The notes beneath the pieces are model-generated. The model was given only the letters and a program-made list of their open reading frames with translations, ran no database searches and was not told the DNA's origin. Position numbers and translations under genes: made by a program. Positions 1 through 64,000 of a stretch of DNA of 64,000 nt are shown here, one piece after another (positions within the stretch are counted from its first letter, which is position 1; the number at the start of each line of letters is the position of its first letter). Where the stretch lies: NCBI GenBank assembly GCA_016933955.1, contig JAFGTT010000036.1, positions 62,001 through 126,000 on the forward strand. Reading direction: 5' to 3'. Source of the stretch: Candidatus Zixiibacteriota bacterium. GTDB lineage: Bacteria > Zixibacteria > MSB-5A5 > GN15 > PGXB01.

Positions 1-1
1 A

Positions 2-3000
2 TCATATCATATCGGGGTTTCTGTGGATAATTTTGTCGATGGCGACACCCTTGCTATCTTATCCGACGATGGCACCGCCGGAGATAATCGCAGTTGGGAG
101 AACTGGAATGGAATATACGGCTTCATGAGTGATGATTGGAGTATTGATATCAATTTCTGTATTGGAGTCGATTTCTGCTGTAATTTGATTCCATACAATA
201 ATTGCTACACCATGGACTGGTCCGGACCGGCCTATTATTACTGGAACCAGCCTGATGCCTATGACGATGACTATTTCAACATGAGATTCAATTCCTATTA
301 TGATGCTGATACGCTTAAAGAAGTGGGTATCGCCCTTTACGGACCGGCCACCGTTGGGACGCCGGATTTGGATATTTATGTCTGGGGCGACGACGGTTCG
401 GGGTTCCCTGATTTATCCAATGAAATTGTCAAAGTCACTATTCCGTTTGAAAATCTGGTTTTCTACCCGGAATATAATATCGTTGATCTTTCGGCATTGA
501 ATTTAATCATGTATGATGATTTCTTTGTCGGCTGGTCAACCAACGAAATCAGTGATCCGACGGGAGTATTGGCGGGTTTGTCCGATGATGGCAGTTACGG
601 TTTTAATCGCAGTTCCGAATATTCCGATGGATCCTGGGGAAGTATGCTCGATGACTGGGGGGTTGATGTCAATTTCCTGATGTATGCCTATGTTTGCAAT
701 GATCCCCAGTCGGAGTGTATTACCGTTGCCGATGCCTGCAATCTGAGTTATTTCTGGCGACTCCCTGATGCTTACGGCGATGTCGGCGAATATCAGAAAG
801 TCTCCCCATCATTCTCCGGCGATTGCCGTCTGGAGAAATGCCGGGTGGCTTTCTACTGGCCTTCAAGTGAATCCACCCTGCCGTTATATACATATAATAC
901 CGCGGTTCAGATATGGGACAGCGATGGTCCCGATGGTCTACCGGGCGCCAAACTGACCGAAGTTATTTTAACTCCGGCCGATTATATACTTTATCCCGGG
1001 ATGGTGGAAATCAATCTGACAGATATTCCTGGTTTTTATAATCATTTCGATCATGCTCTCTGGATCGGGGTGGAATCATTTGCACCTTCACCTGATGCCG
1101 GAATAAGATCACTATCGGATGATGGAAGTTGTGGCGATTATAATTCATGTGAGGCCTGGTACAATGGCGGCACACTGATTTTCGGCTATATGGCTGACGA
1201 TTGGTCGGTGGATGTCAACTTCATTATTGAAACCGACATTTGCTGTGAACCGCTTCCGCCCACTCCGTGCTGGCCGGGCGAAGACTGGCCGACCATGGGT
1301 CAGAGTTTTGCCAGAACCAATCGTTCTCTCAGTCAGATAGCCTATGATTTGCAGGGCAATATGACCAAAGCATGGGAATATGCGGCGGGTCAGGTGAGCA
1401 ACCTGAATAGCCCCGTGGTTTACATCGATACAATCGTGAATTATTTCTTGAATCAGCTGGTTGCGATTGACCTTAATGATGGCTCCGAAATCTGGAAGCG
1501 GTTAGCTGACGGTTTTGAGATCGGAGGCGGTTGTTACGCCACGCCGACCATATATAACTTCGCCGCGTACGGTGAGGATGTCACTCTTATTTTCACTCCG
1601 GGCGGTGACGCCAAATCATTCAGTGCCATCAACCTGACCGATGGGACCACCCGTTGGACAAGAAACTACCTGGCTCACAGTCACCATTTTATGACTTGGG
1701 GAGTTTCGGTAATTGTTGATATCGAAGGGGTTCCTTATGTCATCTATAACGATGATAACGGCGACATCTACTGTGTCGAAGCATTGACAGGTAATATTTT
1801 CTCCGGCTGGGTTGCCAGCGGGGCCGGAAATCCGGTCAATCTCGGAGGGGCTATTTTCAAAGGGTTGGCCACCGATGGTTACCAGATTTACATCGGTACG
1901 GATGATGATGTTTCCAACGGAGATATTTATTGCCTTGATGCCGCCACCGGAATTCTGGTCTGGCAGTTCGCCGATCATCAGCTTTGCAATCTCGATCCCG
2001 ATAATTGCGGAACCGAGGCTTTCACAGGTGGAATCGCCCATAATTATTATTACTTATATACGGCCTCATCTTATGATCAGTACACCACCTATCCTCCGTA
2101 TCGATCCGGTGGTATAATGTACTGTATTGACATGAGTACCGGCAATCTGGGTTGGGCCCAGCGATGCAATGCCCAGGATTATAATGGGCCGGCTCTCACG
2201 ACCAGCCGGGTGATCAATACCGGATGGAATGGCTGGGTCAGCTCCGGTGAATTCCGCGGACCGGTGGCTTTCAATAATGGTACCGGTTCTATTCTCTGGA
2301 AAAACACAACGACCAATCCGGGAACGGGTTCACAATGGCTGGCTGACGGTATCGTTGTTTGTGATCCATATCTGCCCGATTGGTATATTGTGGGGAATAA
2401 CAGCGATTTCCTCGATTTTTATCGAGAAAATGACGGACGGCAGATGTTCCATCGGCGTTTTGCCGGGGGCCACGAATATGCCCACCACTATGCTCCGTCC
2501 GCGGCCGACGGACATTTACTTTATGTATACTACAACAAACTGATCTGCATGACCGAACAGACTGCCAGACCACGTCTGGAAATTCCGAAATATACCTATG
2601 ATGTTCCGGTCGAATTCGGGATGCCTGATGGGTATACCGTTGTCTGGGAGGATGCTATCGGCAATAACGGTAACGCTCCTCTGACGATCAATTCGGTTAC
2701 TTTCAATGATGACGATAATAATACCACTCCGTCCAAAATTTCCATGAATACTGTCGATCCCGATCGGGTGGAAAATCTTCAGCGTCTGGCGGAAAAATTC
2801 TCGTCCGGAGCAACGGAATTCCGAGCCATGTTAACCGGAGATATGGAACGGTTATCCGGGTTGGCGGTCACGCCTCGTTTGAAATCGAACCACGCCGCTT
2901 ATACTGTACCGGCCTGGGTTTATACCTCGACTATTACTCCCGTTCCGGGAACAATTATTCCGGCCTCGGGGGATTATGAAAATCCGTCGTATATCGATAT

Positions 3001-4465
3001 AACCGTTCAGGTCAATGCGACTCTGATTCCGCGCGGATACCACGCTTTTTATGCCCGGATCGATACCGATGACCCGGATTATTTCCTCGATAGCGCCAGA
3101 ATCGATGGCGGCGTCTATGCTATTCCGCAGATCAGGCTGGGAATAATCGGCGGATGTCTTTACGATAATGTCGAGCTTTCTTTCGGTGTCGGCGGAACAA
3201 ACTATACCACGGTCTGGAATTCAACCAAGATCGGCGAGGAAGGAACTACCGAAATCGATGGCGATGATGTTTCGGTATTCCAGGGTGCCTTTGTCTTTGC
3301 CGCTCCGCAGAGCGGTACCAGACCGCCCGGAAAATCAACTGTCTTTTCAGCTCGGGTGGCCTTCCACTGCGCCAACTGGCATGGCGACCCCAATGACTGG
3401 CAATCCATCCTGGCTGATATTAATTGTTATGATGGCACCTGTTGGCCGGTTCAATTGGCTAATATCTATTTGGGAACTATATCCAACGATTTTGGTGCCA
3501 GTTATGAGGACGTTTTTGGTGAGATAGCCTGCTTTGCCTTTGTAGATTCGGTGGCTGATATGTGCGAATATGATACTCTCGGCAACTGCCTCAGCTGGGA
3601 CTGGCTCTATCAGCTCGATTCCCATAATGGAATCCAGCCGCCACCCTCGGATACCCTGACAATGGGATTCCATGCCTGTGCCACGGTTATTGGTGTTTAT
3701 GATCAGTCCATGTTGAACAATTTCGTTATTTATCGCTTTGATTTTGACGGTCGTTATAGTCCGTTGAATAATATCTGGATGGGGGCTATCATGGATTATG
3801 ATATTAATTACCCGTCCGACAGCAAAAATCAGTATGTCGGTTTCGATACCGCTCATTCGCTCGGTTTTGCCTATACTGCCAACCTCAATGATAACGGCTG
3901 GGGATTGGTGAAAATTCCGTTTGGCTGTCCCTACCAGGGTATGGTCAACGCCAAAACTCTTTCGGCCGGGCAGTCGGTCTGGAATGATTCCGATGTCTGG
4001 CTTGATTCTGTTTACTATTGGATGTCGTCACTGACGGGATTATCTCATCAGAACGGCGCTGATCCATCACAGGGAATGACAGATCCGGATGACCGGGAAG
4101 CCTTTTTCACAATTGCTCATCTGGATATGCCAGCGGCCCCCGGAACGGCAACAGTGGGGGTGGCTCTCTTTGGTTTGCCCGAGATAGAGAATGCTTCGGA
4201 TCCGGCCACCTATTTTGAACTGGCTGATATGGCCAATAAGTGGTGTGGTTTCGGCCGCGGTGATGTCAACAATGACGGTCTAATCGACCTGGTCGATATC
4301 GCTTACCTGATTGACTATATTTATTGCGATGGCAACGGCCCCTATCCCTTCCTGCACCTGGGTGATGTCAATGCCGATGGGACGGTTGATGTCATGGATA
4401 TCAATCGCCTTATTGACTACTACATTTATTTCAGCGATTGCCTTGAAGGTAAATGGGAACTGTAA
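2..4465 (+). CDS. Giant secreted repeat / beta-propeller / dockerin protein, 5' truncated
   Basis: The frame is open to the window edge, so the true start lies upstream. A GTG at 23 is in frame but falls inside a repeat unit. Numbering from that GTG, three copies of a module with the core LSDDG...DDWSVDVNF lie near residues 13-45, 186-218 and 363-401. Residues about 430-870 hold PQQ-like propeller blades with repeated CIDMSTGNLGW-type motifs. A region without recognised motifs follows. The last 70 residues carry two EF-hand-like dockerin segments, GDVNNDGLIDLVD (from 1413) and GDVNADGTVDVMD (from 1447). Dockerins of this type bind calcium and in many non-cellulosomal bacteria cap large secreted proteins. 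The signal peptide would be outside the window. The substrate or partner is unknown. An extracellular location is inferred. Confidence 0.8.
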   Translation, partial: SYHIGVSVDNFVDGDTLAILSDDGTAGDNRSWENWNGIYGFMSDDWSIDINFCIGVDFCCNLIPYNNCYTMDWSGPAYYYWNQPDAYDDDYFNMRFNSYYDADTLKEVGIALYGPATVGTPDLDIYVWGDDGSGFPDLSNEIVKVTIPFENLVFYPEYNIVDLSALNLIMYDDFFVGWSTNEISDPTGVLAGLSDDGSYGFNRSSEYSDGSWGSMLDDWGVDVNFLMYAYVCNDPQSECITVADACNLSYFWRLPDAYGDVGEYQKVSPSFSGDCRLEKCRVAFYWPSSESTLPLYTYNTAVQIWDSDGPDGLPGAKLTEVILTPADYILYPGMVEINLTDIPGFYNHFDHALWIGVESFAPSPDAGIRSLSDDGSCGDYNSCEAWYNGGTLIFGYMADDWSVDVNFIIETDICCEPLPPTPCWPGEDWPTMGQSFARTNRSLSQIAYDLQGNMTKAWEYAAGQVSNLNSPVVYIDTIVNYFLNQLVAIDLNDGSEIWKRLADGFEIGGGCYATPTIYNFAAYGEDVTLIFTPGGDAKSFSAINLTDGTTRWTRNYLAHSHHFMTWGVSVIVDIEGVPYVIYNDDNGDIYCVEALTGNIFSGWVASGAGNPVNLGGAIFKGLATDGYQIYIGTDDDVSNGDIYCLDAATGILVWQFADHQLCNLDPDNCGTEAFTGGIAHNYYYLYTASSYDQYTTYPPYRSGGIMYCIDMSTGNLGWAQRCNAQDYNGPALTTSRVINTGWNGWVSSGEFRGPVAFNNGTGSILWKNTTTNPGTGSQWLADGIVVCDPYLPDWYIVGNNSDFLDFYRENDGRQMFHRRFAGGHEYAHHYAPSAADGHLLYVYYNKLICMTEQTARPRLEIPKYTYDVPVEFGMPDGYTVVWEDAIGNNGNAPLTINSVTFNDDDNNTTPSKISMNTVDPDRVENLQRLAEKFSSGATEFRAMLTGDMERLSGLAVTPRLKSNHAAYTVPAWVYTSTITPVPGTIIPASGDYENPSYIDITVQVNATLIPRGYHAFYARIDTDDPDYFLDSARIDGGVYAIPQIRLGIIGGCLYDNVELSFGVGGTNYTTVWNSTKIGEEGTTEIDGDDVSVFQGAFVFAAPQSGTRPPGKSTVFSARVAFHCANWHGDPNDWQSILADINCYDGTCWPVQLANIYLGTISNDFGASYEDVFGEIACFAFVDSVADMCEYDTLGNCLSWDWLYQLDSHNGIQPPPSDTLTMGFHACATVIGVYDQSMLNNFVIYRFDFDGRYSPLNNIWMGAIMDYDINYPSDSKNQYVGFDTAHSLGFAYTANLNDNGWGLVKIPFGCPYQGMVNAKTLSAGQSVWNDSDVWLDSVYYWMSSLTGLSHQNGADPSQGMTDPDDREAFFTIAHLDMPAAPGTATVGVALFGLPEIENASDPATYFELADMANKWCGFGRGDVNNDGLIDLVDIAYLIDYIYCDGNGPYPFLHLGDVNADGTVDVMDINRLIDYYIYFSDCLEGKWEL

Positions 4466-4496
4466 CCGCCATAAAAGAAAAGACTATTCTCACATG

Positions 4497-4531
4497 AAAA
4501 AAGCAGGACCGTAGTAAGCCCTGCTTTTTTT
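4497..4531 (+). terminator. Rho-independent terminator
   Basis: Arms AAAAGCAGG and CCTGCTTTT are separated by a 12-base loop and followed by a T run. The site starts about 30 bases after the stop of the dockerin protein gene, so it should end that transcript. Confidence 0.75.
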
Positions 4532-4668
4532 CATCAGGGAATATGTTTTCCGGCCTCATATCCCGACGCCCTTGATCGGAACCTCTATGTGGACTGCAAT
4601 TTGGGCAAAAAATCCGCCTTCAGTAATTCCTCTTGTTGCCGCACAAATTTTTTATTAATTTCCCGGCC

Positions 4669-5574
4669 ATGTCGAATGTGCATCCTCCCTTCGCCAACTT
4701 CGGTGAAATACTGGCCCTTCTGACGGCCATTAGCTGGGCTATGGCTGTCATTATGTTTAAAAAAAGCGGCGAGAATGTTCATCCCCTGGCTCTCAATCTC
4801 TTCAAAAATGTCCTTTCCCTGATTCTCCTGTTCCCAACCACATATTTTCTGGGTGAGGCTATCTGGCGCGGGGTTCCGCCCGAAGAATACGGTCTGTTGC
4901 TTATCAGCGGTATTCTCGGGATAGGCATCGGCGATACCCTGTTTCTAAAAAGCCTTAACCTTCTCGGCGCGAGCCTTCAGGCTATTATTAATTGCCTTTA
5001 TGCCCCATCGATAATATTTCTATCCATTCTTTATCTTGGGGAAACCATGACAATTGGTCAGGTTATCGGTTCGGTGATGATTATCTCGGCCGTCCTGGTC
5101 ATTACCACCAAAAAAGGCAAGGGAAATGTTGGCATGCGAAATCTGATTATCGGTATTGCGCTGGGAATCATCGCCTCGCTGGCATCGGCCTTCAGCATAG
5201 TCATGATAAAGACTCTGTTGGAACGTTCACCGCTGGTCTGGGTGACTCAGGTCAGGTTGGCCGGCGGGATTGCCTTCCTGGCGGTAATATTCATTTTTCA
5301 TCCCCGGAGAAAAAATATTCTATTATCACTTCGCTCGCCCGGGAGCTGGGGATATACACTGTCCGGTTCATTTATGGGGGCCTATCTCTCGATGATTCTC
5401 TGGCTGGCCGGGATGAAATATACCAAAGCCTCGATTGCCGCAGTTTTAAACCAGATGTCGAATATTTTTGTTTTTATTTTTGCCGTCTGGTTGCTGAAAG
5501 AACCAATCAACCGCCAGCGATTGATTGGTATTATCCTTGGAGCGGGCGGCGCCATCCTGGTAATATTTGGTTGA
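4669..5574 (+). CDS. EamA / DMT-superfamily permease
   Basis: The product is about 301 residues, very hydrophobic, with roughly ten membrane segments arranged as two tandem EamA halves. Typical features are the first-half LALNLFKNVLS and GIGDTLFLKSL stretches and the second-half SIAAVLNQMSNIFVFIFAVWLL ending. The family moves small metabolites across the inner membrane; the substrate cannot be read from sequence. I chose the ATG at 4669 because the family usually starts just before the first membrane helix. An upstream TTG at 4633 would add 12 residues. No strong ribosome binding site is visible for either start. It lies alone between a terminator and the rubredoxin gene, about 95 bases ahead of the latter. 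Confidence 0.75.
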   Translation: MSNVHPPFANFGEILALLTAISWAMAVIMFKKSGENVHPLALNLFKNVLSLILLFPTTYFLGEAIWRGVPPEEYGLLLISGILGIGIGDTLFLKSLNLLGASLQAIINCLYAPSIIFLSILYLGETMTIGQVIGSVMIISAVLVITTKKGKGNVGMRNLIIGIALGIIASLASAFSIVMIKTLLERSPLVWVTQVRLAGGIAFLAVIFIFHPRRKNILLSLRSPGSWGYTLSGSFMGAYLSMILWLAGMKYTKASIAAVLNQMSNIFVFIFAVWLLKEPINRQRLIGIILGAGGAILVIFG

Positions 5575-5670
5575 AAAAAAACAAATCAGAAATCGGATTC
5601 TTTTAAATTGAAAAAAATCTCATTTGATCTTAATATCAGGAAATATCTATTATAAAGCGGAGGCTACGGA

Positions 5671-5835
5671 ATGGAAAGATGGCAATGTGAAGCATGTACT
5701 TACATATACAATCCCGAGGCCGGTGATCCGGCTCATGGCATCGAACCGGGGACTCCTTTTGAGGACCTTCCCGACGATTGGGTATGCCCGGAGTGCGGAG
5801 TGGGCAAGGAATATTTTAAAAAACTCGACGAATAG
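5671..5835 (+). CDS. Rubredoxin
   Basis: This 54-residue gene has a good ribosome binding site (AGCGGAGG, 7 bases before ATG). The protein has the two CxxC knuckles of a rubredoxin, CEAC at residues 6-9 and CPEC at 39-42. The usual [11 protein letters not shown] and [15 protein letters not shown] stretches surround them. Four cysteines bind one iron in this family, and the protein acts as a small one-electron carrier in the cytoplasm, often in oxygen or peroxide detoxification. It ends 21 bases before the HAD-like gene and is probably cotranscribed with it. The electron partner is not in view. Confidence 0.93.
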
Positions 5836-5856
5836 TCCTGTTGGGGAGTCGGAATA

Positions 5857-6327
5857 ATGATTGAGCTGGATATCCCGGGAGTCGGAGAAATCAGGTTGGC
5901 CTATCTTGTGGCCGATTTTTCCGGGACCTTGTCGGTTGATGGCATCATTCCGCCCGAAATTATCGATCGTCTTAATTCTCTGGCGGAAATACTGGAAATT
6001 CATATCCTGACCTCTGATACACATGGCAAGGCAAAGACCGCATTACAGAGATTAAATGGGACGATGCAATTACTTTCAGGGGATCGGCATGATATTCAAA
6101 AGGAAAAATATACCAGAAAACTGGGTGCCGAAAGGGTGATCGCACTGGGTAACGGTAACAATGATGTCCTTATGTTATCTTCAGCTCGGATCGGAATTGC
6201 CGTTTGCCTGAACGAGGGGTGTTCCGGCAAGGCTCTGGCGGCCGCGGATATTCTGGTAACATCAATCGATGATGCCCTTGCTCTCCTGGAACATCCGGCC
6301 CGTCTGAAAGCAACTCTCAGGGTATAA
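5857..6327 (+). CDS. Soluble P-type-ATPase-like HAD protein (COG4087-like)
   Basis: This 156-residue HAD-fold protein has motif I D20-F-S-G-T24, motif II near LTSDTHG (51-57) and motif IV GNGNND (98-103). The last resembles the hinge GDGxND of P-type ATPases. The second motif I aspartate found in HAD phosphatases is a serine here, as expected for the stand-alone P-type-ATPase-like family, so ordinary phosphatase activity is doubtful. There are no membrane segments. The substrate is unknown. A GGGGAG ribosome binding site precedes the ATG. It follows rubredoxin by 21 bases. Confidence 0.75.
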   Translation: MIELDIPGVGEIRLAYLVADFSGTLSVDGIIPPEIIDRLNSLAEILEIHILTSDTHGKAKTALQRLNGTMQLLSGDRHDIQKEKYTRKLGAERVIALGNGNNDVLMLSSARIGIAVCLNEGCSGKALAAADILVTSIDDALALLEHPARLKATLRV

Positions 6328-6348
6328 TTTTCCGCCGAATTTTACTTG

Positions 6349-6639
6349 TTAAATTTTCAGGCATATCTTATCGGCCTTGATAACTTCTACGTTATCCGGA
6401 AAAAGCAGGACTTCTCTTGTCCTGGTACACAAAATAAATCCCTTATAGCAGGTCAGATAGCGGAAATCGCTCTTCATCCATCCGCAACGTGAGACAATAA
6501 CCAGAGGTTCATCAAGCCGGGCCATCATCTGCCCGAATATTTCCAGGGACACTTCAACAACCGCTCCGGTCACTCTGAGTGCAGAGGCAATGAGGGACCT
6601 CTGCGATACGGCACCATCAGCATCATTTTTTTTAGTCAT
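6349..6639 (-). CDS. Hypothetical protein, 96 aa
   Basis: I do not recognise this protein. It has no signal peptide or obvious membrane helix and looks like a compact alpha/beta or beta protein, with the stretch VVEVSLEIFGQMMARLDEPLVIVSRCGW in its middle broken by charged turns. Two cysteines lie at about 52 and 64 and one each at 71 and 93. It converges on the HAD-like gene, with 21 bases between stops, and lies downstream of the glmS terminator on the same strand. There is no clear ribosome binding site. The frame is free of stops and has the codon use of its neighbours, so it is probably real. Confidence 0.5.
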   Translation of the reverse strand: MTKKNDADGAVSQRSLIASALRVTGAVVEVSLEIFGQMMARLDEPLVIVSRCGWMKSDFRYLTCYKGFILCTRTREVLLFPDNVEVIKADKICLKI

Positions 6640-6732
6640 TATAATTTAATAACAGGTTTGTGGGTTCACCAATTTATACCACCAAATCAGAGAAATATTC
6701 ACAAGGATTCGGAATTTATGAGAATTCAAATG

Positions 6733-6763
6733 AAAAAAGCCCGCCTGTGCGGGCGGGCTTTAT
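6733..6763 (-). terminator. Rho-independent terminator of glmS
   Basis: The perfect GC stem GCCCGCC / GGCGGGC has a short TGTGC loop and is followed, on the minus strand, by a run of six T. It lies just after the glmS stop codon. Confidence 0.85.
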
Positions 6764-6776
6764 GGATATTTTGCTA

Positions 6777-8606
6777 TTATTCCACCGTGACGCTTTTAGC
6801 CAGGTTTCGTGGCTGATCGATATGGCAACCCCTCAAAACGGCAATGTGGTAGGCCAGTAGTTGCAGCGGGATACTGGCCAGAATGGGTGTCAGAAGTGGT
6901 TTGGTATGCGGAATATAAATAACATGATTAACCTTATCGGCGATTTCAGTATCGCCTTCACTGGCAATGGCGATTACCTTTCCATATCGAGCGCGGACTT
7001 CCTCGATATTCGACAGAACCTTGTCATATACCGAATCCTTCAAAGCAATCACGACTACCGGCATATTTTCATCGATCAGGGCAATCGGCCCGTGTTTCAT
7101 CTCCGCGGCAGGGTAACCTTCGGCATGGATATATGAAATTTCCTTCAGTTTTAAGGCCCCCTCAAGGGCAGTCGGGAAATTAACCCCACGCCCCAGATAA
7201 AGGGCGTTTTCGGTTCGATAATATTCCTCGGCAATTTTCCTGATTTGATCTTCGGTTCCAAGAATGCTCTCCACCTGTTCCGGCAAACGGTTCAGAGCAT
7301 TCAGATATTCCATTCCTTGTTGAGCAGAAAGTTGTCTCATGCGTCCAAGCAGAATGGCAATCTGGTACAGAACCATTACCTGCGAGGTGAAGGCTTTGGT
7401 CGAGGCGACCCCGATTTCCGGTCCGGCATGGATATAAACACCGCCATCGGTTTCGCGGGCTATGGTCGAGCCGACCACATTACAGATACCCAGGACCGTG
7501 GCGCCCTTTTTCTTCGCCTCGCGCATGGCCGCCAGAGTATCGGCGGTTTCACCCGACTGGCTGATTACGAACAAAATAGTTTCTTTGCCGATAATCGGGG
7601 AACGATAGCGGAATTCCGACGCATACTCGACTTCAACCGGAATTCGGGCCAATTCTTCGATGGCGTACTCGCCGATAAGAGCTGAATGCCATGATGTTCC
7701 GCAGGCGGTAATAATTATTCGGCCGATATTGCGCAATTCGTCGTACTGCAGATTGAGACCATTCAGTCTTGGTATGCCTTCCTCTAAATTAAGACGACCC
7801 CGAATGGCATTCCGCAGTGTCATCGGCTGTTCATGAATCTCTTTCTGCATAAAATGCTTGTAACCGCCCTTTTCGATTTCATCGAGAGTCCATGATATTT
7901 CTTCGATATGCGGCGCCCGGAGAAGTTGCTGGGAGACATTGGTGATTTCGTAGCTGTTGGCCGTGACAGTCGCAATTTCGCCTTCTTCGAGATAAATAGC
8001 GCGATTGGTATAGGCCAGAATGGCGCTCATATCTGAGGCCACGAAATTTTCTCCGTCACCATGTCCGACCACCAGCGGCGAACCCTGGCGGGCCGCGACA
8101 ATCTTTCCGGGTTCATGGGAAGCGATAACAGTGATACCATAGGTTCCTTCGACCTGCGTCAGGGCGATTCGGACTGCCTCAGTAAGATCACCTTCGTAAT
8201 ATTCTTCAATAAGCTGGACCAGTATTTCGGTATCGGTTTGTGTCCGGAAAACATGGCCGCGGGATTCCAGGAAGGATTTCAAGGCCCGGTAATTTTCGAT
8301 AATACCGTTATGAACCAGGGCGATTTCATCCTTGCTGTCAAGATGTGGATGAGCATTTACCACCGTCGGTTCGCCATGGGTGGCCCAGCGCGTATGCGCG
8401 ATACCCATGCTTGATGAATATTCCTTATTGCGAATCTGCTCCTCAAGGGAGGCAATTTTACCGACGCATTTTTCCAGAACCAAACCGCTATCGGTGGATA
8501 AAACGAATCCGGCCGAATCATACCCGCGGTACTCCAGCCGTTTAAGCCCCTGAATCAACACCGGAAGAGCCTGCCGAAAACCAACATATCCGACAATGCC
8601 ACACAT
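6777..8606 (-). CDS. glmS: Glutamine--fructose-6-phosphate aminotransferase (isomerizing)
   Basis: GlmS makes glucosamine-6-phosphate from fructose-6-phosphate and glutamine, the first step toward UDP-GlcNAc for peptidoglycan and lipopolysaccharide. The 609-residue length is normal. The N-terminal amidotransferase domain starts MCGIVGYVG with nucleophile Cys2, and HTRWATHGEP follows near residue 71. Two SIS isomerase domains follow, with CGTSWHSA, SQSGETADTLAA and the C-terminal ending LAKSVTVE typical of the family. It lies 9 bases after glmM and is surely cotranscribed with it. No glmS ribozyme-like leader space exists, because the glmM gene is directly upstream. Confidence 0.97.
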   Translation of the reverse strand: MCGIVGYVGFRQALPVLIQGLKRLEYRGYDSAGFVLSTDSGLVLEKCVGKIASLEEQIRNKEYSSSMGIAHTRWATHGEPTVVNAHPHLDSKDEIALVHNGIIENYRALKSFLESRGHVFRTQTDTEILVQLIEEYYEGDLTEAVRIALTQVEGTYGITVIASHEPGKIVAARQGSPLVVGHGDGENFVASDMSAILAYTNRAIYLEEGEIATVTANSYEITNVSQQLLRAPHIEEISWTLDEIEKGGYKHFMQKEIHEQPMTLRNAIRGRLNLEEGIPRLNGLNLQYDELRNIGRIIITACGTSWHSALIGEYAIEELARIPVEVEYASEFRYRSPIIGKETILFVISQSGETADTLAAMREAKKKGATVLGICNVVGSTIARETDGGVYIHAGPEIGVASTKAFTSQVMVLYQIAILLGRMRQLSAQQGMEYLNALNRLPEQVESILGTEDQIRKIAEEYYRTENALYLGRGVNFPTALEGALKLKEISYIHAEGYPAAEMKHGPIALIDENMPVVVIALKDSVYDKVLSNIEEVRARYGKVIAIASEGDTEIADKVNHVIYIPHTKPLLTPILASIPLQLLAYHIAVLRGCHIDQPRNLAKSVTVE

Positions 8607-8615
8607 AATATAATC

Positions 8616-9971
8616 CTATTTTAAAAACTTCATAACTTCGGTCTTTATCATAGCCGTCAGCTTCTTCTCGTCGGTTTCGACTATAAGACGATAGATCGGT
8701 TCCGTATTGGATTTCCTTACCTGAAACCAGCCCCTGGAGAAATCGAATCGGAGACCATCGCGGCGGTCAATCCTCAATTTGTCAAAACCTGCTCGGGCCG
8801 CCTTTTCCATTCTGGCCACTTTAGCCTCATATCCGGAGGGCAGCGGCGCTTTCAACTTTATATTATGGTATATCGGCAAAGTTCCCGCCAACCGTGATAA
8901 GGTCATTTTGGATTCCGCCAGACTGGAGGCAATAATTGCCGCCCCGATAAGGGAATCGCGGCCATAATGAAAGGCCGGCAAAATCACGCCCCCATTACCT
9001 TCCCCGCCGATTACCGCCCGATGTTTCCTCAAACCGGCAATAACATTGGCCTCGCCAACCGGGGTATATATGGTCCGGGCTCCCATAGCTGTTGCCACCT
9101 CCTCGGTCACCCGCGAAGTCGAGAGATTTATCACCACCCTGCCCTTTTTACGGCCAAGAATATATTTCACCGCCAGAGCCAGAGTCAATTCCTCGCCGAT
9201 CGGGCAACCCTGTTCATTTACAAGGGCCAGTCGGTCGGCATCGGGATCACATGCCATTCCCAGATCGGCCCGGAATTTTTTCACGGCTTCCGAGAGCATG
9301 GCCAGATTGGCCGGAACCGGTTCCGGCGTATGGACAAAATCACCATTGTTCTCGCAGTTTAATCGGACAACCTCGATCCCGAGTCTCTCCAGAAGAAAGG
9401 GCAAGGCAATCGATCCGGCTCCATTGACAGCATCGACGACTACCCTCAGTTTCGCCTTTTTTATCTTCCCGACATTTATCTCTTTCAGCCTGACTATTCT
9501 CTCAATATGGCGATCAATCCAGGTGGCATCGGCCTTAAGAGATCCCAATCGGCGGTAATCTTTGAAGGCAAAATGGTGATTATTGTAAATACTCCTGATT
9601 TTATGCAGATCTTTCCTGTTGATAAATTCACCGCGGTAATTGAAAAACTTGAGTGCATTCCATTCGGCCGGATTATGACTGGCGGTGATACATATCCCCC
9701 CCGCCGCTTTTAATTCCGGTACGGCGATTTCCACGGTCGGTGTCGGGACTATACCAATATCGACAACATCGATTCCGACCCCGCGAAGGGCACCAATAGC
9801 GGTCATTTTTATTAACTGGCCACTGGGACGGGTATCCCGTCCAATAACCACCCTCCCTTTTTTAAGCATGGTGCCGAAAGCGGCGGTATAACCCGCAATC
9901 ATAAGCGGATCCAGTCCGAATCCAACCACTCCCCTGATGCCTGAGGTCGAAATCATCAATTTATTTTTCAC
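8616..9971 (-). CDS. glmM: Phosphoglucosamine mutase / phosphohexomutase
   Basis: This alpha-D-phosphohexomutase has 451 residues. The phosphoserine loop TASHNP places the catalytic serine near residue 98, the metal-binding loop is DPDADR, and the C-terminal phosphate-binding stretch is VRKSNTEPIYRLIVE. Family members interconvert sugar 1- and 6-phosphates. The pairing with glmS 9 bases downstream argues for glucosamine-6-phosphate to glucosamine-1-phosphate. From sequence alone a phosphomannomutase role is not excluded, since it resembles the shorter archaeal-like branch. The start is GTG at 9971 with a GGGGGA ribosome binding site. An in-frame ATG lies five codons later. Confidence 0.85.
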   Translation of the reverse strand: MKNKLMISTSGIRGVVGFGLDPLMIAGYTAAFGTMLKKGRVVIGRDTRPSGQLIKMTAIGALRGVGIDVVDIGIVPTPTVEIAVPELKAAGGICITASHNPAEWNALKFFNYRGEFINRKDLHKIRSIYNNHHFAFKDYRRLGSLKADATWIDRHIERIVRLKEINVGKIKKAKLRVVVDAVNGAGSIALPFLLERLGIEVVRLNCENNGDFVHTPEPVPANLAMLSEAVKKFRADLGMACDPDADRLALVNEQGCPIGEELTLALAVKYILGRKKGRVVINLSTSRVTEEVATAMGARTIYTPVGEANVIAGLRKHRAVIGGEGNGGVILPAFHYGRDSLIGAAIIASSLAESKMTLSRLAGTLPIYHNIKLKAPLPSGYEAKVARMEKAARAGFDKLRIDRRDGLRFDFSRGWFQVRKSNTEPIYRLIVETDEKKLTAMIKTEVMKFLK

Positions 9972-10074
9972 AAGATCCCCCGATAGCTTTCATATTATGG
10001 TTAATGGTCCCCATTTAAAATTTTCACAATATCATTTGTCGGTGGACAAATAAAACTCGCCAGCAAATATATGG

Positions 10075-10104
10075 TTGACTTTATCGGCGCGAAACAACTA
10101 ATTT
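10075..10104 (+). promoter_or_regulatory. Candidate sigma70 promoter for the hydrolase gene
   Basis: TTGACT and TAATTT are separated by 18 bases, about 30 bases before the ATG at 10136, in the divergent spacer between glmM and the hydrolase. The -35 is good and the -10 weak. Confidence 0.4.
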
Positions 10105-10135
10105 ATAAAAAACTCCTCCTTACTGGATTAAAAGA

Positions 10136-10936
10136 ATGCCCTTCTATAAGTATCAGAATTACGATCTACACTTCCAAAATAATGGCTCTGGAGAGATAGC
10201 CCTCTTATTCGTCCACGGTCTTGGGGGCGACGGTGGTAGCTGGAAATTCCAGGTCGAGTATTTTAAAGACAGATTCAGAGTCATAACGGTTGATCTCTTC
10301 GGGCATGGACGGAGTTCCAAGGAAATCGACCCGGTGGAGGCTCCGCGTCTTGATGCCGAAGCTCTGGTGGCGCTGATGCTGAATGAGATCAAGCAACCGT
10401 ATATTGTCATCGGACACAGCTTTGCCAGCGCCATACTCCCGGAAATGATCAAGCTCGGCGATTCTTTTATGAAAGGGGTTGTTTTCGCTGATTGTGTTTA
10501 TCAGGGTTTCGAGATCGTAATCGGACAACGGATGAGTTTTGCATCTTCAATGCTGGCTTTTTCCGATGAGCAATTACCCGAGGAAACCCGTAAATGGTAT
10601 TTAAATCTGCTGGCCGCCGACGCGAATCCTGATGAACTGGAGTTGATTTTATCTTCATTGAAGAATTGCGATTACCGCTGGTTGTTCCAATCAGTGGCCG
10701 GAACCCGAGAATATAATGAAAAATACCCGCCCGGAGAAACTCCAATGAGGGATAATGTGCAAATTTTCATCATGGAGGCCGACCAGGGAGTCGGTAATGA
10801 CTTTAAGAAATCCTGGGTAAATCATTTTAAAAACGCCCGTTATTACCTGTTTGAAAACAGCTGGCATTTCTTTTTCATTACCAAACATAGTAAATTCAAC
10901 AGCCTGATTGATGATTTTATCGAGGAATGCCTTTGA
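10136..10936 (+). CDS. Alpha/beta-hydrolase fold protein
   Basis: This 266-residue cytoplasmic alpha/beta hydrolase has the oxyanion-hole region FVHGLGGDG (25-33), the strand VITVDLFGHGRS, and a nucleophile elbow GHSFAS with Ser95. A likely acid lies in EADQG near residue 215 and a likely catalytic His in NSWHFFF near 246. Such enzymes cleave esters, lactones or related bonds; the substrate cannot be named. It is a single-gene unit, divergent from glmM and followed by about 170 bases with no recognised signal. Confidence 0.8.
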   Translation: MPFYKYQNYDLHFQNNGSGEIALLFVHGLGGDGGSWKFQVEYFKDRFRVITVDLFGHGRSSKEIDPVEAPRLDAEALVALMLNEIKQPYIVIGHSFASAILPEMIKLGDSFMKGVVFADCVYQGFEIVIGQRMSFASSMLAFSDEQLPEETRKWYLNLLAADANPDELELILSSLKNCDYRWLFQSVAGTREYNEKYPPGETPMRDNVQIFIMEADQGVGNDFKKSWVNHFKNARYYLFENSWHFFFITKHSKFNSLIDDFIEECL

Positions 10937-11109
10937 TATAAATTGCTTTCCGGGTATCATATATTGGTACCCCAACTGCATATTATAATCTTCATTTCAC
11001 TCCCTTGCATTCTGCAACATATCACCTATGACCATAATAGACAATCGCTTACGCCACTAAACCGATAATTGGTCGGGTGGCATGATGTTTGAGGTAAATA
11101 CCCCACGAA

Positions 11110-13416
11110 ATGAATATTTTGAGTCAGAATCGGGGTCTTCTGCATCTGACAACGGTTTTAATCTTCGTGATTTTACTGGTATCGATTGATTATGTTCTCG
11201 GCGCAGACCTGACCGGCCGGGTTGTCGATTCCGATGGCCGCGCAGTCATTGCTGCTTCGGTATTGGTTTTCCGGAATAATGAATACCTGACCGGCACAGC
11301 CACCGATACACTGGGATATTATTCTCTGCATTTTTGTAGCGATAGCGGCGATTCGATCCATGTTACTGCTTCCTCGGTGGGATTCGAGACATTATCGCAA
11401 ACAATTGAAATGGCCAATGATCCCCGAACGATAATCTTTCAATTGACACCGGAAATCCAGAGAATCCGGAGTCTCAGGGTCAAGCCATTGTATGACAGGA
11501 ATCAGGCATCATCGAAAATAACTCATTTCGATATAGAGAGGACTTCAATCCATTCTCTCGTCCCGACAAATCCGGTCGCCTCTATTCAACATCCCCAGGT
11601 CACCCGCGAGGGTTCCAGTCATTCGTCGAAAATAAGACTACACGGTACCAGCCCGCGATACTATATCAACGGTATCGACATCGGTTATGACCCCAATCAC
11701 TACGGCATATTTTCGATTATTCCCGGGGTTGTGATTAAAAAACTTCAATTTTATCCGCAGGGGACTCCGGTGTGTTTCGGTCTGCCATCGGCCATTGAAT
11801 TCGAGACTTATTCGCGTTTTGAAAAACACAATACCGGCGAAATCAACCTGTCATCGGTCGAGGCTACCGGGGTAGTATCTTTCGGCGATGAGGATTATTT
11901 TATACTGGCCTCGGTAAGAAAATCAGTTTTGGATAAAATAGTCGAGGGACTGAATGTCAAATCGGAGCGGGTAACTATACCCCCGACCAATTTTCAGGAT
12001 GTTTTTTTGTCTTCGGGGTTAAAGCTGAATGGTAATCTGCGGTTGATTCTTGACCAGTACTATGTCCGCGATTTCCTGAGTTATACGACTGATCCCGGTT
12101 CCATTAACAGCTCCGGGATTGATACCTATCAACACACCAGCGAAAGCTACGCCGGTTTACGACTCGAAAGTCTCAGCCAGAATCTGCAGTATAAAATCCG
12201 GGGGGCGGTCAGAACCGGATCCGAGATCTATTCCGCCCATCCGGCAATAGATATCAAATCCGGGCTCCGGGTTGATCTTAAAGCGCGGCAGACAACCTAC
12301 CTGATCGATTCGGAAATTGGTTTTCTTCTTGGCCGGACAGAACTCACCACGGGAGGGAATTTAAAAAACAGCAATCCCCGGGAAATCCGACTGACCCAGA
12401 AAAACTGGAATTTCCTTCCTCCCGATGCCGGGAGTGATAATCCATACATATACCAGTCCGAGTTGAATCAGGCGTACGATTCTTACTATTCCCATCGCTC
12501 CGATCTCAGCGGGGCAGGTTTCATTTCTGTCAAGCATGATTTCGGCTTGCTGGAAATCGAAAGCGGTCTTCGCGGCGATTATTTTCGACATCTGGCTAAT
12601 AGCAGGTATTTCACATACAGGAATTCCGCAAGTGTCAAAATCGGGACAACTTCAACCCTGGATTTCTTCCATGGAACATTTGCCGACAGCCCGGTCAACC
12701 GTATCCTGGAACCATATCAAATCATAATAGATGATAATCTGGAACGGCTGAAAGCGGTCAGAACCAACTTGATATCGGTTGGTATAAGCTGTGGTCCGGC
12801 GAGATTCAATATCTTTCATAAAAAAATAAGCGATCTTCCAATGATTGACCCGAATTTTTCAAAAGTGGCAACTGATGGAACCATTGAAGAAGATTTTTTC
12901 AAAATGTCTTCATCGGCGACAACGGAATTCAGCGGCGGTGATATTTCTGTTGATCTGCCTCGTTTTTTATCCTCACGCCTTGATCTATATGCCTTTTATG
13001 GATACACCCGGGCCGAAAAGAATCTGCAAAATATCGCTGTCCCCTACGAACTTAATTCGCCGCATCGATTTTATCTCAGGCTCGATTATGCCATGAGGCG
13101 GGTGGTCAGGCTTGGCGGAGACATGATGGTGCAATCAGGCCGGCCCTATACTCCGACCGCAATCGGTAGAAATTTCGATCCTGATTTAAGATATACTACG
13201 GATTATTATCAAAAGGCATTGACGGAAGAAAATTCCGATAATTTCCCGACCACCATGATCTTTAATCTTCATGCGGATTTTGAGTTCGGCCGGACTCTTC
13301 TTTACCTGTCGATATCAAACGTCACCAACCATGAAAACGCCATTATCAATTCCGGTGACGGTTATATCTATGATGCCGGCATACTGCCGGGATTAGGAAT
13401 CAAACACAGTTTCTGA
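11110..13416 (+). CDS. TonB-dependent-receptor-like outer-membrane protein
   Basis: The 768-residue protein has a signal peptide (hydrophobic stretch about 11-31, ending near VLGA). A carboxypeptidase-regulatory-like beta-sandwich follows (about 33-115, DLTGRVVDSDGRAV to VGFETL), then a plug-like region (about 140-230, RLHGTSPRYYINGIDIG). The rest is a long beta-strand-rich barrel ending in a terminal Phe, the usual outer-membrane sorting signature. No separate TonB box is obvious. Proteins like this import ligands energised by TonB-ExbBD. The ligand is unknown and no SusD, ExbB or TonB gene is nearby. It converges on suhB. It is on the short side for a full receptor. Confidence 0.8.
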   Translation: MNILSQNRGLLHLTTVLIFVILLVSIDYVLGADLTGRVVDSDGRAVIAASVLVFRNNEYLTGTATDTLGYYSLHFCSDSGDSIHVTASSVGFETLSQTIEMANDPRTIIFQLTPEIQRIRSLRVKPLYDRNQASSKITHFDIERTSIHSLVPTNPVASIQHPQVTREGSSHSSKIRLHGTSPRYYINGIDIGYDPNHYGIFSIIPGVVIKKLQFYPQGTPVCFGLPSAIEFETYSRFEKHNTGEINLSSVEATGVVSFGDEDYFILASVRKSVLDKIVEGLNVKSERVTIPPTNFQDVFLSSGLKLNGNLRLILDQYYVRDFLSYTTDPGSINSSGIDTYQHTSESYAGLRLESLSQNLQYKIRGAVRTGSEIYSAHPAIDIKSGLRVDLKARQTTYLIDSEIGFLLGRTELTTGGNLKNSNPREIRLTQKNWNFLPPDAGSDNPYIYQSELNQAYDSYYSHRSDLSGAGFISVKHDFGLLEIESGLRGDYFRHLANSRYFTYRNSASVKIGTTSTLDFFHGTFADSPVNRILEPYQIIIDDNLERLKAVRTNLISVGISCGPARFNIFHKKISDLPMIDPNFSKVATDGTIEEDFFKMSSSATTEFSGGDISVDLPRFLSSRLDLYAFYGYTRAEKNLQNIAVPYELNSPHRFYLRLDYAMRRVVRLGGDMMVQSGRPYTPTAIGRNFDPDLRYTTDYYQKALTEENSDNFPTTMIFNLHADFEFGRTLLYLSISNVTNHENAIINSGDGYIYDAGILPGLGIKHSF

Positions 13417-13428
13417 GTTCAAAAGTAA

Positions 13429-14217
13429 TCAAACATTCAGGACTTTCTTCATCTGGGCATGAAGACAGCCATTACTGGCCAGTAGATATTTGCCATAAAT
13501 CGAATATTCGCGGCCCTGGAAATCGGTCATTTTCCCGCCGGCTTCAGTCACAATCACCACTGCGGCGGCGGTGTCCCAGGGGTGCAATTTCAATTCCCAG
13601 AAACCATCGAATCTGCCGCAGGCGAGATAACATAAATCAAGAGCGGCTGAACCAGCCCGCCGAACGGCTTGAGCCTGTTTGATAAACCGGCGGAAATATT
13701 TGAGATTATCTTCATTGGATTGATGTATATCATAGGGAAATCCGGTAGCCAGCAAAGCCTGGCCGAGTTTTTTCTGTTCTGAGACAATAATCCGGGCGTC
13801 GTTTAAAAAAGCTCCGGCACCATGGCGGGCGTGAAACAGCTCTGTTCGTACCGGATCATAAATTGCCCCGATTACTATTTTCCCCCGGTACTCCAGACCG
13901 ATTGAAACGCAGTAAAACGGAAAATCATGGGCAAAATTAGTGGTTCCGTCAAGCGGATCGATCACCCATCGGAAATCGGAATTATTCTCCCGGGCAGAAG
14001 CTTCTTCGGTTAAAAGAGAATGATCGGGATATTTGGCGGTAATGGCTTCGATGATATATTTTTCCGAGGCCAGATCGGCATCGGTAACCAGATCAATTTG
14101 TCCTTTAAATATGACTCGATGTCGTTTCCGGCTTTTTTCGATAAGAATCCGCCCGGCCTCGATGGCAATCTTATTGGCGAAATTCGAGTACCTTTTCAAC
14201 ACTGCTGAAGTCAGCAT
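13429..14217 (-). CDS. suhB: Inositol-1-monophosphatase family protein
   Basis: This Mg-dependent phosphatase of the IMPase family has the metal-binding motifs EEAS followed by WVIDPLDGTTNF, and the C-terminal WDTAAAVVIVTEAGG. All are intact, so it should be active on inositol phosphate or a related sugar phosphate. I prefer the ATG at 14217, which has a GGGGTGA ribosome binding site 5 bases upstream. A GTG at 14226 overlaps the stop of the preceding ABC gene and would add three residues. It is probably the last gene of the operon with the two ABC genes. Whether it acts as SuhB in RNA-polymerase biology, as in E. coli, is not known. Confidence 0.85.
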   Translation of the reverse strand: MLTSAVLKRYSNFANKIAIEAGRILIEKSRKRHRVIFKGQIDLVTDADLASEKYIIEAITAKYPDHSLLTEEASARENNSDFRWVIDPLDGTTNFAHDFPFYCVSIGLEYRGKIVIGAIYDPVRTELFHARHGAGAFLNDARIIVSEQKKLGQALLATGFPYDIHQSNEDNLKYFRRFIKQAQAVRRAGSAALDLCYLACGRFDGFWELKLHPWDTAAAVVIVTEAGGKMTDFQGREYSIYGKYLLASNGCLHAQMKKVLNV

Positions 14218-14222
14218 ATTTG

Positions 14223-16016
14223 TCACCCCGTCGCTTTTACCTGATCCCGTTTGAACTGCATCTGATATAGACGATAATAAATTCCCTTTTGATCCAGCAA
14301 TTCATGATGCTTCCCTATTTCGCGGAGACGCCCGTGGTGAAGGACCACTATTTTATCCGCTTTCTCGATGGTGGAAAGACGATGAGCGATAATAATGGCG
14401 GTCCGGTTCTCCAGTAATTTATCCAGAGCCTTCTGTATCATACGCTCGGTGGCGGTATCAACCGAACTGGTGGCCTCATCCAGAATCAGGATATTGGGAT
14501 TAAATGCCAGCGCTCTTGCAAACGATAATAATTGTTTCTGCCCTGTGGAAAGAGTTGCCCCGCGTTCCTTGACCTCGGCCTGCAGACCTCCCTCCTGACG
14601 GGTGATATGGCGATAAAGATTGACCTTCTTCAGGGCTTCGATCAGGCGTTCATCGGTTATTTCACGACTGCCCAACCGAACATTACCGGCGAAATCGCCC
14701 GAGAAAATGAAAACATCCTGGAGTACCAATCCGAGTTGATTCCGAAGAGTTTTAAAAGATAAATCTTTCAATTCGATGCCGTCAAGCCGAATGGATCCCG
14801 CCCGGTACTCATAAAATCGAAATAGCAATGATATAAGCGAGGTCTTACCGGCTCCGGTAGCACCGACAATGGCCACCTTTTCTCCCGGTTCGACCGTGAA
14901 ACTTATGTCTTTTAAAACATCTTCATTCTCTTTATAGCCAAACCAGACTTTGTCGAACTCAATCCGGCCTCGGAATTCAGACGGCCGGGTCCGATCATTG
15001 TCAGCCGTCACTTCCGGCGGGGTATCGAGTAGTTTGAAGATGCGCTCCGATGAGGCCATGGATGATTGAAGAATGTTGTACTTTTCCGATAAGTCCCTGA
15101 TAGGATTATAAAACCGCTGCACCAGCTGGATAAAGGCAACCAGTTCACCGAAGGTCAATACATCGGCGCTGATCTCCAGTCCCCCCTTGTATATCAGAAT
15201 GGCCAGCGACACAGCACTGATTATTTCTACCGTCGGGAAGAAGACGGCATAGTAGTAAATTCCTTTCAAATGGGCATCGCGGAGATCGCCGTTAATTCCA
15301 AGAAAATCTTTAAATATTTTATTCTCACGGGTGAACAACTGAATTATCGACATCCCGGTTATATGTTCCTGGACAAAAGCATTCAACCGAGCCAGGCGGA
15401 TGCGGACATCCCGGTAAGTCTGGCGGACTTTTTTCCGGAAAATCGAAGTGGCCAGAACCAGGAGTGGAAGGACTACAAATGTCCACAGGGCCAGTTGCCA
15501 GTTATAATAAAGCAGGGCCACAACAATGCCCACCAGAGTGATAATATCACCGAAAACCGATACCAGTCCCGAGGAAAACATTTCGTCAAGCACATTGACA
15601 TCATTGGTGGTTCGGGTGACCAGCCGACCGACCGGATTTTTGTCGAAAAAGCCGAGGTGCAGTTTTTGAAGATGCGAGAAAATCTGCATTCTGATATCAT
15701 ACTGCACCTTCTGGCCGATATACATGGTAATATACATCTGAATATACTGCAGGATAAATACGGCCAGGAGAATACCGGCATAGATCAGGGCAATATGTTT
15801 CAGACCGCCGACATCCCGGGCGGCAATATAGCGATCGATACCGATCTGGACTATTATCGGCAAAGTCAGCTGTAACAGAGAACCACCAACCAGGAGAATA
15901 ATGGCTACTGTCAAGGTCCACTTGTACGGCCGAACATAGGTTAATAACCGCCTCATCAACCGGGCATCGTACGCCTTACCGAGAATTTCTTCTTCATGGT
16001 AATTATTGGCGGCCAT
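14223..16016 (-). CDS. ABC exporter half, BmrD/TM288-like subunit
   Basis: This 597-residue ABC exporter half has six membrane segments (about 35-300) and a C-terminal ATPase. Walker A is VGATGAGKTS (384-393), the signature is LSTGQ (489-493) and Walker B is ILILDEAT with catalytic Glu514, followed by a switch His in IIAHRLS. The signature departs from LSGGQ, as in the BmrD/TM288 half of heterodimeric exporters. It starts one base after the stop of its partner at 16018-17778. Together they should form one full transporter with one competent and one degenerate ATP site. The substrate (drug, lipid or peptide) cannot be read from sequence. Confidence 0.85.
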   Translation of the reverse strand: MAANNYHEEEILGKAYDARLMRRLLTYVRPYKWTLTVAIILLVGGSLLQLTLPIIVQIGIDRYIAARDVGGLKHIALIYAGILLAVFILQYIQMYITMYIGQKVQYDIRMQIFSHLQKLHLGFFDKNPVGRLVTRTTNDVNVLDEMFSSGLVSVFGDIITLVGIVVALLYYNWQLALWTFVVLPLLVLATSIFRKKVRQTYRDVRIRLARLNAFVQEHITGMSIIQLFTRENKIFKDFLGINGDLRDAHLKGIYYYAVFFPTVEIISAVSLAILIYKGGLEISADVLTFGELVAFIQLVQRFYNPIRDLSEKYNILQSSMASSERIFKLLDTPPEVTADNDRTRPSEFRGRIEFDKVWFGYKENEDVLKDISFTVEPGEKVAIVGATGAGKTSLISLLFRFYEYRAGSIRLDGIELKDLSFKTLRNQLGLVLQDVFIFSGDFAGNVRLGSREITDERLIEALKKVNLYRHITRQEGGLQAEVKERGATLSTGQKQLLSFARALAFNPNILILDEATSSVDTATERMIQKALDKLLENRTAIIIAHRLSTIEKADKIVVLHHGRLREIGKHHELLDQKGIYYRLYQMQFKRDQVKATG

Positions 16017-16017
16017 A

Positions 16018-17778
16018 TTACATTCTCTTCAATTCTTCTTCGATTAACTGCATTCGATACAGCTCGGCATACCGGCCATTGGCGGCCATAAGATGATCAT
16101 GATTGCCGGATTCCGCAATCGTTCCATCTTCCATGTAGAGAATCAAATCCGCATCTTTAACGGCCGAGGCCCGATGCGAGATAATAATCGCCGTCCTTCG
16201 ATCGATTTCACCGCGTAATTTCATATTTATCAGGTGTTCAGTTTCGGTATCGACAGCGCTGGTGGCATCATCGAAAATTAGAATTTTCGGGTCAATCACC
16301 AGAGCGCGGGCGATAGCCACACGCTGCTTCTGCCCCCCCGACAGGGTGATTCCTCGCTCGCCCAGCATGGTTTCATAGCCATCCGGAAATTCTTCAATTT
16401 CGTGGTCGATGACGGCGGAAGCCGCCGCACTATGGGCTCTGGCGGTATCATCATTATCAACACCAAAGAGAATATTTCTGGTCAGGGTGTCGGAAAATAA
16501 AAACGGCTCCTGGGGTACCATCCCGACCTGACGACGGAGAGTATGTATATCCCAGTCATTGATATCGATATCATCAATAAACAGCTGCCCCCTGTTAACC
16601 GGAAACATCCGACTGATAAGTGACACCAGCGTCGATTTGCCCGAAGCAGTCGGCCCGATAATCCCGACCGTCATACCCGGTTCAATAACCAGATTGATAC
16701 CATGCAGAATATGCGTCCCATTATAAGCAAAACCAAGATTACGGAATTCAATTTTCCCTTTCATTCTGGTTTTATTCGACACTCGATCACTGTTTGTCAC
16801 CTCCGGGACGATATTAAAAATGCGGTTGATTCTATCGAGAGAGGCTTTGCCCCGTTGATAGAGCGAAACCACCCAGCCCATGGCAATCATCGGCCAGATA
16901 AGCATGGTCAGATATGCGAAAAAGGCCACCAGAGTTCCCAGGCTGATCGATTCGGCCATTACCGATTTACCCCCGAAATAAAGAACAAACATATTCACCG
17001 TACCGGCAATTCCGAACAGAAGCGGCCAGGATAGGCCCAGAATCTTAATCATCCTCAGGTTAAGATGAATATAATGCTTGCTGTGCCGGGAGAAATCTTC
17101 GATCTCGGCCTCTTCCTGGTTGTACGCCCGAATCACCCTTACCCCGGCTAAATTCTCCTGGACTTTCGATGTTAAGACGGCGAAATAGTCCTGGATTTTG
17201 GCATAACGCTTATGAATCACTATCCCCACCCGATTAACGACAATCGATAACAGGGGCAGGGGAATCAGGGAGTAAAGGGTCAACTCGGTGGACAAGTACA
17301 GCATGAAACCGATGGCGATTACGGACGAGACAAAGGCATTGGCGATATGCATGATGCCGGGACCGACCATCATTCTTACGGCCTCGATATCATTGGTCAT
17401 CCGGGCCATGATATCGCCGGTTTTGTTTTCATAATAAAATGAGGAATTTAATTTCAAAAGGTACTCGAAAAGGTCGGAGCGAAGATCGTACTCCACTTTC
17501 CGAGACATCCAGATTATGGAGCGTCTCATGGAAAAGCGGAAGACCCCGGAAAACAATGCAAAGGCGATAATCAGCAGGGCGTATTTGAGAATATTTCCCG
17601 ATGTCGCTCCCGATTCGAGATCGTCGAAGGCCTTTTTCATCAAATAAGGATTAATCAGGATCAGGGCGTTGGCCCCGATTACGGCCAGACCGCCAAGGAT
17701 AAGATACAACCTGTAACGGCTGAGATACTTTCGAATAATCCTGAAACGACCTTTTATATTTTCAGTTTTTTCCGACAT
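16018..17778 (-). CDS. ABC exporter half, BmrC/TM287-like subunit with degenerate Walker B
   Basis: This 586-residue half-transporter has six membrane segments (about 22-305), Walker A IIGPTASGKST (373-383) and a canonical LSGGQ (479-483). In Walker B (ILIFDDAT) the catalytic glutamate is replaced by Asp504. A switch His is present in IISHRAS. This Asp-for-Glu change is known from BmrC, LmrC and TM287, the halves that contribute the non-hydrolysing site in heterodimeric exporters. It is followed one base later by the partner gene, which suggests translational coupling and 1:1 synthesis. Confidence 0.88.
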   Translation of the reverse strand: MSEKTENIKGRFRIIRKYLSRYRLYLILGGLAVIGANALILINPYLMKKAFDDLESGATSGNILKYALLIIAFALFSGVFRFSMRRSIIWMSRKVEYDLRSDLFEYLLKLNSSFYYENKTGDIMARMTNDIEAVRMMVGPGIMHIANAFVSSVIAIGFMLYLSTELTLYSLIPLPLLSIVVNRVGIVIHKRYAKIQDYFAVLTSKVQENLAGVRVIRAYNQEEAEIEDFSRHSKHYIHLNLRMIKILGLSWPLLFGIAGTVNMFVLYFGGKSVMAESISLGTLVAFFAYLTMLIWPMIAMGWVVSLYQRGKASLDRINRIFNIVPEVTNSDRVSNKTRMKGKIEFRNLGFAYNGTHILHGINLVIEPGMTVGIIGPTASGKSTLVSLISRMFPVNRGQLFIDDIDINDWDIHTLRRQVGMVPQEPFLFSDTLTRNILFGVDNDDTARAHSAAASAVIDHEIEEFPDGYETMLGERGITLSGGQKQRVAIARALVIDPKILIFDDATSAVDTETEHLINMKLRGEIDRRTAIIISHRASAVKDADLILYMEDGTIAESGNHDHLMAANGRYAELYRMQLIEEELKRM

Positions 17779-17828
17779 GGTAAATCATAAAACGCCTGAA
17801 AGACGATCAGGTTCCCTGGTGGTTTTCG

Positions 17829-20048
17829 TTATTTGCCGGAGTAGTGTATCAGGTTGGAGAATAATTTAATAGCCTCGGCATCAAGATTTCTGACCATCTG
17901 TATCAGCGGCAGACCGCAATATATCAATTTCCCGTCTCCGAACCGGCTGACTGAAAGATGAGTAATTCCCTTCTCGCCTTCTATAAGTTTTTCCCCGGGG
18001 AAAACAACGGCCGGGTAACTGATCGTCCCGCCACTGATGCCATCCAGCATCCTGGAGACATCGAGACGATAGGGCCGAGTGAACAATGGATGGCTGTTGT
18101 CTGTTACCCGGACATCTCGTTTCTCCATTTTCTGGGTCGAGGAGACGATTGAAACCGGTAACAGGTCGTCACGCCAATCATCCGTCTGGCCAAAGACAAT
18201 CACCGTTCCACCGAATTCCATATACTTTTTGATAACATCATAAGCAGCATCGAGCGATTCATAATTTCGGAAACAGCCGGTTCCAAATATAACAATATCA
18301 TAAAGATCAAGATTGCCCGCTTTCAGATACCTTTCACTGATGCTCTTGTAATCCGCCCCGGTCAGAATAAGTATATCTTCCAATATCCCCGACACGTCGG
18401 GGAGTAACGCGATTTTGGTCTTGGTCGGGACATCGAATTCAGCCTGGCGAATCTGCGCGATATCCGAGGCGACGATTTTGCCATCGCTGGAAATGTTGAT
18501 AATTATATCATGTCTTTCGCGGCCCATGCTCTTGGTGGCCACCAGCGGAATATTGAATTCCCGGCTTCGTTCTCCGGCCCGGAGGGTCAGTTCTTTATTG
18601 TAGGCTCCCGAAAGTACAGTCTTTGGCGAAACCACTTCGATTCCGACAACCCCGCCAAAATCAACCGGCTTATTTAGAACCGCTTTAAGACTGGTCGGTT
18701 CTACCAGACGATCAATCTGTAATTCGGGGAAAGGCTTGATGATCATAAAATCAGGTACGAATTCTATCGAAAAATATGATTCTTCATAAGATCCGGCCCG
18801 GTAATTGAAATCCATTTCCTGATTGCCATAGACCACTTTGCCGACAAATTTCAACGACTGCTCATCGACCGTCATTAGATATCCCGGATCAACCTCAACC
18901 GTGTATTCCCGGATCAGCGATGCATTGGGAGAAACATTGGTCCAGGCGGAATCAATGACAATAACCGTATCTATCCAGTAGGGCCGAAAACCAACCCACC
19001 CGGTTCTGATACTGATATACCCATCGTTGTCGATTTCGGAACGGAATTTCAGTTTTTTGCCCTCGGTGGTTTCCCGGATTAACACGGTGCCATTGCTTTT
19101 AACTCCGGTTTCAAAGAAGACAGCCGAGGATAACTTATCCAGTGTCCTTTCGATATATTGGGCCACCGGGGTCAGAGTATCGACAGCCCCGATCTGATAA
19201 TAATAGGCCTGTCGGAATTTCTTGACGGCATCAATCGCGCCAAGAAGTGATCCGATTCTCTCGGCGCCGGTCTGCTCGAGCGATTTTTTCAACAGCTCGA
19301 TATATTTATTTTTATGCATCTTCAGGGCGGCTTTTTGGACCGATCCCTCGACATATTTATCGGCGATTAAATCAAACTTGAAGCGATCGATTCCGGCCAG
19401 AAATGAGGCTGAGGGCGATTCCGGCACCGGACGGCTTTTGATCAAATCATAAACAGTATAGATGCCGATTGTTGCTGTCGAGGCAATCTCCTCGGAAACA
19501 GCATCGGCCATGCGGTTGATTTCGTCGCCATAGTATTCGAAATATTGATTCTCCTTGATAAAAAGGCTGTACCGGCTTCCTTCCTCGACCTTTCGATAAT
19601 ATTTCTTGATATTAAAAACAGCCGAACTGTCGAAAGTCAGGTTTAACAGGTAACTTTCAAAGGCGTTGAGTGGATCATTCTGAAAATCAGACAGAAAAAT
19701 AACGATATCGGGAATATATCCGGCGAAAAGGTCTGATTTAATAGTATCGAAATAAATCGGGGTGGCTTCGGGAATATAAAATTGTATTGAATTCAAATTA
19801 TATTTATCGGCGCGTATAAAAACCGGCTGGTACGACGGACCGGTTTTAATGGTAACCAGATCAACATGACAACCGTTTTCAACCGCCAGATGATAAACCA
19901 GCCCCCAATCGATCTGACCCGGATTCTCATAGACGCAAACCGCTTTAATATCCGTCAATAGATTAACGGTTCCGGCCTGCGAGCTTAAACCGGTCATGAA
20001 ATATGTAATCAGCAGGCCGAAGATCACAATACGCCACAACATTTTCAT
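17829..20048 (-). CDS. Secreted protein of unknown function with C-terminal GATase1-like fold
   Basis: I do not recognise a characterised family. From the ATG at 20048 the protein has about 739 residues and a good signal peptide (MKMLWRIVIFGLLITYF, then small residues). The ORF extends 14 codons further upstream, but that would bury the signal. The middle is mixed alpha/beta. The C-terminal 200 residues contain YDIVIFGTGCFRNYESLD, then a GGTVIVFGQ turn, and a final FGDGKLIYCGLP strand-turn. This pattern resembles the class I amidotransferase-like fold used by ThuA-type and secreted scaffold proteins. No catalytic triad is evident. It is downstream of the etfB terminator on the same strand and 50 bases after the ABC gene start. 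Confidence 0.55.
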   Translation of the reverse strand: MKMLWRIVIFGLLITYFMTGLSSQAGTVNLLTDIKAVCVYENPGQIDWGLVYHLAVENGCHVDLVTIKTGPSYQPVFIRADKYNLNSIQFYIPEATPIYFDTIKSDLFAGYIPDIVIFLSDFQNDPLNAFESYLLNLTFDSSAVFNIKKYYRKVEEGSRYSLFIKENQYFEYYGDEINRMADAVSEEIASTATIGIYTVYDLIKSRPVPESPSASFLAGIDRFKFDLIADKYVEGSVQKAALKMHKNKYIELLKKSLEQTGAERIGSLLGAIDAVKKFRQAYYYQIGAVDTLTPVAQYIERTLDKLSSAVFFETGVKSNGTVLIRETTEGKKLKFRSEIDNDGYISIRTGWVGFRPYWIDTVIVIDSAWTNVSPNASLIREYTVEVDPGYLMTVDEQSLKFVGKVVYGNQEMDFNYRAGSYEESYFSIEFVPDFMIIKPFPELQIDRLVEPTSLKAVLNKPVDFGGVVGIEVVSPKTVLSGAYNKELTLRAGERSREFNIPLVATKSMGRERHDIIINISSDGKIVASDIAQIRQAEFDVPTKTKIALLPDVSGILEDILILTGADYKSISERYLKAGNLDLYDIVIFGTGCFRNYESLDAAYDVIKKYMEFGGTVIVFGQTDDWRDDLLPVSIVSSTQKMEKRDVRVTDNSHPLFTRPYRLDVSRMLDGISGGTISYPAVVFPGEKLIEGEKGITHLSVSRFGDGKLIYCGLPLIQMVRNLDAEAIKLFSNLIHYSGK

Positions 20049-20094
20049 AGTCAGGAATATAGAAATTTGAATTTTTGCTGTCAAACTCAAATAA

Positions 20095-20125
20095 AAAAAG
20101 ACCGCCGAATGTTATGGCGGTCTTT
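20095..20125 (-). terminator. Rho-independent terminator after etfB
   Basis: The stem AAAAAGACCGCC / GGCGGTCTTTT has loop GAATGTTAT. The A/T tails make it usable from both strands. It lies 20 bases after the etfB stop and marks the 3' end of the fatty-acid/rnc/etfB transcript. Confidence 0.8.
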
Positions 20126-20144
20126 TAATGGGAATTCGAGATAT

Positions 20145-20930
20145 CTAAAGAACCTGCTTTTCTTTCAGTTTTTTATACAGCTTGTCGGCAATTTCCTCCG
20201 GTGTTTCACCTTCAATAAATTCGCCTTTCTGGCGAGGGGGCGGCGGCGATACTTTGACTTTTTTGGTATAGGAATTGGGTCCGACTCCGGCACCATCCAA
20301 ACCAATATCCCCCGCCGACCAGGTTGTAATCGGGGCTTTCTTGGCGGCCATCTTGCCTTTTAATGAAGGCAAGCGCGGTTCATTGATTTCTTTAACCACA
20401 GAAACCAGTGCCGGCAGGGCCATTTCGACAACATCATACCCCTCTTCCGTCGTCCGCCAGACAACCGCTTTGCTATCATCTATGGACTCTATCTTCTTGA
20501 CAAACATGGCCTGAGGAATATTAAGATGAGCCGCCACGGCACCGGGGACCTGAGCCGAATCATCATCGACCGCCTGCTTACCGGCCAACACCAGGTGATA
20601 ATCGCCGATTTTCTTTATCCCGGCTGAAAGGATTTTCCCGATTGCCTGAGGATCGGACTTATCGAATAAAGGATCGGTTATCATAATGGCCTCATCGACT
20701 CCAAGCGCCAAACAGGCCCGAAGCGCTGAAACTGCTTTCTCGGTCCCGACCGTTATGACGGTCACCTTGCCGCCGTTTTTTTCTTTTATTCGAAGGGCTT
20801 CTTCAACCGCATATTCATCGAAGGGATTGACTATTCCGGGTCCGGACGGTAATGAAACCTCGCCGACCACCTGGTCAACCTTCACCAGTTCAATTTCCGG
20901 GACCTGCTTTATTAAAACGACAATATTCAT
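20145..20930 (-). CDS. etfB: Electron-transfer flavoprotein beta subunit
   Basis: This full-length 261-residue EtfB starts MNIVVLIKQVPE and has the GVDEAIMITD segment and the nucleotide-binding GKQAVDDDSAQV loop. EtfB binds AMP or a second flavin and works only with EtfA, carrying electrons from dehydrogenases to a quinone reductase or bifurcating partner. No etfA is in the window, which is unusual because the two are nearly always adjacent. A strong GGAGG ribosome binding site precedes the ATG. It lies about 100 bases after rnc and could be in the same transcript. Confidence 0.93.
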   Translation of the reverse strand: MNIVVLIKQVPEIELVKVDQVVGEVSLPSGPGIVNPFDEYAVEEALRIKEKNGGKVTVITVGTEKAVSALRACLALGVDEAIMITDPLFDKSDPQAIGKILSAGIKKIGDYHLVLAGKQAVDDDSAQVPGAVAAHLNIPQAMFVKKIESIDDSKAVVWRTTEEGYDVVEMALPALVSVVKEINEPRLPSLKGKMAAKKAPITTWSAGDIGLDGAGVGPNSYTKKVKVSPPPPRQKGEFIEGETPEEIADKLYKKLKEKQVL

Positions 20931-21027
20931 TAAATCCTCCGCAGTATTACGGTTCCGAGTCTTTTCGAATTTATATTTTAATCGATTCCACCTTAAAAGT
21001 CAACAATTTGTCGGGAGAATGATTCAT

Positions 21028-21792
21028 CTATCGGGACTGGTTGTCATTATCCGGTTTTATCTTTTGAAGTGAAAGACAGGCGGCCTGTTGCTCCGCCTCC
21101 TTTTTTGAACTGCCCATCCCGGTTCCTGTAATTTCGCCATTGGTTCGGACTACCACAGTGAATATTTTTTCGTGATCCGGCCCTTCTTCGGAAACTACCT
21201 CATAATATGGCGGTTCCTGTCCCTTACTTTGCATTAATTCCAGCAGTTCGCCCTTGTAATTACGCTGAGTCGCATCGGACAGGATTTCCCGCGAACGAGA
21301 GAGAATGGCTCCCCGGATAAATTGTCGCGCCGATTCCAGACCGCCATCGACATAAATGGCACCGATAACCGCTTCGACAGCATCGGAAACAATCGAATTA
21401 CGTTCTCTCCCCCCGGATTTTTCTTCCTCAGGCGACATCAACACGAACCTGTTCAATTTGCTTTCAATCGCTACTTTCGACAGGGTAATTTCATTGACCA
21501 GAAGAGCCTTGGTCTTGGTCAGATCGCCTTCCGCAAAATCGGGATGAGTCCTGAAGAGGTGTTCCGAAACAATCAGACCCAGAACCGAATCCCCGAGAAA
21601 TTCCAAACGCTCATTGGATCGGGCCGAATTGGTGGCAGAATAAATGTACGATCGATGGGTGAGGGCTTCGACCAGAAGCCCACTATGACTGAAAAGATAA
21701 CCGAATTCCCCGTTGAATTCGGCCACCATCTCCTTATCGATTGCAGTCTTCGATCGGGAGAAAATCTGCTTTAAAGAATCAAATAGCCTCAC
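21028..21792 (-). CDS. rnc: Ribonuclease III
   Basis: RNase III cuts double-stranded RNA and processes rRNA precursors. The endonuclease domain carries the signature ERLEFLGDSVLGL (about 63-75) and the second acidic cluster SDAVEAVIGAIYVDGG. The double-stranded RNA-binding domain follows (YKGELLELMQSKG to EAEQQAACLSLQ). The 254-residue length is normal apart from a 25-residue N-terminal lead. The start is GTG at 21792, three bases after the fabF stop, so it is coupled to fabF. rnc beside acpP-fabF is the usual order in many bacteria. Confidence 0.95.
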   Translation of the reverse strand: MRLFDSLKQIFSRSKTAIDKEMVAEFNGEFGYLFSHSGLLVEALTHRSYIYSATNSARSNERLEFLGDSVLGLIVSEHLFRTHPDFAEGDLTKTKALLVNEITLSKVAIESKLNRFVLMSPEEEKSGGRERNSIVSDAVEAVIGAIYVDGGLESARQFIRGAILSRSREILSDATQRNYKGELLELMQSKGQEPPYYEVVSEEGPDHEKIFTVVVRTNGEITGTGMGSSKKEAEQQAACLSLQKIKPDNDNQSR

Positions 21793-21794
21793 AG

Positions 21795-23048
21795 CTATTG
21801 CTGTTCATTAAATTTTCGTCCCACCAGAGTCACATTGTGCCCGCCGAAACCAAAAGAATTGGAAAGGAAAGCATCAAAATCCCAATCTCTGGCTTTATGC
21901 GGGACATAATCCAGATCACATTCCGGATCCGGTTCATCCAGGTTGATGGTTGGATGGACCTTTCTGTCCCTGAGAGATAAAACAGCCGTAATAAATTCCA
22001 CCGCCCCTCCGGCTCCGAGTAAATGACCGATCATCGACTTGGTAGAATTGATCGGAATTCGATAGGCATACTCGCCCAGAACTGCCTTGATAGCTTTGGT
22101 TTCCGCCGGATCGCCAAGAATCGTAGCCGTCCCATGGCTGTTTATATAACCTATATCTTCCAGTTTCAATCCGGCATCTTTAATGGCATTGGCCATCGCC
22201 ATCATAGCCCCGCTGCCATCGGGAATGGGGGCCGTCATATGGTGGGCATCACAGCTCATGGCGGCTCCGATTATCTCGGCATATATCCTCGCGCCTCGTG
22301 CCCTGGCCGATTCCAACGATTCCATGATTACAATCCCCGACCCCTCGCCTATGACAAACCCATCGCGGTCTTTATCAAAAGGCCGTGATGATTTTTTGGG
22401 TTCATCATTACGGGTACTCAAAGCCCGGGCTGAACAGAAGCCGGCCAGCGAGGTTGGAGTAATGGTCGATTCGGCGCCCCCGGCAATCATGATGTCGGCA
22501 TCGCCCCGCTGAATGATCTTGAAGGCATCCAGAAGTGCATGCGATGACGAAGAGCAGGCCGAAACAGTCGCATAGTTGGGGCCTTTGAATCCGAAACGGA
22601 TAGCCACCAGACCGGCACACATATCAATTATCATCATCGGGATAAAAAACGGAGAAACCCGTCCCGGTCCTGATTCCAGCAGAATCTGATGTTGTTTTTC
22701 AAAGGTGCTTATACCGCCGATTCCGGATCCAATCACCACCCCGGCACGATTGAGGTCTATTTTGGATAGATCAAAACCGGCATCATCAATAGCCATCTGG
22801 CTGGCGCCAATAGCATATTGCTCCGACAGATCCATTCTCCTGATTTCCTTTTTATCAAGGAATCTGGTTCCGTCGAAATCCTTTATTTCGGCCGCAATCT
22901 GAGATGCAAATTCACTGGGATCAAAACGCGTCACCCGGTCAATACCGCATTCGCCCTTAAGGAGCGCCTGCCAGAAATCGTTCAGGCTGGAACCAAGAGG
23001 CGTAATCACCCCCATGCCGGTAATGACAGTTCTTACGGCTTGCATCAA
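21795..23048 (-). CDS. fabF: Beta-ketoacyl-ACP synthase II
   Basis: This elongating condensing enzyme of fatty-acid synthesis joins malonyl-ACP to acyl-ACP. The nucleophile is Cys165 in VSACSSSSHA, and the two histidines lie in NSHGTATILGD and GHLLGAGGAVEF. The ending SNSFGFGGHNVTLV is typical. The 417-residue length is normal. It lies 22 bases after acpP and directly before rnc. Confidence 0.97.
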   Translation of the reverse strand: MMQAVRTVITGMGVITPLGSSLNDFWQALLKGECGIDRVTRFDPSEFASQIAAEIKDFDGTRFLDKKEIRRMDLSEQYAIGASQMAIDDAGFDLSKIDLNRAGVVIGSGIGGISTFEKQHQILLESGPGRVSPFFIPMMIIDMCAGLVAIRFGFKGPNYATVSACSSSSHALLDAFKIIQRGDADIMIAGGAESTITPTSLAGFCSARALSTRNDEPKKSSRPFDKDRDGFVIGEGSGIVIMESLESARARGARIYAEIIGAAMSCDAHHMTAPIPDGSGAMMAMANAIKDAGLKLEDIGYINSHGTATILGDPAETKAIKAVLGEYAYRIPINSTKSMIGHLLGAGGAVEFITAVLSLRDRKVHPTINLDEPDPECDLDYVPHKARDWDFDAFLSNSFGFGGHNVTLVGRKFNEQQ

Positions 23049-23069
23049 ATGAAACTCTATTCCGTTAGA

Positions 23070-23309
23070 TTATTTAGTATGTTCCTTAATGTAGCTGATG
23101 GCGTCACCAACCGAGGTTATTTTCTCGGCATCTTCATCAGGAATTTCCAGTGAAAATTCTTCTTCTAACGCCATCACCAGTTCCATGGTGTCCAGAGAAT
23201 CGGCACTCAGGTCATCAATAAACTTGGCCGACTCAGTCACCTGCGAGGCATCCACCCCAAGTTGTTCAACAATCAGGTCTTTCACTTTCTGTGAGATTTC
23301 TTGAGACAT
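23070..23309 (-). CDS. acpP: Acyl carrier protein
   Basis: This 79-residue acidic protein has Ser38 in [14 protein letters not shown] as the phosphopantetheine attachment site. It carries growing acyl chains between the Fab enzymes encoded on both sides. An AGGAGT ribosome binding site precedes the ATG. The position between fabG and fabF is the standard one. Confidence 0.97.
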
Positions 23310-23356
23310 CGATTCTACTCCTCAATTTATTAACCGTTTAAAAATTGATTCCAATT

Positions 23357-24100
23357 CTAACACATAAAAAGGCCGCCGTCAACACCAATAATTTGCCCGG
23401 TGATATAGGCCGCTTCATCGGAGGCCAGAAAAGCCACAGCCGCCGCAACATCATCGGGTGATCCGAATTTTCTCAACGGCGTCGACTGCATATAGGCTTC
23501 CCGAACCTCTTGCGGAAGATTTTTTGTCATCTCGGTTTCGATAAAGCCCGGCGCAATGGCATTGACGGTGATATTCCGGGAAGCCAGTTCCCTGGCCGCC
23601 GATTTAGTCAGGCCGATTACCCCTGCTTTGGAAGCTGAGTAATTGGCCTGGCCGGCATTCCCCATTCTCCCAACTATCGAAGATATATTGATTATCCGGC
23701 CGGATCGTTGCTTAATCATAATTTTGGCAGCCGCCTGGGTCACCAGGAAAGTCCCTTTTAAATTAACCCTGATCACGGTATCCCAGGCATCTTCAGTCAT
23801 CCGCAAAATCAGCGCATCCCTGGTAATGCCGGCATTGTTAATAACAATATCGATTGAGTCAAAGGCCGCAATCGTTTCCTCAATCAGTTTTTTAACATCA
23901 TCAGATTTGGAGACGTCGGCCCGCACCGCAATCGTATTATAACCCTTTTGGGCAAATTCCGCCGCGGTGGTTTCGGCCAGATCCATCTGAACATCGGAGA
24001 TTACCACTCGAGCGCCATAACCAGCCAATTTCGCGGCGATGGCCTTGCCCAAACCACGGGCCGATCCAGTGATCAAAGCTGTTTTGTTTTTAAAATCCAT
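23357..24100 (-). CDS. fabG: 3-oxoacyl-ACP reductase
   Basis: This short-chain dehydrogenase (247 residues) reduces 3-oxoacyl-ACP with NADPH. The Rossmann motif TGSARGLGKA lies at 11-20 and NNAG near 89. The catalytic Ser lies in INISSIVG, with YSASK about 13 residues on, and the C-terminus is YITGQIIGVDGGLFM. It lies in the fab operon 15 bases after fabD. All catalytic residues are present. Confidence 0.96.
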   Translation of the reverse strand: MDFKNKTALITGSARGLGKAIAAKLAGYGARVVISDVQMDLAETTAAEFAQKGYNTIAVRADVSKSDDVKKLIEETIAAFDSIDIVINNAGITRDALILRMTEDAWDTVIRVNLKGTFLVTQAAAKIMIKQRSGRIINISSIVGRMGNAGQANYSASKAGVIGLTKSAARELASRNITVNAIAPGFIETEMTKNLPQEVREAYMQSTPLRKFGSPDDVAAAVAFLASDEAAYITGQIIGVDGGLFMC

Positions 24101-24115
24101 TTTATTCCCTGACGA

Positions 24116-25036
24116 TCAGGTTAATTCTTCCAAATCTTTCAGAGTATCCAGGTTTATAAGTCGCGCACTCTTGAGTTCCCTCTTGGCCAACCCGACCAGG
24201 ACTTTTCCGGGGCCAATTTCAATAACGGTATCAATTCCGTTTTGCCCGAAATATTGGAGAGTATGATACCATCTGACCGGGGCGGTCAGTTGCTTCACCT
24301 GGAGCGATTTCAATACCTCGGGATCTCTTTCAACCTCACCGGTCACATTGGTAACTATATCTATCCGTGGTACCTGATACTCCACCTTTTCCAGATAATC
24401 CTTCATACCATCACAAGCCGACTCCATCAAGGGCGAATGAAAAGCCCCGCCGACATTGAGAGGAATGGTCTTCTTGGCCCCCTTTTCCTTACATAACCGA
24501 CAGGCTTCTTCGACTCCAGAATTTTCGCCTGAAATAACTATTTGTATCTCGGAATTGAAATTAGCCGGAACAACCACTCCTTTGGCCGAGGCCTCGCGGC
24601 AGGCATCTGCGGTTTTTTCCTCATCCAGGCCCATAATCGCGGCCATGGTGCCGTCGTTTTTCCGGCAGGCTTCCTCCATTAAAGAGGCTCTGCGGATAAC
24701 CGCCTTGATGGCCGATTCGAAATCAATTACCCCGGCCAAAGCCAGTGAACCATATTCCCCCAGCGAATGCCCTGCTGTTAAATCGGCCTGAGGCAATCGG
24801 TCTTTTAATACTGTTAAAACCGCCAGGGAATGAAGAAGAATGGCTGGTTGCGTGAATCTGGTTCGGGTCAATGTGTCCCCGGGACCATCAAAAGACAGCC
24901 TGGCAATATCCTCGCCGATTTCATCAGAGGCAATCTCGTACAACCGGCGAACCTCGACATCGGATTCATAAAAGTCTTTACCCATACCGACATACTGCGA
25001 AGCCTGTCCGGGAAAAACAACAGCTACCTTACCCAT
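24116..25036 (-). CDS. fabD: Malonyl-CoA:ACP transacylase
   Basis: FabD moves malonyl groups from CoA to ACP. It has the family start VAVVFPGQASQYVGMG, the nucleophile serine in GHSLGEYG and the catalytic His in GGAFHSPLM. I start it at the ATG at 25036 (306 residues), matching the family start. The ATG at 25051 lies inside the end of fabH and would add five residues without a ribosome binding site. The gene therefore begins 9 bases after the fabH stop. Confidence 0.95.
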   Translation of the reverse strand: MGKVAVVFPGQASQYVGMGKDFYESDVEVRRLYEIASDEIGEDIARLSFDGPGDTLTRTRFTQPAILLHSLAVLTVLKDRLPQADLTAGHSLGEYGSLALAGVIDFESAIKAVIRRASLMEEACRKNDGTMAAIMGLDEEKTADACREASAKGVVVPANFNSEIQIVISGENSGVEEACRLCKEKGAKKTIPLNVGGAFHSPLMESACDGMKDYLEKVEYQVPRIDIVTNVTGEVERDPEVLKSLQVKQLTAPVRWYHTLQYFGQNGIDTVIEIGPGKVLVGLAKRELKSARLINLDTLKDLEELT

Positions 25037-25044
25037 AGAAAACC

Positions 25045-26019
25045 CTACCATCTCATTACAGCCGAGGCCCAGGTCAGACCGCCTCCAAAAGCCGCCATCA
25101 GGATATAATCACCATCCTTGATTCGGCCGCTTCTGACAGCTTCATCGAGGGCAATGGGAACTGATGCGGCCGAAGTATTTCCATATTTGGCTATATTCAG
25201 AAATACGCGATCCATGGGAATCCCCAGGCGTTTAGCAGTCGAGGTTATAATTCTCATGTTGGCCTGATGCGGTACCATAAGATTTATATCATCGCCGGTC
25301 AAGCCGGCCTTTCTTATCACATAGAATGAAGCCTCAGCCATCTGGCGAACAGCATGCTTGAAAACCTCACTGCCATTCATTTTGATGTTATAAGAACCGT
25401 TGCAGTTGGTTTTGCCGTAAGGATTACTACTGCCACCGTTGGGAATCCATAAGAGCTGATCCTGACGGCCATCGGATTTAAGATATGTGGATAGCACTCC
25501 TCGTTTTTCATCAGTAGGCACAACCACCGCCGCCCCGGCGCCGTCACCGAAAAGAACACAGGTGTTGCGGTCAGTGTAATCGGTAATGGAAGACAACTTC
25601 TCCGCTCCCAAAACCAGGACTCTTTTAAAATGGCCGGTTTTAATGTAAGCATCGGCAATTGAGAGACCATGCAAAAAACCAGCACAGGCCGCCACAATAT
25701 CCATGGCCGCGGCATTAACCAATCCCATCTTCTTCTGGATGATGCAGGCCATTGATGGCAACCGGAAATCCGGGGTGACCGTTCCGACCAAAACCAGGTC
25801 TATATCATCAGGTTTCAATCCGGCCATTTCGAGGGCCTTCCGGCCGGCATTCATACTCATATCCGAATTGGCTTCGCCATCGAAACAGATACGGCGTTCC
25901 TCGATACCGGTCCTGGAGACAATCCACTCATCGGAGGTTTCAACCATCTTTTCGAGATCGGCGTTAGTCAGACGACGGGAGGGAACGTATGACCCTATTC
26001 CCACTATCCTGCTGTTCAT
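25045..26019 (-). CDS. fabH: Beta-ketoacyl-ACP synthase III
   Basis: FabH starts fatty-acid synthesis by condensing an acyl-CoA (usually acetyl-CoA) with malonyl-ACP. Active-site Cys112 lies in VAACAGFLHG, His in VPHQANMRI and Asn in KYGNTSAASVP. The 324-residue length is normal. The start at 26019 overlaps the end of plsX by 56 bases, which is long for this gene pair; the reading frames differ. Confidence 0.95.
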   Translation of the reverse strand: MNSRIVGIGSYVPSRRLTNADLEKMVETSDEWIVSRTGIEERRICFDGEANSDMSMNAGRKALEMAGLKPDDIDLVLVGTVTPDFRLPSMACIIQKKMGLVNAAAMDIVAACAGFLHGLSIADAYIKTGHFKRVLVLGAEKLSSITDYTDRNTCVLFGDGAGAAVVVPTDEKRGVLSTYLKSDGRQDQLLWIPNGGSSNPYGKTNCNGSYNIKMNGSEVFKHAVRQMAEASFYVIRKAGLTGDDINLMVPHQANMRIITSTAKRLGIPMDRVFLNIAKYGNTSAASVPIALDEAVRSGRIKDGDYILMAAFGGGLTWASAVMRW

Positions 26020-27073
26020 CTATCTGTCCGTTCTTTGCATTTTTCGATCCGTTTTCATTCAGCACCAATTCATCGCGGATATTATCCACTATTCGATGGC
26101 TGACCATCTTGGCCGCGGCAATCACGGCATTCTTGATTGCTTTCGGCGAGGACCTTCCATGACAAATCATACATACCCCGTTAATACCCAGAAGAGGAGC
26201 TCCGCCATACTCGGAATAGTCAAAGGTTTTTCGGAGACGTCGCAGGAAGGGCGTCATCAGAGCCGCCCCCAAACGCGAGAAGATATTTGTCTGAACCTGA
26301 TGCTTGATCGATCGGGTTAAAAAACCTTCCACCGACTCTGCGAATTTAAGGACGACATTACCGACAAAACCATCGGTAACAACCACATCGGCGCGCCCCG
26401 AAAGAATATCCCGACCTTCGACATTCCCGATGAAATTCAATCCGGATTGCTTCAGTAACTCCCAGGTATTGACCGTCTGATCATTACCTTTACTTTTTTC
26501 CTCGCCGATTGACAGCAGGCCAACTTTGGGCGAGGTCCGGCCGGTCATCAATGAGGCATAAACCGAGCCCATGACACCGAACTGATAGAGATGACTCGGC
26601 TTACAATCGACATTGGCACCCACATCCAGAACCAATGTGGGAACGCCCTGAGAACTGGGAAAGAGACCGGCAATGGCCGGGCGGCTGATTCCCTCAATCT
26701 TGCCCAGGCCGAAAACCGAGGAGGCCATAACAGCCCCGGTGTTGCCTGCCGAGACGAAGGCATCGGCCCGTTTTTCTTTCTGCATTGCCAAACCGACCGC
26801 AATCGAGGAGGTTTTCTTGCGAATTCCTTCGGTAGGCGCATCGCTCATCGCCACCGCATGACGGGCGAATTCAACGGCTATATTTTTGGGCAGATCTTTC
26901 TGCAGTTCCATAAAATCGCCAATGACTTCGCGCTTGCCGACAAAAGCCACATTCAGTCGATCGCCCATTTCGCGGGCGGCTTGGACTCCTCCCTCCATTA
27001 TGGAGTCCGGACTGCTGTCAGCCCCCATAATATCCAGGGCAATGGTTATAGCCTCTTTTTGATTTTGACCCAT
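25964..27073 (-). CDS. plsX: Phosphate acyltransferase
   Basis: PlsX makes acyl-phosphate from acyl-ACP and feeds phospholipid synthesis through PlsY. Recognisable segments are IALDIMGADSSPDSIMEGG, SAGNTGAVMASSVFGLGKI, VLDVGANVDCKP and GNVEGRDILSG. At 369 residues it is longer than usual. The last ~25 residues are charged, glutamine- and asparagine-rich, and run into the start of fabH, so they look like a non-conserved tail. It lies 27 bases after rpmF. Confidence 0.93.
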   Translation of the reverse strand: MGQNQKEAITIALDIMGADSSPDSIMEGGVQAAREMGDRLNVAFVGKREVIGDFMELQKDLPKNIAVEFARHAVAMSDAPTEGIRKKTSSIAVGLAMQKEKRADAFVSAGNTGAVMASSVFGLGKIEGISRPAIAGLFPSSQGVPTLVLDVGANVDCKPSHLYQFGVMGSVYASLMTGRTSPKVGLLSIGEEKSKGNDQTVNTWELLKQSGLNFIGNVEGRDILSGRADVVVTDGFVGNVVLKFAESVEGFLTRSIKHQVQTNIFSRLGAALMTPFLRRLRKTFDYSEYGGAPLLGINGVCMICHGRSSPKAIKNAVIAAAKMVSHRIVDNIRDELVLNENGSKNAKNGQIDEQQDSGNRVIRSLPSSD

Positions 27074-27099
27074 AATTATTCAGCCCGTGCCGGATACGA

Positions 27100-27282
27100 C
27101 TATGCCTCTTTGGGCTCTCTAACCATCTCCCCCTTGTAATAGCCGCAATGGGGGCAAATGTGGTGCGACAGTTTAGGCTGATGACATTGGGTACATTCAA
27201 CTACATTAGGAGCAGTCAGTGTCCAGTGGGTTCTTCTTTTCCGTCCGCGGGTTCGCGAATGTCTTCTCTTGGGCAGTGCCAT
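27100..27282 (-). CDS. rpmF: Ribosomal protein bL32
   Basis: The product is 60 residues with the basic N-terminus MALPKRRHSRTRGRKRR. Two CxxC pairs, CTQC and CPHC, form the zinc ribbon of the C+ form of bL32. It is part of the large ribosomal subunit. The yceD-rpmF-plsX order is conserved across bacteria and supports the call. Confidence 0.96.
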   Translation of the reverse strand: MALPKRRHSRTRGRKRRTHWTLTAPNVVECTQCHQPKLSHHICPHCGYYKGEMVREPKEA

Positions 27283-27309
27283 TTTCTTTCCTTACCAGCA
27301 AAAATGTAT

Positions 27310-27819
27310 CTATTCCAGAAGATCTTTTAAACCTTCCCATCTTTCGTCAATTTCTTCAATCTTACAGTCGCAGGTTTCTTCGTTCAAATTGGCCCCGCAA
27401 CCGGGACAAAGTCCCTTACACTCGGGGTCACACAGCGGTTTCAAGGGAACCGCCAGAATAAGCGCCTGCCTGATCACTTCGGTCAATTCGACAACCGGCC
27501 GCCCGGCCTCTACATGTATAATATCAGCCCCCTGGTCTTTGGATAATACAGATTCGCCTAAAGAGGTTTTGATAATAAAAACCAGTTCTCCTGTTAAATC
27601 CGTATCAAACAATGCCAGACAACGAGAGCACTCCTGCTCTACGGGAATCATTACCTGACCCTGGCAATAATACTCATCCCGGACCTTTTGAATCGTCAAT
27701 CTCAGACTCATCAGGTCGCGAAAAGAAACTCCTTCAATTCCAAAATCAGCGCTATCCGCTTCAAAATCGACCGCTACTGAAGCCGGAAATTCCTCAAAAT
27801 CACGTAAGTCTATATTCAT
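27310..27819 (-). CDS. yceD: YceD / DUF177 family protein
   Basis: This 169-residue member of the YceD family has been implicated in 23S rRNA accumulation in other bacteria. It has the family centre EQECSRCLALF and a C-terminal cysteine cluster PLCDPECKGLCPGCGANLN followed by CDC. The cluster probably binds zinc. It is the first gene of the fatty-acid cluster, 27 bases before rpmF. The exact biochemical role is unknown. Confidence 0.88.
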   Translation of the reverse strand: MNIDLRDFEEFPASVAVDFEADSADFGIEGVSFRDLMSLRLTIQKVRDEYYCQGQVMIPVEQECSRCLALFDTDLTGELVFIIKTSLGESVLSKDQGADIIHVEAGRPVVELTEVIRQALILAVPLKPLCDPECKGLCPGCGANLNEETCDCKIEEIDERWEGLKDLLE

Positions 27820-27832
27820 AACTTAACTTTAG

Positions 27833-27861
27833 AGATTACTCAATAGTCACTCCAAAGTCAA
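27833..27861 (-). promoter_or_regulatory. Candidate promoter for the yceD-rpmF-plsX-fab operon
   Basis: On the minus strand TTGACT is followed after 17 bases by TAATCT, 14 bases before the yceD ATG. The -35 is good and the -10 poor. If used, the leader would be very short. Confidence 0.3.
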
Positions 27862-27930
27862 GCCAAAAGTATTCACGAATGAGCCTAACAACTCAATCGG
27901 AGGAATGGTTCCCGAGTGATTGTAGGGTGA

Positions 27931-28335
27931 TTATTCTTCCCCGGAAGTGGCTACCCTGATACGATTTCGGGCCCGTTCCAGAGCCTTGTGAGCACGCGGA
28001 AGATCAATCTCGCCGGCAGCGTTTACCAGCCGTTTCTTGGCCCGTTCCAGAGCGCCGCGGGCTCTTTCCAGATCGATATCGGAAACGAATTCCACGGAAT
28101 CGGCCAGTAGAGTGGCATGGTTTGACGATACCTCGAAAAAACCATAAGAGACTGCCATAAGTATCTCTTCATGGGATTTTTCCCTGATCGTCACTTTACC
28201 CGGCACAATAGCCGTGATAAGGGGGGCGTGATCGGTCAACACCCCCAGATAACCCTCGATTCCCGGGACAATCAGAGATTCTATCTCACCTTCATAAAAT
28301 ATCTTCTGAGGTGTAACAATCGTCAAATTATACAT
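27931..28335 (-). CDS. atpC: ATP synthase epsilon subunit
   Basis: This is the epsilon subunit of the F1 central stalk, 134 residues: an N-terminal beta-sandwich (LTIVTPQKIFYEGEIESLIVPG and GYLGVLTDHAPLITAI) and a C-terminal helical hairpin rich in Arg, Lys and Glu. It couples gamma rotation to catalysis and can restrain ATP hydrolysis. It is the last gene of the atp operon, 12 bases after atpD. I see no clear terminator after it. Confidence 0.94.
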   Translation of the reverse strand: MYNLTIVTPQKIFYEGEIESLIVPGIEGYLGVLTDHAPLITAIVPGKVTIREKSHEEILMAVSYGFFEVSSNHATLLADSVEFVSDIDLERARGALERAKKRLVNAAGEIDLPRAHKALERARNRIRVATSGEE

Positions 28336-28347
28336 ACCGGGCCGCCG

Positions 28348-29751
<1,404 letters not shown>

Positions 29752-29792
29752 TTAAACTCGCTCCATTTATTACTGTAATATTTTTTCACAAA

Positions 29793-30659
29793 TTAACCCC
29801 TTAACGCCTCGGCCCCACCGACAATATCCAAAAGTTCTTTGGTAATCGCCGACTGGCGGGCTTTGTTATATTGCAAAGTCAGGGTATCGATCATCTCTCC
29901 GGCGTTCTTGGTAGCTGAGCCCATAGCAATCATCCGGGTTCCGTGTTCCGAAGCGAACGAATCGGCCAGCGCCGTAACCATTTTGGTCAGGGCATAACGC
30001 GGCATCAAATCGGCGAAAATCGCTTCCGGCGACGGTTCGAAAATGTAGTCAAGGCGGCTCTCGTCGCCGGCCTTGATGTCCGGCCGCTCAACCGGAAGAT
30101 AAGAGGCATGAGTGATAAGGTACTTGACCGTTGAAACAAACTGTGTATATATCATCGAAATTTCATCGGTATTACCCTCCAGGAACCGCCGCGTCAGAAA
30201 ATCCACGATATCTTTGCTTTTATTGTAATCGAGGTTCCCCGACCAGTCTTTGTACAGCCCTATTATCGGCCATTCCCTTCGCTTATAGAAATCATGACCT
30301 TTTTTCCCGATCAGCAGTAACTCGATATTTTCAGGGCTTTTATCGGCCAGCCATTCCTGGGCCCGGCGGATAATATTGGAATTGAAAGAACCGCACATTC
30401 CCTTATCCGAAGTAACCAGTACCAGAGTCCGTTTCTTGATTTCACGTTCGTCGAAAAACGGATGCATCAATCCGCCGCTTGAAGCGGCCGACAGATGATG
30501 TAGTATATGGTCCAGCTTCTCCGAATACGGACGGACTTCCATAATCCGCATCTGCGCTCGCCGCAGTTTAGCCGCCGCAACCATTTCCATCGCCTTGGTA
30601 ATCTGACGGGTGGAAATGACCGACTTAATTCTTTTCTTTACTTGGCGAAGTGTAGGCAT
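29793..30659 (-). CDS. atpG: ATP synthase gamma subunit
   Basis: This is the rotating shaft of F1, 288 residues. The N-terminal helix is MPTLRQVKKRIKSVISTRQITKAMEMVA and the C-terminal helix ends RQSAITKELLDIVGGAEAL. Both are hallmarks of the family. It lies 9 bases after atpA. Confidence 0.97.
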   Translation of the reverse strand: MPTLRQVKKRIKSVISTRQITKAMEMVAAAKLRRAQMRIMEVRPYSEKLDHILHHLSAASSGGLMHPFFDEREIKKRTLVLVTSDKGMCGSFNSNIIRRAQEWLADKSPENIELLLIGKKGHDFYKRREWPIIGLYKDWSGNLDYNKSKDIVDFLTRRFLEGNTDEISMIYTQFVSTVKYLITHASYLPVERPDIKAGDESRLDYIFEPSPEAIFADLMPRYALTKMVTALADSFASEHGTRMIAMGSATKNAGEMIDTLTLQYNKARQSAITKELLDIVGGAEALRG

Positions 30660-30668
30660 ACTCTATCT

Positions 30669-32177
<1,509 letters not shown>

Positions 32178-32234
32178 ATCTATACCTCAATTGAATAAAA
32201 CTAATTTCTTCCAACAGTCCTTAACTTCATCATC

Positions 32235-32261
32235 GCCGCCCCGGTACAAATAACCGGCGGC
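32235..32261. repeat. GC-rich hairpin between atpH and atpA
   Basis: Arms GCCGCC and GGCGGC enclose a 15-base loop inside the 138-base atpH-atpA spacer, the longest gap of the otherwise tight operon. There is no T run on the minus strand. It could be an mRNA stability or processing element. Confidence 0.4.
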
Positions 32262-32315
32262 TGTAAAAATTATCTCATTCCTCACGATCGGTCCAGTAAC
32301 AGCCAGGATGATTTC

Positions 32316-32864
32316 CTAATGCACCTTCACTTTCATCAGTCGATTTTTCAACTGACTCAGTCCGTACCGAATGGACCCGTCTATAATCTGATTGTGTAGC
32401 ATGACCACCATACCGCCAATCAACGATTTGTCTATTTTTTCATCCAGCTCGATTTTCATCGAGGTTTTCTTTTGCAGTTTCGCGATTAAAGCATTCCGCT
32501 CCTGATCGGTAATCGGGTGGGCCGTCAGGCAGATGGCCCTGGCCAGCCCTTTGTGTTCCCGAATCAATTCGTCCAGGTAATCGACAATATCCGGAAGGTA
32601 TTGAAACCTCCGTTTCTCCATCAAAACCTGGAGAAAGTCAAAGAAAGGAACCTCAAGACGGCCTTTGAAAGCCGTTTCGACCAGCGCTTTTTTCTTCCGG
32701 TCACTGATCTGCGGGGCGGTCATGAAATTGATCAGGGTTTCATCCTTTTTCAGATATTGGGCCAGAGCACTGAACTGCTCCCAGGCCTGATCAATCAGTT
32801 TCCGTTCCGCGGCAATCTCAAAAAGAGCCGTGGCATATTTTTTGGCAACCTGTTGAGCCAGCAT
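32316..32864 (-). CDS. atpH: ATP synthase delta subunit
   Basis: This is the peripheral-stalk cap joining F1 to subunit b, 182 residues. The N-terminal domain starts VAKKYATALFEIAAERK and the C-terminal signature is LIGGMVVMLHNQIIDGSIRYGLSQLK. It lies 4 bases after atpF, so it is likely coupled. Confidence 0.95.
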   Translation of the reverse strand: MLAQQVAKKYATALFEIAAERKLIDQAWEQFSALAQYLKKDETLINFMTAPQISDRKKKALVETAFKGRLEVPFFDFLQVLMEKRRFQYLPDIVDYLDELIREHKGLARAICLTAHPITDQERNALIAKLQKKTSMKIELDEKIDKSLIGGMVVMLHNQIIDGSIRYGLSQLKNRLMKVKVH

Positions 32865-32868
32865 ATTA

Positions 32869-33351
32869 TTACGCTTTCTCCACGTTGTCGATAAATTTGC
32901 CGATCAACTCCCGTTCTTTCTTCTCATCGAGCTTCTCGTGAAGAATCTTCTCGGCGGCCGTAAGGGTGATTCGGACCATATCTTCCTTGAGATGCACCTT
33001 GGCTTTAGCGACATCGCGGTCGAGCTGCTCGTTGGTGCGCGAGATAATCCCGCGGGCGTCATCCTGAGCACTCATCTTGATATCCGAAGCCAGCTTATTG
33101 GCCTCGTTAACCGCCTCGGCGATCTTCTGGCGCCGTTCCGCCTCGATATTCTTCAATTTCCCTTCATAATCGGCTTTGAGTACTTCGGCCGCGGCTTTCT
33201 CTTTCTCGATCTTCTTGAACTCATCGATTATTTTCTGGCGCCGCTCATCCATCATCCCCAGAAGCGGCTTCCAGGCGAATTTCTTCAGAAGCCAAACCGT
33301 GATCAAAAACCCGATTATGTGGGTTATTACTTGATATATTTCAAGATTCAT
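32869..33351 (-). CDS. atpF: ATP synthase subunit b
   Basis: This is the peripheral-stalk subunit, 160 residues, with one N-terminal membrane helix (about 8-25) and a long charged coiled coil starting near WKPLLGMMDERRQKI. A GGAGATT ribosome binding site precedes the ATG. A single b gene means a b homodimer rather than b/b'. Confidence 0.95.
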   Translation of the reverse strand: MNLEIYQVITHIIGFLITVWLLKKFAWKPLLGMMDERRQKIIDEFKKIEKEKAAAEVLKADYEGKLKNIEAERRQKIAEAVNEANKLASDIKMSAQDDARGIISRTNEQLDRDVAKAKVHLKEDMVRITLTAAEKILHEKLDEKKERELIGKFIDNVEKA

Positions 33352-33410
33352 TTATAATCTCCAACTCACAGTTGGTGAATTGCCGTTATCTCCTCAAACT
33401 CAATACAATC

Positions 33411-33644
33411 TTAGCCGATTTTGCCCATGAGAAGCAGGAGACCGACTAGAGCATAAATGGTCAACGCTTCGATAAATGCGGCACCGATAATCATACCCGT
33501 CTGAATCTTGCCGGCCGCTTCCGGCTGACGACCCATGGCTTCCATCGCCGAACCGACAGCCTTACCGAGTCCCAGACCCGAACCAATAGCCGCGACAGAA
33601 ACCGCAATCGGCAACGCAAATGACAATGCAGTTTGGTAATCCAT
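33411..33644 (-). CDS. atpE: ATP synthase subunit c
   Basis: This is the proteolipid of the rotor ring, 77 residues from the ATG at 33644, which has a perfect GGAGG site 5 bases upstream. The frame also allows a TTG at 33656. Two membrane helices flank the loop RQPEA. The ion-binding carboxylate is Glu59 in [11 protein letters not shown]. The residues that make sodium-specific rings (a Gln in helix 1 and Ser-Thr after the Glu) are replaced by Leu and Ala-Leu, so proton coupling is expected. Confidence 0.96.
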
Positions 33645-33702
33645 TTTTTCCTCCAAATTGACGTTACTTAAATACTATATTATTATTTTAATTTCTTTCC
33701 AA

Positions 33703-34533
33703 TCAATGATGCTCCTCGTGGGGCAACATCATATAAAAATAAATGGTCGACAACATCGTGAACACCAGCGCCTGAATGGTCGAGGTCAACAGGGCCAGTA
33801 AAATAAAAGGTATCTGGAACGGGAATCCCACCGGGGATCCAAAGATATTCATAAACATAATTCCCAGCATCACAAAAGCACCAATAAGAATATCCTCGCC
33901 GGTGACATTACCGAAAAGACGAAGCGCCAGTGAGAACGGTTTGGCCAGCTCGCCGACAATATGAATCGGCAGATTTATGGGAGCTAGGGCCCAGGTCACG
34001 GCATCATTGGGTGAACCGAGCAGGTGATGGAAATATTTCCACAGCCCCAGTCGTTTTATACCGGTGTATTGAACATATAGAAACACCGTAATAGCCAGAC
34101 CGGCGGTAGTGTTGATTGATGATGTGGATGATTTGAAAAAGGGAATCAAACCGGCCAGGTTCATAAACCAGATATATATAAACAGGGTTCCCAAAAACGG
34201 CGTGAACTGCCTGGCTTCCTTGCCCATGACCGATTCGAACAGGTTAAACAATCCTTCCAGAATCATTTCGACAAGATTCTGCAACCGATCCGGAATTAAC
34301 TGCCGGCGGCGATAGGTGATAACCGCCATGGTTATCATGAACAGAGAGATCACCCCGGCGAAAATCAGGGTATCATAATGATGAGCAAAAGTTTTATTGA
34401 TAAAAGTGATCAGATTGGGGAGTTCAGGAACCCCGCCGCCTCCCTCGCCGTGACCACCGGCGGCATGTTCCGCCCCGTGTTCGGCCGTTTCTTGGACGGC
34501 CGTAAGAATATAAAATAGAAGCTTGTTATACAC
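33703..34533 (-). CDS. atpB: ATP synthase subunit a
   Basis: This is the stator half-channel subunit, 276 residues, with five or six membrane helices and the essential arginine in LALRLFGNV. A His/Glu/Gly-rich N-terminal segment (EHGAEHAAGGHGEGGGG) precedes helix 1. The C-terminus is histidine-rich. It overlaps the 3' end of atpI by 8 bases. Confidence 0.96.
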   Translation of the reverse strand: MYNKLLFYILTAVQETAEHGAEHAAGGHGEGGGGVPELPNLITFINKTFAHHYDTLIFAGVISLFMITMAVITYRRRQLIPDRLQNLVEMILEGLFNLFESVMGKEARQFTPFLGTLFIYIWFMNLAGLIPFFKSSTSSINTTAGLAITVFLYVQYTGIKRLGLWKYFHHLLGSPNDAVTWALAPINLPIHIVGELAKPFSLALRLFGNVTGEDILIGAFVMLGIMFMNIFGSPVGFPFQIPFILLALLTSTIQALVFTMLSTIYFYMMLPHEEHH

Positions 34534-34933
34534 TCTTCAAACTTTCCTGTCTATTTTTTATATCAGTGTTATCCATTTTTAAAATGGTTCGGCCGACTGC
34601 CTTGAGTACAATCACCAGAAGCACCACGGTGAATCCGATCAGCAATAGCACGGGGTTGAAATAATCGGAAGTTACCAGAAAATATCCGGCGGCGTAAAGA
34701 AGCGGGAATTTTACCAGAAGCATCACCAGGGCGGTTGTTTTATCCACTCCATCGGGCCTTAGTGAACTGCGCACCAACCGTTCCAGAAAATGCAGGTTAA
34801 TCATACCCCAGATTATACCGGTGAAAACTGAAAGGGCGGATACGAAACCGTAATAGAAGGATCCAAAAATGAGAATCAACAATGCCAATAAGCCCGATGT
34901 TTTCAATGTTCTGGTGATGAATCCTGTATCCAT
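34526..34933 (-). CDS. atpI: ATP synthase subunit I family protein
   Basis: This small protein, 135 residues from the ATG at 34933, has four membrane helices at about 14-30, 33-50, 73-90 and 97-115. It sits upstream of atpB as AtpI proteins do. In other bacteria these help c-ring assembly or magnesium supply and are not part of the finished enzyme. Sequence conservation in this family is low, so position carries most of the weight. Confidence 0.75.
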   Translation of the reverse strand: MDTGFITRTLKTSGLLALLILIFGSFYYGFVSALSVFTGIIWGMINLHFLERLVRSSLRPDGVDKTTALVMLLVKFPLLYAAGYFLVTSDYFNPVLLLIGFTVVLLVIVLKAVGRTILKMDNTDIKNRQESLKSV

Positions 34934-34947
34934 TGCCAACTAGCTCA

Positions 34948-35193
34948 TCAATTCGAATCCTGTTCGGCTTTTTTAATGATCCCGTAAATTTCGCGCCCGG
35001 AGGCGATAAATCCGAAAATCAAAAACAGGATCAACAGGTATGGTTCAGTGCCAAGCTTGCTATCGAGCCAGCGACCGATAAGAAACCCCACCACTGGTCC
35101 CACAACCAGCAGGATGGGTATAGTCCCCAGCAGGCCCAGCTGCCGAATTTGATTCCTTCCCTTAGCCTTCTTGGGCTCCTTCGACCCGGGCAT
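34948..35193 (-). CDS. atpZ: AtpZ/AtpI-type accessory protein
   Basis: This 81-residue protein starts at ATG 35193 with a GGGTG site. A GTG at 35211 is the alternative. A basic N-terminus (PKKAKGRNQIRQ) precedes two membrane helices with the family pattern GPVVGFLIGRWLDSKLGTEPYL and a GREIYGIIKK ending. It is the first gene of the atp operon. AtpZ proteins form Mg/Ca transporters with AtpI or aid assembly in other species. Confidence 0.8.
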   Translation of the reverse strand: MPGSKEPKKAKGRNQIRQLGLLGTIPILLVVGPVVGFLIGRWLDSKLGTEPYLLILFLIFGFIASGREIYGIIKKAEQDSN

Positions 35194-35227
35194 AAAACAC
35201 CCATAAGTCACACAATTAAAGATTTGA

Positions 35228-35255
35228 AATATAGTCCCTCGGCCATAAAAGTCAA
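35228..35255 (-). promoter_or_regulatory. Promoter of the atp operon
   Basis: On the minus strand TTGACT and TATATT are 16 bases apart. Transcription would start near 35221 and leave a leader of about 28 bases before the atpZ ATG at 35193. Confidence 0.6.
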
Positions 35256-35528
35256 TAGAAAATGTCGAGGAAAAGTGAAAAATTTCACGTTTAGACTGAA
35301 TTTTGACAGCAATTTGCCGCCCTTATAAAACTTATAATAAAATCAGGGCCATAGAGATAACAGCAATTATCGACATTGGACTAAAATTAGTTGATATACG
35401 TATAAGATGCAAATCGATCAAAACCAATATTTCGAAATAATCGCCTGGTTTTCACGGATATTCTCCCATAAGTAAAACGGGTAATCACAGGATCGCCCAT
35501 GATATTTATCCAAATCCCAAACTTGATT
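35256..35528. other. Intergenic spacer
   Basis: This AT-rich spacer lies between the atp promoter and the M16 peptidase stop. The only structure I see is a small GTGAAA/TTTCAC dyad at 35274-35287, just upstream of the -35. No terminator with a T run and no coding potential were found. Confidence 0.5.
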
Positions 35529-38500
35529 TTATTCCGCCGTCAACCAGTAATCCCTCGGATACAGTCGATAGACTGTCTGTGGCGATTCGGTTTCGGCAAT
35601 ATATCTCTCCAGCGATTCAAACTGGGATTCCGGACCGACCACAAAGAAAAGTCCATCGCGACTTTGTGACACCGGCGTGCCATAACCGATAATAACCGGA
35701 CCATATACCGCTTCCATACGCTTCTCAATAATATCATACAGCTCGGCCTGCTTCCTGATATCAAGGACTTTCTGTCGGAAATTGCTGATCCGCTCGGGGG
35801 TGTATCCATCAGTCAGGTCAGCGGCCATATCCCGTCCGCGGCTTTCATAACGCGATGGTGCGCGCGAAAATCCGAAGACCTGGGCAATGGCGTAATCGGT
35901 CAGGGTGGAATCATATTGGGCGTTTTTCAATTCTCCGGCCACAAATCGCATGGTCTCGGCAACATCGGGACAGCGTTCGGCATAGTACGATACTCGACCA
36001 TTACCCTGGTCATAAGTATATCCGTTGCTGTAGGCCAGCCCGGCCGCCCAGGTTTTCATAAACAACCCGTGCGGTCCGCCTCCGCCCATCAATTTACCGG
36101 AGAGACAATCGAGGACGGCGGTGGTCGAAGTATCGTAAAACGGTTCGGCAATCCTGGCCGAAAAGATAAGAGCGCCGTTATTGGTACCGGTATGTACCAA
36201 TCCTACAAATTTCGGATTATCAGCCTCGGGATGACGGCTTTTGAGCCGTTCGGCAACTCGCTTGGTGGGTTCATAATTTTGATAAATCGACCTGGCTGTA
36301 CCATCCAGATCGGCTACCAAGGTATTAATTTTTCCCATGACCGCCTTCCGGTCGGAGGAATTAGATACCATATACATACGGGCATTGTCGACTCGACGGA
36401 TTAAATTTAAGATCTGGTTAATTTCGGCAATCGCCGTTTCCGGTTCGACCATCAGGTCATCTTTGGTTTCCCGGCACAGGTAAGCCCAGTCTCTTTCAAG
36501 ATCGGCATCGGGAATATCGGACAGGGTTGCCTTGAGCGAGATATAAATTTCCCGGGCGATTTTATTGGACGGCTCGGCTAATTGTCTGACTATCTCCATA
36601 ATTCTGGAAGCCGGTTCATCATCTGCCGGGCCCTGATCGGCATCAAGGACCGAAAGCAAAGACTGCAGTTGATCGCGGTTCCGACCAATCCCGGAGGCGG
36701 CCAGAATTTCGAGAATTTCCGATAAACCGGCCCGCTCTTTTTCCGCCCCCGGATCAGTAAACATCCATTTCAGACGCTGGAAATGATGAGTCTGAGTCAA
36801 AAAACAGGCGGTCGTCATAATAAGAGGATTTTCCTGGTATTTATAGCCCGCGGCCGGAATAGAAAGCCAGTACTCCTCAGAACCCTTGGTACGGTTACGG
36901 GACGATTGAATTGACTGATCGATGAGATCAATGATTCTTGGGATATTCTCGACAGCCAGATAAGGGGAATAGAGCGAAAATCGCATCCAGTCCAAAGCGT
37001 TATCTAATTCCGCCGGGTTGCTTCCCGCCCCGGTCAAAAGTAGTTCCACGCGACCGGTTTGATTGTTGCGCTCGAATCCGGCCGAAAGATTCAATACTTC
37101 CCGGCGTAATCGCTCTTGCATTTCATCATAAGTCACCTTCCGGCCATTTTCATAAACGCCAATCTCGGTAAGTAGATCCGGCAGTAACGGCACATAGACC
37201 ATTTTCGATTCGGGAATAACATCGAGCCTCATGGCCAGGTTGACTTCAGAAGAGGTCATATTCTCAAAAGTGGAAGCCACCAGTGGCACCCCGCCGGACA
37301 GTATCATGGTTTCATAAATTAATTGATCGTCAAGAGTCAAGGGCGGATTGTCGATGAATCCGGGCAATTCGTCGCTGGCCGCCAAAGCCTCAAGTTCCGT
37401 GGTTTTGGCATCAAATTCCTTCTTATATTCACGGATGGCCAGTTGGGTGTCATCCACCCCGTATTTCTTTTTAAAATCCTCGACATATCCGGCCAGCCGA
37501 TGTTGTTTTGCTTCATTTTTTTCTTTCAGCATACCGGGATTTGGGATTGCCCCGAGGGCGTACGGTTTGGTCTCAATCAGGTGCCAATCCTTAATCTTCT
37601 CGTTCCAGATATTGCCATCAAGATTAAGCAGGCTGTCGATGTAATCAAACCGCTCACTCAGCATAAGCGATTTGTGAAAACCGCTTTCATCCTCAAGATT
37701 TTTCAGCATATCCAGCCATTGGCCCGATATACCTCGATATCCAAACATGGGTGGTGAATTAAGAGCATTCTCAATCTGCTTGCGAGCCTGCAATAGATGA
37801 CTCCTGGCACGATCGTTAAATTTGTTTAATTCCGCTGAACCGGCGGGATATTCGGCAATTTCCCTGATCGCCGCAACAACCATATTCCGGACACTGTCAA
37901 TCATCGGTTGATTAATCATGCGGTTGGTAATACCGTTCATACCAAGATACACCGAAATACCCTGATCGGAATCAAGACCGGCATAGAGGCTGGTAGCGCC
38001 AATATCAATTTTACGGGTTTCGGAATTGATGAACAGATCATAAAGATTCGAAGTCTGGCTGTTTGCGAAAGTGGTTACAAATAATTCCAGGGCGGCCCGT
38101 TCCCGGAAATCGAGTTCCAGATCGGCGGGCCACTCATATTGCATAAAACCGGGATCCTCCGGATTTCCGCTGGGATAATTGACAATTTTGAGAGTCCCGA
38201 TCGGGGCAGGTTTCTTTGCCGGAAAATCAATACCGCCAATACCCTGGTGAGTGCTGGAATCCGGGTAATCCTGACACCGATTCAGAATTTCATCCATCCG
38301 GCCCAGAAAAGAATCCACCGAAATCTCTTCCGGAATGGAAACAATGACACCCATATTAGCCAGGTGATAAGTCCGCCGATGGAAGTCCCACAAATCCTTC
38401 GGGATCATGCCCCGCATAACATCAGGATCGCCTCCGGAAACATAGGTGAGAGAGTGATCGTCACCATATACCATGGTACCCAATTCACGCCAGGTATGGT

Positions 38501-39107
38501 ACCACGGTTTTTCAAAGGCGCTCACCATTTCGGTGTATACCGTACCTTTTTCATCGAGACTTAGGGAGCTGTCTTCGGGATCGATATTGATGCCGATATG
38601 ACAAACCTCGCGCCGAATTTCCTCATCCGTGAAATCCGGATGCAACAGAGCTTGGAGTTTGGCCTCGAAAATTTTATAGAAGGTATCCTCTCCCGCAATG
38701 GTGTTAAAATGATAACAAGTATAGTATTGACCGGTGAAAGCACTGCTGCTGGCCAGGGCCATATCTTCAAGGGCCGCCACATAACGACCCCGGTTGCCTT
38801 TACCCAGAAGCAGATGCTCGCAGGCGTGAGGTTCACCCTTGCTGGAATATATCGGGGTTTTTACCCAATAGAAAGCCTGCGGAACCGATTGAATCTGCAA
38901 CAGATCAATAACATAGCCGTAACGCTCTGAAATGAACCTGGCTCCGAAAGCCTTACCCTTGGCATTGTCATAAACATTGGCGGTTTTGAATCCATGAATA
39001 ACCTGATCGGGCTGTAAATTCTCGAAATATTGGCCGGCAAGGATCGGCGAAAGACAGATCAAGATTACTATTGAAATAAATCCCCAAATCCGCAAAATAC
39101 GCGCCAT
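35529..39107 (-). CDS. Exported M16C-family zinc metallopeptidase (PreP/falcilysin-like)
   Basis: This is a single-chain 1192-residue peptidase with a signal peptide (hydrophobic 7-24, ending LAG). The inverted zinc motif HxxEH is His94-Ala-Cys-Glu97-His98. The third ligand is probably Glu193 in EKGTVYTEM, 95 residues after His98, close to the spacing in PreP. The C-terminal half repeats the fold without the motif, as expected for an M16C clamp that digests peptides enclosed in a chamber. The signal peptide points to the periplasm, probably for peptide clearance. It is transcribed alone. An AGGAAAGG site precedes the ATG. Confidence 0.88.
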   Translation of the reverse strand: MARILRIWGFISIVILICLSPILAGQYFENLQPDQVIHGFKTANVYDNAKGKAFGARFISERYGYVIDLLQIQSVPQAFYWVKTPIYSSKGEPHACEHLLLGKGNRGRYVAALEDMALASSSAFTGQYYTCYHFNTIAGEDTFYKIFEAKLQALLHPDFTDEEIRREVCHIGINIDPEDSSLSLDEKGTVYTEMVSAFEKPWYHTWRELGTMVYGDDHSLTYVSGGDPDVMRGMIPKDLWDFHRRTYHLANMGVIVSIPEEISVDSFLGRMDEILNRCQDYPDSSTHQGIGGIDFPAKKPAPIGTLKIVNYPSGNPEDPGFMQYEWPADLELDFRERAALELFVTTFANSQTSNLYDLFINSETRKIDIGATSLYAGLDSDQGISVYLGMNGITNRMINQPMIDSVRNMVVAAIREIAEYPAGSAELNKFNDRARSHLLQARKQIENALNSPPMFGYRGISGQWLDMLKNLEDESGFHKSLMLSERFDYIDSLLNLDGNIWNEKIKDWHLIETKPYALGAIPNPGMLKEKNEAKQHRLAGYVEDFKKKYGVDDTQLAIREYKKEFDAKTTELEALAASDELPGFIDNPPLTLDDQLIYETMILSGGVPLVASTFENMTSSEVNLAMRLDVIPESKMVYVPLLPDLLTEIGVYENGRKVTYDEMQERLRREVLNLSAGFERNNQTGRVELLLTGAGSNPAELDNALDWMRFSLYSPYLAVENIPRIIDLIDQSIQSSRNRTKGSEEYWLSIPAAGYKYQENPLIMTTACFLTQTHHFQRLKWMFTDPGAEKERAGLSEILEILAASGIGRNRDQLQSLLSVLDADQGPADDEPASRIMEIVRQLAEPSNKIAREIYISLKATLSDIPDADLERDWAYLCRETKDDLMVEPETAIAEINQILNLIRRVDNARMYMVSNSSDRKAVMGKINTLVADLDGTARSIYQNYEPTKRVAERLKSRHPEADNPKFVGLVHTGTNNGALIFSARIAEPFYDTSTTAVLDCLSGKLMGGGGPHGLFMKTWAAGLAYSNGYTYDQGNGRVSYYAERCPDVAETMRFVAGELKNAQYDSTLTDYAIAQVFGFSRAPSRYESRGRDMAADLTDGYTPERISNFRQKVLDIRKQAELYDIIEKRMEAVYGPVIIGYGTPVSQSRDGLFFVVGPESQFESLERYIAETESPQTVYRLYPRDYWLTAE

Positions 39108-39150
39108 AATTAGATTCCTTTCCTGTTATCGAACATAGTTTTTGCCATTC

Positions 39151-39179
39151 AAGATAGCACACAGGTATCGATTTTACAA
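39151..39179 (-). promoter_or_regulatory. Candidate promoter of the M16 peptidase gene
   Basis: On the minus strand TTGTAA and TATCTT are 17 bases apart, giving a leader of about 35-40 bases before the ATG at 39107. The flanking region is very AT-rich, so chance matches are possible. Confidence 0.35.
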
Positions 39180-39290
39180 TTGATTTACACATTTTAAAAT
39201 TACAATAGTATCATAAATAAGTTTTAACATTTTCTTGATATCTCGGTTATGGATTATTAAAAAGACCCCAAACGTCATATTTTATTAATT

Positions 39291-40652
39291 ATGCCGATTG
39301 ATAAAAGAAGAATATTTAAAATTAATGATGTTCGGATCGAAATCGGTCCGATAGTGTACTGGATGAGTCGCGATCAGAGAGTCAATGACAACTGGTCCCT
39401 TCACTACGCCATGGAACTGGCCGATCATTCCGGCCGGGCCGTCGCCGTAATTTTCAATCTGGTTCCAGAATATCTCGGGGCGACCTTGAGGCAGTATAAT
39501 TTCATGCTTAAGGGGCTTTGGGAAGTGCAGTCAGGCTTGGAAAAATTAAATATTCCTTTCTTTCTCCTGACCGGCCAACCGGAGGATACCATTCCGAAAT
39601 TCCTCAGAGCCACCCGGACAGGGGTGTTAATTACGGATTTTTCCCCTCTCAAAATCAATCTTACCTGGCAGGAGAAAATTGCGAAGATAATTAAGATTCC
39701 CTTTTATGAAGTGGATAGTCATAATATTGTACCCTGCCGTTATGTATCTAAAAAACAGGAATTTGCGGCCCGTACGATCCGCCCCAAAATAAACCGTATT
39801 CTGGATGAATTTCTGACTGAGTTTCCCTCAATAAAAAAACACAAATATCAATGGGTCGGTGATATCCCTCATATAAACTGGACGGGTCTACATAAAAGGC
39901 TGAAAATCGACAAATCGGTAAAACCAGTGCCCGACATTCAGCCGGGTCAAAAGGCGGCCATGAAAATTCTAAGCGGTTTTATCAGGACTAAATTGTCGAA
40001 TTATGCCAACCGCAGAAATAATCCGGATAAAGATTTTCAATCCGGTCTTTCTCCTTATCTCCATTTCGGAAATATAAGCGCCCAGCGAGTAGCCATCGAA
40101 GTTCAAAAGGCCAATGGCATTACCGGGGTGAAGGAGTCTTTTCTGGAGGAGTTGATTGTCCGCCGGGAGCTGTCGGATAATTTCTGTTTTTATAATTGCA
40201 AATATGATGCCTTTGATGGTTTCCCGGAATGGGCCCGAAAATCACTCGATCAACACCGATCCGATCCACGAGAGTTTATTTATTCGCTTGAACAACTGGA
40301 GCAGGCCGAAACTCATGACCGACTCTGGAATACAGCACAGATGGAAATGGTGAAAACGGGCAAGATGCATGGATATATGCGGATGTATTGGGCCAAGAAG
40401 ATATTGGAATGGAGTCCGTCTCCCGAACGGGCACTGGAAACGGCCATTTATCTTAATGACAGGTATGAGCTGGATGGACGAGATCCGAATGGTTATGCCG
40501 GGATTGCCTGGTCAATCGGCGGTGTCCACGACCGACCCTGGCTGGAACGCGAAATATTCGGGAAAATCAGGTTTATGAGTTTTGCCGGATGTAAAAGGAA
40601 ATTCCATATAGAGAAATATATCGATTTGGTGTTAAAAAAGCAGGCGGGATAA
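39291..40652 (+). CDS. phr: Class II CPD photolyase
   Basis: This FAD enzyme repairs cyclobutane pyrimidine dimers with blue light. The 453-residue protein shows class II signatures: VYWMSRDQRVNDNWSL near 27-42, LIVRRELSDNF, NDRYELDGRDPNGYAG and AWSIGGVHDRPW. No ribosome binding site is evident before the ATG. The SRPBCC gene follows 6 bases later and is probably cotranscribed. Presence of photolyase suggests that the lineage is exposed to light at least at times. Confidence 0.94.
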   Translation: MPIDKRRIFKINDVRIEIGPIVYWMSRDQRVNDNWSLHYAMELADHSGRAVAVIFNLVPEYLGATLRQYNFMLKGLWEVQSGLEKLNIPFFLLTGQPEDTIPKFLRATRTGVLITDFSPLKINLTWQEKIAKIIKIPFYEVDSHNIVPCRYVSKKQEFAARTIRPKINRILDEFLTEFPSIKKHKYQWVGDIPHINWTGLHKRLKIDKSVKPVPDIQPGQKAAMKILSGFIRTKLSNYANRRNNPDKDFQSGLSPYLHFGNISAQRVAIEVQKANGITGVKESFLEELIVRRELSDNFCFYNCKYDAFDGFPEWARKSLDQHRSDPREFIYSLEQLEQAETHDRLWNTAQMEMVKTGKMHGYMRMYWAKKILEWSPSPERALETAIYLNDRYELDGRDPNGYAGIAWSIGGVHDRPWLEREIFGKIRFMSFAGCKRKFHIEKYIDLVLKKQAG

Positions 40653-40658
40653 TCAAGG

Positions 40659-41111
40659 ATGAAAATATATTCGCTCAGAAGGGAGCAATTAATAAAGAAG
40701 CCGCTATCAGAAGTATTTGCTTTTTTTGCAAAGCCCGAAAATCTGGCTTGTCTAACGCCACCATCTCTTGGTTTTCGCATTCTCACACCCACTCCCATAA
40801 TTATGAAAGAAGGCACCGTGATCGACTATAATATCCGCGTAATGGGCTTCAAATGGCACTGGAAATCGATAATATCGCACTATGAACCTCCTTATAAATT
40901 CGTCGATGAACAACTTAAGGGACCGTACAAATCCTGGCACCATACTCACATGTTTATTGAAAAACCGGGAGGAACGTTGGTTATCGATGAAGTCCGTTAT
41001 GCCATTATAAATAGTCCTTTGGATTCAATAATGCATGTCCTGTACATTAAAAAAAGATTGAATGAAGTATTTGATTATCGTATGAGGAAACTTAAGCGAA
41101 AATTCAGTTGA
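40659..41111 (+). CDS. SRPBCC-fold ligand-binding protein
   Basis: This 150-residue START/Bet v 1-like protein has the family pattern of an N-terminal helix after PLSEVFAFFAKPENLACLTPPS, then a curved sheet with VDEQLKGPYKSWHHTHMFIE and a C-terminal helix. Such proteins bind hydrophobic ligands. This subgroup (CDP-paratose-epimerase-associated or cyclase/dehydrase-like) is often found beside photolyase genes. The function is unknown. It is 6 bases after phr. Confidence 0.75.
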   Translation: MKIYSLRREQLIKKPLSEVFAFFAKPENLACLTPPSLGFRILTPTPIIMKEGTVIDYNIRVMGFKWHWKSIISHYEPPYKFVDEQLKGPYKSWHHTHMFIEKPGGTLVIDEVRYAIINSPLDSIMHVLYIKKRLNEVFDYRMRKLKRKFS

Positions 41112-41258
41112 GTTCAACCCGGATTGATTTATGTCCTGATAGTTAATGAATTTTCTATCGAATGGCAATTCCAGGTGATCAAAGGGCGATTTCCGGATAA
41201 AGAATATTCAATAATATAAGCGATTCAGATTCCTTCTGATATAACGGATAAAAAAAAT

Positions 41259-41294
41259 CAGGGCGGGGACGTGGGCACCCTGCCCTGTTTTTAA
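41259..41294 (+). terminator. Rho-independent terminator
   Basis: The stem CAGGGCGGGG / CCCTGCCCTG, with one bulge and an ACGTGGGCA-like loop, is followed by TTTTTAA. It lies about 150 bases after the SRPBCC stop and probably ends the phr transcript. Confidence 0.75.
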
Positions 41295-41569
41295 TTGCAT
41301 TAAGGAGCGCAGATTAAGGCGGCGCGGATGCTCACAGACTGGAAGAAATCCGTGGGCGGGCCTGTTAAACACCCGCGCCAGCATGGCAATCTAATACCGG
41401 TTCTTATATATATGGCGTGGATCGGAATACCGGCACAAAGCAAGGAAACCATGCGGGGCCTTGTAATAAGCGTTTTTGTTTCTCAGCCATCCAATATTCA
41501 GGCCCAAGAAACCATTTTTACATAAGAAACTCCTGTATAATCAGCAATTTAATCTTCGAAATGAATTAA
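41295..41569 (+). other. Non-coding spacer with GC-rich nested dyads
   Basis: The stretch 41320-41390 is GC-rich inside an AT-rich spacer. It contains ATGCT (41327-41331) pairing with AGCAT (41381-41385), an inner GGA/TCC hairpin and an inner GGCGGG / CCGCGCC hairpin. A 65-codon ORF at 41328-41525 overlaps it but has poor codon content and no well-placed ribosome binding site. It may be a structured RNA or a decayed element. I recognise no known riboswitch. Confidence 0.3.
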
Positions 41570-41585
41570 TGGCAACTTACGTGCC
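41570..41585 (+). promoter_or_regulatory. Candidate sigma54 (-24/-12) promoter
   Basis: TGGCA...TGC places GG (41571-41572) and GC (41583-41584) exactly 10 bases apart, matching the core of the sigma54 consensus. It lies upstream of a sigma54 activator gene, so autoregulation is plausible. Transcription would start near 41596. Confidence 0.45.
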
Positions 41586-41589
41586 AAAA

Positions 41590-41687
41590 TTGAAAATTGC
41601 GTAAACCGCTAATTTTCAACAGATTAATATCAATCAACATATTGACATTAATAAATAATATTTTAAAATGAAATAGCGATATTTCAT
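41590..41687. promoter_or_regulatory. Three successive inverted repeats upstream of the sigma54 regulator
   Basis: Dyad 1 (41590-41619) is TTGAAAATTGCG / CGC-T-AATTTTCAA around TAAAC. Dyad 2 (41623-41652) is ATTAAT-n-TCAA / TTGA-n-ATTAAT with an 8-base centre. Dyad 3 (41668-41687) is ATGAAATA / TATTTCAT around GCGA, ending 3 bases before the GAAGGAG ribosome binding site. They could be operator sites for an autoregulator or other protein. The AT-rich background raises the chance of random dyads, but 12- and 8-base arms are long. Confidence 0.5.
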
Positions 41688-41704
41688 TATGAAGGAGTTG
41701 CCGA

Positions 41705-43327
41705 TTGAAAGCTGATTATATAGACTTTAATGAACTTCTGAATATGTCTGACGGTTGCCTGCATATGCATGGCCGCAGGCTGGTTCTGCATTCGACCAAT
41801 GCCTTTGCCCAGTTTCGTAAAGATCTCTATGATATGATTGGTCCGGAACAAACCCGGCGACTGCTGACCCGTTTCGGATATTTCTGGGGTCAGGCCGATG
41901 CGGCCGCCATGAAAAGAATTTTTAACTGGGATAATGTCATGGATTGGCTCCAGGCGGGGCCATGGCTGCATATGCTTTCCGGGGTCGGGAAAGTCATTGT
42001 CAGGGTTCTCGAAGTTGATGAATCCACGGAAAAGTTTTATATGGAAACCATGGTGGAGAATTCTTGCGAGGCCGAAGAACATCTCACCAGTATCGGCAAG
42101 GCCAGGCATCCATCATGCTGGAACCTAATCGGATATATGAGCGGTTTTGCCTCATTCTGTATGAACCGGAATATTTATTTCATTGAGAAACAGTGTGCCG
42201 CCAATGGCGATAAGGCCTGCCTGTTTATCGGTCAGGATCGACAGGCCTGGGGCGACAAAATAAAAAATCATCTGGCCTATTTCGAAGCCGAAGATATTCA
42301 GGGAAATGTAGCACAATTGACCAGGCAGTTACAGCTGCAAACGCGTGAACTGGAAAGGCAAAGACGCGAGATAGGTTTACTACGCTGGACATCCGATCCT
42401 TTTTTTGCTGAAGTCCGCAGCCAGATTTTCAAGCATATCATGCAACTGGCGGCCAGGGTGGCTCAATTCGATTCCTCAATCTTAATTACCGGAGAAACCG
42501 GAGTCGGTAAAGAGGTCCTGGCGCGCTATGTCCACCGCCATTCTCAGCGTTCCCGGCATCCCTTTGTGGTGGTTAATTGCGGGGCCCTTCCGGAAACCCT
42601 CCTTGAAAGTGAACTTTTTGGCCATCGGGCCGGATCTTTTACCGGGGCTACGCGGGATAGAATCGGTTTACTGCAACAGGCTCATAAGGGCACCGTTTTC
42701 CTGGATGAAATCGGCGATATCTCGGCCAATATCCAGCTTAAAATACTCAGGGTTTTGCAGGAAAAGGAAATCACGCGGGTAGGCGATACGGAACCACTGA
42801 AAATTGATGTACGTATTATCGCCGCAACTAACCGCGATTTAAACCGGGCTGTTAATGAAGGTCGTTTTCGCGATGATCTTCTCTATCGGCTTAGAGTTAT
42901 TGAAATTAATGTCCCTCCCTTACGGGAAAGGACCGAGGATATTTTACCCACGGCTCGCTATCTTGTTGACCGACTTGCTCAAAAACTTAAAATACCGCAG
43001 TTAAAATTGGATTCCACCTGTGTTGATTATTTGCAGGCATACCAATGGCCGGGCAATATTCGGGAACTGGAAAACGCCATCGAAAGAGCCGCCGTTTTAA
43101 GCCACGATGGAATCATCCGGCCGGAGAATCTTCCTCCGGAAATACTGAAAATTGCCGGAAACGGTACCAGAGCAGTCGATCCATTATCTATGACTCTGGT
43201 AGAGACGGAACAAAAACACATAAATGCAGTTATGAAACTCTGTCATGATAACCGAACCCGGGCAGCCAAAATCCTGGGAATCAGTCCTTCGACCCTATGG
43301 CGAAAGCTGAAAACTATGGATTCTTAG
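41705..43327 (+). CDS. XylR/DmpR/MopR-like sigma54-dependent transcriptional activator
   Basis: This 540-residue activator has an XylR-N sensory domain (about 1-130) and a V4R domain (about 110-175). A coiled-coil linker (200-225) is followed by an AAA+ domain with Walker A GETGVGKE (263-270) and the sigma54-contact loop GSFTGA (310-315). A Fis-type helix-turn-helix [20 protein letters not shown] lies at the C-terminus. Cys138, Glu161, Cys164 and Cys172 have the spacing 23-3-8 of the zinc site of MopR/PoxR phenol sensors. Those relatives bind aromatic effectors in this domain. The start is TTG at 41705 with a GGAG site 7 bases upstream. No aromatic-degradation genes are nearby, so the effector and target genes are unknown. 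Confidence 0.88.
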
Positions 43328-43391
43328 ATTATTTTGATAGCCTCGAACGAATCAGATTGTCTCGACCGAGATAGTATAGGAAAAAATAATC

Positions 43392-45542
43392 CTAAAGGCC
43401 GAGTAATTTGCCACCCTGGTAGACAATAAAGGCGCAGATGTAGGCCACCGCCAACTGGAAGCCGATGGTAAACCACATCCATCTGACACCGATCTCCCGC
43501 CTAACCACGGCGATGGAAACGATACAGGGCGTATAAAGAAGAACAAAAACCATAAAGGCAAAAGCGGCCAGTTTGGAAATGCCGCTTTCGGGATGCCGGA
43601 GACGATCAATCAGAGATTCCGAGTCCGCTTCCTGATCAACTCCCAGTTGATACAGAACTCCCATTGAAGAAACCACCACTTCTTTGGCAACAAATCCCGT
43701 CAGGAGCGATACTCCCATCTGCCAATTGAATCCAAGCGGCGCAACCACCGGCCCGACAGCATATCCCAGGCGGCCAATCAGAGTGTATTTCAATTCTTCT
43801 ACGGCTTTTAAATTCTGAAGCCGCGAAATTTCCTCCCCCGCTCCGGGTAATTCGGCCTGTTGCAGTTGAATAATTTGAGTCTCATAGTCCTGCGAATATT
43901 CCTTGCGACGGGGGAAATATCCCAGCGCCCACAGAATTATAGAGGCGATAAGAATGACTCCACCCATTTTACGCAGATATATTTTGCTCCGCTCCCACAT
44001 GTGTATGGCCACCGATTTCCAGGTTGGCCAGCGGTAGGGTGGTAATTCCATGACAAACGGGAGGCTTTCACCCCGAAGCAGGGTCCCGCGGAGTACCCTG
44101 GCCGCCACAACAGATAAGACAATACCAATTATGTAAATCGAAAGGATAGCGTTGCCGGCGGCGGCTCCAAAAAAGGCGGCTGCAAACAGAACATAAACCG
44201 GGAGTTTGGCGCTACAGGACATGTATGGAATCAGGAGGGTGGTTAATACCCGATCCTTCTCGGATTCCAGCGTCCGGGTAGCCATTATGGCCGGAACACT
44301 GCATCCGAAACCCATCAACATAGGAATAAACGATTTTCCGTGCAAACCCAGAATATGCATCAGGCGATCCATAAGGAAAGCCGCCCGGGCCATGTATCCT
44401 GAATCCTCGAGGATCGATATCCCGAGGAAGAGAATGACTATATTGGGCAGAAACACTATTACCGAGCCGACCCCGCCGATAATTCCATCGACCAACAAAT
44501 CGGTAATCATACCGGCCGGGAGAATTGTCCCGACGCCGCTTTGAAGGGCGGTCACCCCAGAATCGATCCATTCCATTGGATACTGACCCAGCCTAAAAGT
44601 GGCCAGAAAAATCAGCCACATTATTATCAGGAAAATCGGATAACCCAGAATCCTGTGTGTAATAGTATTGTCAATATACTGCGAAAATCGCATCCGGTCG
44701 CTATCCCGGAGAGGTTTTTTCATTACCTCGCGGATAATCCCGGCAACATAGCCGTAACGTCCCTCGGTAATGATGATTTCGGGATCTTCATGGGTTGTCG
44801 TTTTAATGTGGTTTATCGACTCATTCAGTTTGGCCGCCAGAGGGCTTGATTCCATCGGTCCCCGAAGGCATTGCTTGATAAACATTTTATCACCTTCCAA
44901 CAGCTTGATAGCCAGCCAGCGGGGGTTGCGACAGAATTCACATCCACGACATCTCTGAATTTCGCACGATAGATTAAGAACAACATCATCGAGTTTGGAA
45001 CCATACGATACCGGTGGATGGCGGTGTCCGTTTTTACTGTGTTCTACCAGTGCAATAGAGGTCTCCAGAAGGGATTCGATTCCCTGCCCCCGGCTACCGA
45101 TTGTCTTGACCACGGGTGCCCCGAGGAGAACCGTAAGTTTTTCCGTATCGATCTCGATTCCCAACTCCTGTACCTCATCCCACATATTCAAATCAAGAAC
45201 GACATCGACACCCATTTCAATCAGTTGCATGGTCAGGTACAAAGACCTCTCCAGATTGCCGCTGTCGATAACATTAATGATTAAATCAGGACTTTCATCG
45301 AGGATAAAATCCCTGGCCACTTTTTCATCGAGCGAATAAGCCGTCAGGCTGTAGGTTCCCGGCAGATCGACAAACATAATATCGTAATTTTTGTATTTCC
45401 GATAACCGATACGTTTTTCGACCGTGACACCCGGAAAATTGGCGACTTTTTGTTTAGCTCCGGTCAGGCCGTTAAAAATGGAGGTTTTGCCGGCATTGGG
45501 ATTGCCGGCGAGGGCTATTTTAATGAGACGTTTATCTGTCAC
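43392..45542 (-). CDS. feoB: Ferrous iron transporter B
   Basis: FeoB is the inner-membrane Fe(II) transporter, 716 residues. The N-terminal G domain has G1 GNPNAGKTSIFN (13-24), G3 DLPGTYSL and a helical domain with a Cys cluster CRGCEFCRNPRW near 220. About ten membrane helices follow, with the paired Gate motifs around MGFGCSVPAIMATRTLES and YMSCSAKLPVY. The start is GTG. It is the last gene of the regulator-feoA-feoB operon, 6 bases after feoA. It faces the sigma54 regulator convergently. Confidence 0.96.
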   Translation of the reverse strand: MTDKRLIKIALAGNPNAGKTSIFNGLTGAKQKVANFPGVTVEKRIGYRKYKNYDIMFVDLPGTYSLTAYSLDEKVARDFILDESPDLIINVIDSGNLERSLYLTMQLIEMGVDVVLDLNMWDEVQELGIEIDTEKLTVLLGAPVVKTIGSRGQGIESLLETSIALVEHSKNGHRHPPVSYGSKLDDVVLNLSCEIQRCRGCEFCRNPRWLAIKLLEGDKMFIKQCLRGPMESSPLAAKLNESINHIKTTTHEDPEIIITEGRYGYVAGIIREVMKKPLRDSDRMRFSQYIDNTITHRILGYPIFLIIMWLIFLATFRLGQYPMEWIDSGVTALQSGVGTILPAGMITDLLVDGIIGGVGSVIVFLPNIVILFLGISILEDSGYMARAAFLMDRLMHILGLHGKSFIPMLMGFGCSVPAIMATRTLESEKDRVLTTLLIPYMSCSAKLPVYVLFAAAFFGAAAGNAILSIYIIGIVLSVVAARVLRGTLLRGESLPFVMELPPYRWPTWKSVAIHMWERSKIYLRKMGGVILIASIILWALGYFPRRKEYSQDYETQIIQLQQAELPGAGEEISRLQNLKAVEELKYTLIGRLGYAVGPVVAPLGFNWQMGVSLLTGFVAKEVVVSSMGVLYQLGVDQEADSESLIDRLRHPESGISKLAAFAFMVFVLLYTPCIVSIAVVRREIGVRWMWFTIGFQLAVAYICAFIVYQGGKLLGL

Positions 45543-45548
45543 TACCGT

Positions 45549-45776
45549 TTATGATATCACCTCTATCGTAATGAGAGCCGCTTCACTCCGACAGATACTT
45601 ATATGACCATTTCCCAGGGAGACCTCAAGCGGATCCCGGAGAGGGGCTGATTTTACCATTGTAATTGTCTCACCGGGATGAATCCCCAAATCAAGCAATC
45701 GGCGACGTATCGGCCCGATTCCGGCCACTCTGGTGATGCGTCCCATTTGTCCCGGTTTAAGTTCATTTAGACTCAT
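45549..45776 (-). CDS. feoA: Ferrous iron transport protein A
   Basis: FeoA is a 75-residue SH3-like partner of FeoB with LKPGQMGRITRV, RRRLLDLGIHPGE and the C-terminal GNGHISICRSEAALI strand pattern. I start it at the ATG at 45776, which has AGGATGG 8 bases upstream and lies one base after the regulator stop. Longer readings of the frame would overlap the regulator by about 70 bases. Confidence 0.92.
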   Translation of the reverse strand: MSLNELKPGQMGRITRVAGIGPIRRRLLDLGIHPGETITMVKSAPLRDPLEVSLGNGHISICRSEAALITIEVIS

Positions 45777-45777
45777 A

Positions 45778-46239
45778 TCATTTACCATCCTGAATAACAT
45801 CCATACCTGAACTATCATCGGTAAAATCAAGGCAATTGTCCCGTACATTCTGGTTTCTGGCCGGGCAGTTTTGCATGATGTCCATAAAAGTGACCAGCCG
45901 ATTGATAGTCTTCCCGCTCATAACATGTTCCATACGACAAGCTTCATGTTCCGAATGATCGGCCGGCAGTCGAAGAACCTCGGTTAGGAATGATTTCAAT
46001 GCCTTATGAGTTTCATATATTTCCCGCGCCTTATCAATCCCCGATGCTTCGAGATGAATTTTGCCGTAATGCTGCTGGCTGACCAGGCCCATTTCTTTGA
46101 GTTTATTAACAGCAGAAATCACTGTCGGTAAAGTCACTCCCCGCTCCCGAGCCACATCGGATATACCGACTTCGTCACCGGATATCGATAATCGATATAT
46201 CGTCTCCAGATAATCTTCGACTTTTGATGTTAATTTCAT
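45778..46239 (-). CDS. DtxR/IdeR-type metal-dependent repressor
   Basis: This 153-residue regulator has a winged helix (EDYLETIYRLS, then VTLPTVISAVNKLKEMGLV) and a dimerisation/metal domain. Aligned to DtxR and MntR, likely ligands are Asp9, Glu12, His78, Cys101, Glu104 and His105. The cysteine in ACRMEH is the iron-type choice of DtxR/IdeR, where MntR has Glu. Asp9 is the MntR choice. Placement in front of feoAB argues for iron. The SH3-like third domain of DtxR is absent. A C-terminal tail carries two more cysteines (NCPARNQNVRDNC). It should repress its own operon when iron is plentiful. Confidence 0.88.
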   Translation of the reverse strand: MKLTSKVEDYLETIYRLSISGDEVGISDVARERGVTLPTVISAVNKLKEMGLVSQQHYGKIHLEASGIDKAREIYETHKALKSFLTEVLRLPADHSEHEACRMEHVMSGKTINRLVTFMDIMQNCPARNQNVRDNCLDFTDDSSGMDVIQDGK

Positions 46240-46247
46240 AGCCTTAT

Positions 46248-46276
46248 ATAATATTAGACTTATCTAACTTTGTCAA
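46248..46276 (-). promoter_or_regulatory. Promoter of the dtxR-feoAB operon
   Basis: On the minus strand a perfect TTGACA (46271-46276) is followed after 17 bases by TATTAT (46248-46253). Only 8 bases separate the -10 from the ATG at 46239, so the transcript should be leaderless or nearly so. Confidence 0.75.
46254..46267 (-). promoter_or_regulatory. Candidate iron-regulator operator
   Basis: The inverted repeat TTAGA-CTTA-TCTAA lies entirely within the promoter spacer. Its TTAG/CTAA half-sites resemble the TTAGG-type half-sites of DtxR-family operators. Binding here would block RNA polymerase. Confidence 0.6.
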
Positions 46277-46409
46277 CAGTTAAAACGTATATCGGCATCG
46301 GAAACGTATAAAATTCTACAAAATTGATGGAAATTAGGCTTTTGCCAGTTATTTTATAAGATTGGCTTTTGCAAATTGGCGGACCAGTTTATTATAAAAA
46401 GGATTGAAG

Positions 46410-47696
46410 ATGAAATCATTTGAAGTTTCTAAAAAACTATATGGTGAAGCCCGGCAGTGCCTTAGCGGCGGCGTTAATTCTCCTGTCAGGGCCTTCAAGG
46501 CTGTTGGCGGTACGCCTCTTTATATTGAGCGGGGCGACGGTGCCTATATTTTTGATATTGACGGTAACAGGTATCTGGATTTCTGCTGTTCATGGGGGCC
46601 GCTGATCCTTGGTCATGCTCACCCTGAAGTCGTAAAAGCAATTTCGGAAATGGCCGCCAAAGGGACCAGTTTTGGGACGACTCATCAAAACGAAATCCTT
46701 CTGGCCAAAAGAATCAAGGCGCTTTGCCTGCATATGGAGTTAATGCGATTTGTCTCCTCGGGAACCGAGGCGGTGATGTCGGCGATTCGATTGGCGAGGG
46801 CGTTCACCAAAAGGAATAAGGTTATCAAATTCACCGGCTGTTACCACGGGCATTCCGATTATTTGCTGGCTTCGGCCGGGTCGGGAGTGGTGACTCTGGG
46901 AATTCCGGCTTCGGCGGGAGTGCCAAAAGATTTCACCAAACACACCCTGGTAATTCCGCTTAATGATCCCGACGCGGTCGGGACGGTGTTCAAAAAGCAT
47001 GGGCCGGATATCGCGGCGGTGATAATCGAGCCGATTCCGGCCAACAACGGGTTGCTATTACAGAAGCGGGAATTTCTTGAGCTTCTGCGGGACATTACCC
47101 GGAAAAGCGGAGCGCTTTTGATATTCGACGAGGTCATCTCCGGATTTCGGGTGGGGCCGGGCGGGGCGGCCGAATATTATAAAATAAAACCGGATCTGGC
47201 CACCTATGGCAAAGTGGTCGGCGGCGGATTGCCGGTGGGGGCGTTCGGCGGCCGGGCCGAAATTATGAATCTTCTGGCCCCCGATGGTCCTGTTTACCAG
47301 GCCGGGACATTGTCGGGTAATCCGCTGGCGCTGGCGGCCGGGATAGCCACCCTGAAATACTTAAGCGACAACTCCGGCTGGGAGACGCTGGAGAAAAACA
47401 GCGATCGCTTTGTCGCCAAGCTCCGCTCCGGGCTGGAGAGCGAACCGGTCAATGTCGTCTCCATCGGCTCGATTTTCTGGATCAATCTGCAGGCCGAAAC
47501 AGCCACAAAAGCCGAACAGGTCAAATCCGAAAACAGCCAAAAATTCGCCCGGGTGTTCCAGGCGGCGCTTCAGGCCGGGATATACCTGGCGCCGTCGGCC
47601 TACGAGGTCGGGTTTGTCAGCACGGCTCATACGCCCGATGATCTCGACTGGGCGGCGGGTCAATTGGCCCGAATCATAAAAGAGAACGGGCGGTAG
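46410..47696 (+). CDS. hemL: Glutamate-1-semialdehyde 2,1-aminomutase
   Basis: HemL makes 5-aminolevulinate in the C5 heme pathway. It has about 428 residues. The PLP lysine is in YGKVVGGGLPVGAFGG (Lys270 counting from the upstream TTG), the cofactor aspartate is in FDEVISGFRVG, and SSGTEAVMSAIRLAR is the phosphate-binding stretch. I start at ATG 46410 with an AAGGA site 7 bases upstream. The upstream TTG at 46404 abuts that site. It converges on gatD, which also uses glutamyl-tRNA chemistry, but they are not one operon. Confidence 0.95.
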   Translation: MKSFEVSKKLYGEARQCLSGGVNSPVRAFKAVGGTPLYIERGDGAYIFDIDGNRYLDFCCSWGPLILGHAHPEVVKAISEMAAKGTSFGTTHQNEILLAKRIKALCLHMELMRFVSSGTEAVMSAIRLARAFTKRNKVIKFTGCYHGHSDYLLASAGSGVVTLGIPASAGVPKDFTKHTLVIPLNDPDAVGTVFKKHGPDIAAVIIEPIPANNGLLLQKREFLELLRDITRKSGALLIFDEVISGFRVGPGGAAEYYKIKPDLATYGKVVGGGLPVGAFGGRAEIMNLLAPDGPVYQAGTLSGNPLALAAGIATLKYLSDNSGWETLEKNSDRFVAKLRSGLESEPVNVVSIGSIFWINLQAETATKAEQVKSENSQKFARVFQAALQAGIYLAPSAYEVGFVSTAHTPDDLDWAAGQLARIIKENGR

Positions 47697-47707
47697 ATGG
47701 CCGCCCG
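47687..47707. terminator. Possible hairpin terminator between hemL and gatD
   Basis: A 7-bp GC stem CGGGCGG / CCGCCCG with loop TAGATGG contains the hemL stop codon. There is no T run, so intrinsic termination would be weak. Confidence 0.35.
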
Positions 47708-47733
47708 CATATATTCGTGCATCCATAAAATTC

Positions 47734-49119
47734 TCAGCGGTGGAAACGGCTGATGAACTGCTCCACCTCGGGGATGCCTCCCTGGAAAATCAGGTAACCA
47801 TCGAACGGTTCACGCTCGGTGATTTCACCGGCGATCGGGGTCAACATCATCTCTTTGACTTTTTCCGGTTCGCATGTCTGGGCCAGCACCCAGCCGAGTT
47901 TGGTATAGGCGGCCTCGGGGAGCATATTCCCGGCCGGAATAACTCCCAGTTCCATCATATCGCGGCCGGTATCGTAAACATACATCTGCACATAGCCCCA
48001 CAGAGTCTGCACCGTCATAAAGACGGCGATGCCGGATTCGTGGGCTTTCTTGAGAGCCGGATAGAGCGGCTTGTTGACATGACCCAATCCGGTTCCGGCG
48101 ATAACGATCCCCTTGTAGCCGTTGTCGATCAACGCTTCAATTATATCGGGGCGCATATTGGGATAATAATAGACAATCGAGACCATTTCCTCGAAAACCG
48201 CCCGGATATCGACCTGGCGGTCATCGCGGCGCTTTTTGTAATCATGCTTGATGGGTGTGAATTTCTCCGGGGTAACCATCGCAATCGGCACATCGCCGAT
48301 AGTGCGGAAGGTCGAGCGGTAGGAGGAGTGCATTTTCCTCACCCGCGTGCCGCGGTGGAGGAGGTTGTATTCATCGGAAGTCGGCCCGAACATGCAAACC
48401 ATGATTTCGGCGATATCGGAATGGCCGGCGGTGTAACAGGCGCACCGGAGGTTGAAGGCGGCATCGGACGAGGGGCGGTCCGAGGAGCGCTGGGAACCGA
48501 CCATGACGATCGGAACCGGGCTGTTCTGGACCATGTAGGACAGGATCGAGGCGGTATGATGCATGGTGTCGGTACCGTGGCCGATGACGATTCCCTTGAC
48601 CCCTTTTTCGATCTGGCGGCCGATTTCGACAGCCAGGGTTTTCCATTGTTCGGGGCCCATATTTTCCGAGAAGACGCCGAACAGTTTGAGGGTTTCGAGG
48701 TTGCAGATATCGGCCAGTTCCGGGACAGCACCGTAGAGCTCGCCCGGGGTGAAGGCCGGGATGACGGCGCCGGTGCGGTAATCGAGCCGGGAGGCGATGG
48801 TGCCGCCGGTGCCGAGCAGGGTGACATTGGGTTTATCCGGCGAGAAGGGAAATTCCTTTTCGGGGATTTTATAGATAGCTTCTTTATAGCCGGTCTCGAT
48901 GATTTCGTTGATACTGTCGGCCCGGATCCCGATATTGTAGCCGGTTTTGAGTTTGAGGACGATATGGTCGCCATCGGCGGTCTCGGAGCGCGGGAGGATA
49001 ACCCCCTCGAAATCGCCTTTGGTGGTTTTGAGCCGGACATTGGCCCAGACCCGTCCGCCGAGTGACTGGAGGACTTCTTTGGCCCGTCCTTTATATCCTT
49101 TCATGGCATTATCATTCAT
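47734..49119 (-). CDS. gatD: Archaeal-type Glu-tRNA(Gln) amidotransferase subunit D
   Basis: This 461-residue protein has the GatD layout: an N-terminal ~80-residue Tudor-like beta barrel (VWANVRLKTTKGDFEGVILP), then an L-asparaginase-type domain. Catalytic residues fit GatD: Thr107 in GTGGTIA, Thr183-Asp184 in GHGTDTM and Lys261 in RGTRVRKMHSS. In archaea GatD releases ammonia from glutamine or asparagine and GatE transfers it to Glu-tRNA(Gln). The extra N-terminal domain and the RKMHSS motif favour GatD over a simple asparaginase. No gatE is in the window. Its presence in a bacterium is unusual. A stand-alone asparaginase role remains possible. Confidence 0.82.
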   Translation of the reverse strand: MNDNAMKGYKGRAKEVLQSLGGRVWANVRLKTTKGDFEGVILPRSETADGDHIVLKLKTGYNIGIRADSINEIIETGYKEAIYKIPEKEFPFSPDKPNVTLLGTGGTIASRLDYRTGAVIPAFTPGELYGAVPELADICNLETLKLFGVFSENMGPEQWKTLAVEIGRQIEKGVKGIVIGHGTDTMHHTASILSYMVQNSPVPIVMVGSQRSSDRPSSDAAFNLRCACYTAGHSDIAEIMVCMFGPTSDEYNLLHRGTRVRKMHSSYRSTFRTIGDVPIAMVTPEKFTPIKHDYKKRRDDRQVDIRAVFEEMVSIVYYYPNMRPDIIEALIDNGYKGIVIAGTGLGHVNKPLYPALKKAHESGIAVFMTVQTLWGYVQMYVYDTGRDMMELGVIPAGNMLPEAAYTKLGWVLAQTCEPEKVKEMMLTPIAGEITEREPFDGYLIFQGGIPEVEQFISRFHR

Positions 49120-49207
49120 AATCTCACAGATTCCCGTTTAAAATTTCCCCAAATGAAAGGCAAAAGGGCCGAATAGTCAAGGGAAGAAAACGGGGTCAGC
49201 CGCGGGC

Positions 49208-49369
49208 AAATGGGTTCGTTTCATCCTTCGAGTATTTTTTCAAAATGGGTTCGTTTCCTCAGTAAAAAAGTTTTCGGGAAAAATGGGTTCGTTTCATCCG
49301 CCGGAATTTTTCCCACCGCAAGCGGCGGGGCACCTCGATTTTGGGATAGGTCATGAAATGGGTTCGTTT
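49208..49369. repeat. Block of four AAATGGGTTCGTTT repeats in alternating types
   Basis: The exact 14-mer AAATGGGTTCGTTT starts at 49208, 49243, 49281 and 49356. Copies 1 and 3 continue CATCC; copies 2 and 4 continue to TCAGTAAAAA and AGTTTT. This gives an A-B-A-B order with spacings 35, 38 and 75. The spacing is too irregular for CRISPR. The block fills most of the gap between gatD and gajB. Confidence 0.8.
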
Positions 49370-49503
49370 TGTCAGTAAAAAGTTTTTATGCCGGATATTT
49401 TTGGATATAAGGGTTTTCATATAAATCCGGGCGGGGTATGGATTAAGGGTGGTTTGGTAGGGAAAGCGGGAGGCGGGGGAAATTTTGAAACATGGGAAAA
49501 TAG

Positions 49504-51237
49504 TCAGGAGCGCGGGGCTCCTGGTTTACTTGGCTGAAAAATTGTCTCGATGGCTTTATCTTTACTACAAATCCAAAGCACTTTTCTTGCCCTCGATGCA
49601 GCAACATAGAAACATCTTGTATCATCTAGATGGTCGGAGCCAAAAAGGTCATGCTGTGTAAGGCTTTCCTTTATTTTACTGACAGTCAGCTTCCACCTAC
49701 CCCGACCGCTGTCAACGTATATCATAACCGCATCAAACGTTCTACCCTTGATTTGATGGATGTTTTGAATTGTGATCTCCCTAACTTCAGCCTCATCTGC
49801 TTCTATTAGCAAATCTTTATTCAAGTTGTTAAGGTCTGCCTGATTGCGTTTCTTCTTAAGTTCACATGCCCGACAACCGATTTCTGAGGTAGCTTCATTT
49901 AGCACTACGTTTACCTCTCTAATCCATTCGAGAAGTGATAACTCTAGCGAAGGTAGTCTCTTGCAGGTAGACCAGATTAGCCATTTGCTGTCAAGATCAC
50001 CAAGTTTATGGTCATGCAATTGCCTTGAAGATTTAACCCGTTCGCCTTTTGAAGAGAAATAGAGGAATCTAAGAAGACATTCGTATGCCTGTTTATATTC
50101 TGCTCTATCGAAGTGTATTTTCGCCCTTAGAGGCAATGCTTGAATATCTGAGTTTTCTACAGCAAACAAATCAGTCTCTTTGATCTTACTTTTCCGAATA
50201 TTTGCAACTGACCTATGCCCACCATAGAGAATAGCCACATTATCGGGTCCAATCATAATACCTTTGTCTCTTGCATAGGCAACGAACTCAGCCAAAGCAT
50301 TGTTAAAATCGTCTGCTTGCCGGGCAATCACTTCGGCGTCACTTATTTCCGTCCGATTAGTATCCTGAGTTATTGATCGAGCATTATGGAACTTATTGAG
50401 GAATTGACAAATGCTTTCACCACAGCGTTGGGTTTCCGTGATACTGAGTGACTGCCAATCGCCGTCTTGGTCTTTTGCGATAATTAACTCTGGATTGGCA
50501 TCTCTCCACTCATAAATAGACTGATATGGGTCACCTAACAGCATGATTTCAGAGTGCCCTTGTCTCTTCAATTCATCAATTATCGCCATTTGCGTTTCAG
50601 AGCAATCCTGCGCTTCATCGACAATGATAAATGGAAAGCGATTGCATAGCGCTTTTGTAAAACCAGGGAATGACCTAAGAATCTCAAGGCAATAGTAGCT
50701 GACATCCCCTTGAGTGATAATATTTCCTTTCCTGAGTTCTCGTTTTACAACTACCAAATACTGCTGAGCTTCTGCACTTATTGTCTTGTTCTTCTGTTGA
50801 TATATCACATTTCCAGAGCAATCGTGGCAAATATTCTGGCCACTTAAACCAAACTGCTTTAATTTCGGGAATCGGTCATCAATCCATAATGAATTTACGT
50901 CCAGTATGATAACCTTCTGCGTCTTCTTTTCTAGTAGCCGGTGACCTGTGACGCGAATCACAAATCCATTGAGAAAGCTATCTATTGTTCCAACGAAGTG
51001 AGGTCCCTTTACCTGATCGCCAGTCAATTCATAATACATTTGTCTAATGGAGTCTTTGGCTACATTTGTAAAGGATAAAACGGCAATACCTTGGTATTCC
51101 CTCAATTGTCTTTTTTCCATTAAATGCCGCAACCTATGCGCAACGACTGTTGTCTTGCCACTCCCTGGGCAAGCGGTCAAAACAATAAGCCCCTCGGCAT
51201 TAACCGCGGCCTGCTGACTGGTTGTAAGTTCAATCAT
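49504..51237 (-). CDS. gajB: Gabija anti-phage system helicase GajB
   Basis: This UvrD/Rep-type superfamily 1 helicase has about 577 residues. It has a Q-motif-like ELTTSQQAAV, Walker A ACPGSGKTTVV, motif II DEAQDCSETQ and motif VI FYVAASRARKVLWI. It lacks the long insertions of full UvrD. Two CxxC pairs (CHDC near 140 and CRAC near 465) are unusual and might bind metal. I start at ATG 51237; its ATGATTGA overlaps the gajA stop, so translation is coupled. With gajA it forms a Gabija system, in which GajA and GajB assemble into a complex that stops phage. Codon use is AT-rich compared with gatD and mfd. Confidence 0.85.
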   Translation of the reverse strand: MIELTTSQQAAVNAEGLIVLTACPGSGKTTVVAHRLRHLMEKRQLREYQGIAVLSFTNVAKDSIRQMYYELTGDQVKGPHFVGTIDSFLNGFVIRVTGHRLLEKKTQKVIILDVNSLWIDDRFPKLKQFGLSGQNICHDCSGNVIYQQKNKTISAEAQQYLVVVKRELRKGNIITQGDVSYYCLEILRSFPGFTKALCNRFPFIIVDEAQDCSETQMAIIDELKRQGHSEIMLLGDPYQSIYEWRDANPELIIAKDQDGDWQSLSITETQRCGESICQFLNKFHNARSITQDTNRTEISDAEVIARQADDFNNALAEFVAYARDKGIMIGPDNVAILYGGHRSVANIRKSKIKETDLFAVENSDIQALPLRAKIHFDRAEYKQAYECLLRFLYFSSKGERVKSSRQLHDHKLGDLDSKWLIWSTCKRLPSLELSLLEWIREVNVVLNEATSEIGCRACELKKKRNQADLNNLNKDLLIEADEAEVREITIQNIHQIKGRTFDAVMIYVDSGRGRWKLTVSKIKESLTQHDLFGSDHLDDTRCFYVAASRARKVLWICSKDKAIETIFQPSKPGAPRS

Positions 51238-53002
51238 TCGTGATATACTCAAATGCATCCCGGATATACTTCGGTACAGCCAATGAAAATCGGATGTTCT
51301 TTATGTCTTCCTGAATAACGGCAACCAGCTTGTCCGCAAAATCAGATTTGCTTGAGCTTGATACTACACATTTCCATACTTCAATACCAAGCTCTTTATC
51401 ACTTGTAGTGTCAAATGTAGTATCAAGCAATTGTCCTAACCTGTGCCTAAAGACCATATTCGCCATGCCCAGTTCAACTTCAAGAGTCTTCCTTGCCATA
51501 AATAATGCAATTCGCTTGTTTTGAGCTCTAAGAGTATCTACCTCACTCTTCAGCCCGGCCGCCCTTGCAGATATTGGGGCACTATCGAAAATAGAAATGA
51601 TCTCCGATGTATCCCGTAAATTACCATCCCTTGTAAAACGCATATCATTCGGACAATCTCTGCCTGTTCCGCGATCATCATCCGTAATGATTACAGACTT
51701 GACGTTCGATTCGCTGAACACATTGCTCACAAGATCGATATATCTGCTAAATGACACGCCTTGAATATTAACTATCTCGATCCCTTGTTTCTCAAAGCTA
51801 TCATTAGGATCACGATACATATAATCCCAGAATGACTTCAACAAGATTGCCTCGGTAATCCCTTCCACGAAAATTATGGAACGAGCAAAAAACAATTGAG
51901 ACTTAGTAACATCCAGAAACAGTTGCAGGAATAGTTTATTAGATTCCTGAATACTAGCGTTTTGCAGAAGAAGACTCTTCACATTGTCCGCGTTTCTGCA
52001 AAGTATATTGATATTGTTCAAATCTACAACTGATGCCAATGTCGGGGAATGCGACGTTAAAATCACCTGAATATCTTTGTATTCGTTTTGAAGAAATTCT
52101 AATAGCAGTGATTGAAGCTGTGGGTGCAAATGAGCTTCAGGTTCTTCAATAATCAGACAGCTGAACTTGTGAGGAGTGAGTACTTCATCGTATTTCAATT
52201 CAGTCAGAACAGTTGAGATGAATATAAGATTATTATATCCCAACCCATTTGTGCTAATATCAAGACCCTTAGCAGCGCAGGTCATGCGAATATTTGAAAG
52301 AATTTTCGTAAATTCTTGATCGACGAAGTTCAGCTTAATCTTATTGTCATCACCGCGCAGTGTGAGTTTATCAATATTCGGATTTGTATTCTTCTCAAGC
52401 TTAAGTACAGGGTTCTCATCGCCCTGCAAGGCCAATGCTTCCCGGTTGGCTTTTTGGAATATTGATTCGAACTCTACACCTTCATCATCCAGATTTTTCT
52501 TAAGAATATTACCAACACGGCTGCGGTAGCCCGGTTTGAATTCGGAACTAACATCCCTCAATGCAGGAAGAAATATAGCCCTTAGATAAGCTAGAATATC
52601 ATATGGGTTTGTTGTGTCGCCGGTCTCACCGCACTTGACCTGTGGCTGTATTTTCGTACCTCGGAGGTTGAAGTTGAAATCAAACCTGAGCTTATGCTTG
52701 CCATGTTCCCCGTCAAGAATCAACGCCTCAAGAAATGCTGCCTGCTGAGCATCATTCAGGCCCGAGAACTCTATTCCGATACTAATTGGCTTCGTTGGAT
52801 CGTGAAAATCAGCCTCAGAAAGCCATACATTCTTATCTGAGCTTCCATAATTCAGGCAAATAACCAACGCTTCTACTATAGTGGTTTTTCCAATGTTATT
52901 TTCACCAATGAGTAAATTTAATCCGTTCTTTAGTTCAATTATTATTGGATTATTACTGGTGGCCTTTTTAAAATTGGATATTTCAAGTCTTGAGATATAC
53001 AT
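51230..53002 (-). CDS. gajA: Gabija anti-phage system ATPase-nuclease GajA
   Basis: This OLD-family protein has about 590 residues from ATG 53002 (GAGG site 9 bases upstream). An ABC-type ATPase lies N-terminal: Walker A GENNIGKT about 33-40, a signature-like STNGLGYNNL, Walker B CLIIEEPEAHLHP and a switch TSHSP. The C-terminal TOPRIM nuclease has its Glu in IFVEGITEA and the Asp cluster in IITDDDRG. In known Gabija systems GajA nicks DNA when nucleotides are depleted, and GajB senses DNA ends. All key residues are present, so the system looks intact. Confidence 0.88.
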   Translation of the reverse strand: MYISRLEISNFKKATSNNPIIIELKNGLNLLIGENNIGKTTIVEALVICLNYGSSDKNVWLSEADFHDPTKPISIGIEFSGLNDAQQAAFLEALILDGEHGKHKLRFDFNFNLRGTKIQPQVKCGETGDTTNPYDILAYLRAIFLPALRDVSSEFKPGYRSRVGNILKKNLDDEGVEFESIFQKANREALALQGDENPVLKLEKNTNPNIDKLTLRGDDNKIKLNFVDQEFTKILSNIRMTCAAKGLDISTNGLGYNNLIFISTVLTELKYDEVLTPHKFSCLIIEEPEAHLHPQLQSLLLEFLQNEYKDIQVILTSHSPTLASVVDLNNINILCRNADNVKSLLLQNASIQESNKLFLQLFLDVTKSQLFFARSIIFVEGITEAILLKSFWDYMYRDPNDSFEKQGIEIVNIQGVSFSRYIDLVSNVFSESNVKSVIITDDDRGTGRDCPNDMRFTRDGNLRDTSEIISIFDSAPISARAAGLKSEVDTLRAQNKRIALFMARKTLEVELGMANMVFRHRLGQLLDTTFDTTSDKELGIEVWKCVVSSSSKSDFADKLVAVIQEDIKNIRFSLAVPKYIRDAFEYITND

Positions 53003-53129
53003 TTTGAGGAACCTCAGATTCAATTATATACAATTGCTTCTTTTCAAAATTTACAACATTTGATTTAATTCCAGTAATATTAAACGATCCAATTATCTCA
53101 CAGTTACCTAATGAATATCAGATTCCATC

Positions 53130-53580
53130 TGCTATCCGGTGGGCCTGGTCCCGAGGGGTGTAAAAACGATGGTGTGTTGATCAGCGGGTGAGGCCACCCG
53201 GTTTGTTGTTCGAATCATAAACAGGTATGATGTCGAAACCTCCTCCGCTTCGCTTCGGACCTTCGGCGGGGGTTTTGACCCAAATACCAGGATAAGTATA
53301 ATATGCGAGCGGGAAATCGGCAATGGTTTTTTATGGGATCGATCTAATGGGGGCGGACGAGGCGTTTGCCGCCCACAAAAAGCAGATTGGATGACACACC
53401 CCGTCTCCGCCTGCGGCGGATCCACCCCTCTCAAGAAGGGATGAAGATGGATTCCCGATCAGGTCGGGAATGACAAAAAAGGGGGTCGGGAATGATGGGA
53501 AAAGAAGCGGGAATGAAAAAAAGGCCGGGAATGATAAAACAGGAATGAATGAAAGAAAAGGGATGGAATGACATGAAAAA
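53130..53580. repeat. Patch of interspersed and tandem short repeats upstream of Gabija
   Basis: This part of the 780-base spacer between gajA and mfd has no gene. It holds an imperfect hairpin (53232-53279, GTCGAAACCTCCTCCGC against GGCGGGGGTTTTGAC), an 8-bp dyad ATTCCCGA / TCGGGAAT (53451-53471), and four CGGGAATGA copies starting at 53465, 53487, 53508 and 53526, followed by weaker copies. The composition looks like decayed interspersed repeat elements rather than coding DNA. Confidence 0.6.
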
Positions 53581-53682
53581 CAAAAACAAAGAATGGAAGG
53601 GAAAATGTTGAAAATGGCGGGGGGCGGAAGTATAAAGGTATAGGTGGCAGACGGGGAAGTCAGCAAATTTCTGAAAAAGTGA

Positions 53683-53711
53683 TTGATTTGCGGGTGTGAA
53701 TGTATTAGAAT
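53683..53711 (+). promoter_or_regulatory. Candidate mfd promoter
   Basis: TTGATT and TAGAAT are 17 bases apart, giving a start near 53718 and a leader of about 70 bases that contains the hairpin at 53741-53763. Confidence 0.5.
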
Positions 53712-53737
53712 ACTAACCGATAAAATATAAAAACGTG

Positions 53738-53770
53738 ATACCCCTCCCGAATTTCGGGTGGGGCTTTTGT
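53738..53770 (+). terminator. Terminator-like hairpin in the mfd leader
   Basis: The near-perfect stem CCCCTCCCGAA / TTCGGGTGGGG (one T-T mismatch) is followed by CTTTTGT. It lies between the candidate mfd promoter and the mfd ATG, so it could act as an attenuator. It could instead end a transcript from upstream. The T run is short. Confidence 0.45.
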
Positions 53771-53788
53771 GCTTGGAAGAAGATTTTT

Positions 53789-56700
53789 ATGAACAGCGTC
53801 ACGATTAAAAAAGACAGCCGGATAAAGTCAATCCTGGATAGGTTCGGTAATACGCCCCCCTTTACGGAACTGGTCAACCGGATCGGCAGTAGTATCGAAA
53901 AAGAAATAAGTATCACCGGGCTGGCGGGTTCATCGCCGGCGGTCCTCCTGGCCAACACGGTCGAGCAGACCGGGCGGCCGGTGATGGCGGTGATTTCATC
54001 ACCGGAGGAAGCGGAGGCACTTTACGAGGATTTGCGGTTTTTGCTGGGTGATGAGGCGGTCAGCCATTTCCCGTCGCTACAGTCGCCGCCGTTCGAATTC
54101 CGGCCTCCCTCGGCCGAGATAGTCGGCAGCCGGTTATCGACCATAGCCCGCCTGAAAAACAACGGGACGAAAATAGTGGTGGCGCCGGTGGCGGCGGTGA
54201 TCGAGCCGACGATTGCGGTCGAGGATTTCGAGAAGAACAGCCTGATGGTGCGGATCGGCGATGAGATCGATATCCAGAAATTCGCCGTCAAGTTGATCGC
54301 GATGGGATTTCGGAGAGTGGCGCTGGTGGAGGAGGTCGGCGATTTTGCGCTTCGGGGCGGGCTGATCGATTTCTTCTCCCCCGGCCTGGAGTACCCGGTG
54401 CGGGTGGAATTTTTCGGCGACGAGGTCGAGACGATCCGGCGGTTCGAGGTTTCCTCGCAGAGGACTACGGCCCGTCTGGAAGCAGTGGAGCTTCTCCCCC
54501 GCCGCGAGGTGACGATCACGCAGGAGACGGTGGAGCGGTATATATCCGGGATGCCGGAACGGGACGGGGATTTGATCCGGGCGCGGTATATCAACGACCC
54601 GGAGTTGCCGGGACTGGAATGGCTGGCGGTAACATTCGGGGTGGAGACGGGTTGCCTGCTGGATTATTTGCCGCCAAGACCGCTCTATTTTATAAACGGG
54701 GTCGGGAATCTGACCGGGACGATCGAGGAAATCATGACCGATGCTGAGCGGCGCTATGTACGGATTCGGGAACGGCTGGAACAGCCGCCGACAGTATCAG
54801 AATATTTCCGCAACCGGGACAAACTCGAAGGGTATCTGGCGGCGGAACAGAAGATCGACTGGTTACCGTTCAAGGGCGGCCGGGAACATATTATCGATTT
54901 TCAATGCCGGGAACATCCGGCGCTGGGATCGCGGCTGGATTTGCTGGCGGCGACGATCGGGGATTTCGAACAGTTGGGGATCGAGTATTTTATTGCGGCG
55001 GACAATCCCGGGCAGGCTGCCCGCCTGAATGAACTCCTGACCGACAAGCTGGAAACCGAGACACCGCTTCCGATCGAGGTGGCCAATCTCAAAGGGGGAT
55101 TCGTCTCCTCGGGCAACCGGATCGCGATCCTTACCGACCACCAGATTTTCGGCCGTCATTACCGCCGCACCAAACGCAGAAAATTCAAAGAAGGGGTGGC
55201 GATCCAGAGTTACACCAGCCTGATCGACGGCGATTACGTGGTGCATACCGATTTCGGGATTGCGCAGTACAAGGGGTTGCAGACGATCGCGGTGGACGGA
55301 CGGTCGCGGGATTGCCTGTTGCTGAATTATTTCGGCGGGGACAAGCTGTATGTGCCGATCGAGGAATTTAACCGGGTGTCGAAGTATTCCGGGAAGGATG
55401 CCGCCCCGAAACTTTCGGCCCTGGGCGGAACGGGCTGGGAGAAAATCAAGGAGCGGACCAAAAAGGCGATTGCCGATATGGCCGAGGAGCTGATCAAGAT
55501 TTATGCCGAGCGGAAAACGCGCCCGGGATTTGCCTTCGGACCCGATACCACTTGGATGAGGCAACTGGAGGCCTCGTTCCCGCACGATGAGACCGAGGAC
55601 CAGTTGAAAGCGATCGAGGATATCAAGCGGGATATGGAGAGCGCGATGCCAATGGACCGGCTGGTATGCGGTGATGTGGGGTACGGCAAGACCGAGGTGG
55701 CGATTCGGGCGGCTTTCAAGGCAATCGAGGCCGGCAAACAGGTGGCGATTCTGGTGCCGACGACAATCCTGGCGCAACAACATCTGAACACCTTCTCACA
55801 GAGGCTGGCGGGATTTCCGGTCCGGGTGGAGATGCTCTCCAGGTTCAAGACGCGGAAAGAGCAACTGGAAATCGTTAAGGAGCTGGCCGAGGGGAAAGTC
55901 GATGTGGTGATCGGAACGCATCGGCTGTTATCTAAGGACGTGCAGTTTCGGGACCTGGGACTGCTGGTGATCGACGAGGAGCAGCGGTTCGGGGTCAGGC
56001 ACAAGGAGAAACTGAGGAAGATCAAGACGACGGTGGACACGCTGGCGATGACGGCAACACCGATACCACGGACGTTGCAGATGTCTTTGATGGGGGCGCG
56101 GGATATGTCGCTGATCAACACCTCGCCCAAAGACCGCTGGCCGATATTGACGCAGATCACGGAGTTCGAACCGGAAGCTATCGCCGAGGCGATACTGCAT
56201 GAGGTGGACCGGGGCGGGCAGATTTATTTCGTGCACAACCGGGTGCAAACCATCGAGGCGATGTACCGTTACCTGAAGAAAATCCTGCCGCAGATCGAGA
56301 TCGCGGTGGCCCACGGGCAGATGCACGAGAAATCGCTCGAAGGGATCATGCTGGCTTTTTTGTCGGGCCGGTTCCAGGTTTTGCTGTCGACCTCCATTAT
56401 CGAATCGGGACTGGATATCCCGTCGGTGAACACGATTATCATCAACCGCGCCGACCGGTTCGGGCTGGCGCAGTTGTACCAGTTGCGCGGCCGGGTGGGA
56501 CGATCATCGGTGCATGCGCGGGCGTTCCTTTTGACACCGCAGTACAAGTTGCTGACCAACGACGCCCGCAAACGGCTTCGGGCGATCGAGGCTCATGCCG
56601 ACCTGGGATCCGGTTTCGCGCTGGCCATGAAAGACCTCGAGATACGCGGGGCCGGGAATATTCTCGGGGCCCAGCAGTCGGGGTTTATCGAGGAGGTCGG

Positions 56701-57208
56701 GTTCGACCTGTATGCCAAAATGCTCGAGGAGGCGGTAGCCGAGCTGAAAGGCCAGGAGGTACCGCGGATGCCGGATACCAAGATCGAGGCCGAAGTGGAA
56801 CTGATGATACCGGAGCATTATATCGATATTCGGCAACAGAAGGTCGAGATTTACCAGAAGATCGCGGGGGCGCGGTCGCTGGATGAGATCGAAAAGATTC
56901 GCGATGATGTCGAGGACCGGTTCGGCAAACCGCCGGTCGAGGTGAACAACTTGTTCGAGGCGGCGGCGGTGCGGATTTCGGCCTTTGCGCATGATATCGA
57001 GCGGATCAGGATCAAATCCGGGCGGGTGGAGTTTATGTTTAATTGCCGGAAGAGGTTTGAGCGCAAGGAGGTGGAGAACTGGCGCCGGGCGGTGGAGTAT
57101 CCGATGGAGTTTGCGCTGGCCGAGGGGGCGATTATCCGGGTGGATTTATCGCAGGTGGATAAAAACAGCCGCCTGGCCTGCCTCCGGACACTGCTGAACC
57201 GGGTGTGA
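53789..57208 (+). CDS. mfd: Transcription-repair coupling factor
   Basis: Mfd removes RNA polymerase stalled at DNA damage and recruits UvrA. I start at ATG 53789 (1139 residues, GGAAGAAG site), because the longer reading from 53735 translates through the leader hairpin. The order is a UvrB-like N-terminal module, then an RNA-polymerase-interacting Tudor-like domain (YVVHTDFGIAQYKGLQTI). A RecG-like motor follows with Walker A GDVGYGKTEVA, DEEQ box, TATPIPRTL, and the QLRGRVGRS and RAFLLTP motifs. A C-terminal TRCF domain closes the protein. It is complete and distinctly GC-rich (37 of 60 bases in the line starting 55681). Confidence 0.96.
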   Translation: MNSVTIKKDSRIKSILDRFGNTPPFTELVNRIGSSIEKEISITGLAGSSPAVLLANTVEQTGRPVMAVISSPEEAEALYEDLRFLLGDEAVSHFPSLQSPPFEFRPPSAEIVGSRLSTIARLKNNGTKIVVAPVAAVIEPTIAVEDFEKNSLMVRIGDEIDIQKFAVKLIAMGFRRVALVEEVGDFALRGGLIDFFSPGLEYPVRVEFFGDEVETIRRFEVSSQRTTARLEAVELLPRREVTITQETVERYISGMPERDGDLIRARYINDPELPGLEWLAVTFGVETGCLLDYLPPRPLYFINGVGNLTGTIEEIMTDAERRYVRIRERLEQPPTVSEYFRNRDKLEGYLAAEQKIDWLPFKGGREHIIDFQCREHPALGSRLDLLAATIGDFEQLGIEYFIAADNPGQAARLNELLTDKLETETPLPIEVANLKGGFVSSGNRIAILTDHQIFGRHYRRTKRRKFKEGVAIQSYTSLIDGDYVVHTDFGIAQYKGLQTIAVDGRSRDCLLLNYFGGDKLYVPIEEFNRVSKYSGKDAAPKLSALGGTGWEKIKERTKKAIADMAEELIKIYAERKTRPGFAFGPDTTWMRQLEASFPHDETEDQLKAIEDIKRDMESAMPMDRLVCGDVGYGKTEVAIRAAFKAIEAGKQVAILVPTTILAQQHLNTFSQRLAGFPVRVEMLSRFKTRKEQLEIVKELAEGKVDVVIGTHRLLSKDVQFRDLGLLVIDEEQRFGVRHKEKLRKIKTTVDTLAMTATPIPRTLQMSLMGARDMSLINTSPKDRWPILTQITEFEPEAIAEAILHEVDRGGQIYFVHNRVQTIEAMYRYLKKILPQIEIAVAHGQMHEKSLEGIMLAFLSGRFQVLLSTSIIESGLDIPSVNTIIINRADRFGLAQLYQLRGRVGRSSVHARAFLLTPQYKLLTNDARKRLRAIEAHADLGSGFALAMKDLEIRGAGNILGAQQSGFIEEVGFDLYAKMLEEAVAELKGQEVPRMPDTKIEAEVELMIPEHYIDIRQQKVEIYQKIAGARSLDEIEKIRDDVEDRFGKPPVEVNNLFEAAAVRISAFAHDIERIRIKSGRVEFMFNCRKRFERKEVENWRRAVEYPMEFALAEGAIIRVDLSQVDKNSRLACLRTLLNRV

Positions 57209-57289
57209 AGGGGGGGAAGCACTGTACATGGAAAACAATGCCCATTATTTTTCCTCATATCCCCCATATTCCTGTAAAATTATATGCCT

Positions 57290-57540
57290 TTAAAAGAGCA
57301 ATAAGTTTTTTCCATGTTTGACAGGATTATAATGAATATAATCAATATGATTATTCAAATCATCCCGATTTCGAATGATATGATCCCAGAAACGATACTG
57401 CCACGCCCGCCCGAAGGAATGCTTTATAGGCTTTCGGTAATGCGCTGAAAAAGATAGCTTTATTCTCCTGAATAGGTTCGACAAATTATTACCCTGACCC
57501 TCAATAATGCAATGGAATTGATCAGGAAGTATAACCCGAG
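57290..57540 (-). pseudogene. RAYT / IS200-type (Y1) transposase remnant
   Basis: The minus strand encodes about 83 residues matching the C-terminal half of REP-associated tyrosine transposases: ILPDQFHCIIEG, LSNLFRRIKLSFSAHYRK, FWDHIIRNRDDLNNHIDYIHYNPVKHG. The N-terminal half is missing. The HxH metal motif (normally PDHxH) reads PDQFH, so one His is lost. The open frame runs past the usual start because the fragment is truncated. Its 5' end overlaps the end of the next gene in another frame. It is surely inactive. Confidence 0.8.
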
Positions 57541-58556
57541 AGTTGCCGCTTGCGATGAACCGTGCGGCCGAGTTGCCAAAGGCCCATAATTGTCAGAATA
57601 CCGATAATGCTCGTACCATGCCATGATTCGAAGTCTTTAGTGAATGCAAAAAAGACAAAGAATACCAAGAGACCGGCAATCAGGGCGAGACGGTGACGGT
57701 CATCCCAACCGCGTGTATGTCCGGACCAGCGCCACACCAACGCGAGCGAGATGGCGTCAAACAGGACCAATGACAGCAAGGTCACCCCCAGAGGTGGAAA
57801 GCCATACTCGGCGGTTATGAATACACAGCTAAATACAACCGTGATGTTGATCAAACCGAGAACAAAGAAAAACCATGGTCTGGCCCGAACCGTTTTAACT
57901 GAGGGGACTTGCCGGATGGCGAGGCGGTAGGCGGCGAATACCAGCCCAAGTACAACGCCCCAGGCCAGGAGATACAAATACAGCTGAGGGAAGGGACGAT
58001 GCATGTCGTACTTCATGATCAGACCCAACACAGGAATCCAGGCCAGCAGGCCAGCGCCGCAGGCGATCAATCCCCGTTTCCCCAGCCAGGCTTGATTTCT
58101 GCGGTCGGAATGAATGATATGAGCGAGTACAACACTGGAACCGATGCTGATCAGGGCGTGAAACTGTATCGTCATGATCGACCAGGTCCAATTGACGCCC
58201 ACACGGAACCCGTATGTCGCCAACGGGCCGAGTTCCGACCAATCTGGATCGAAGAGCGAGTAGACAACAACTCCCTCCTCATAGACTCCGAAGGCTAATC
58301 CCAACAAAAGCAGGGATAGCGCACTTCCAGACCACCGAATCAGCAGTTCCCGACAGATCAACGCCCCGCATCCGTATGGTAGAGAGAGAATAAGCAGGTT
58401 GAATGGGTTAACAAATTCAAGCGGTGTCTGGTGGCTGGAGACCAGTTCTCCAAGAATCGGGGCCAGCGCCAACAGGGTCACCCAGGGCGGGATGCGACCA
58501 AAAATCCCGGTTTGAGTTTTGCCTTGGGCAGGCGATGAAGGCGAGGAAACGATCAC
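57522..58556 (-). CDS. Multi-pass membrane protein of unknown function
   Basis: The 344-residue protein has about nine or ten membrane helices and short loops. I do not recognise the family. A loop with EEGVVVYSLFDPDW after the third helix and a hydrophilic tail RKRQLSGYTS are the only distinctive features. The start is GTG at 58556 with an AAGGAG site 6 bases upstream. It lies between a RAYT remnant and an IS1380-like element, so it may be an accessory gene. No neighbour suggests a role. Confidence 0.65.
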   Translation of the reverse strand: MIVSSPSSPAQGKTQTGIFGRIPPWVTLLALAPILGELVSSHQTPLEFVNPFNLLILSLPYGCGALICRELLIRWSGSALSLLLLGLAFGVYEEGVVVYSLFDPDWSELGPLATYGFRVGVNWTWSIMTIQFHALISIGSSVVLAHIIHSDRRNQAWLGKRGLIACGAGLLAWIPVLGLIMKYDMHRPFPQLYLYLLAWGVVLGLVFAAYRLAIRQVPSVKTVRARPWFFFVLGLINITVVFSCVFITAEYGFPPLGVTLLSLVLFDAISLALVWRWSGHTRGWDDRHRLALIAGLLVFFVFFAFTKDFESWHGTSIIGILTIMGLWQLGRTVHRKRQLSGYTS

Positions 58557-58618
58557 TACGTACTCCTTCTATATTGGTGCTACGTAGATTTCCGGCAGAT
58601 AGTTTCAGACTATCCGCG

Positions 58619-60341
58619 GATCGATTGGCTTGTAGAATATCTTAACTGAGATTTCCCAGATAGAGTTTTCAAAAACATAATTTGTCCTTTCCGTTACTCT
58701 GAATATGCAAAAACATCCCCGAATGGTCAAGAATTTACTCGTTTCCCTGAGTGATCGCTCCAATGAGCACAAAAATGACGGCCTTGTGGTGTTGCCAGCC
58801 TTCCGGAAACCGTCTCTGGGCAGACTCTCCCCGTTTACACTCCCAGAACACCATATCTTGCAGTAGCCTGCCATATTAGTCTGTGCTGACCGGGGCTGGT
58901 TTCAAGCGGCCAATCCGCTTAAGGATTTCATAAAACAACGATCTCGATACCAATACCTCAGCCATCTGAAATGTCACATAACGGGCGTGACGAACGACTT
59001 TGGCTCCGATCTTGATCAGTTTCTCTCGGAGTGTCCTCAGTGACCACACTTTGACTGATTTGGGCAGTGCCAGCCGCCTCAGAAAGTTTCCCAGATTATA
59101 TGCCAGAGCAAACAATTGCAATCTTACCTGATTATCCACAAAATCATGACAGGAAAGCCGCGTCCAGTTCAAGGCGTATTTGCCCTCCTTGATCCATTGC
59201 TCGGCCGTACCACGCCGGTTGTAGAACTTCACTACATTCGCAGATTTCCAGCGAAGGTTCGTCACGATGGAACCAATCCGTGGGAACAACTCGCCCGCAT
59301 GCCATTCCTCCCTGGAGACGACTCTTCTGACTGTATCCCAACTGGCGGCTTGATAACGAAAACTGTAATACTGAACAATCGGTTTCTTAGGCGGACGACC
59401 AACAAGACGAGTCAGTAAATGCTCAACCTCGCTGTACAGAATGGCATTGGCTTTCAGACGTATGGCATAGAAGTATCCTTCTGTTTCCAAATAGCTGTAC
59501 AAATCCGGATTGGCAAAACCAGCGTCGCCGCGATAAAACCGTGGGATGTCGTAGCCTCGATAACGATTGACAATTGGCTCCAGAACATGCCGCCATTCAT
59601 CGGCGCTGTGAACAATACCGTGGCGTAGATGCACCCGCTCGACGTCGCCATACTGGTTGAAACAGAACAATGGATGATAACACGTGCATTCAAAATAGCC
59701 GCTGTAGGCCGAACCTTCCTGATGACCAAAGGTCGGGCTGACGGAATTATTCATATCGAGGATAATCTGCTTTTGCGGCCGGTTCTCAAGAACCTGATCT
59801 ACCCATCTGCCAGGTAGATTCATCAGAAACTCAAGGTTCTTCGGTTGAGTCAGTATCTCAGTCTCAAAGCGACCGATCTGGCTCGTCGAAGCGACCCTGT
59901 GTTCGGTGGCCCGGCCGCCGGCCACGTGCCGCATCGCAGGATCAACACACAGTCGCTCGGCATCGTTGGTATCTTCATCGCCGGCCAATCGGCTGTATAG
60001 CGACTGCCTCAGTAAAGCAACAATACTGTGCCGGGTGCTACCCCCGGTTCAACTGTCAATGATCTCAACCACCGCCGTCCTCGTCAATCCCAAGGTCTCA
60101 TCAAGCTCTCGGTATGCCAGCAAACCGGCATCACTGGTAACCTTGGTTCCATGAAATTCGAGCTTCAATTTGCGATCAAAATTGAGCCTGAGAGCGTCCT
60201 TGCATCCTTCACCCATCGGGTTCTCCCACTTTCGATGATCAAATGTCCATCAAATCCCTTTCCATACGCCATATATTAACGCATCTCAATCCCAGAACCC
60301 AGATTCAAATGGGAAATCCGGGTTTATATAAGCAGTTGATC
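58619..60341 (-). mobile_element. IS1380-family insertion element, boundaries approximate
   Basis: A transposase gene of IS1380 type fills most of the element. Imperfect inverted ends are visible: GATC..TGGCTTGTAGAA at the left (from 58619) and, on the minus strand, GATCAACTGCTTATATAA at the right (to 60341). Further inside both ends carry GATTTCCCA. GATC might be part of the ends or a 4-base target duplication. The size of about 1.7 kb fits the family. One nonsense codon disables the transposase as read here. Confidence 0.55.
58876..60216 (-). pseudogene. IS1380-type DDE transposase interrupted by one TGA
   Basis: Reading from ATG 60216, the frame gives [19 protein letters not shown] and continues to a TGA at 60049-60051. 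It then resumes without frameshift through TGGSTRHSIVALLRQSLYS and GDEDTNDAERLCVDP to the stop at 58876, 447 codons in all. The DDE-region features GHQEGSAYSG, FYRGDAGFANPD and NRRGTAEQWIKEGK are intact. In relatives the position of the stop is usually Arg, so a CGA to TGA change is the simplest explanation. The part downstream could still be made from a TTG at 59988 but would lack the N-terminus. Confidence 0.8.
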
Positions 60342-60363
60342 GGTTGGAGAACAAAGGAATCTT

Positions 60364-61296
60364 CTATTTCCCGAAAACATCGGTGCTGAGGTATTTCAAA
60401 CCGGAATCAACCATCAGGGTAACAATCGCGGCCTCAGGCCCCAAGCGCTCGGCCACCCGAATAGCCGCGATAACATTGGCTCCCGATGATGTTCCGGCAA
60501 AAAGCCCCTCTTCCCTGGCCAGACGCCGCACCATCGCCTTGGCATCATCAGTCCCGACCGCAATGATTTCATCGACCAGATCCGGATCCCAGAGCGGCGG
60601 AGTATAGCCGATACCGACTCCCTCGATTTTATGAGGTCCGGCCTGGCCGCCTGACAATACCGCCGATTCAGCCGGCTCCACGATGATTATCTTAATCTTC
60701 GGATTGTACCGCTTCAATACGGTAGCTACGCCGCGCGCGGAAGCCGCGGTGCCGACACATTGAACAAAGGCATCGAGTTTGCCGCCGGTCTGGTTCCAGA
60801 TTTCCTCGGCCAGCGGGTAGTAGCCGGTAATACTGTCGAGATTATTGAGTTGATCGGTCCAGAAAGTATGCGGCTCTTTGCTGATTTCACGGGCGGTTTC
60901 GATCATATCCAGAATAAGTTTTTTGGTGGTCAGGCCGCCTTCACTCGGTACCAGAGTCAGTCTGGCTCCCAGAGCCGACATATGTTTCAGTTTTTCCCGG
61001 CTGAAAGCATCGGAGGAAACGATATGCAGGTGGTATCCTTTGGCGATACAGACCAGAGCCAGCGATATACCGGTACTGCCGCCGGTGTACTCAACGATGG
61101 TATCCCCGGGTTTCAGCCGGCCGTCTTCCTCGGCTCGTGCAATCATGGCCCGGGCGGTCCGGTCTTTCATGCTCCCGGTCGGATTTTCCCATTCGAGTTT
61201 TACGAATATTCTCGCACATTCGGGTGGAACGACCTTATGCAATTGGACCAGTGACGTGTTTCCGATGGCGCTCAGAACATTGCTGACAATATTCAT
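60364..61296 (-). CDS. cysK: Cysteine-synthase-family PLP enzyme
   Basis: This fold-type II PLP enzyme has 310 residues. The PLP lysine is Lys44 in NPTGSMKDR, the substrate loop is TGGSTGIS, and the phosphate-binding loop lies in CVGTAASARG. The family makes cysteine from O-acetylserine and sulfide. The NPTGSMKDR form differs from the classic NPGGSVKDR, so a related beta-replacement enzyme is possible. It is next to the IS element but otherwise intact, and I see no cysE nearby. Confidence 0.8.
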   Translation of the reverse strand: MNIVSNVLSAIGNTSLVQLHKVVPPECARIFVKLEWENPTGSMKDRTARAMIARAEEDGRLKPGDTIVEYTGGSTGISLALVCIAKGYHLHIVSSDAFSREKLKHMSALGARLTLVPSEGGLTTKKLILDMIETAREISKEPHTFWTDQLNNLDSITGYYPLAEEIWNQTGGKLDAFVQCVGTAASARGVATVLKRYNPKIKIIIVEPAESAVLSGGQAGPHKIEGVGIGYTPPLWDPDLVDEIIAVGTDDAKAMVRRLAREEGLFAGTSSGANVIAAIRVAERLGPEAAIVTLMVDSGLKYLSTDVFGK

Positions 61297-61510
61297 TATC
61301 TGCTTTTCCTATCTGCTTATATAATGTAGAAATATACCAATATGACAGATAAGAACCACCAAAAAACAAAATCCCCGAAGCCATTGAACTTCAGGAGCTT
61401 AAATTTGGTAGCGCAGGGGGGGGCGAGTCCCGACCTTCGGGGTTATGGCGTGTTTAGGCTTTTTTTGCCGGGAAAATGTGGGAAAGGAGTGTATGTCAAA
61501 ATTCGCACTT

Positions 61511-61557
61511 TTATAATTGACCTAAAATATTTTATTATAATTATTCCTAAATAGGAA
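61511..61557 (+). promoter_or_regulatory. Candidate PerR operator region
   Basis: TTATAAT occurs at 61511 and 61535, and ATTATAA at 61534. The segment 61535-61549 matches 11 of 14 fixed positions of the PerR box TTATAATnATTATAA. A palindrome TTCCTA-AA-TAGGAA overlaps at 61544-61557. They lie 30-75 bases before the perR ATG, where a repressor would act. Confidence 0.5.
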
Positions 61558-61587
61558 CAATTCTACAATAAGGATGTTACAATTCAT

Positions 61588-62040
61588 ATGAAAAAGACCG
61601 GGGATCATGTCGCCGAAATGATGGACAGATTCGAAAAAGTCTGTAAATCCAGGGGATTAAGGATTACTCATCAACGCACCGAGATATTTCGAGCCCTTAT
61701 TCAAAATCCCGATCACCCCACAACCGAAAAAATTTTCAATCAGGTGCGCCGGCATCTGAAAACGATTTCTCTGGATACTGTTTATCGGACGATCGGAATT
61801 TTCGAAAAATATGGTCTGATTAAAAAAGTCCACCATATCGATAATACGACGCGTATTGATATTAATATATCCAATCATCATCATCTTGTTTGTTCTAAAT
61901 GCAAAAGAATGGAAGATTTTTATTGGCCCGATTTTGACCGGATGAAACTGCCGGCATCTGTCTCTCACTGGGGTAAAACAGGTTTCAAACATGTTGTAAT
62001 CGAAGGTTTATGTTCAAGTTGTAGTAAGAAAAATAAATAA
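61588..62040 (+). CDS. perR: PerR-type peroxide-sensing Fur-family repressor
   Basis: This 150-residue Fur-family protein aligns to Bacillus PerR with a constant offset of six. The regulatory metal ligands are His43, Asp91, His97, His99 and Asp110. Structural zinc cysteines are 102, 105, 142 and 145. Asp at position 91, where Fur has Glu, is the residue that permits peroxide sensing by metal-catalysed oxidation. katG lies 58 bases downstream on the same strand, the classic PerR target. The gene is AT-rich (20 of 60 G+C in the line starting 61801). Confidence 0.9.
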   Translation: MKKTGDHVAEMMDRFEKVCKSRGLRITHQRTEIFRALIQNPDHPTTEKIFNQVRRHLKTISLDTVYRTIGIFEKYGLIKKVHHIDNTTRIDINISNHHHLVCSKCKRMEDFYWPDFDRMKLPASVSHWGKTGFKHVVIEGLCSSCSKKNK

Positions 62041-62089
62041 TATTGATAATATAAGATAATGGTAAAATGTACAACATAAATCCTTATAA

Positions 62090-64000
<1,911 letters not shown>

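Follow-up and report, generated by a model that had tools for sequence, protein, structure and literature searches.

What does GatD, the amidase subunit of an amidotransferase regarded as archaeal, do in a bacterium? A 2022 review describes GatDE as exclusive to archaea and as an archaeal signature, with archaeal Gln-tRNA formation always indirect (PMC8762117). Another 2022 review holds that archaea are today the sole carriers of GatDE and that none of them has GlnRS (PMC9499178). Co-evolution of GatDE with tRNA(Gln) has been put forward to explain why archaea never acquired GlnRS (PMC8762117, PMC9499178). Our literature search, mostly without subscription papers, returned no report of bacterial GatDE or of archaeal GlnRS, and priority is not established. 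The window analyzed here (the whole stretch of 64,000 nucleotides from a Candidatus Zixiibacteriota genome) carries a gene that a sequence-only reading had taken for an archaeal-type gatD with no gatE beside it, serving either a GatDE-like path or a retained asparaginase function.

Identity of the window GatD

The features of the locus, all on the minus strand, are as follows.

47734..49119, minus strand: gatD, Glu-tRNA(Gln) amidotransferase subunit D (amidase subunit), 461 aa, ATG start; assigned by profile, domain, PDB and tree
48901..49041, minus strand: GatD_N domain, GatD residues 27-73; Pfam PF18195, 51.6 bits (cut-off 25.7)
48808..48810, minus strand: catalytic Thr104 in the TGGT motif; motif position and alignment with archaeal GatD
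48568..48573, minus strand: catalytic Thr183-Asp184 in the HGTDT motif; motif position and alignment with archaeal GatD
48334..48336, minus strand: catalytic Lys262 in the RKMH motif; motif position and alignment with archaeal GatD
49504-51258, minus strand: GajB, 349 bits; overlaps GajA
51230-53023, minus strand: GajA, 368 bits; overlaps GajB

The window protein scored 516.4 bits against NCBIfam TIGR02153 gatD_arch (cut-off 324) and 513.6 bits against PRK04183 GatD (cut-off 310), whereas the type I asparaginase model reached 380 bits. Pfam placed the GatD_N domain first and both asparaginase domains after it, and T104, T183, D184 and K262 are all kept, so the N-terminal domain and the four catalytic positions previously read from the sequence are indeed present. 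Among PDB entries, the protein is closest to two archaeal GatDs, 1zq1_A and 2d6f_A (411-414 bits), the next asparaginase scoring 147, and in the GatD tree it groups with GatD and not with asparaginases. Taken together, these comparisons identify the open reading frame at 47734-49119 (minus strand) as a true GatD.

The neighbours of gatD are hemL and a Gabija pair; the earlier remark that no gatE adjoins it was correct, the partner being encoded elsewhere in the genome. The Gabija-type defence pair (49504-53023, minus strand) lies just upstream of gatD. Between gatD and GajB, the direct repeat AAATGGGTTCGTTTC occurs in four copies, at window positions 49208, 49243, 49281 and 49356, the last with one mismatch; the repeat set was absent from 100 of 100 shuffles.

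The GatE partner

The host genome, a 3.38-Mb draft assembly (38 contigs, 96.6% complete), encodes a GatE of 637 aa on contig C32, a different contig from that of gatD. This protein scored 417 bits against TIGR00134 (cut-off 319.6), and its best PDB match is an archaeal GatE (300 bits, against 94 for GatB). Its predicted structure (pLDDT 79.8), which has one inserted domain and a helical C-terminal domain, is closest to archaeal GatE (TMt 0.77-0.80). The catalytic-domain motifs are invariant in all 16 bacterial GatEs compared. In the tRNA-binding C-terminal part, Pfam found GatB_Yqey in five of the 16 and GAD, weakly, in four, and recognized neither in the host GatE; by these profile comparisons, the C-terminal region of bacterial GatE is divergent. 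The GatEs of two split-gene genomes, G000 and G010 (L032, L030), sit on a long branch away from the operon-type GatE of G001 from the same family, and the GatDs of G000 and G010 do not look unusually divergent.

Distribution in relatives and across bacteria

We searched 98 related genomes, of which 60 formed a good subset (completeness of 90% or more, contamination of 5% or less); some genes in these genomes are divided between contigs. Of the 98, 63 have GatD and 59 have GatE above the cut-offs. In the good subset, 44 genomes have both genes, one has GatD only, one GatE only and 14 neither. The two genes adjoin in most relatives and are separated in part of the host's own family, to which the split is local. 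For gatD, dN/dS is about 0.01-0.08, and for gatE it is 0.11-0.13 (some pairs have a nearly saturated dS), which indicates purifying selection on both genes.

These data bear on the suggestion that GatD has been kept as a stand-alone asparaginase without a tRNA role. The distance between gatD and gatE in the host genome would fit such a protein, but the genome does encode GatE, both genes occur in 44 of the 46 good relatives having either, they are adjacent at most loci elsewhere, and the tree groups the protein with GatD. With a partner present, we consider this explanation very unlikely. The other option, a GatDE-like path in this lineage, gains from the same co-occurrence and adjacency and from the failure to detect GatA or GatB in the host.

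A scan of GTDB genomes gave at least 583 pattern matches, at least 570 of them encoding GatE relatives. Among the best 80 of these at least 570 stretches, 79 carry a bacterial label, with about 20 phyla represented according to the record titles, and 54 of the 80 loci have gatE followed by gatD on the same strand. Long frames had raised the suspicion of a GatE-GatD fusion, which was rejected since they proved to be two genes in frames of different length. Across phyla, GlnRS scored above the cut-off in 41 of 50 GatE-encoding genomes tested, a further two had partial GlnRS genes at contig ends, and GatA was above the cut-off in 17. Judged by gene content, GatDE is widespread in bacteria, usually together with GlnRS, and the initial framing as a single odd bacterial case was too narrow.

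The association with GlnRS is also seen in the 60 good relatives, of which 44 have both GatDE and GlnRS, two GatDE only, five GlnRS only and nine neither (Fisher p = 6e-6, shared ancestry ignored). In the same 60, GatCAB occurs alone in nine, GatDE and GlnRS without detectable GatA in about 26, and all three in 18. The good genomes G096 and G082 have GatDE and GatCAB without GlnRS. GatDE as the sole route in G097 and G115 was set aside as unsafe, G097 having a C-terminal piece of GlnRS at a contig end and G115 a GlnRS piece adjoining a run of N.

We also considered archaeal contamination, as the source is a draft genome. This reading is hardly credible, given that the genes recur above the cut-offs in the relatives as counted above, that they are present in the single-contig records CP054675.1 and CP070718.1, and that the trees, whose archaeal sampling comprised one phylum and two PDB sequences, place bacterial GatE and bacterial GatD each in a supported clade of its own outside canonical archaeal GatE and GatD.

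Aminoacyl-tRNA synthesis in the host

The host encodes a GlnRS of 559 aa (753 bits), an AsnRS (633 bits) and one copy of GluRS. GatA was not detected by profile search in this 96.6% complete genome, nor was GatB, the lone GatB_N match being GatE; the absence of GatCAB is therefore not absolute. Of the pattern predicted for a GatDE path (GatE without GatCAB or GlnRS), the presence of GatE and the lack of detectable GatA and GatB were borne out, and the absence of GlnRS was not; the counter-case of GatCAB without GatE was not seen either, nor was a placement of the protein inside bacterial asparaginases. Since GlnRS is present, Gln-tRNA formation does not depend on GatDE alone, and the GatDE pathway is formally dispensable. 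The positions that confer glutamine specificity in E. coli, Cys229 and Gln255, are kept in the host GlnRS, and covert charging of glutamate by this enzyme was rejected on that ground. The GluRS and GlnRS genes lie close together and convergent in the host (G000:C27, about 6100-10670; L002, L003) and are also near each other in several relatives.

The two host tRNA(Gln) genes, with UUG and CUG anticodons, both have U1:A72 and G73, whereas archaeal tRNA(Gln) has A1:U72 and A73. Given this difference and the poorly recognized C-terminal domains of GatE, tRNA recognition cannot be assumed to be the same as in archaea.

In relatives that have GatCAB and lack both GlnRS and GatDE, GluRS is 48-55% identical to the host GluRS. 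Without GlnRS, these relatives have to rely on GluRS for charging tRNA(Gln), which makes a non-discriminating ancestor of the host GluRS plausible. The column of E. coli Arg350 proved uninformative as a marker of discrimination, because arginine also occurs in the GatCAB-only, necessarily non-discriminating relatives. At the column of E. coli 317, chosen post hoc and with exceptions, GatCAB-only genomes have D or E, and genomes with GatDE and GlnRS have H or N.

Proposed function

The chemistry of GatDE, an amidase coupled to a kinase/transamidase on the way to Gln-tRNA(Gln), is established knowledge (PMC9499178). We propose that the window GatD and the host GatE probably form a functional heterodimeric Glu-tRNA(Gln) amidotransferase of a bacterial-type GatDE subfamily, working parallel to GlnRS. 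In this scheme, GatD would free ammonia from glutamine or asparagine, GatE would phosphorylate the glutamate of Glu-tRNA(Gln), and the ammonia would displace the phosphate to yield Gln-tRNA(Gln). The substrate would most likely be Glu-tRNA(Gln) formed by the host GluRS, and Gln-tRNA(Gln) would come from two routes, the Gln-specific GlnRS and GatDE. Both subunits, their conservation, domain content and distribution, and the association with GlnRS are supported directly by the data above. We infer enzymatic activity of the pair, formation of Glu-tRNA(Gln) by GluRS and the cause of the tie to GlnRS.

The same chemistry could run at a different flux, with GlnRS as the main route, GluRS mostly discriminating and GatDE only rescuing occasional mischarged Glu-tRNA(Gln). 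This explanation, which is compatible with a parallel route, has a real though clearly lower chance of being right. It agrees with the joint occurrence of GatDE and GlnRS in the relatives and across phyla and with the Gln-specific active site of GlnRS, but the sequence results do not tell a main from a rescue route, and G096 and G082, which have GatDE and GatCAB, lack GlnRS.

Action on a different substrate, such as Asp-tRNA(Asn) or a non-translational target, is unlikely. Redundancy of the glutamine role with GlnRS and the divergent C-terminal region of GatE would suit it; set against this, both GatD and GatE score as GatDE, and the host AsnRS removes the need for amidation of Asp-tRNA(Asn). 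A requirement for GatDE in forming Asn-tRNA was rejected because of the same AsnRS.

Bacterial-type GatE and GlnRS in an archaeal phylum

Returning to the bacterial-type GatDE subfamily, some genomes of an archaeal phylum (reference record: Candidatus Thermoplasmatota) also carry bacterial-type GatE, and two of them, G176 and G167, have canonical GatE as well. In the careful GatE tree, bacteria form a clade (90/82) and the archaeal bacterial-type genes are basal to it in an unresolved branching order, which leaves the direction of transfer undecided.

We searched for GlnRS in 50 genomes of this phylum, picked so that every genome with bacterial-type GatE was covered, and found GlnRS above the cut-off in ten (L305-L314). 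Eight of the ten have clearly bacterial-type GatE, G223 has an ambiguous long-branch GatE and G191 only the canonical one; conversely, G202 and G219 have bacterial-type GatE without GlnRS. The resulting counts (both 8, one without the other 2 and 2, neither 38) give Fisher p = 3e-6, and this repetition of the GatE-GlnRS link is also what occasional rescue by GatDE would lead one to expect. The ten GlnRSs form a single clade within bacterial GlnRS, with subclades resembling those of GatE.

In five of the ten genomes, glnS has archaeal-type tRNA-Gln or tRNA-Glu genes nearby. A tRNA(Gln) with A1:U72 is near glnS in G152, G161, G176 and G156, with G73 in the first two and A73 in the last two, and a tRNA(Glu) is near it in G156, G167 and G176. 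All ten genomes also encode an archaeal-type GluRS, as judged from its length and its GlnRS-model score. Both observations argue against contamination of these genomes, with the caveat that gatDE adjoins a bacterial-type Tgt in G161. Entry of bacterial-type GatDE into archaea along with a bacterial tRNA(Gln) was rejected, since the tRNA(Gln) near archaeal GlnRS keeps A1:U72.

More tentatively, and at somewhat less than even chances, bacterial-type GatDE and GlnRS may be functionally coupled and move together between bacteria and archaea. Both domains would then have a dual system for Gln-tRNA, direct and indirect, and some archaea would use a functional GlnRS encoded close to their native tRNA(Gln) genes. 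If the results on gene content and trees hold, GatDE is widespread in bacteria and both Gln-tRNA routes coexist in many genomes, some archaea have acquired GlnRS, and how tRNA(Gln) identity accommodates both routes becomes a directly testable question.

Comparison with known systems

The host system resembles archaeal GatDE of Methanothermobacter thermautotrophicus (2d6f) and Pyrococcus abyssi (1zq1) in having both subunits, the GatD_N domain, the asparaginase-like catalytic residues, the GatB/GatE catalytic domain and the overall predicted GatE fold. It differs from canonical archaeal GatDE in the separate clades of its subunits and the divergent GatE C-terminus, and from the canonical archaeal pathway in its GlnRS, its bacterial-type GluRS and its tRNA(Gln) with U1:A72 and G73. 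With type I L-asparaginase, the window GatD shares the catalytic domain and residues, whereas the GatD_N domain and the GatE partner set it apart.

The catalytic domain of GatE is also that of GatB, and GatCAB and GatDE belong to the same reaction class. Unlike a GatCAB system, the host has no detected GatA or GatB, and its GatE exceeds the gatE_arch cut-off. In Thermus, Deinococcus and Bdellovibrio, GatCAB coexists with GlnRS and AsnRS and serves Asn-tRNA (PMC4206432). The host is like these bacteria in retaining an amidotransferase beside direct synthetases, and unlike them in that the amidotransferase, present together with AsnRS, is GatDE.
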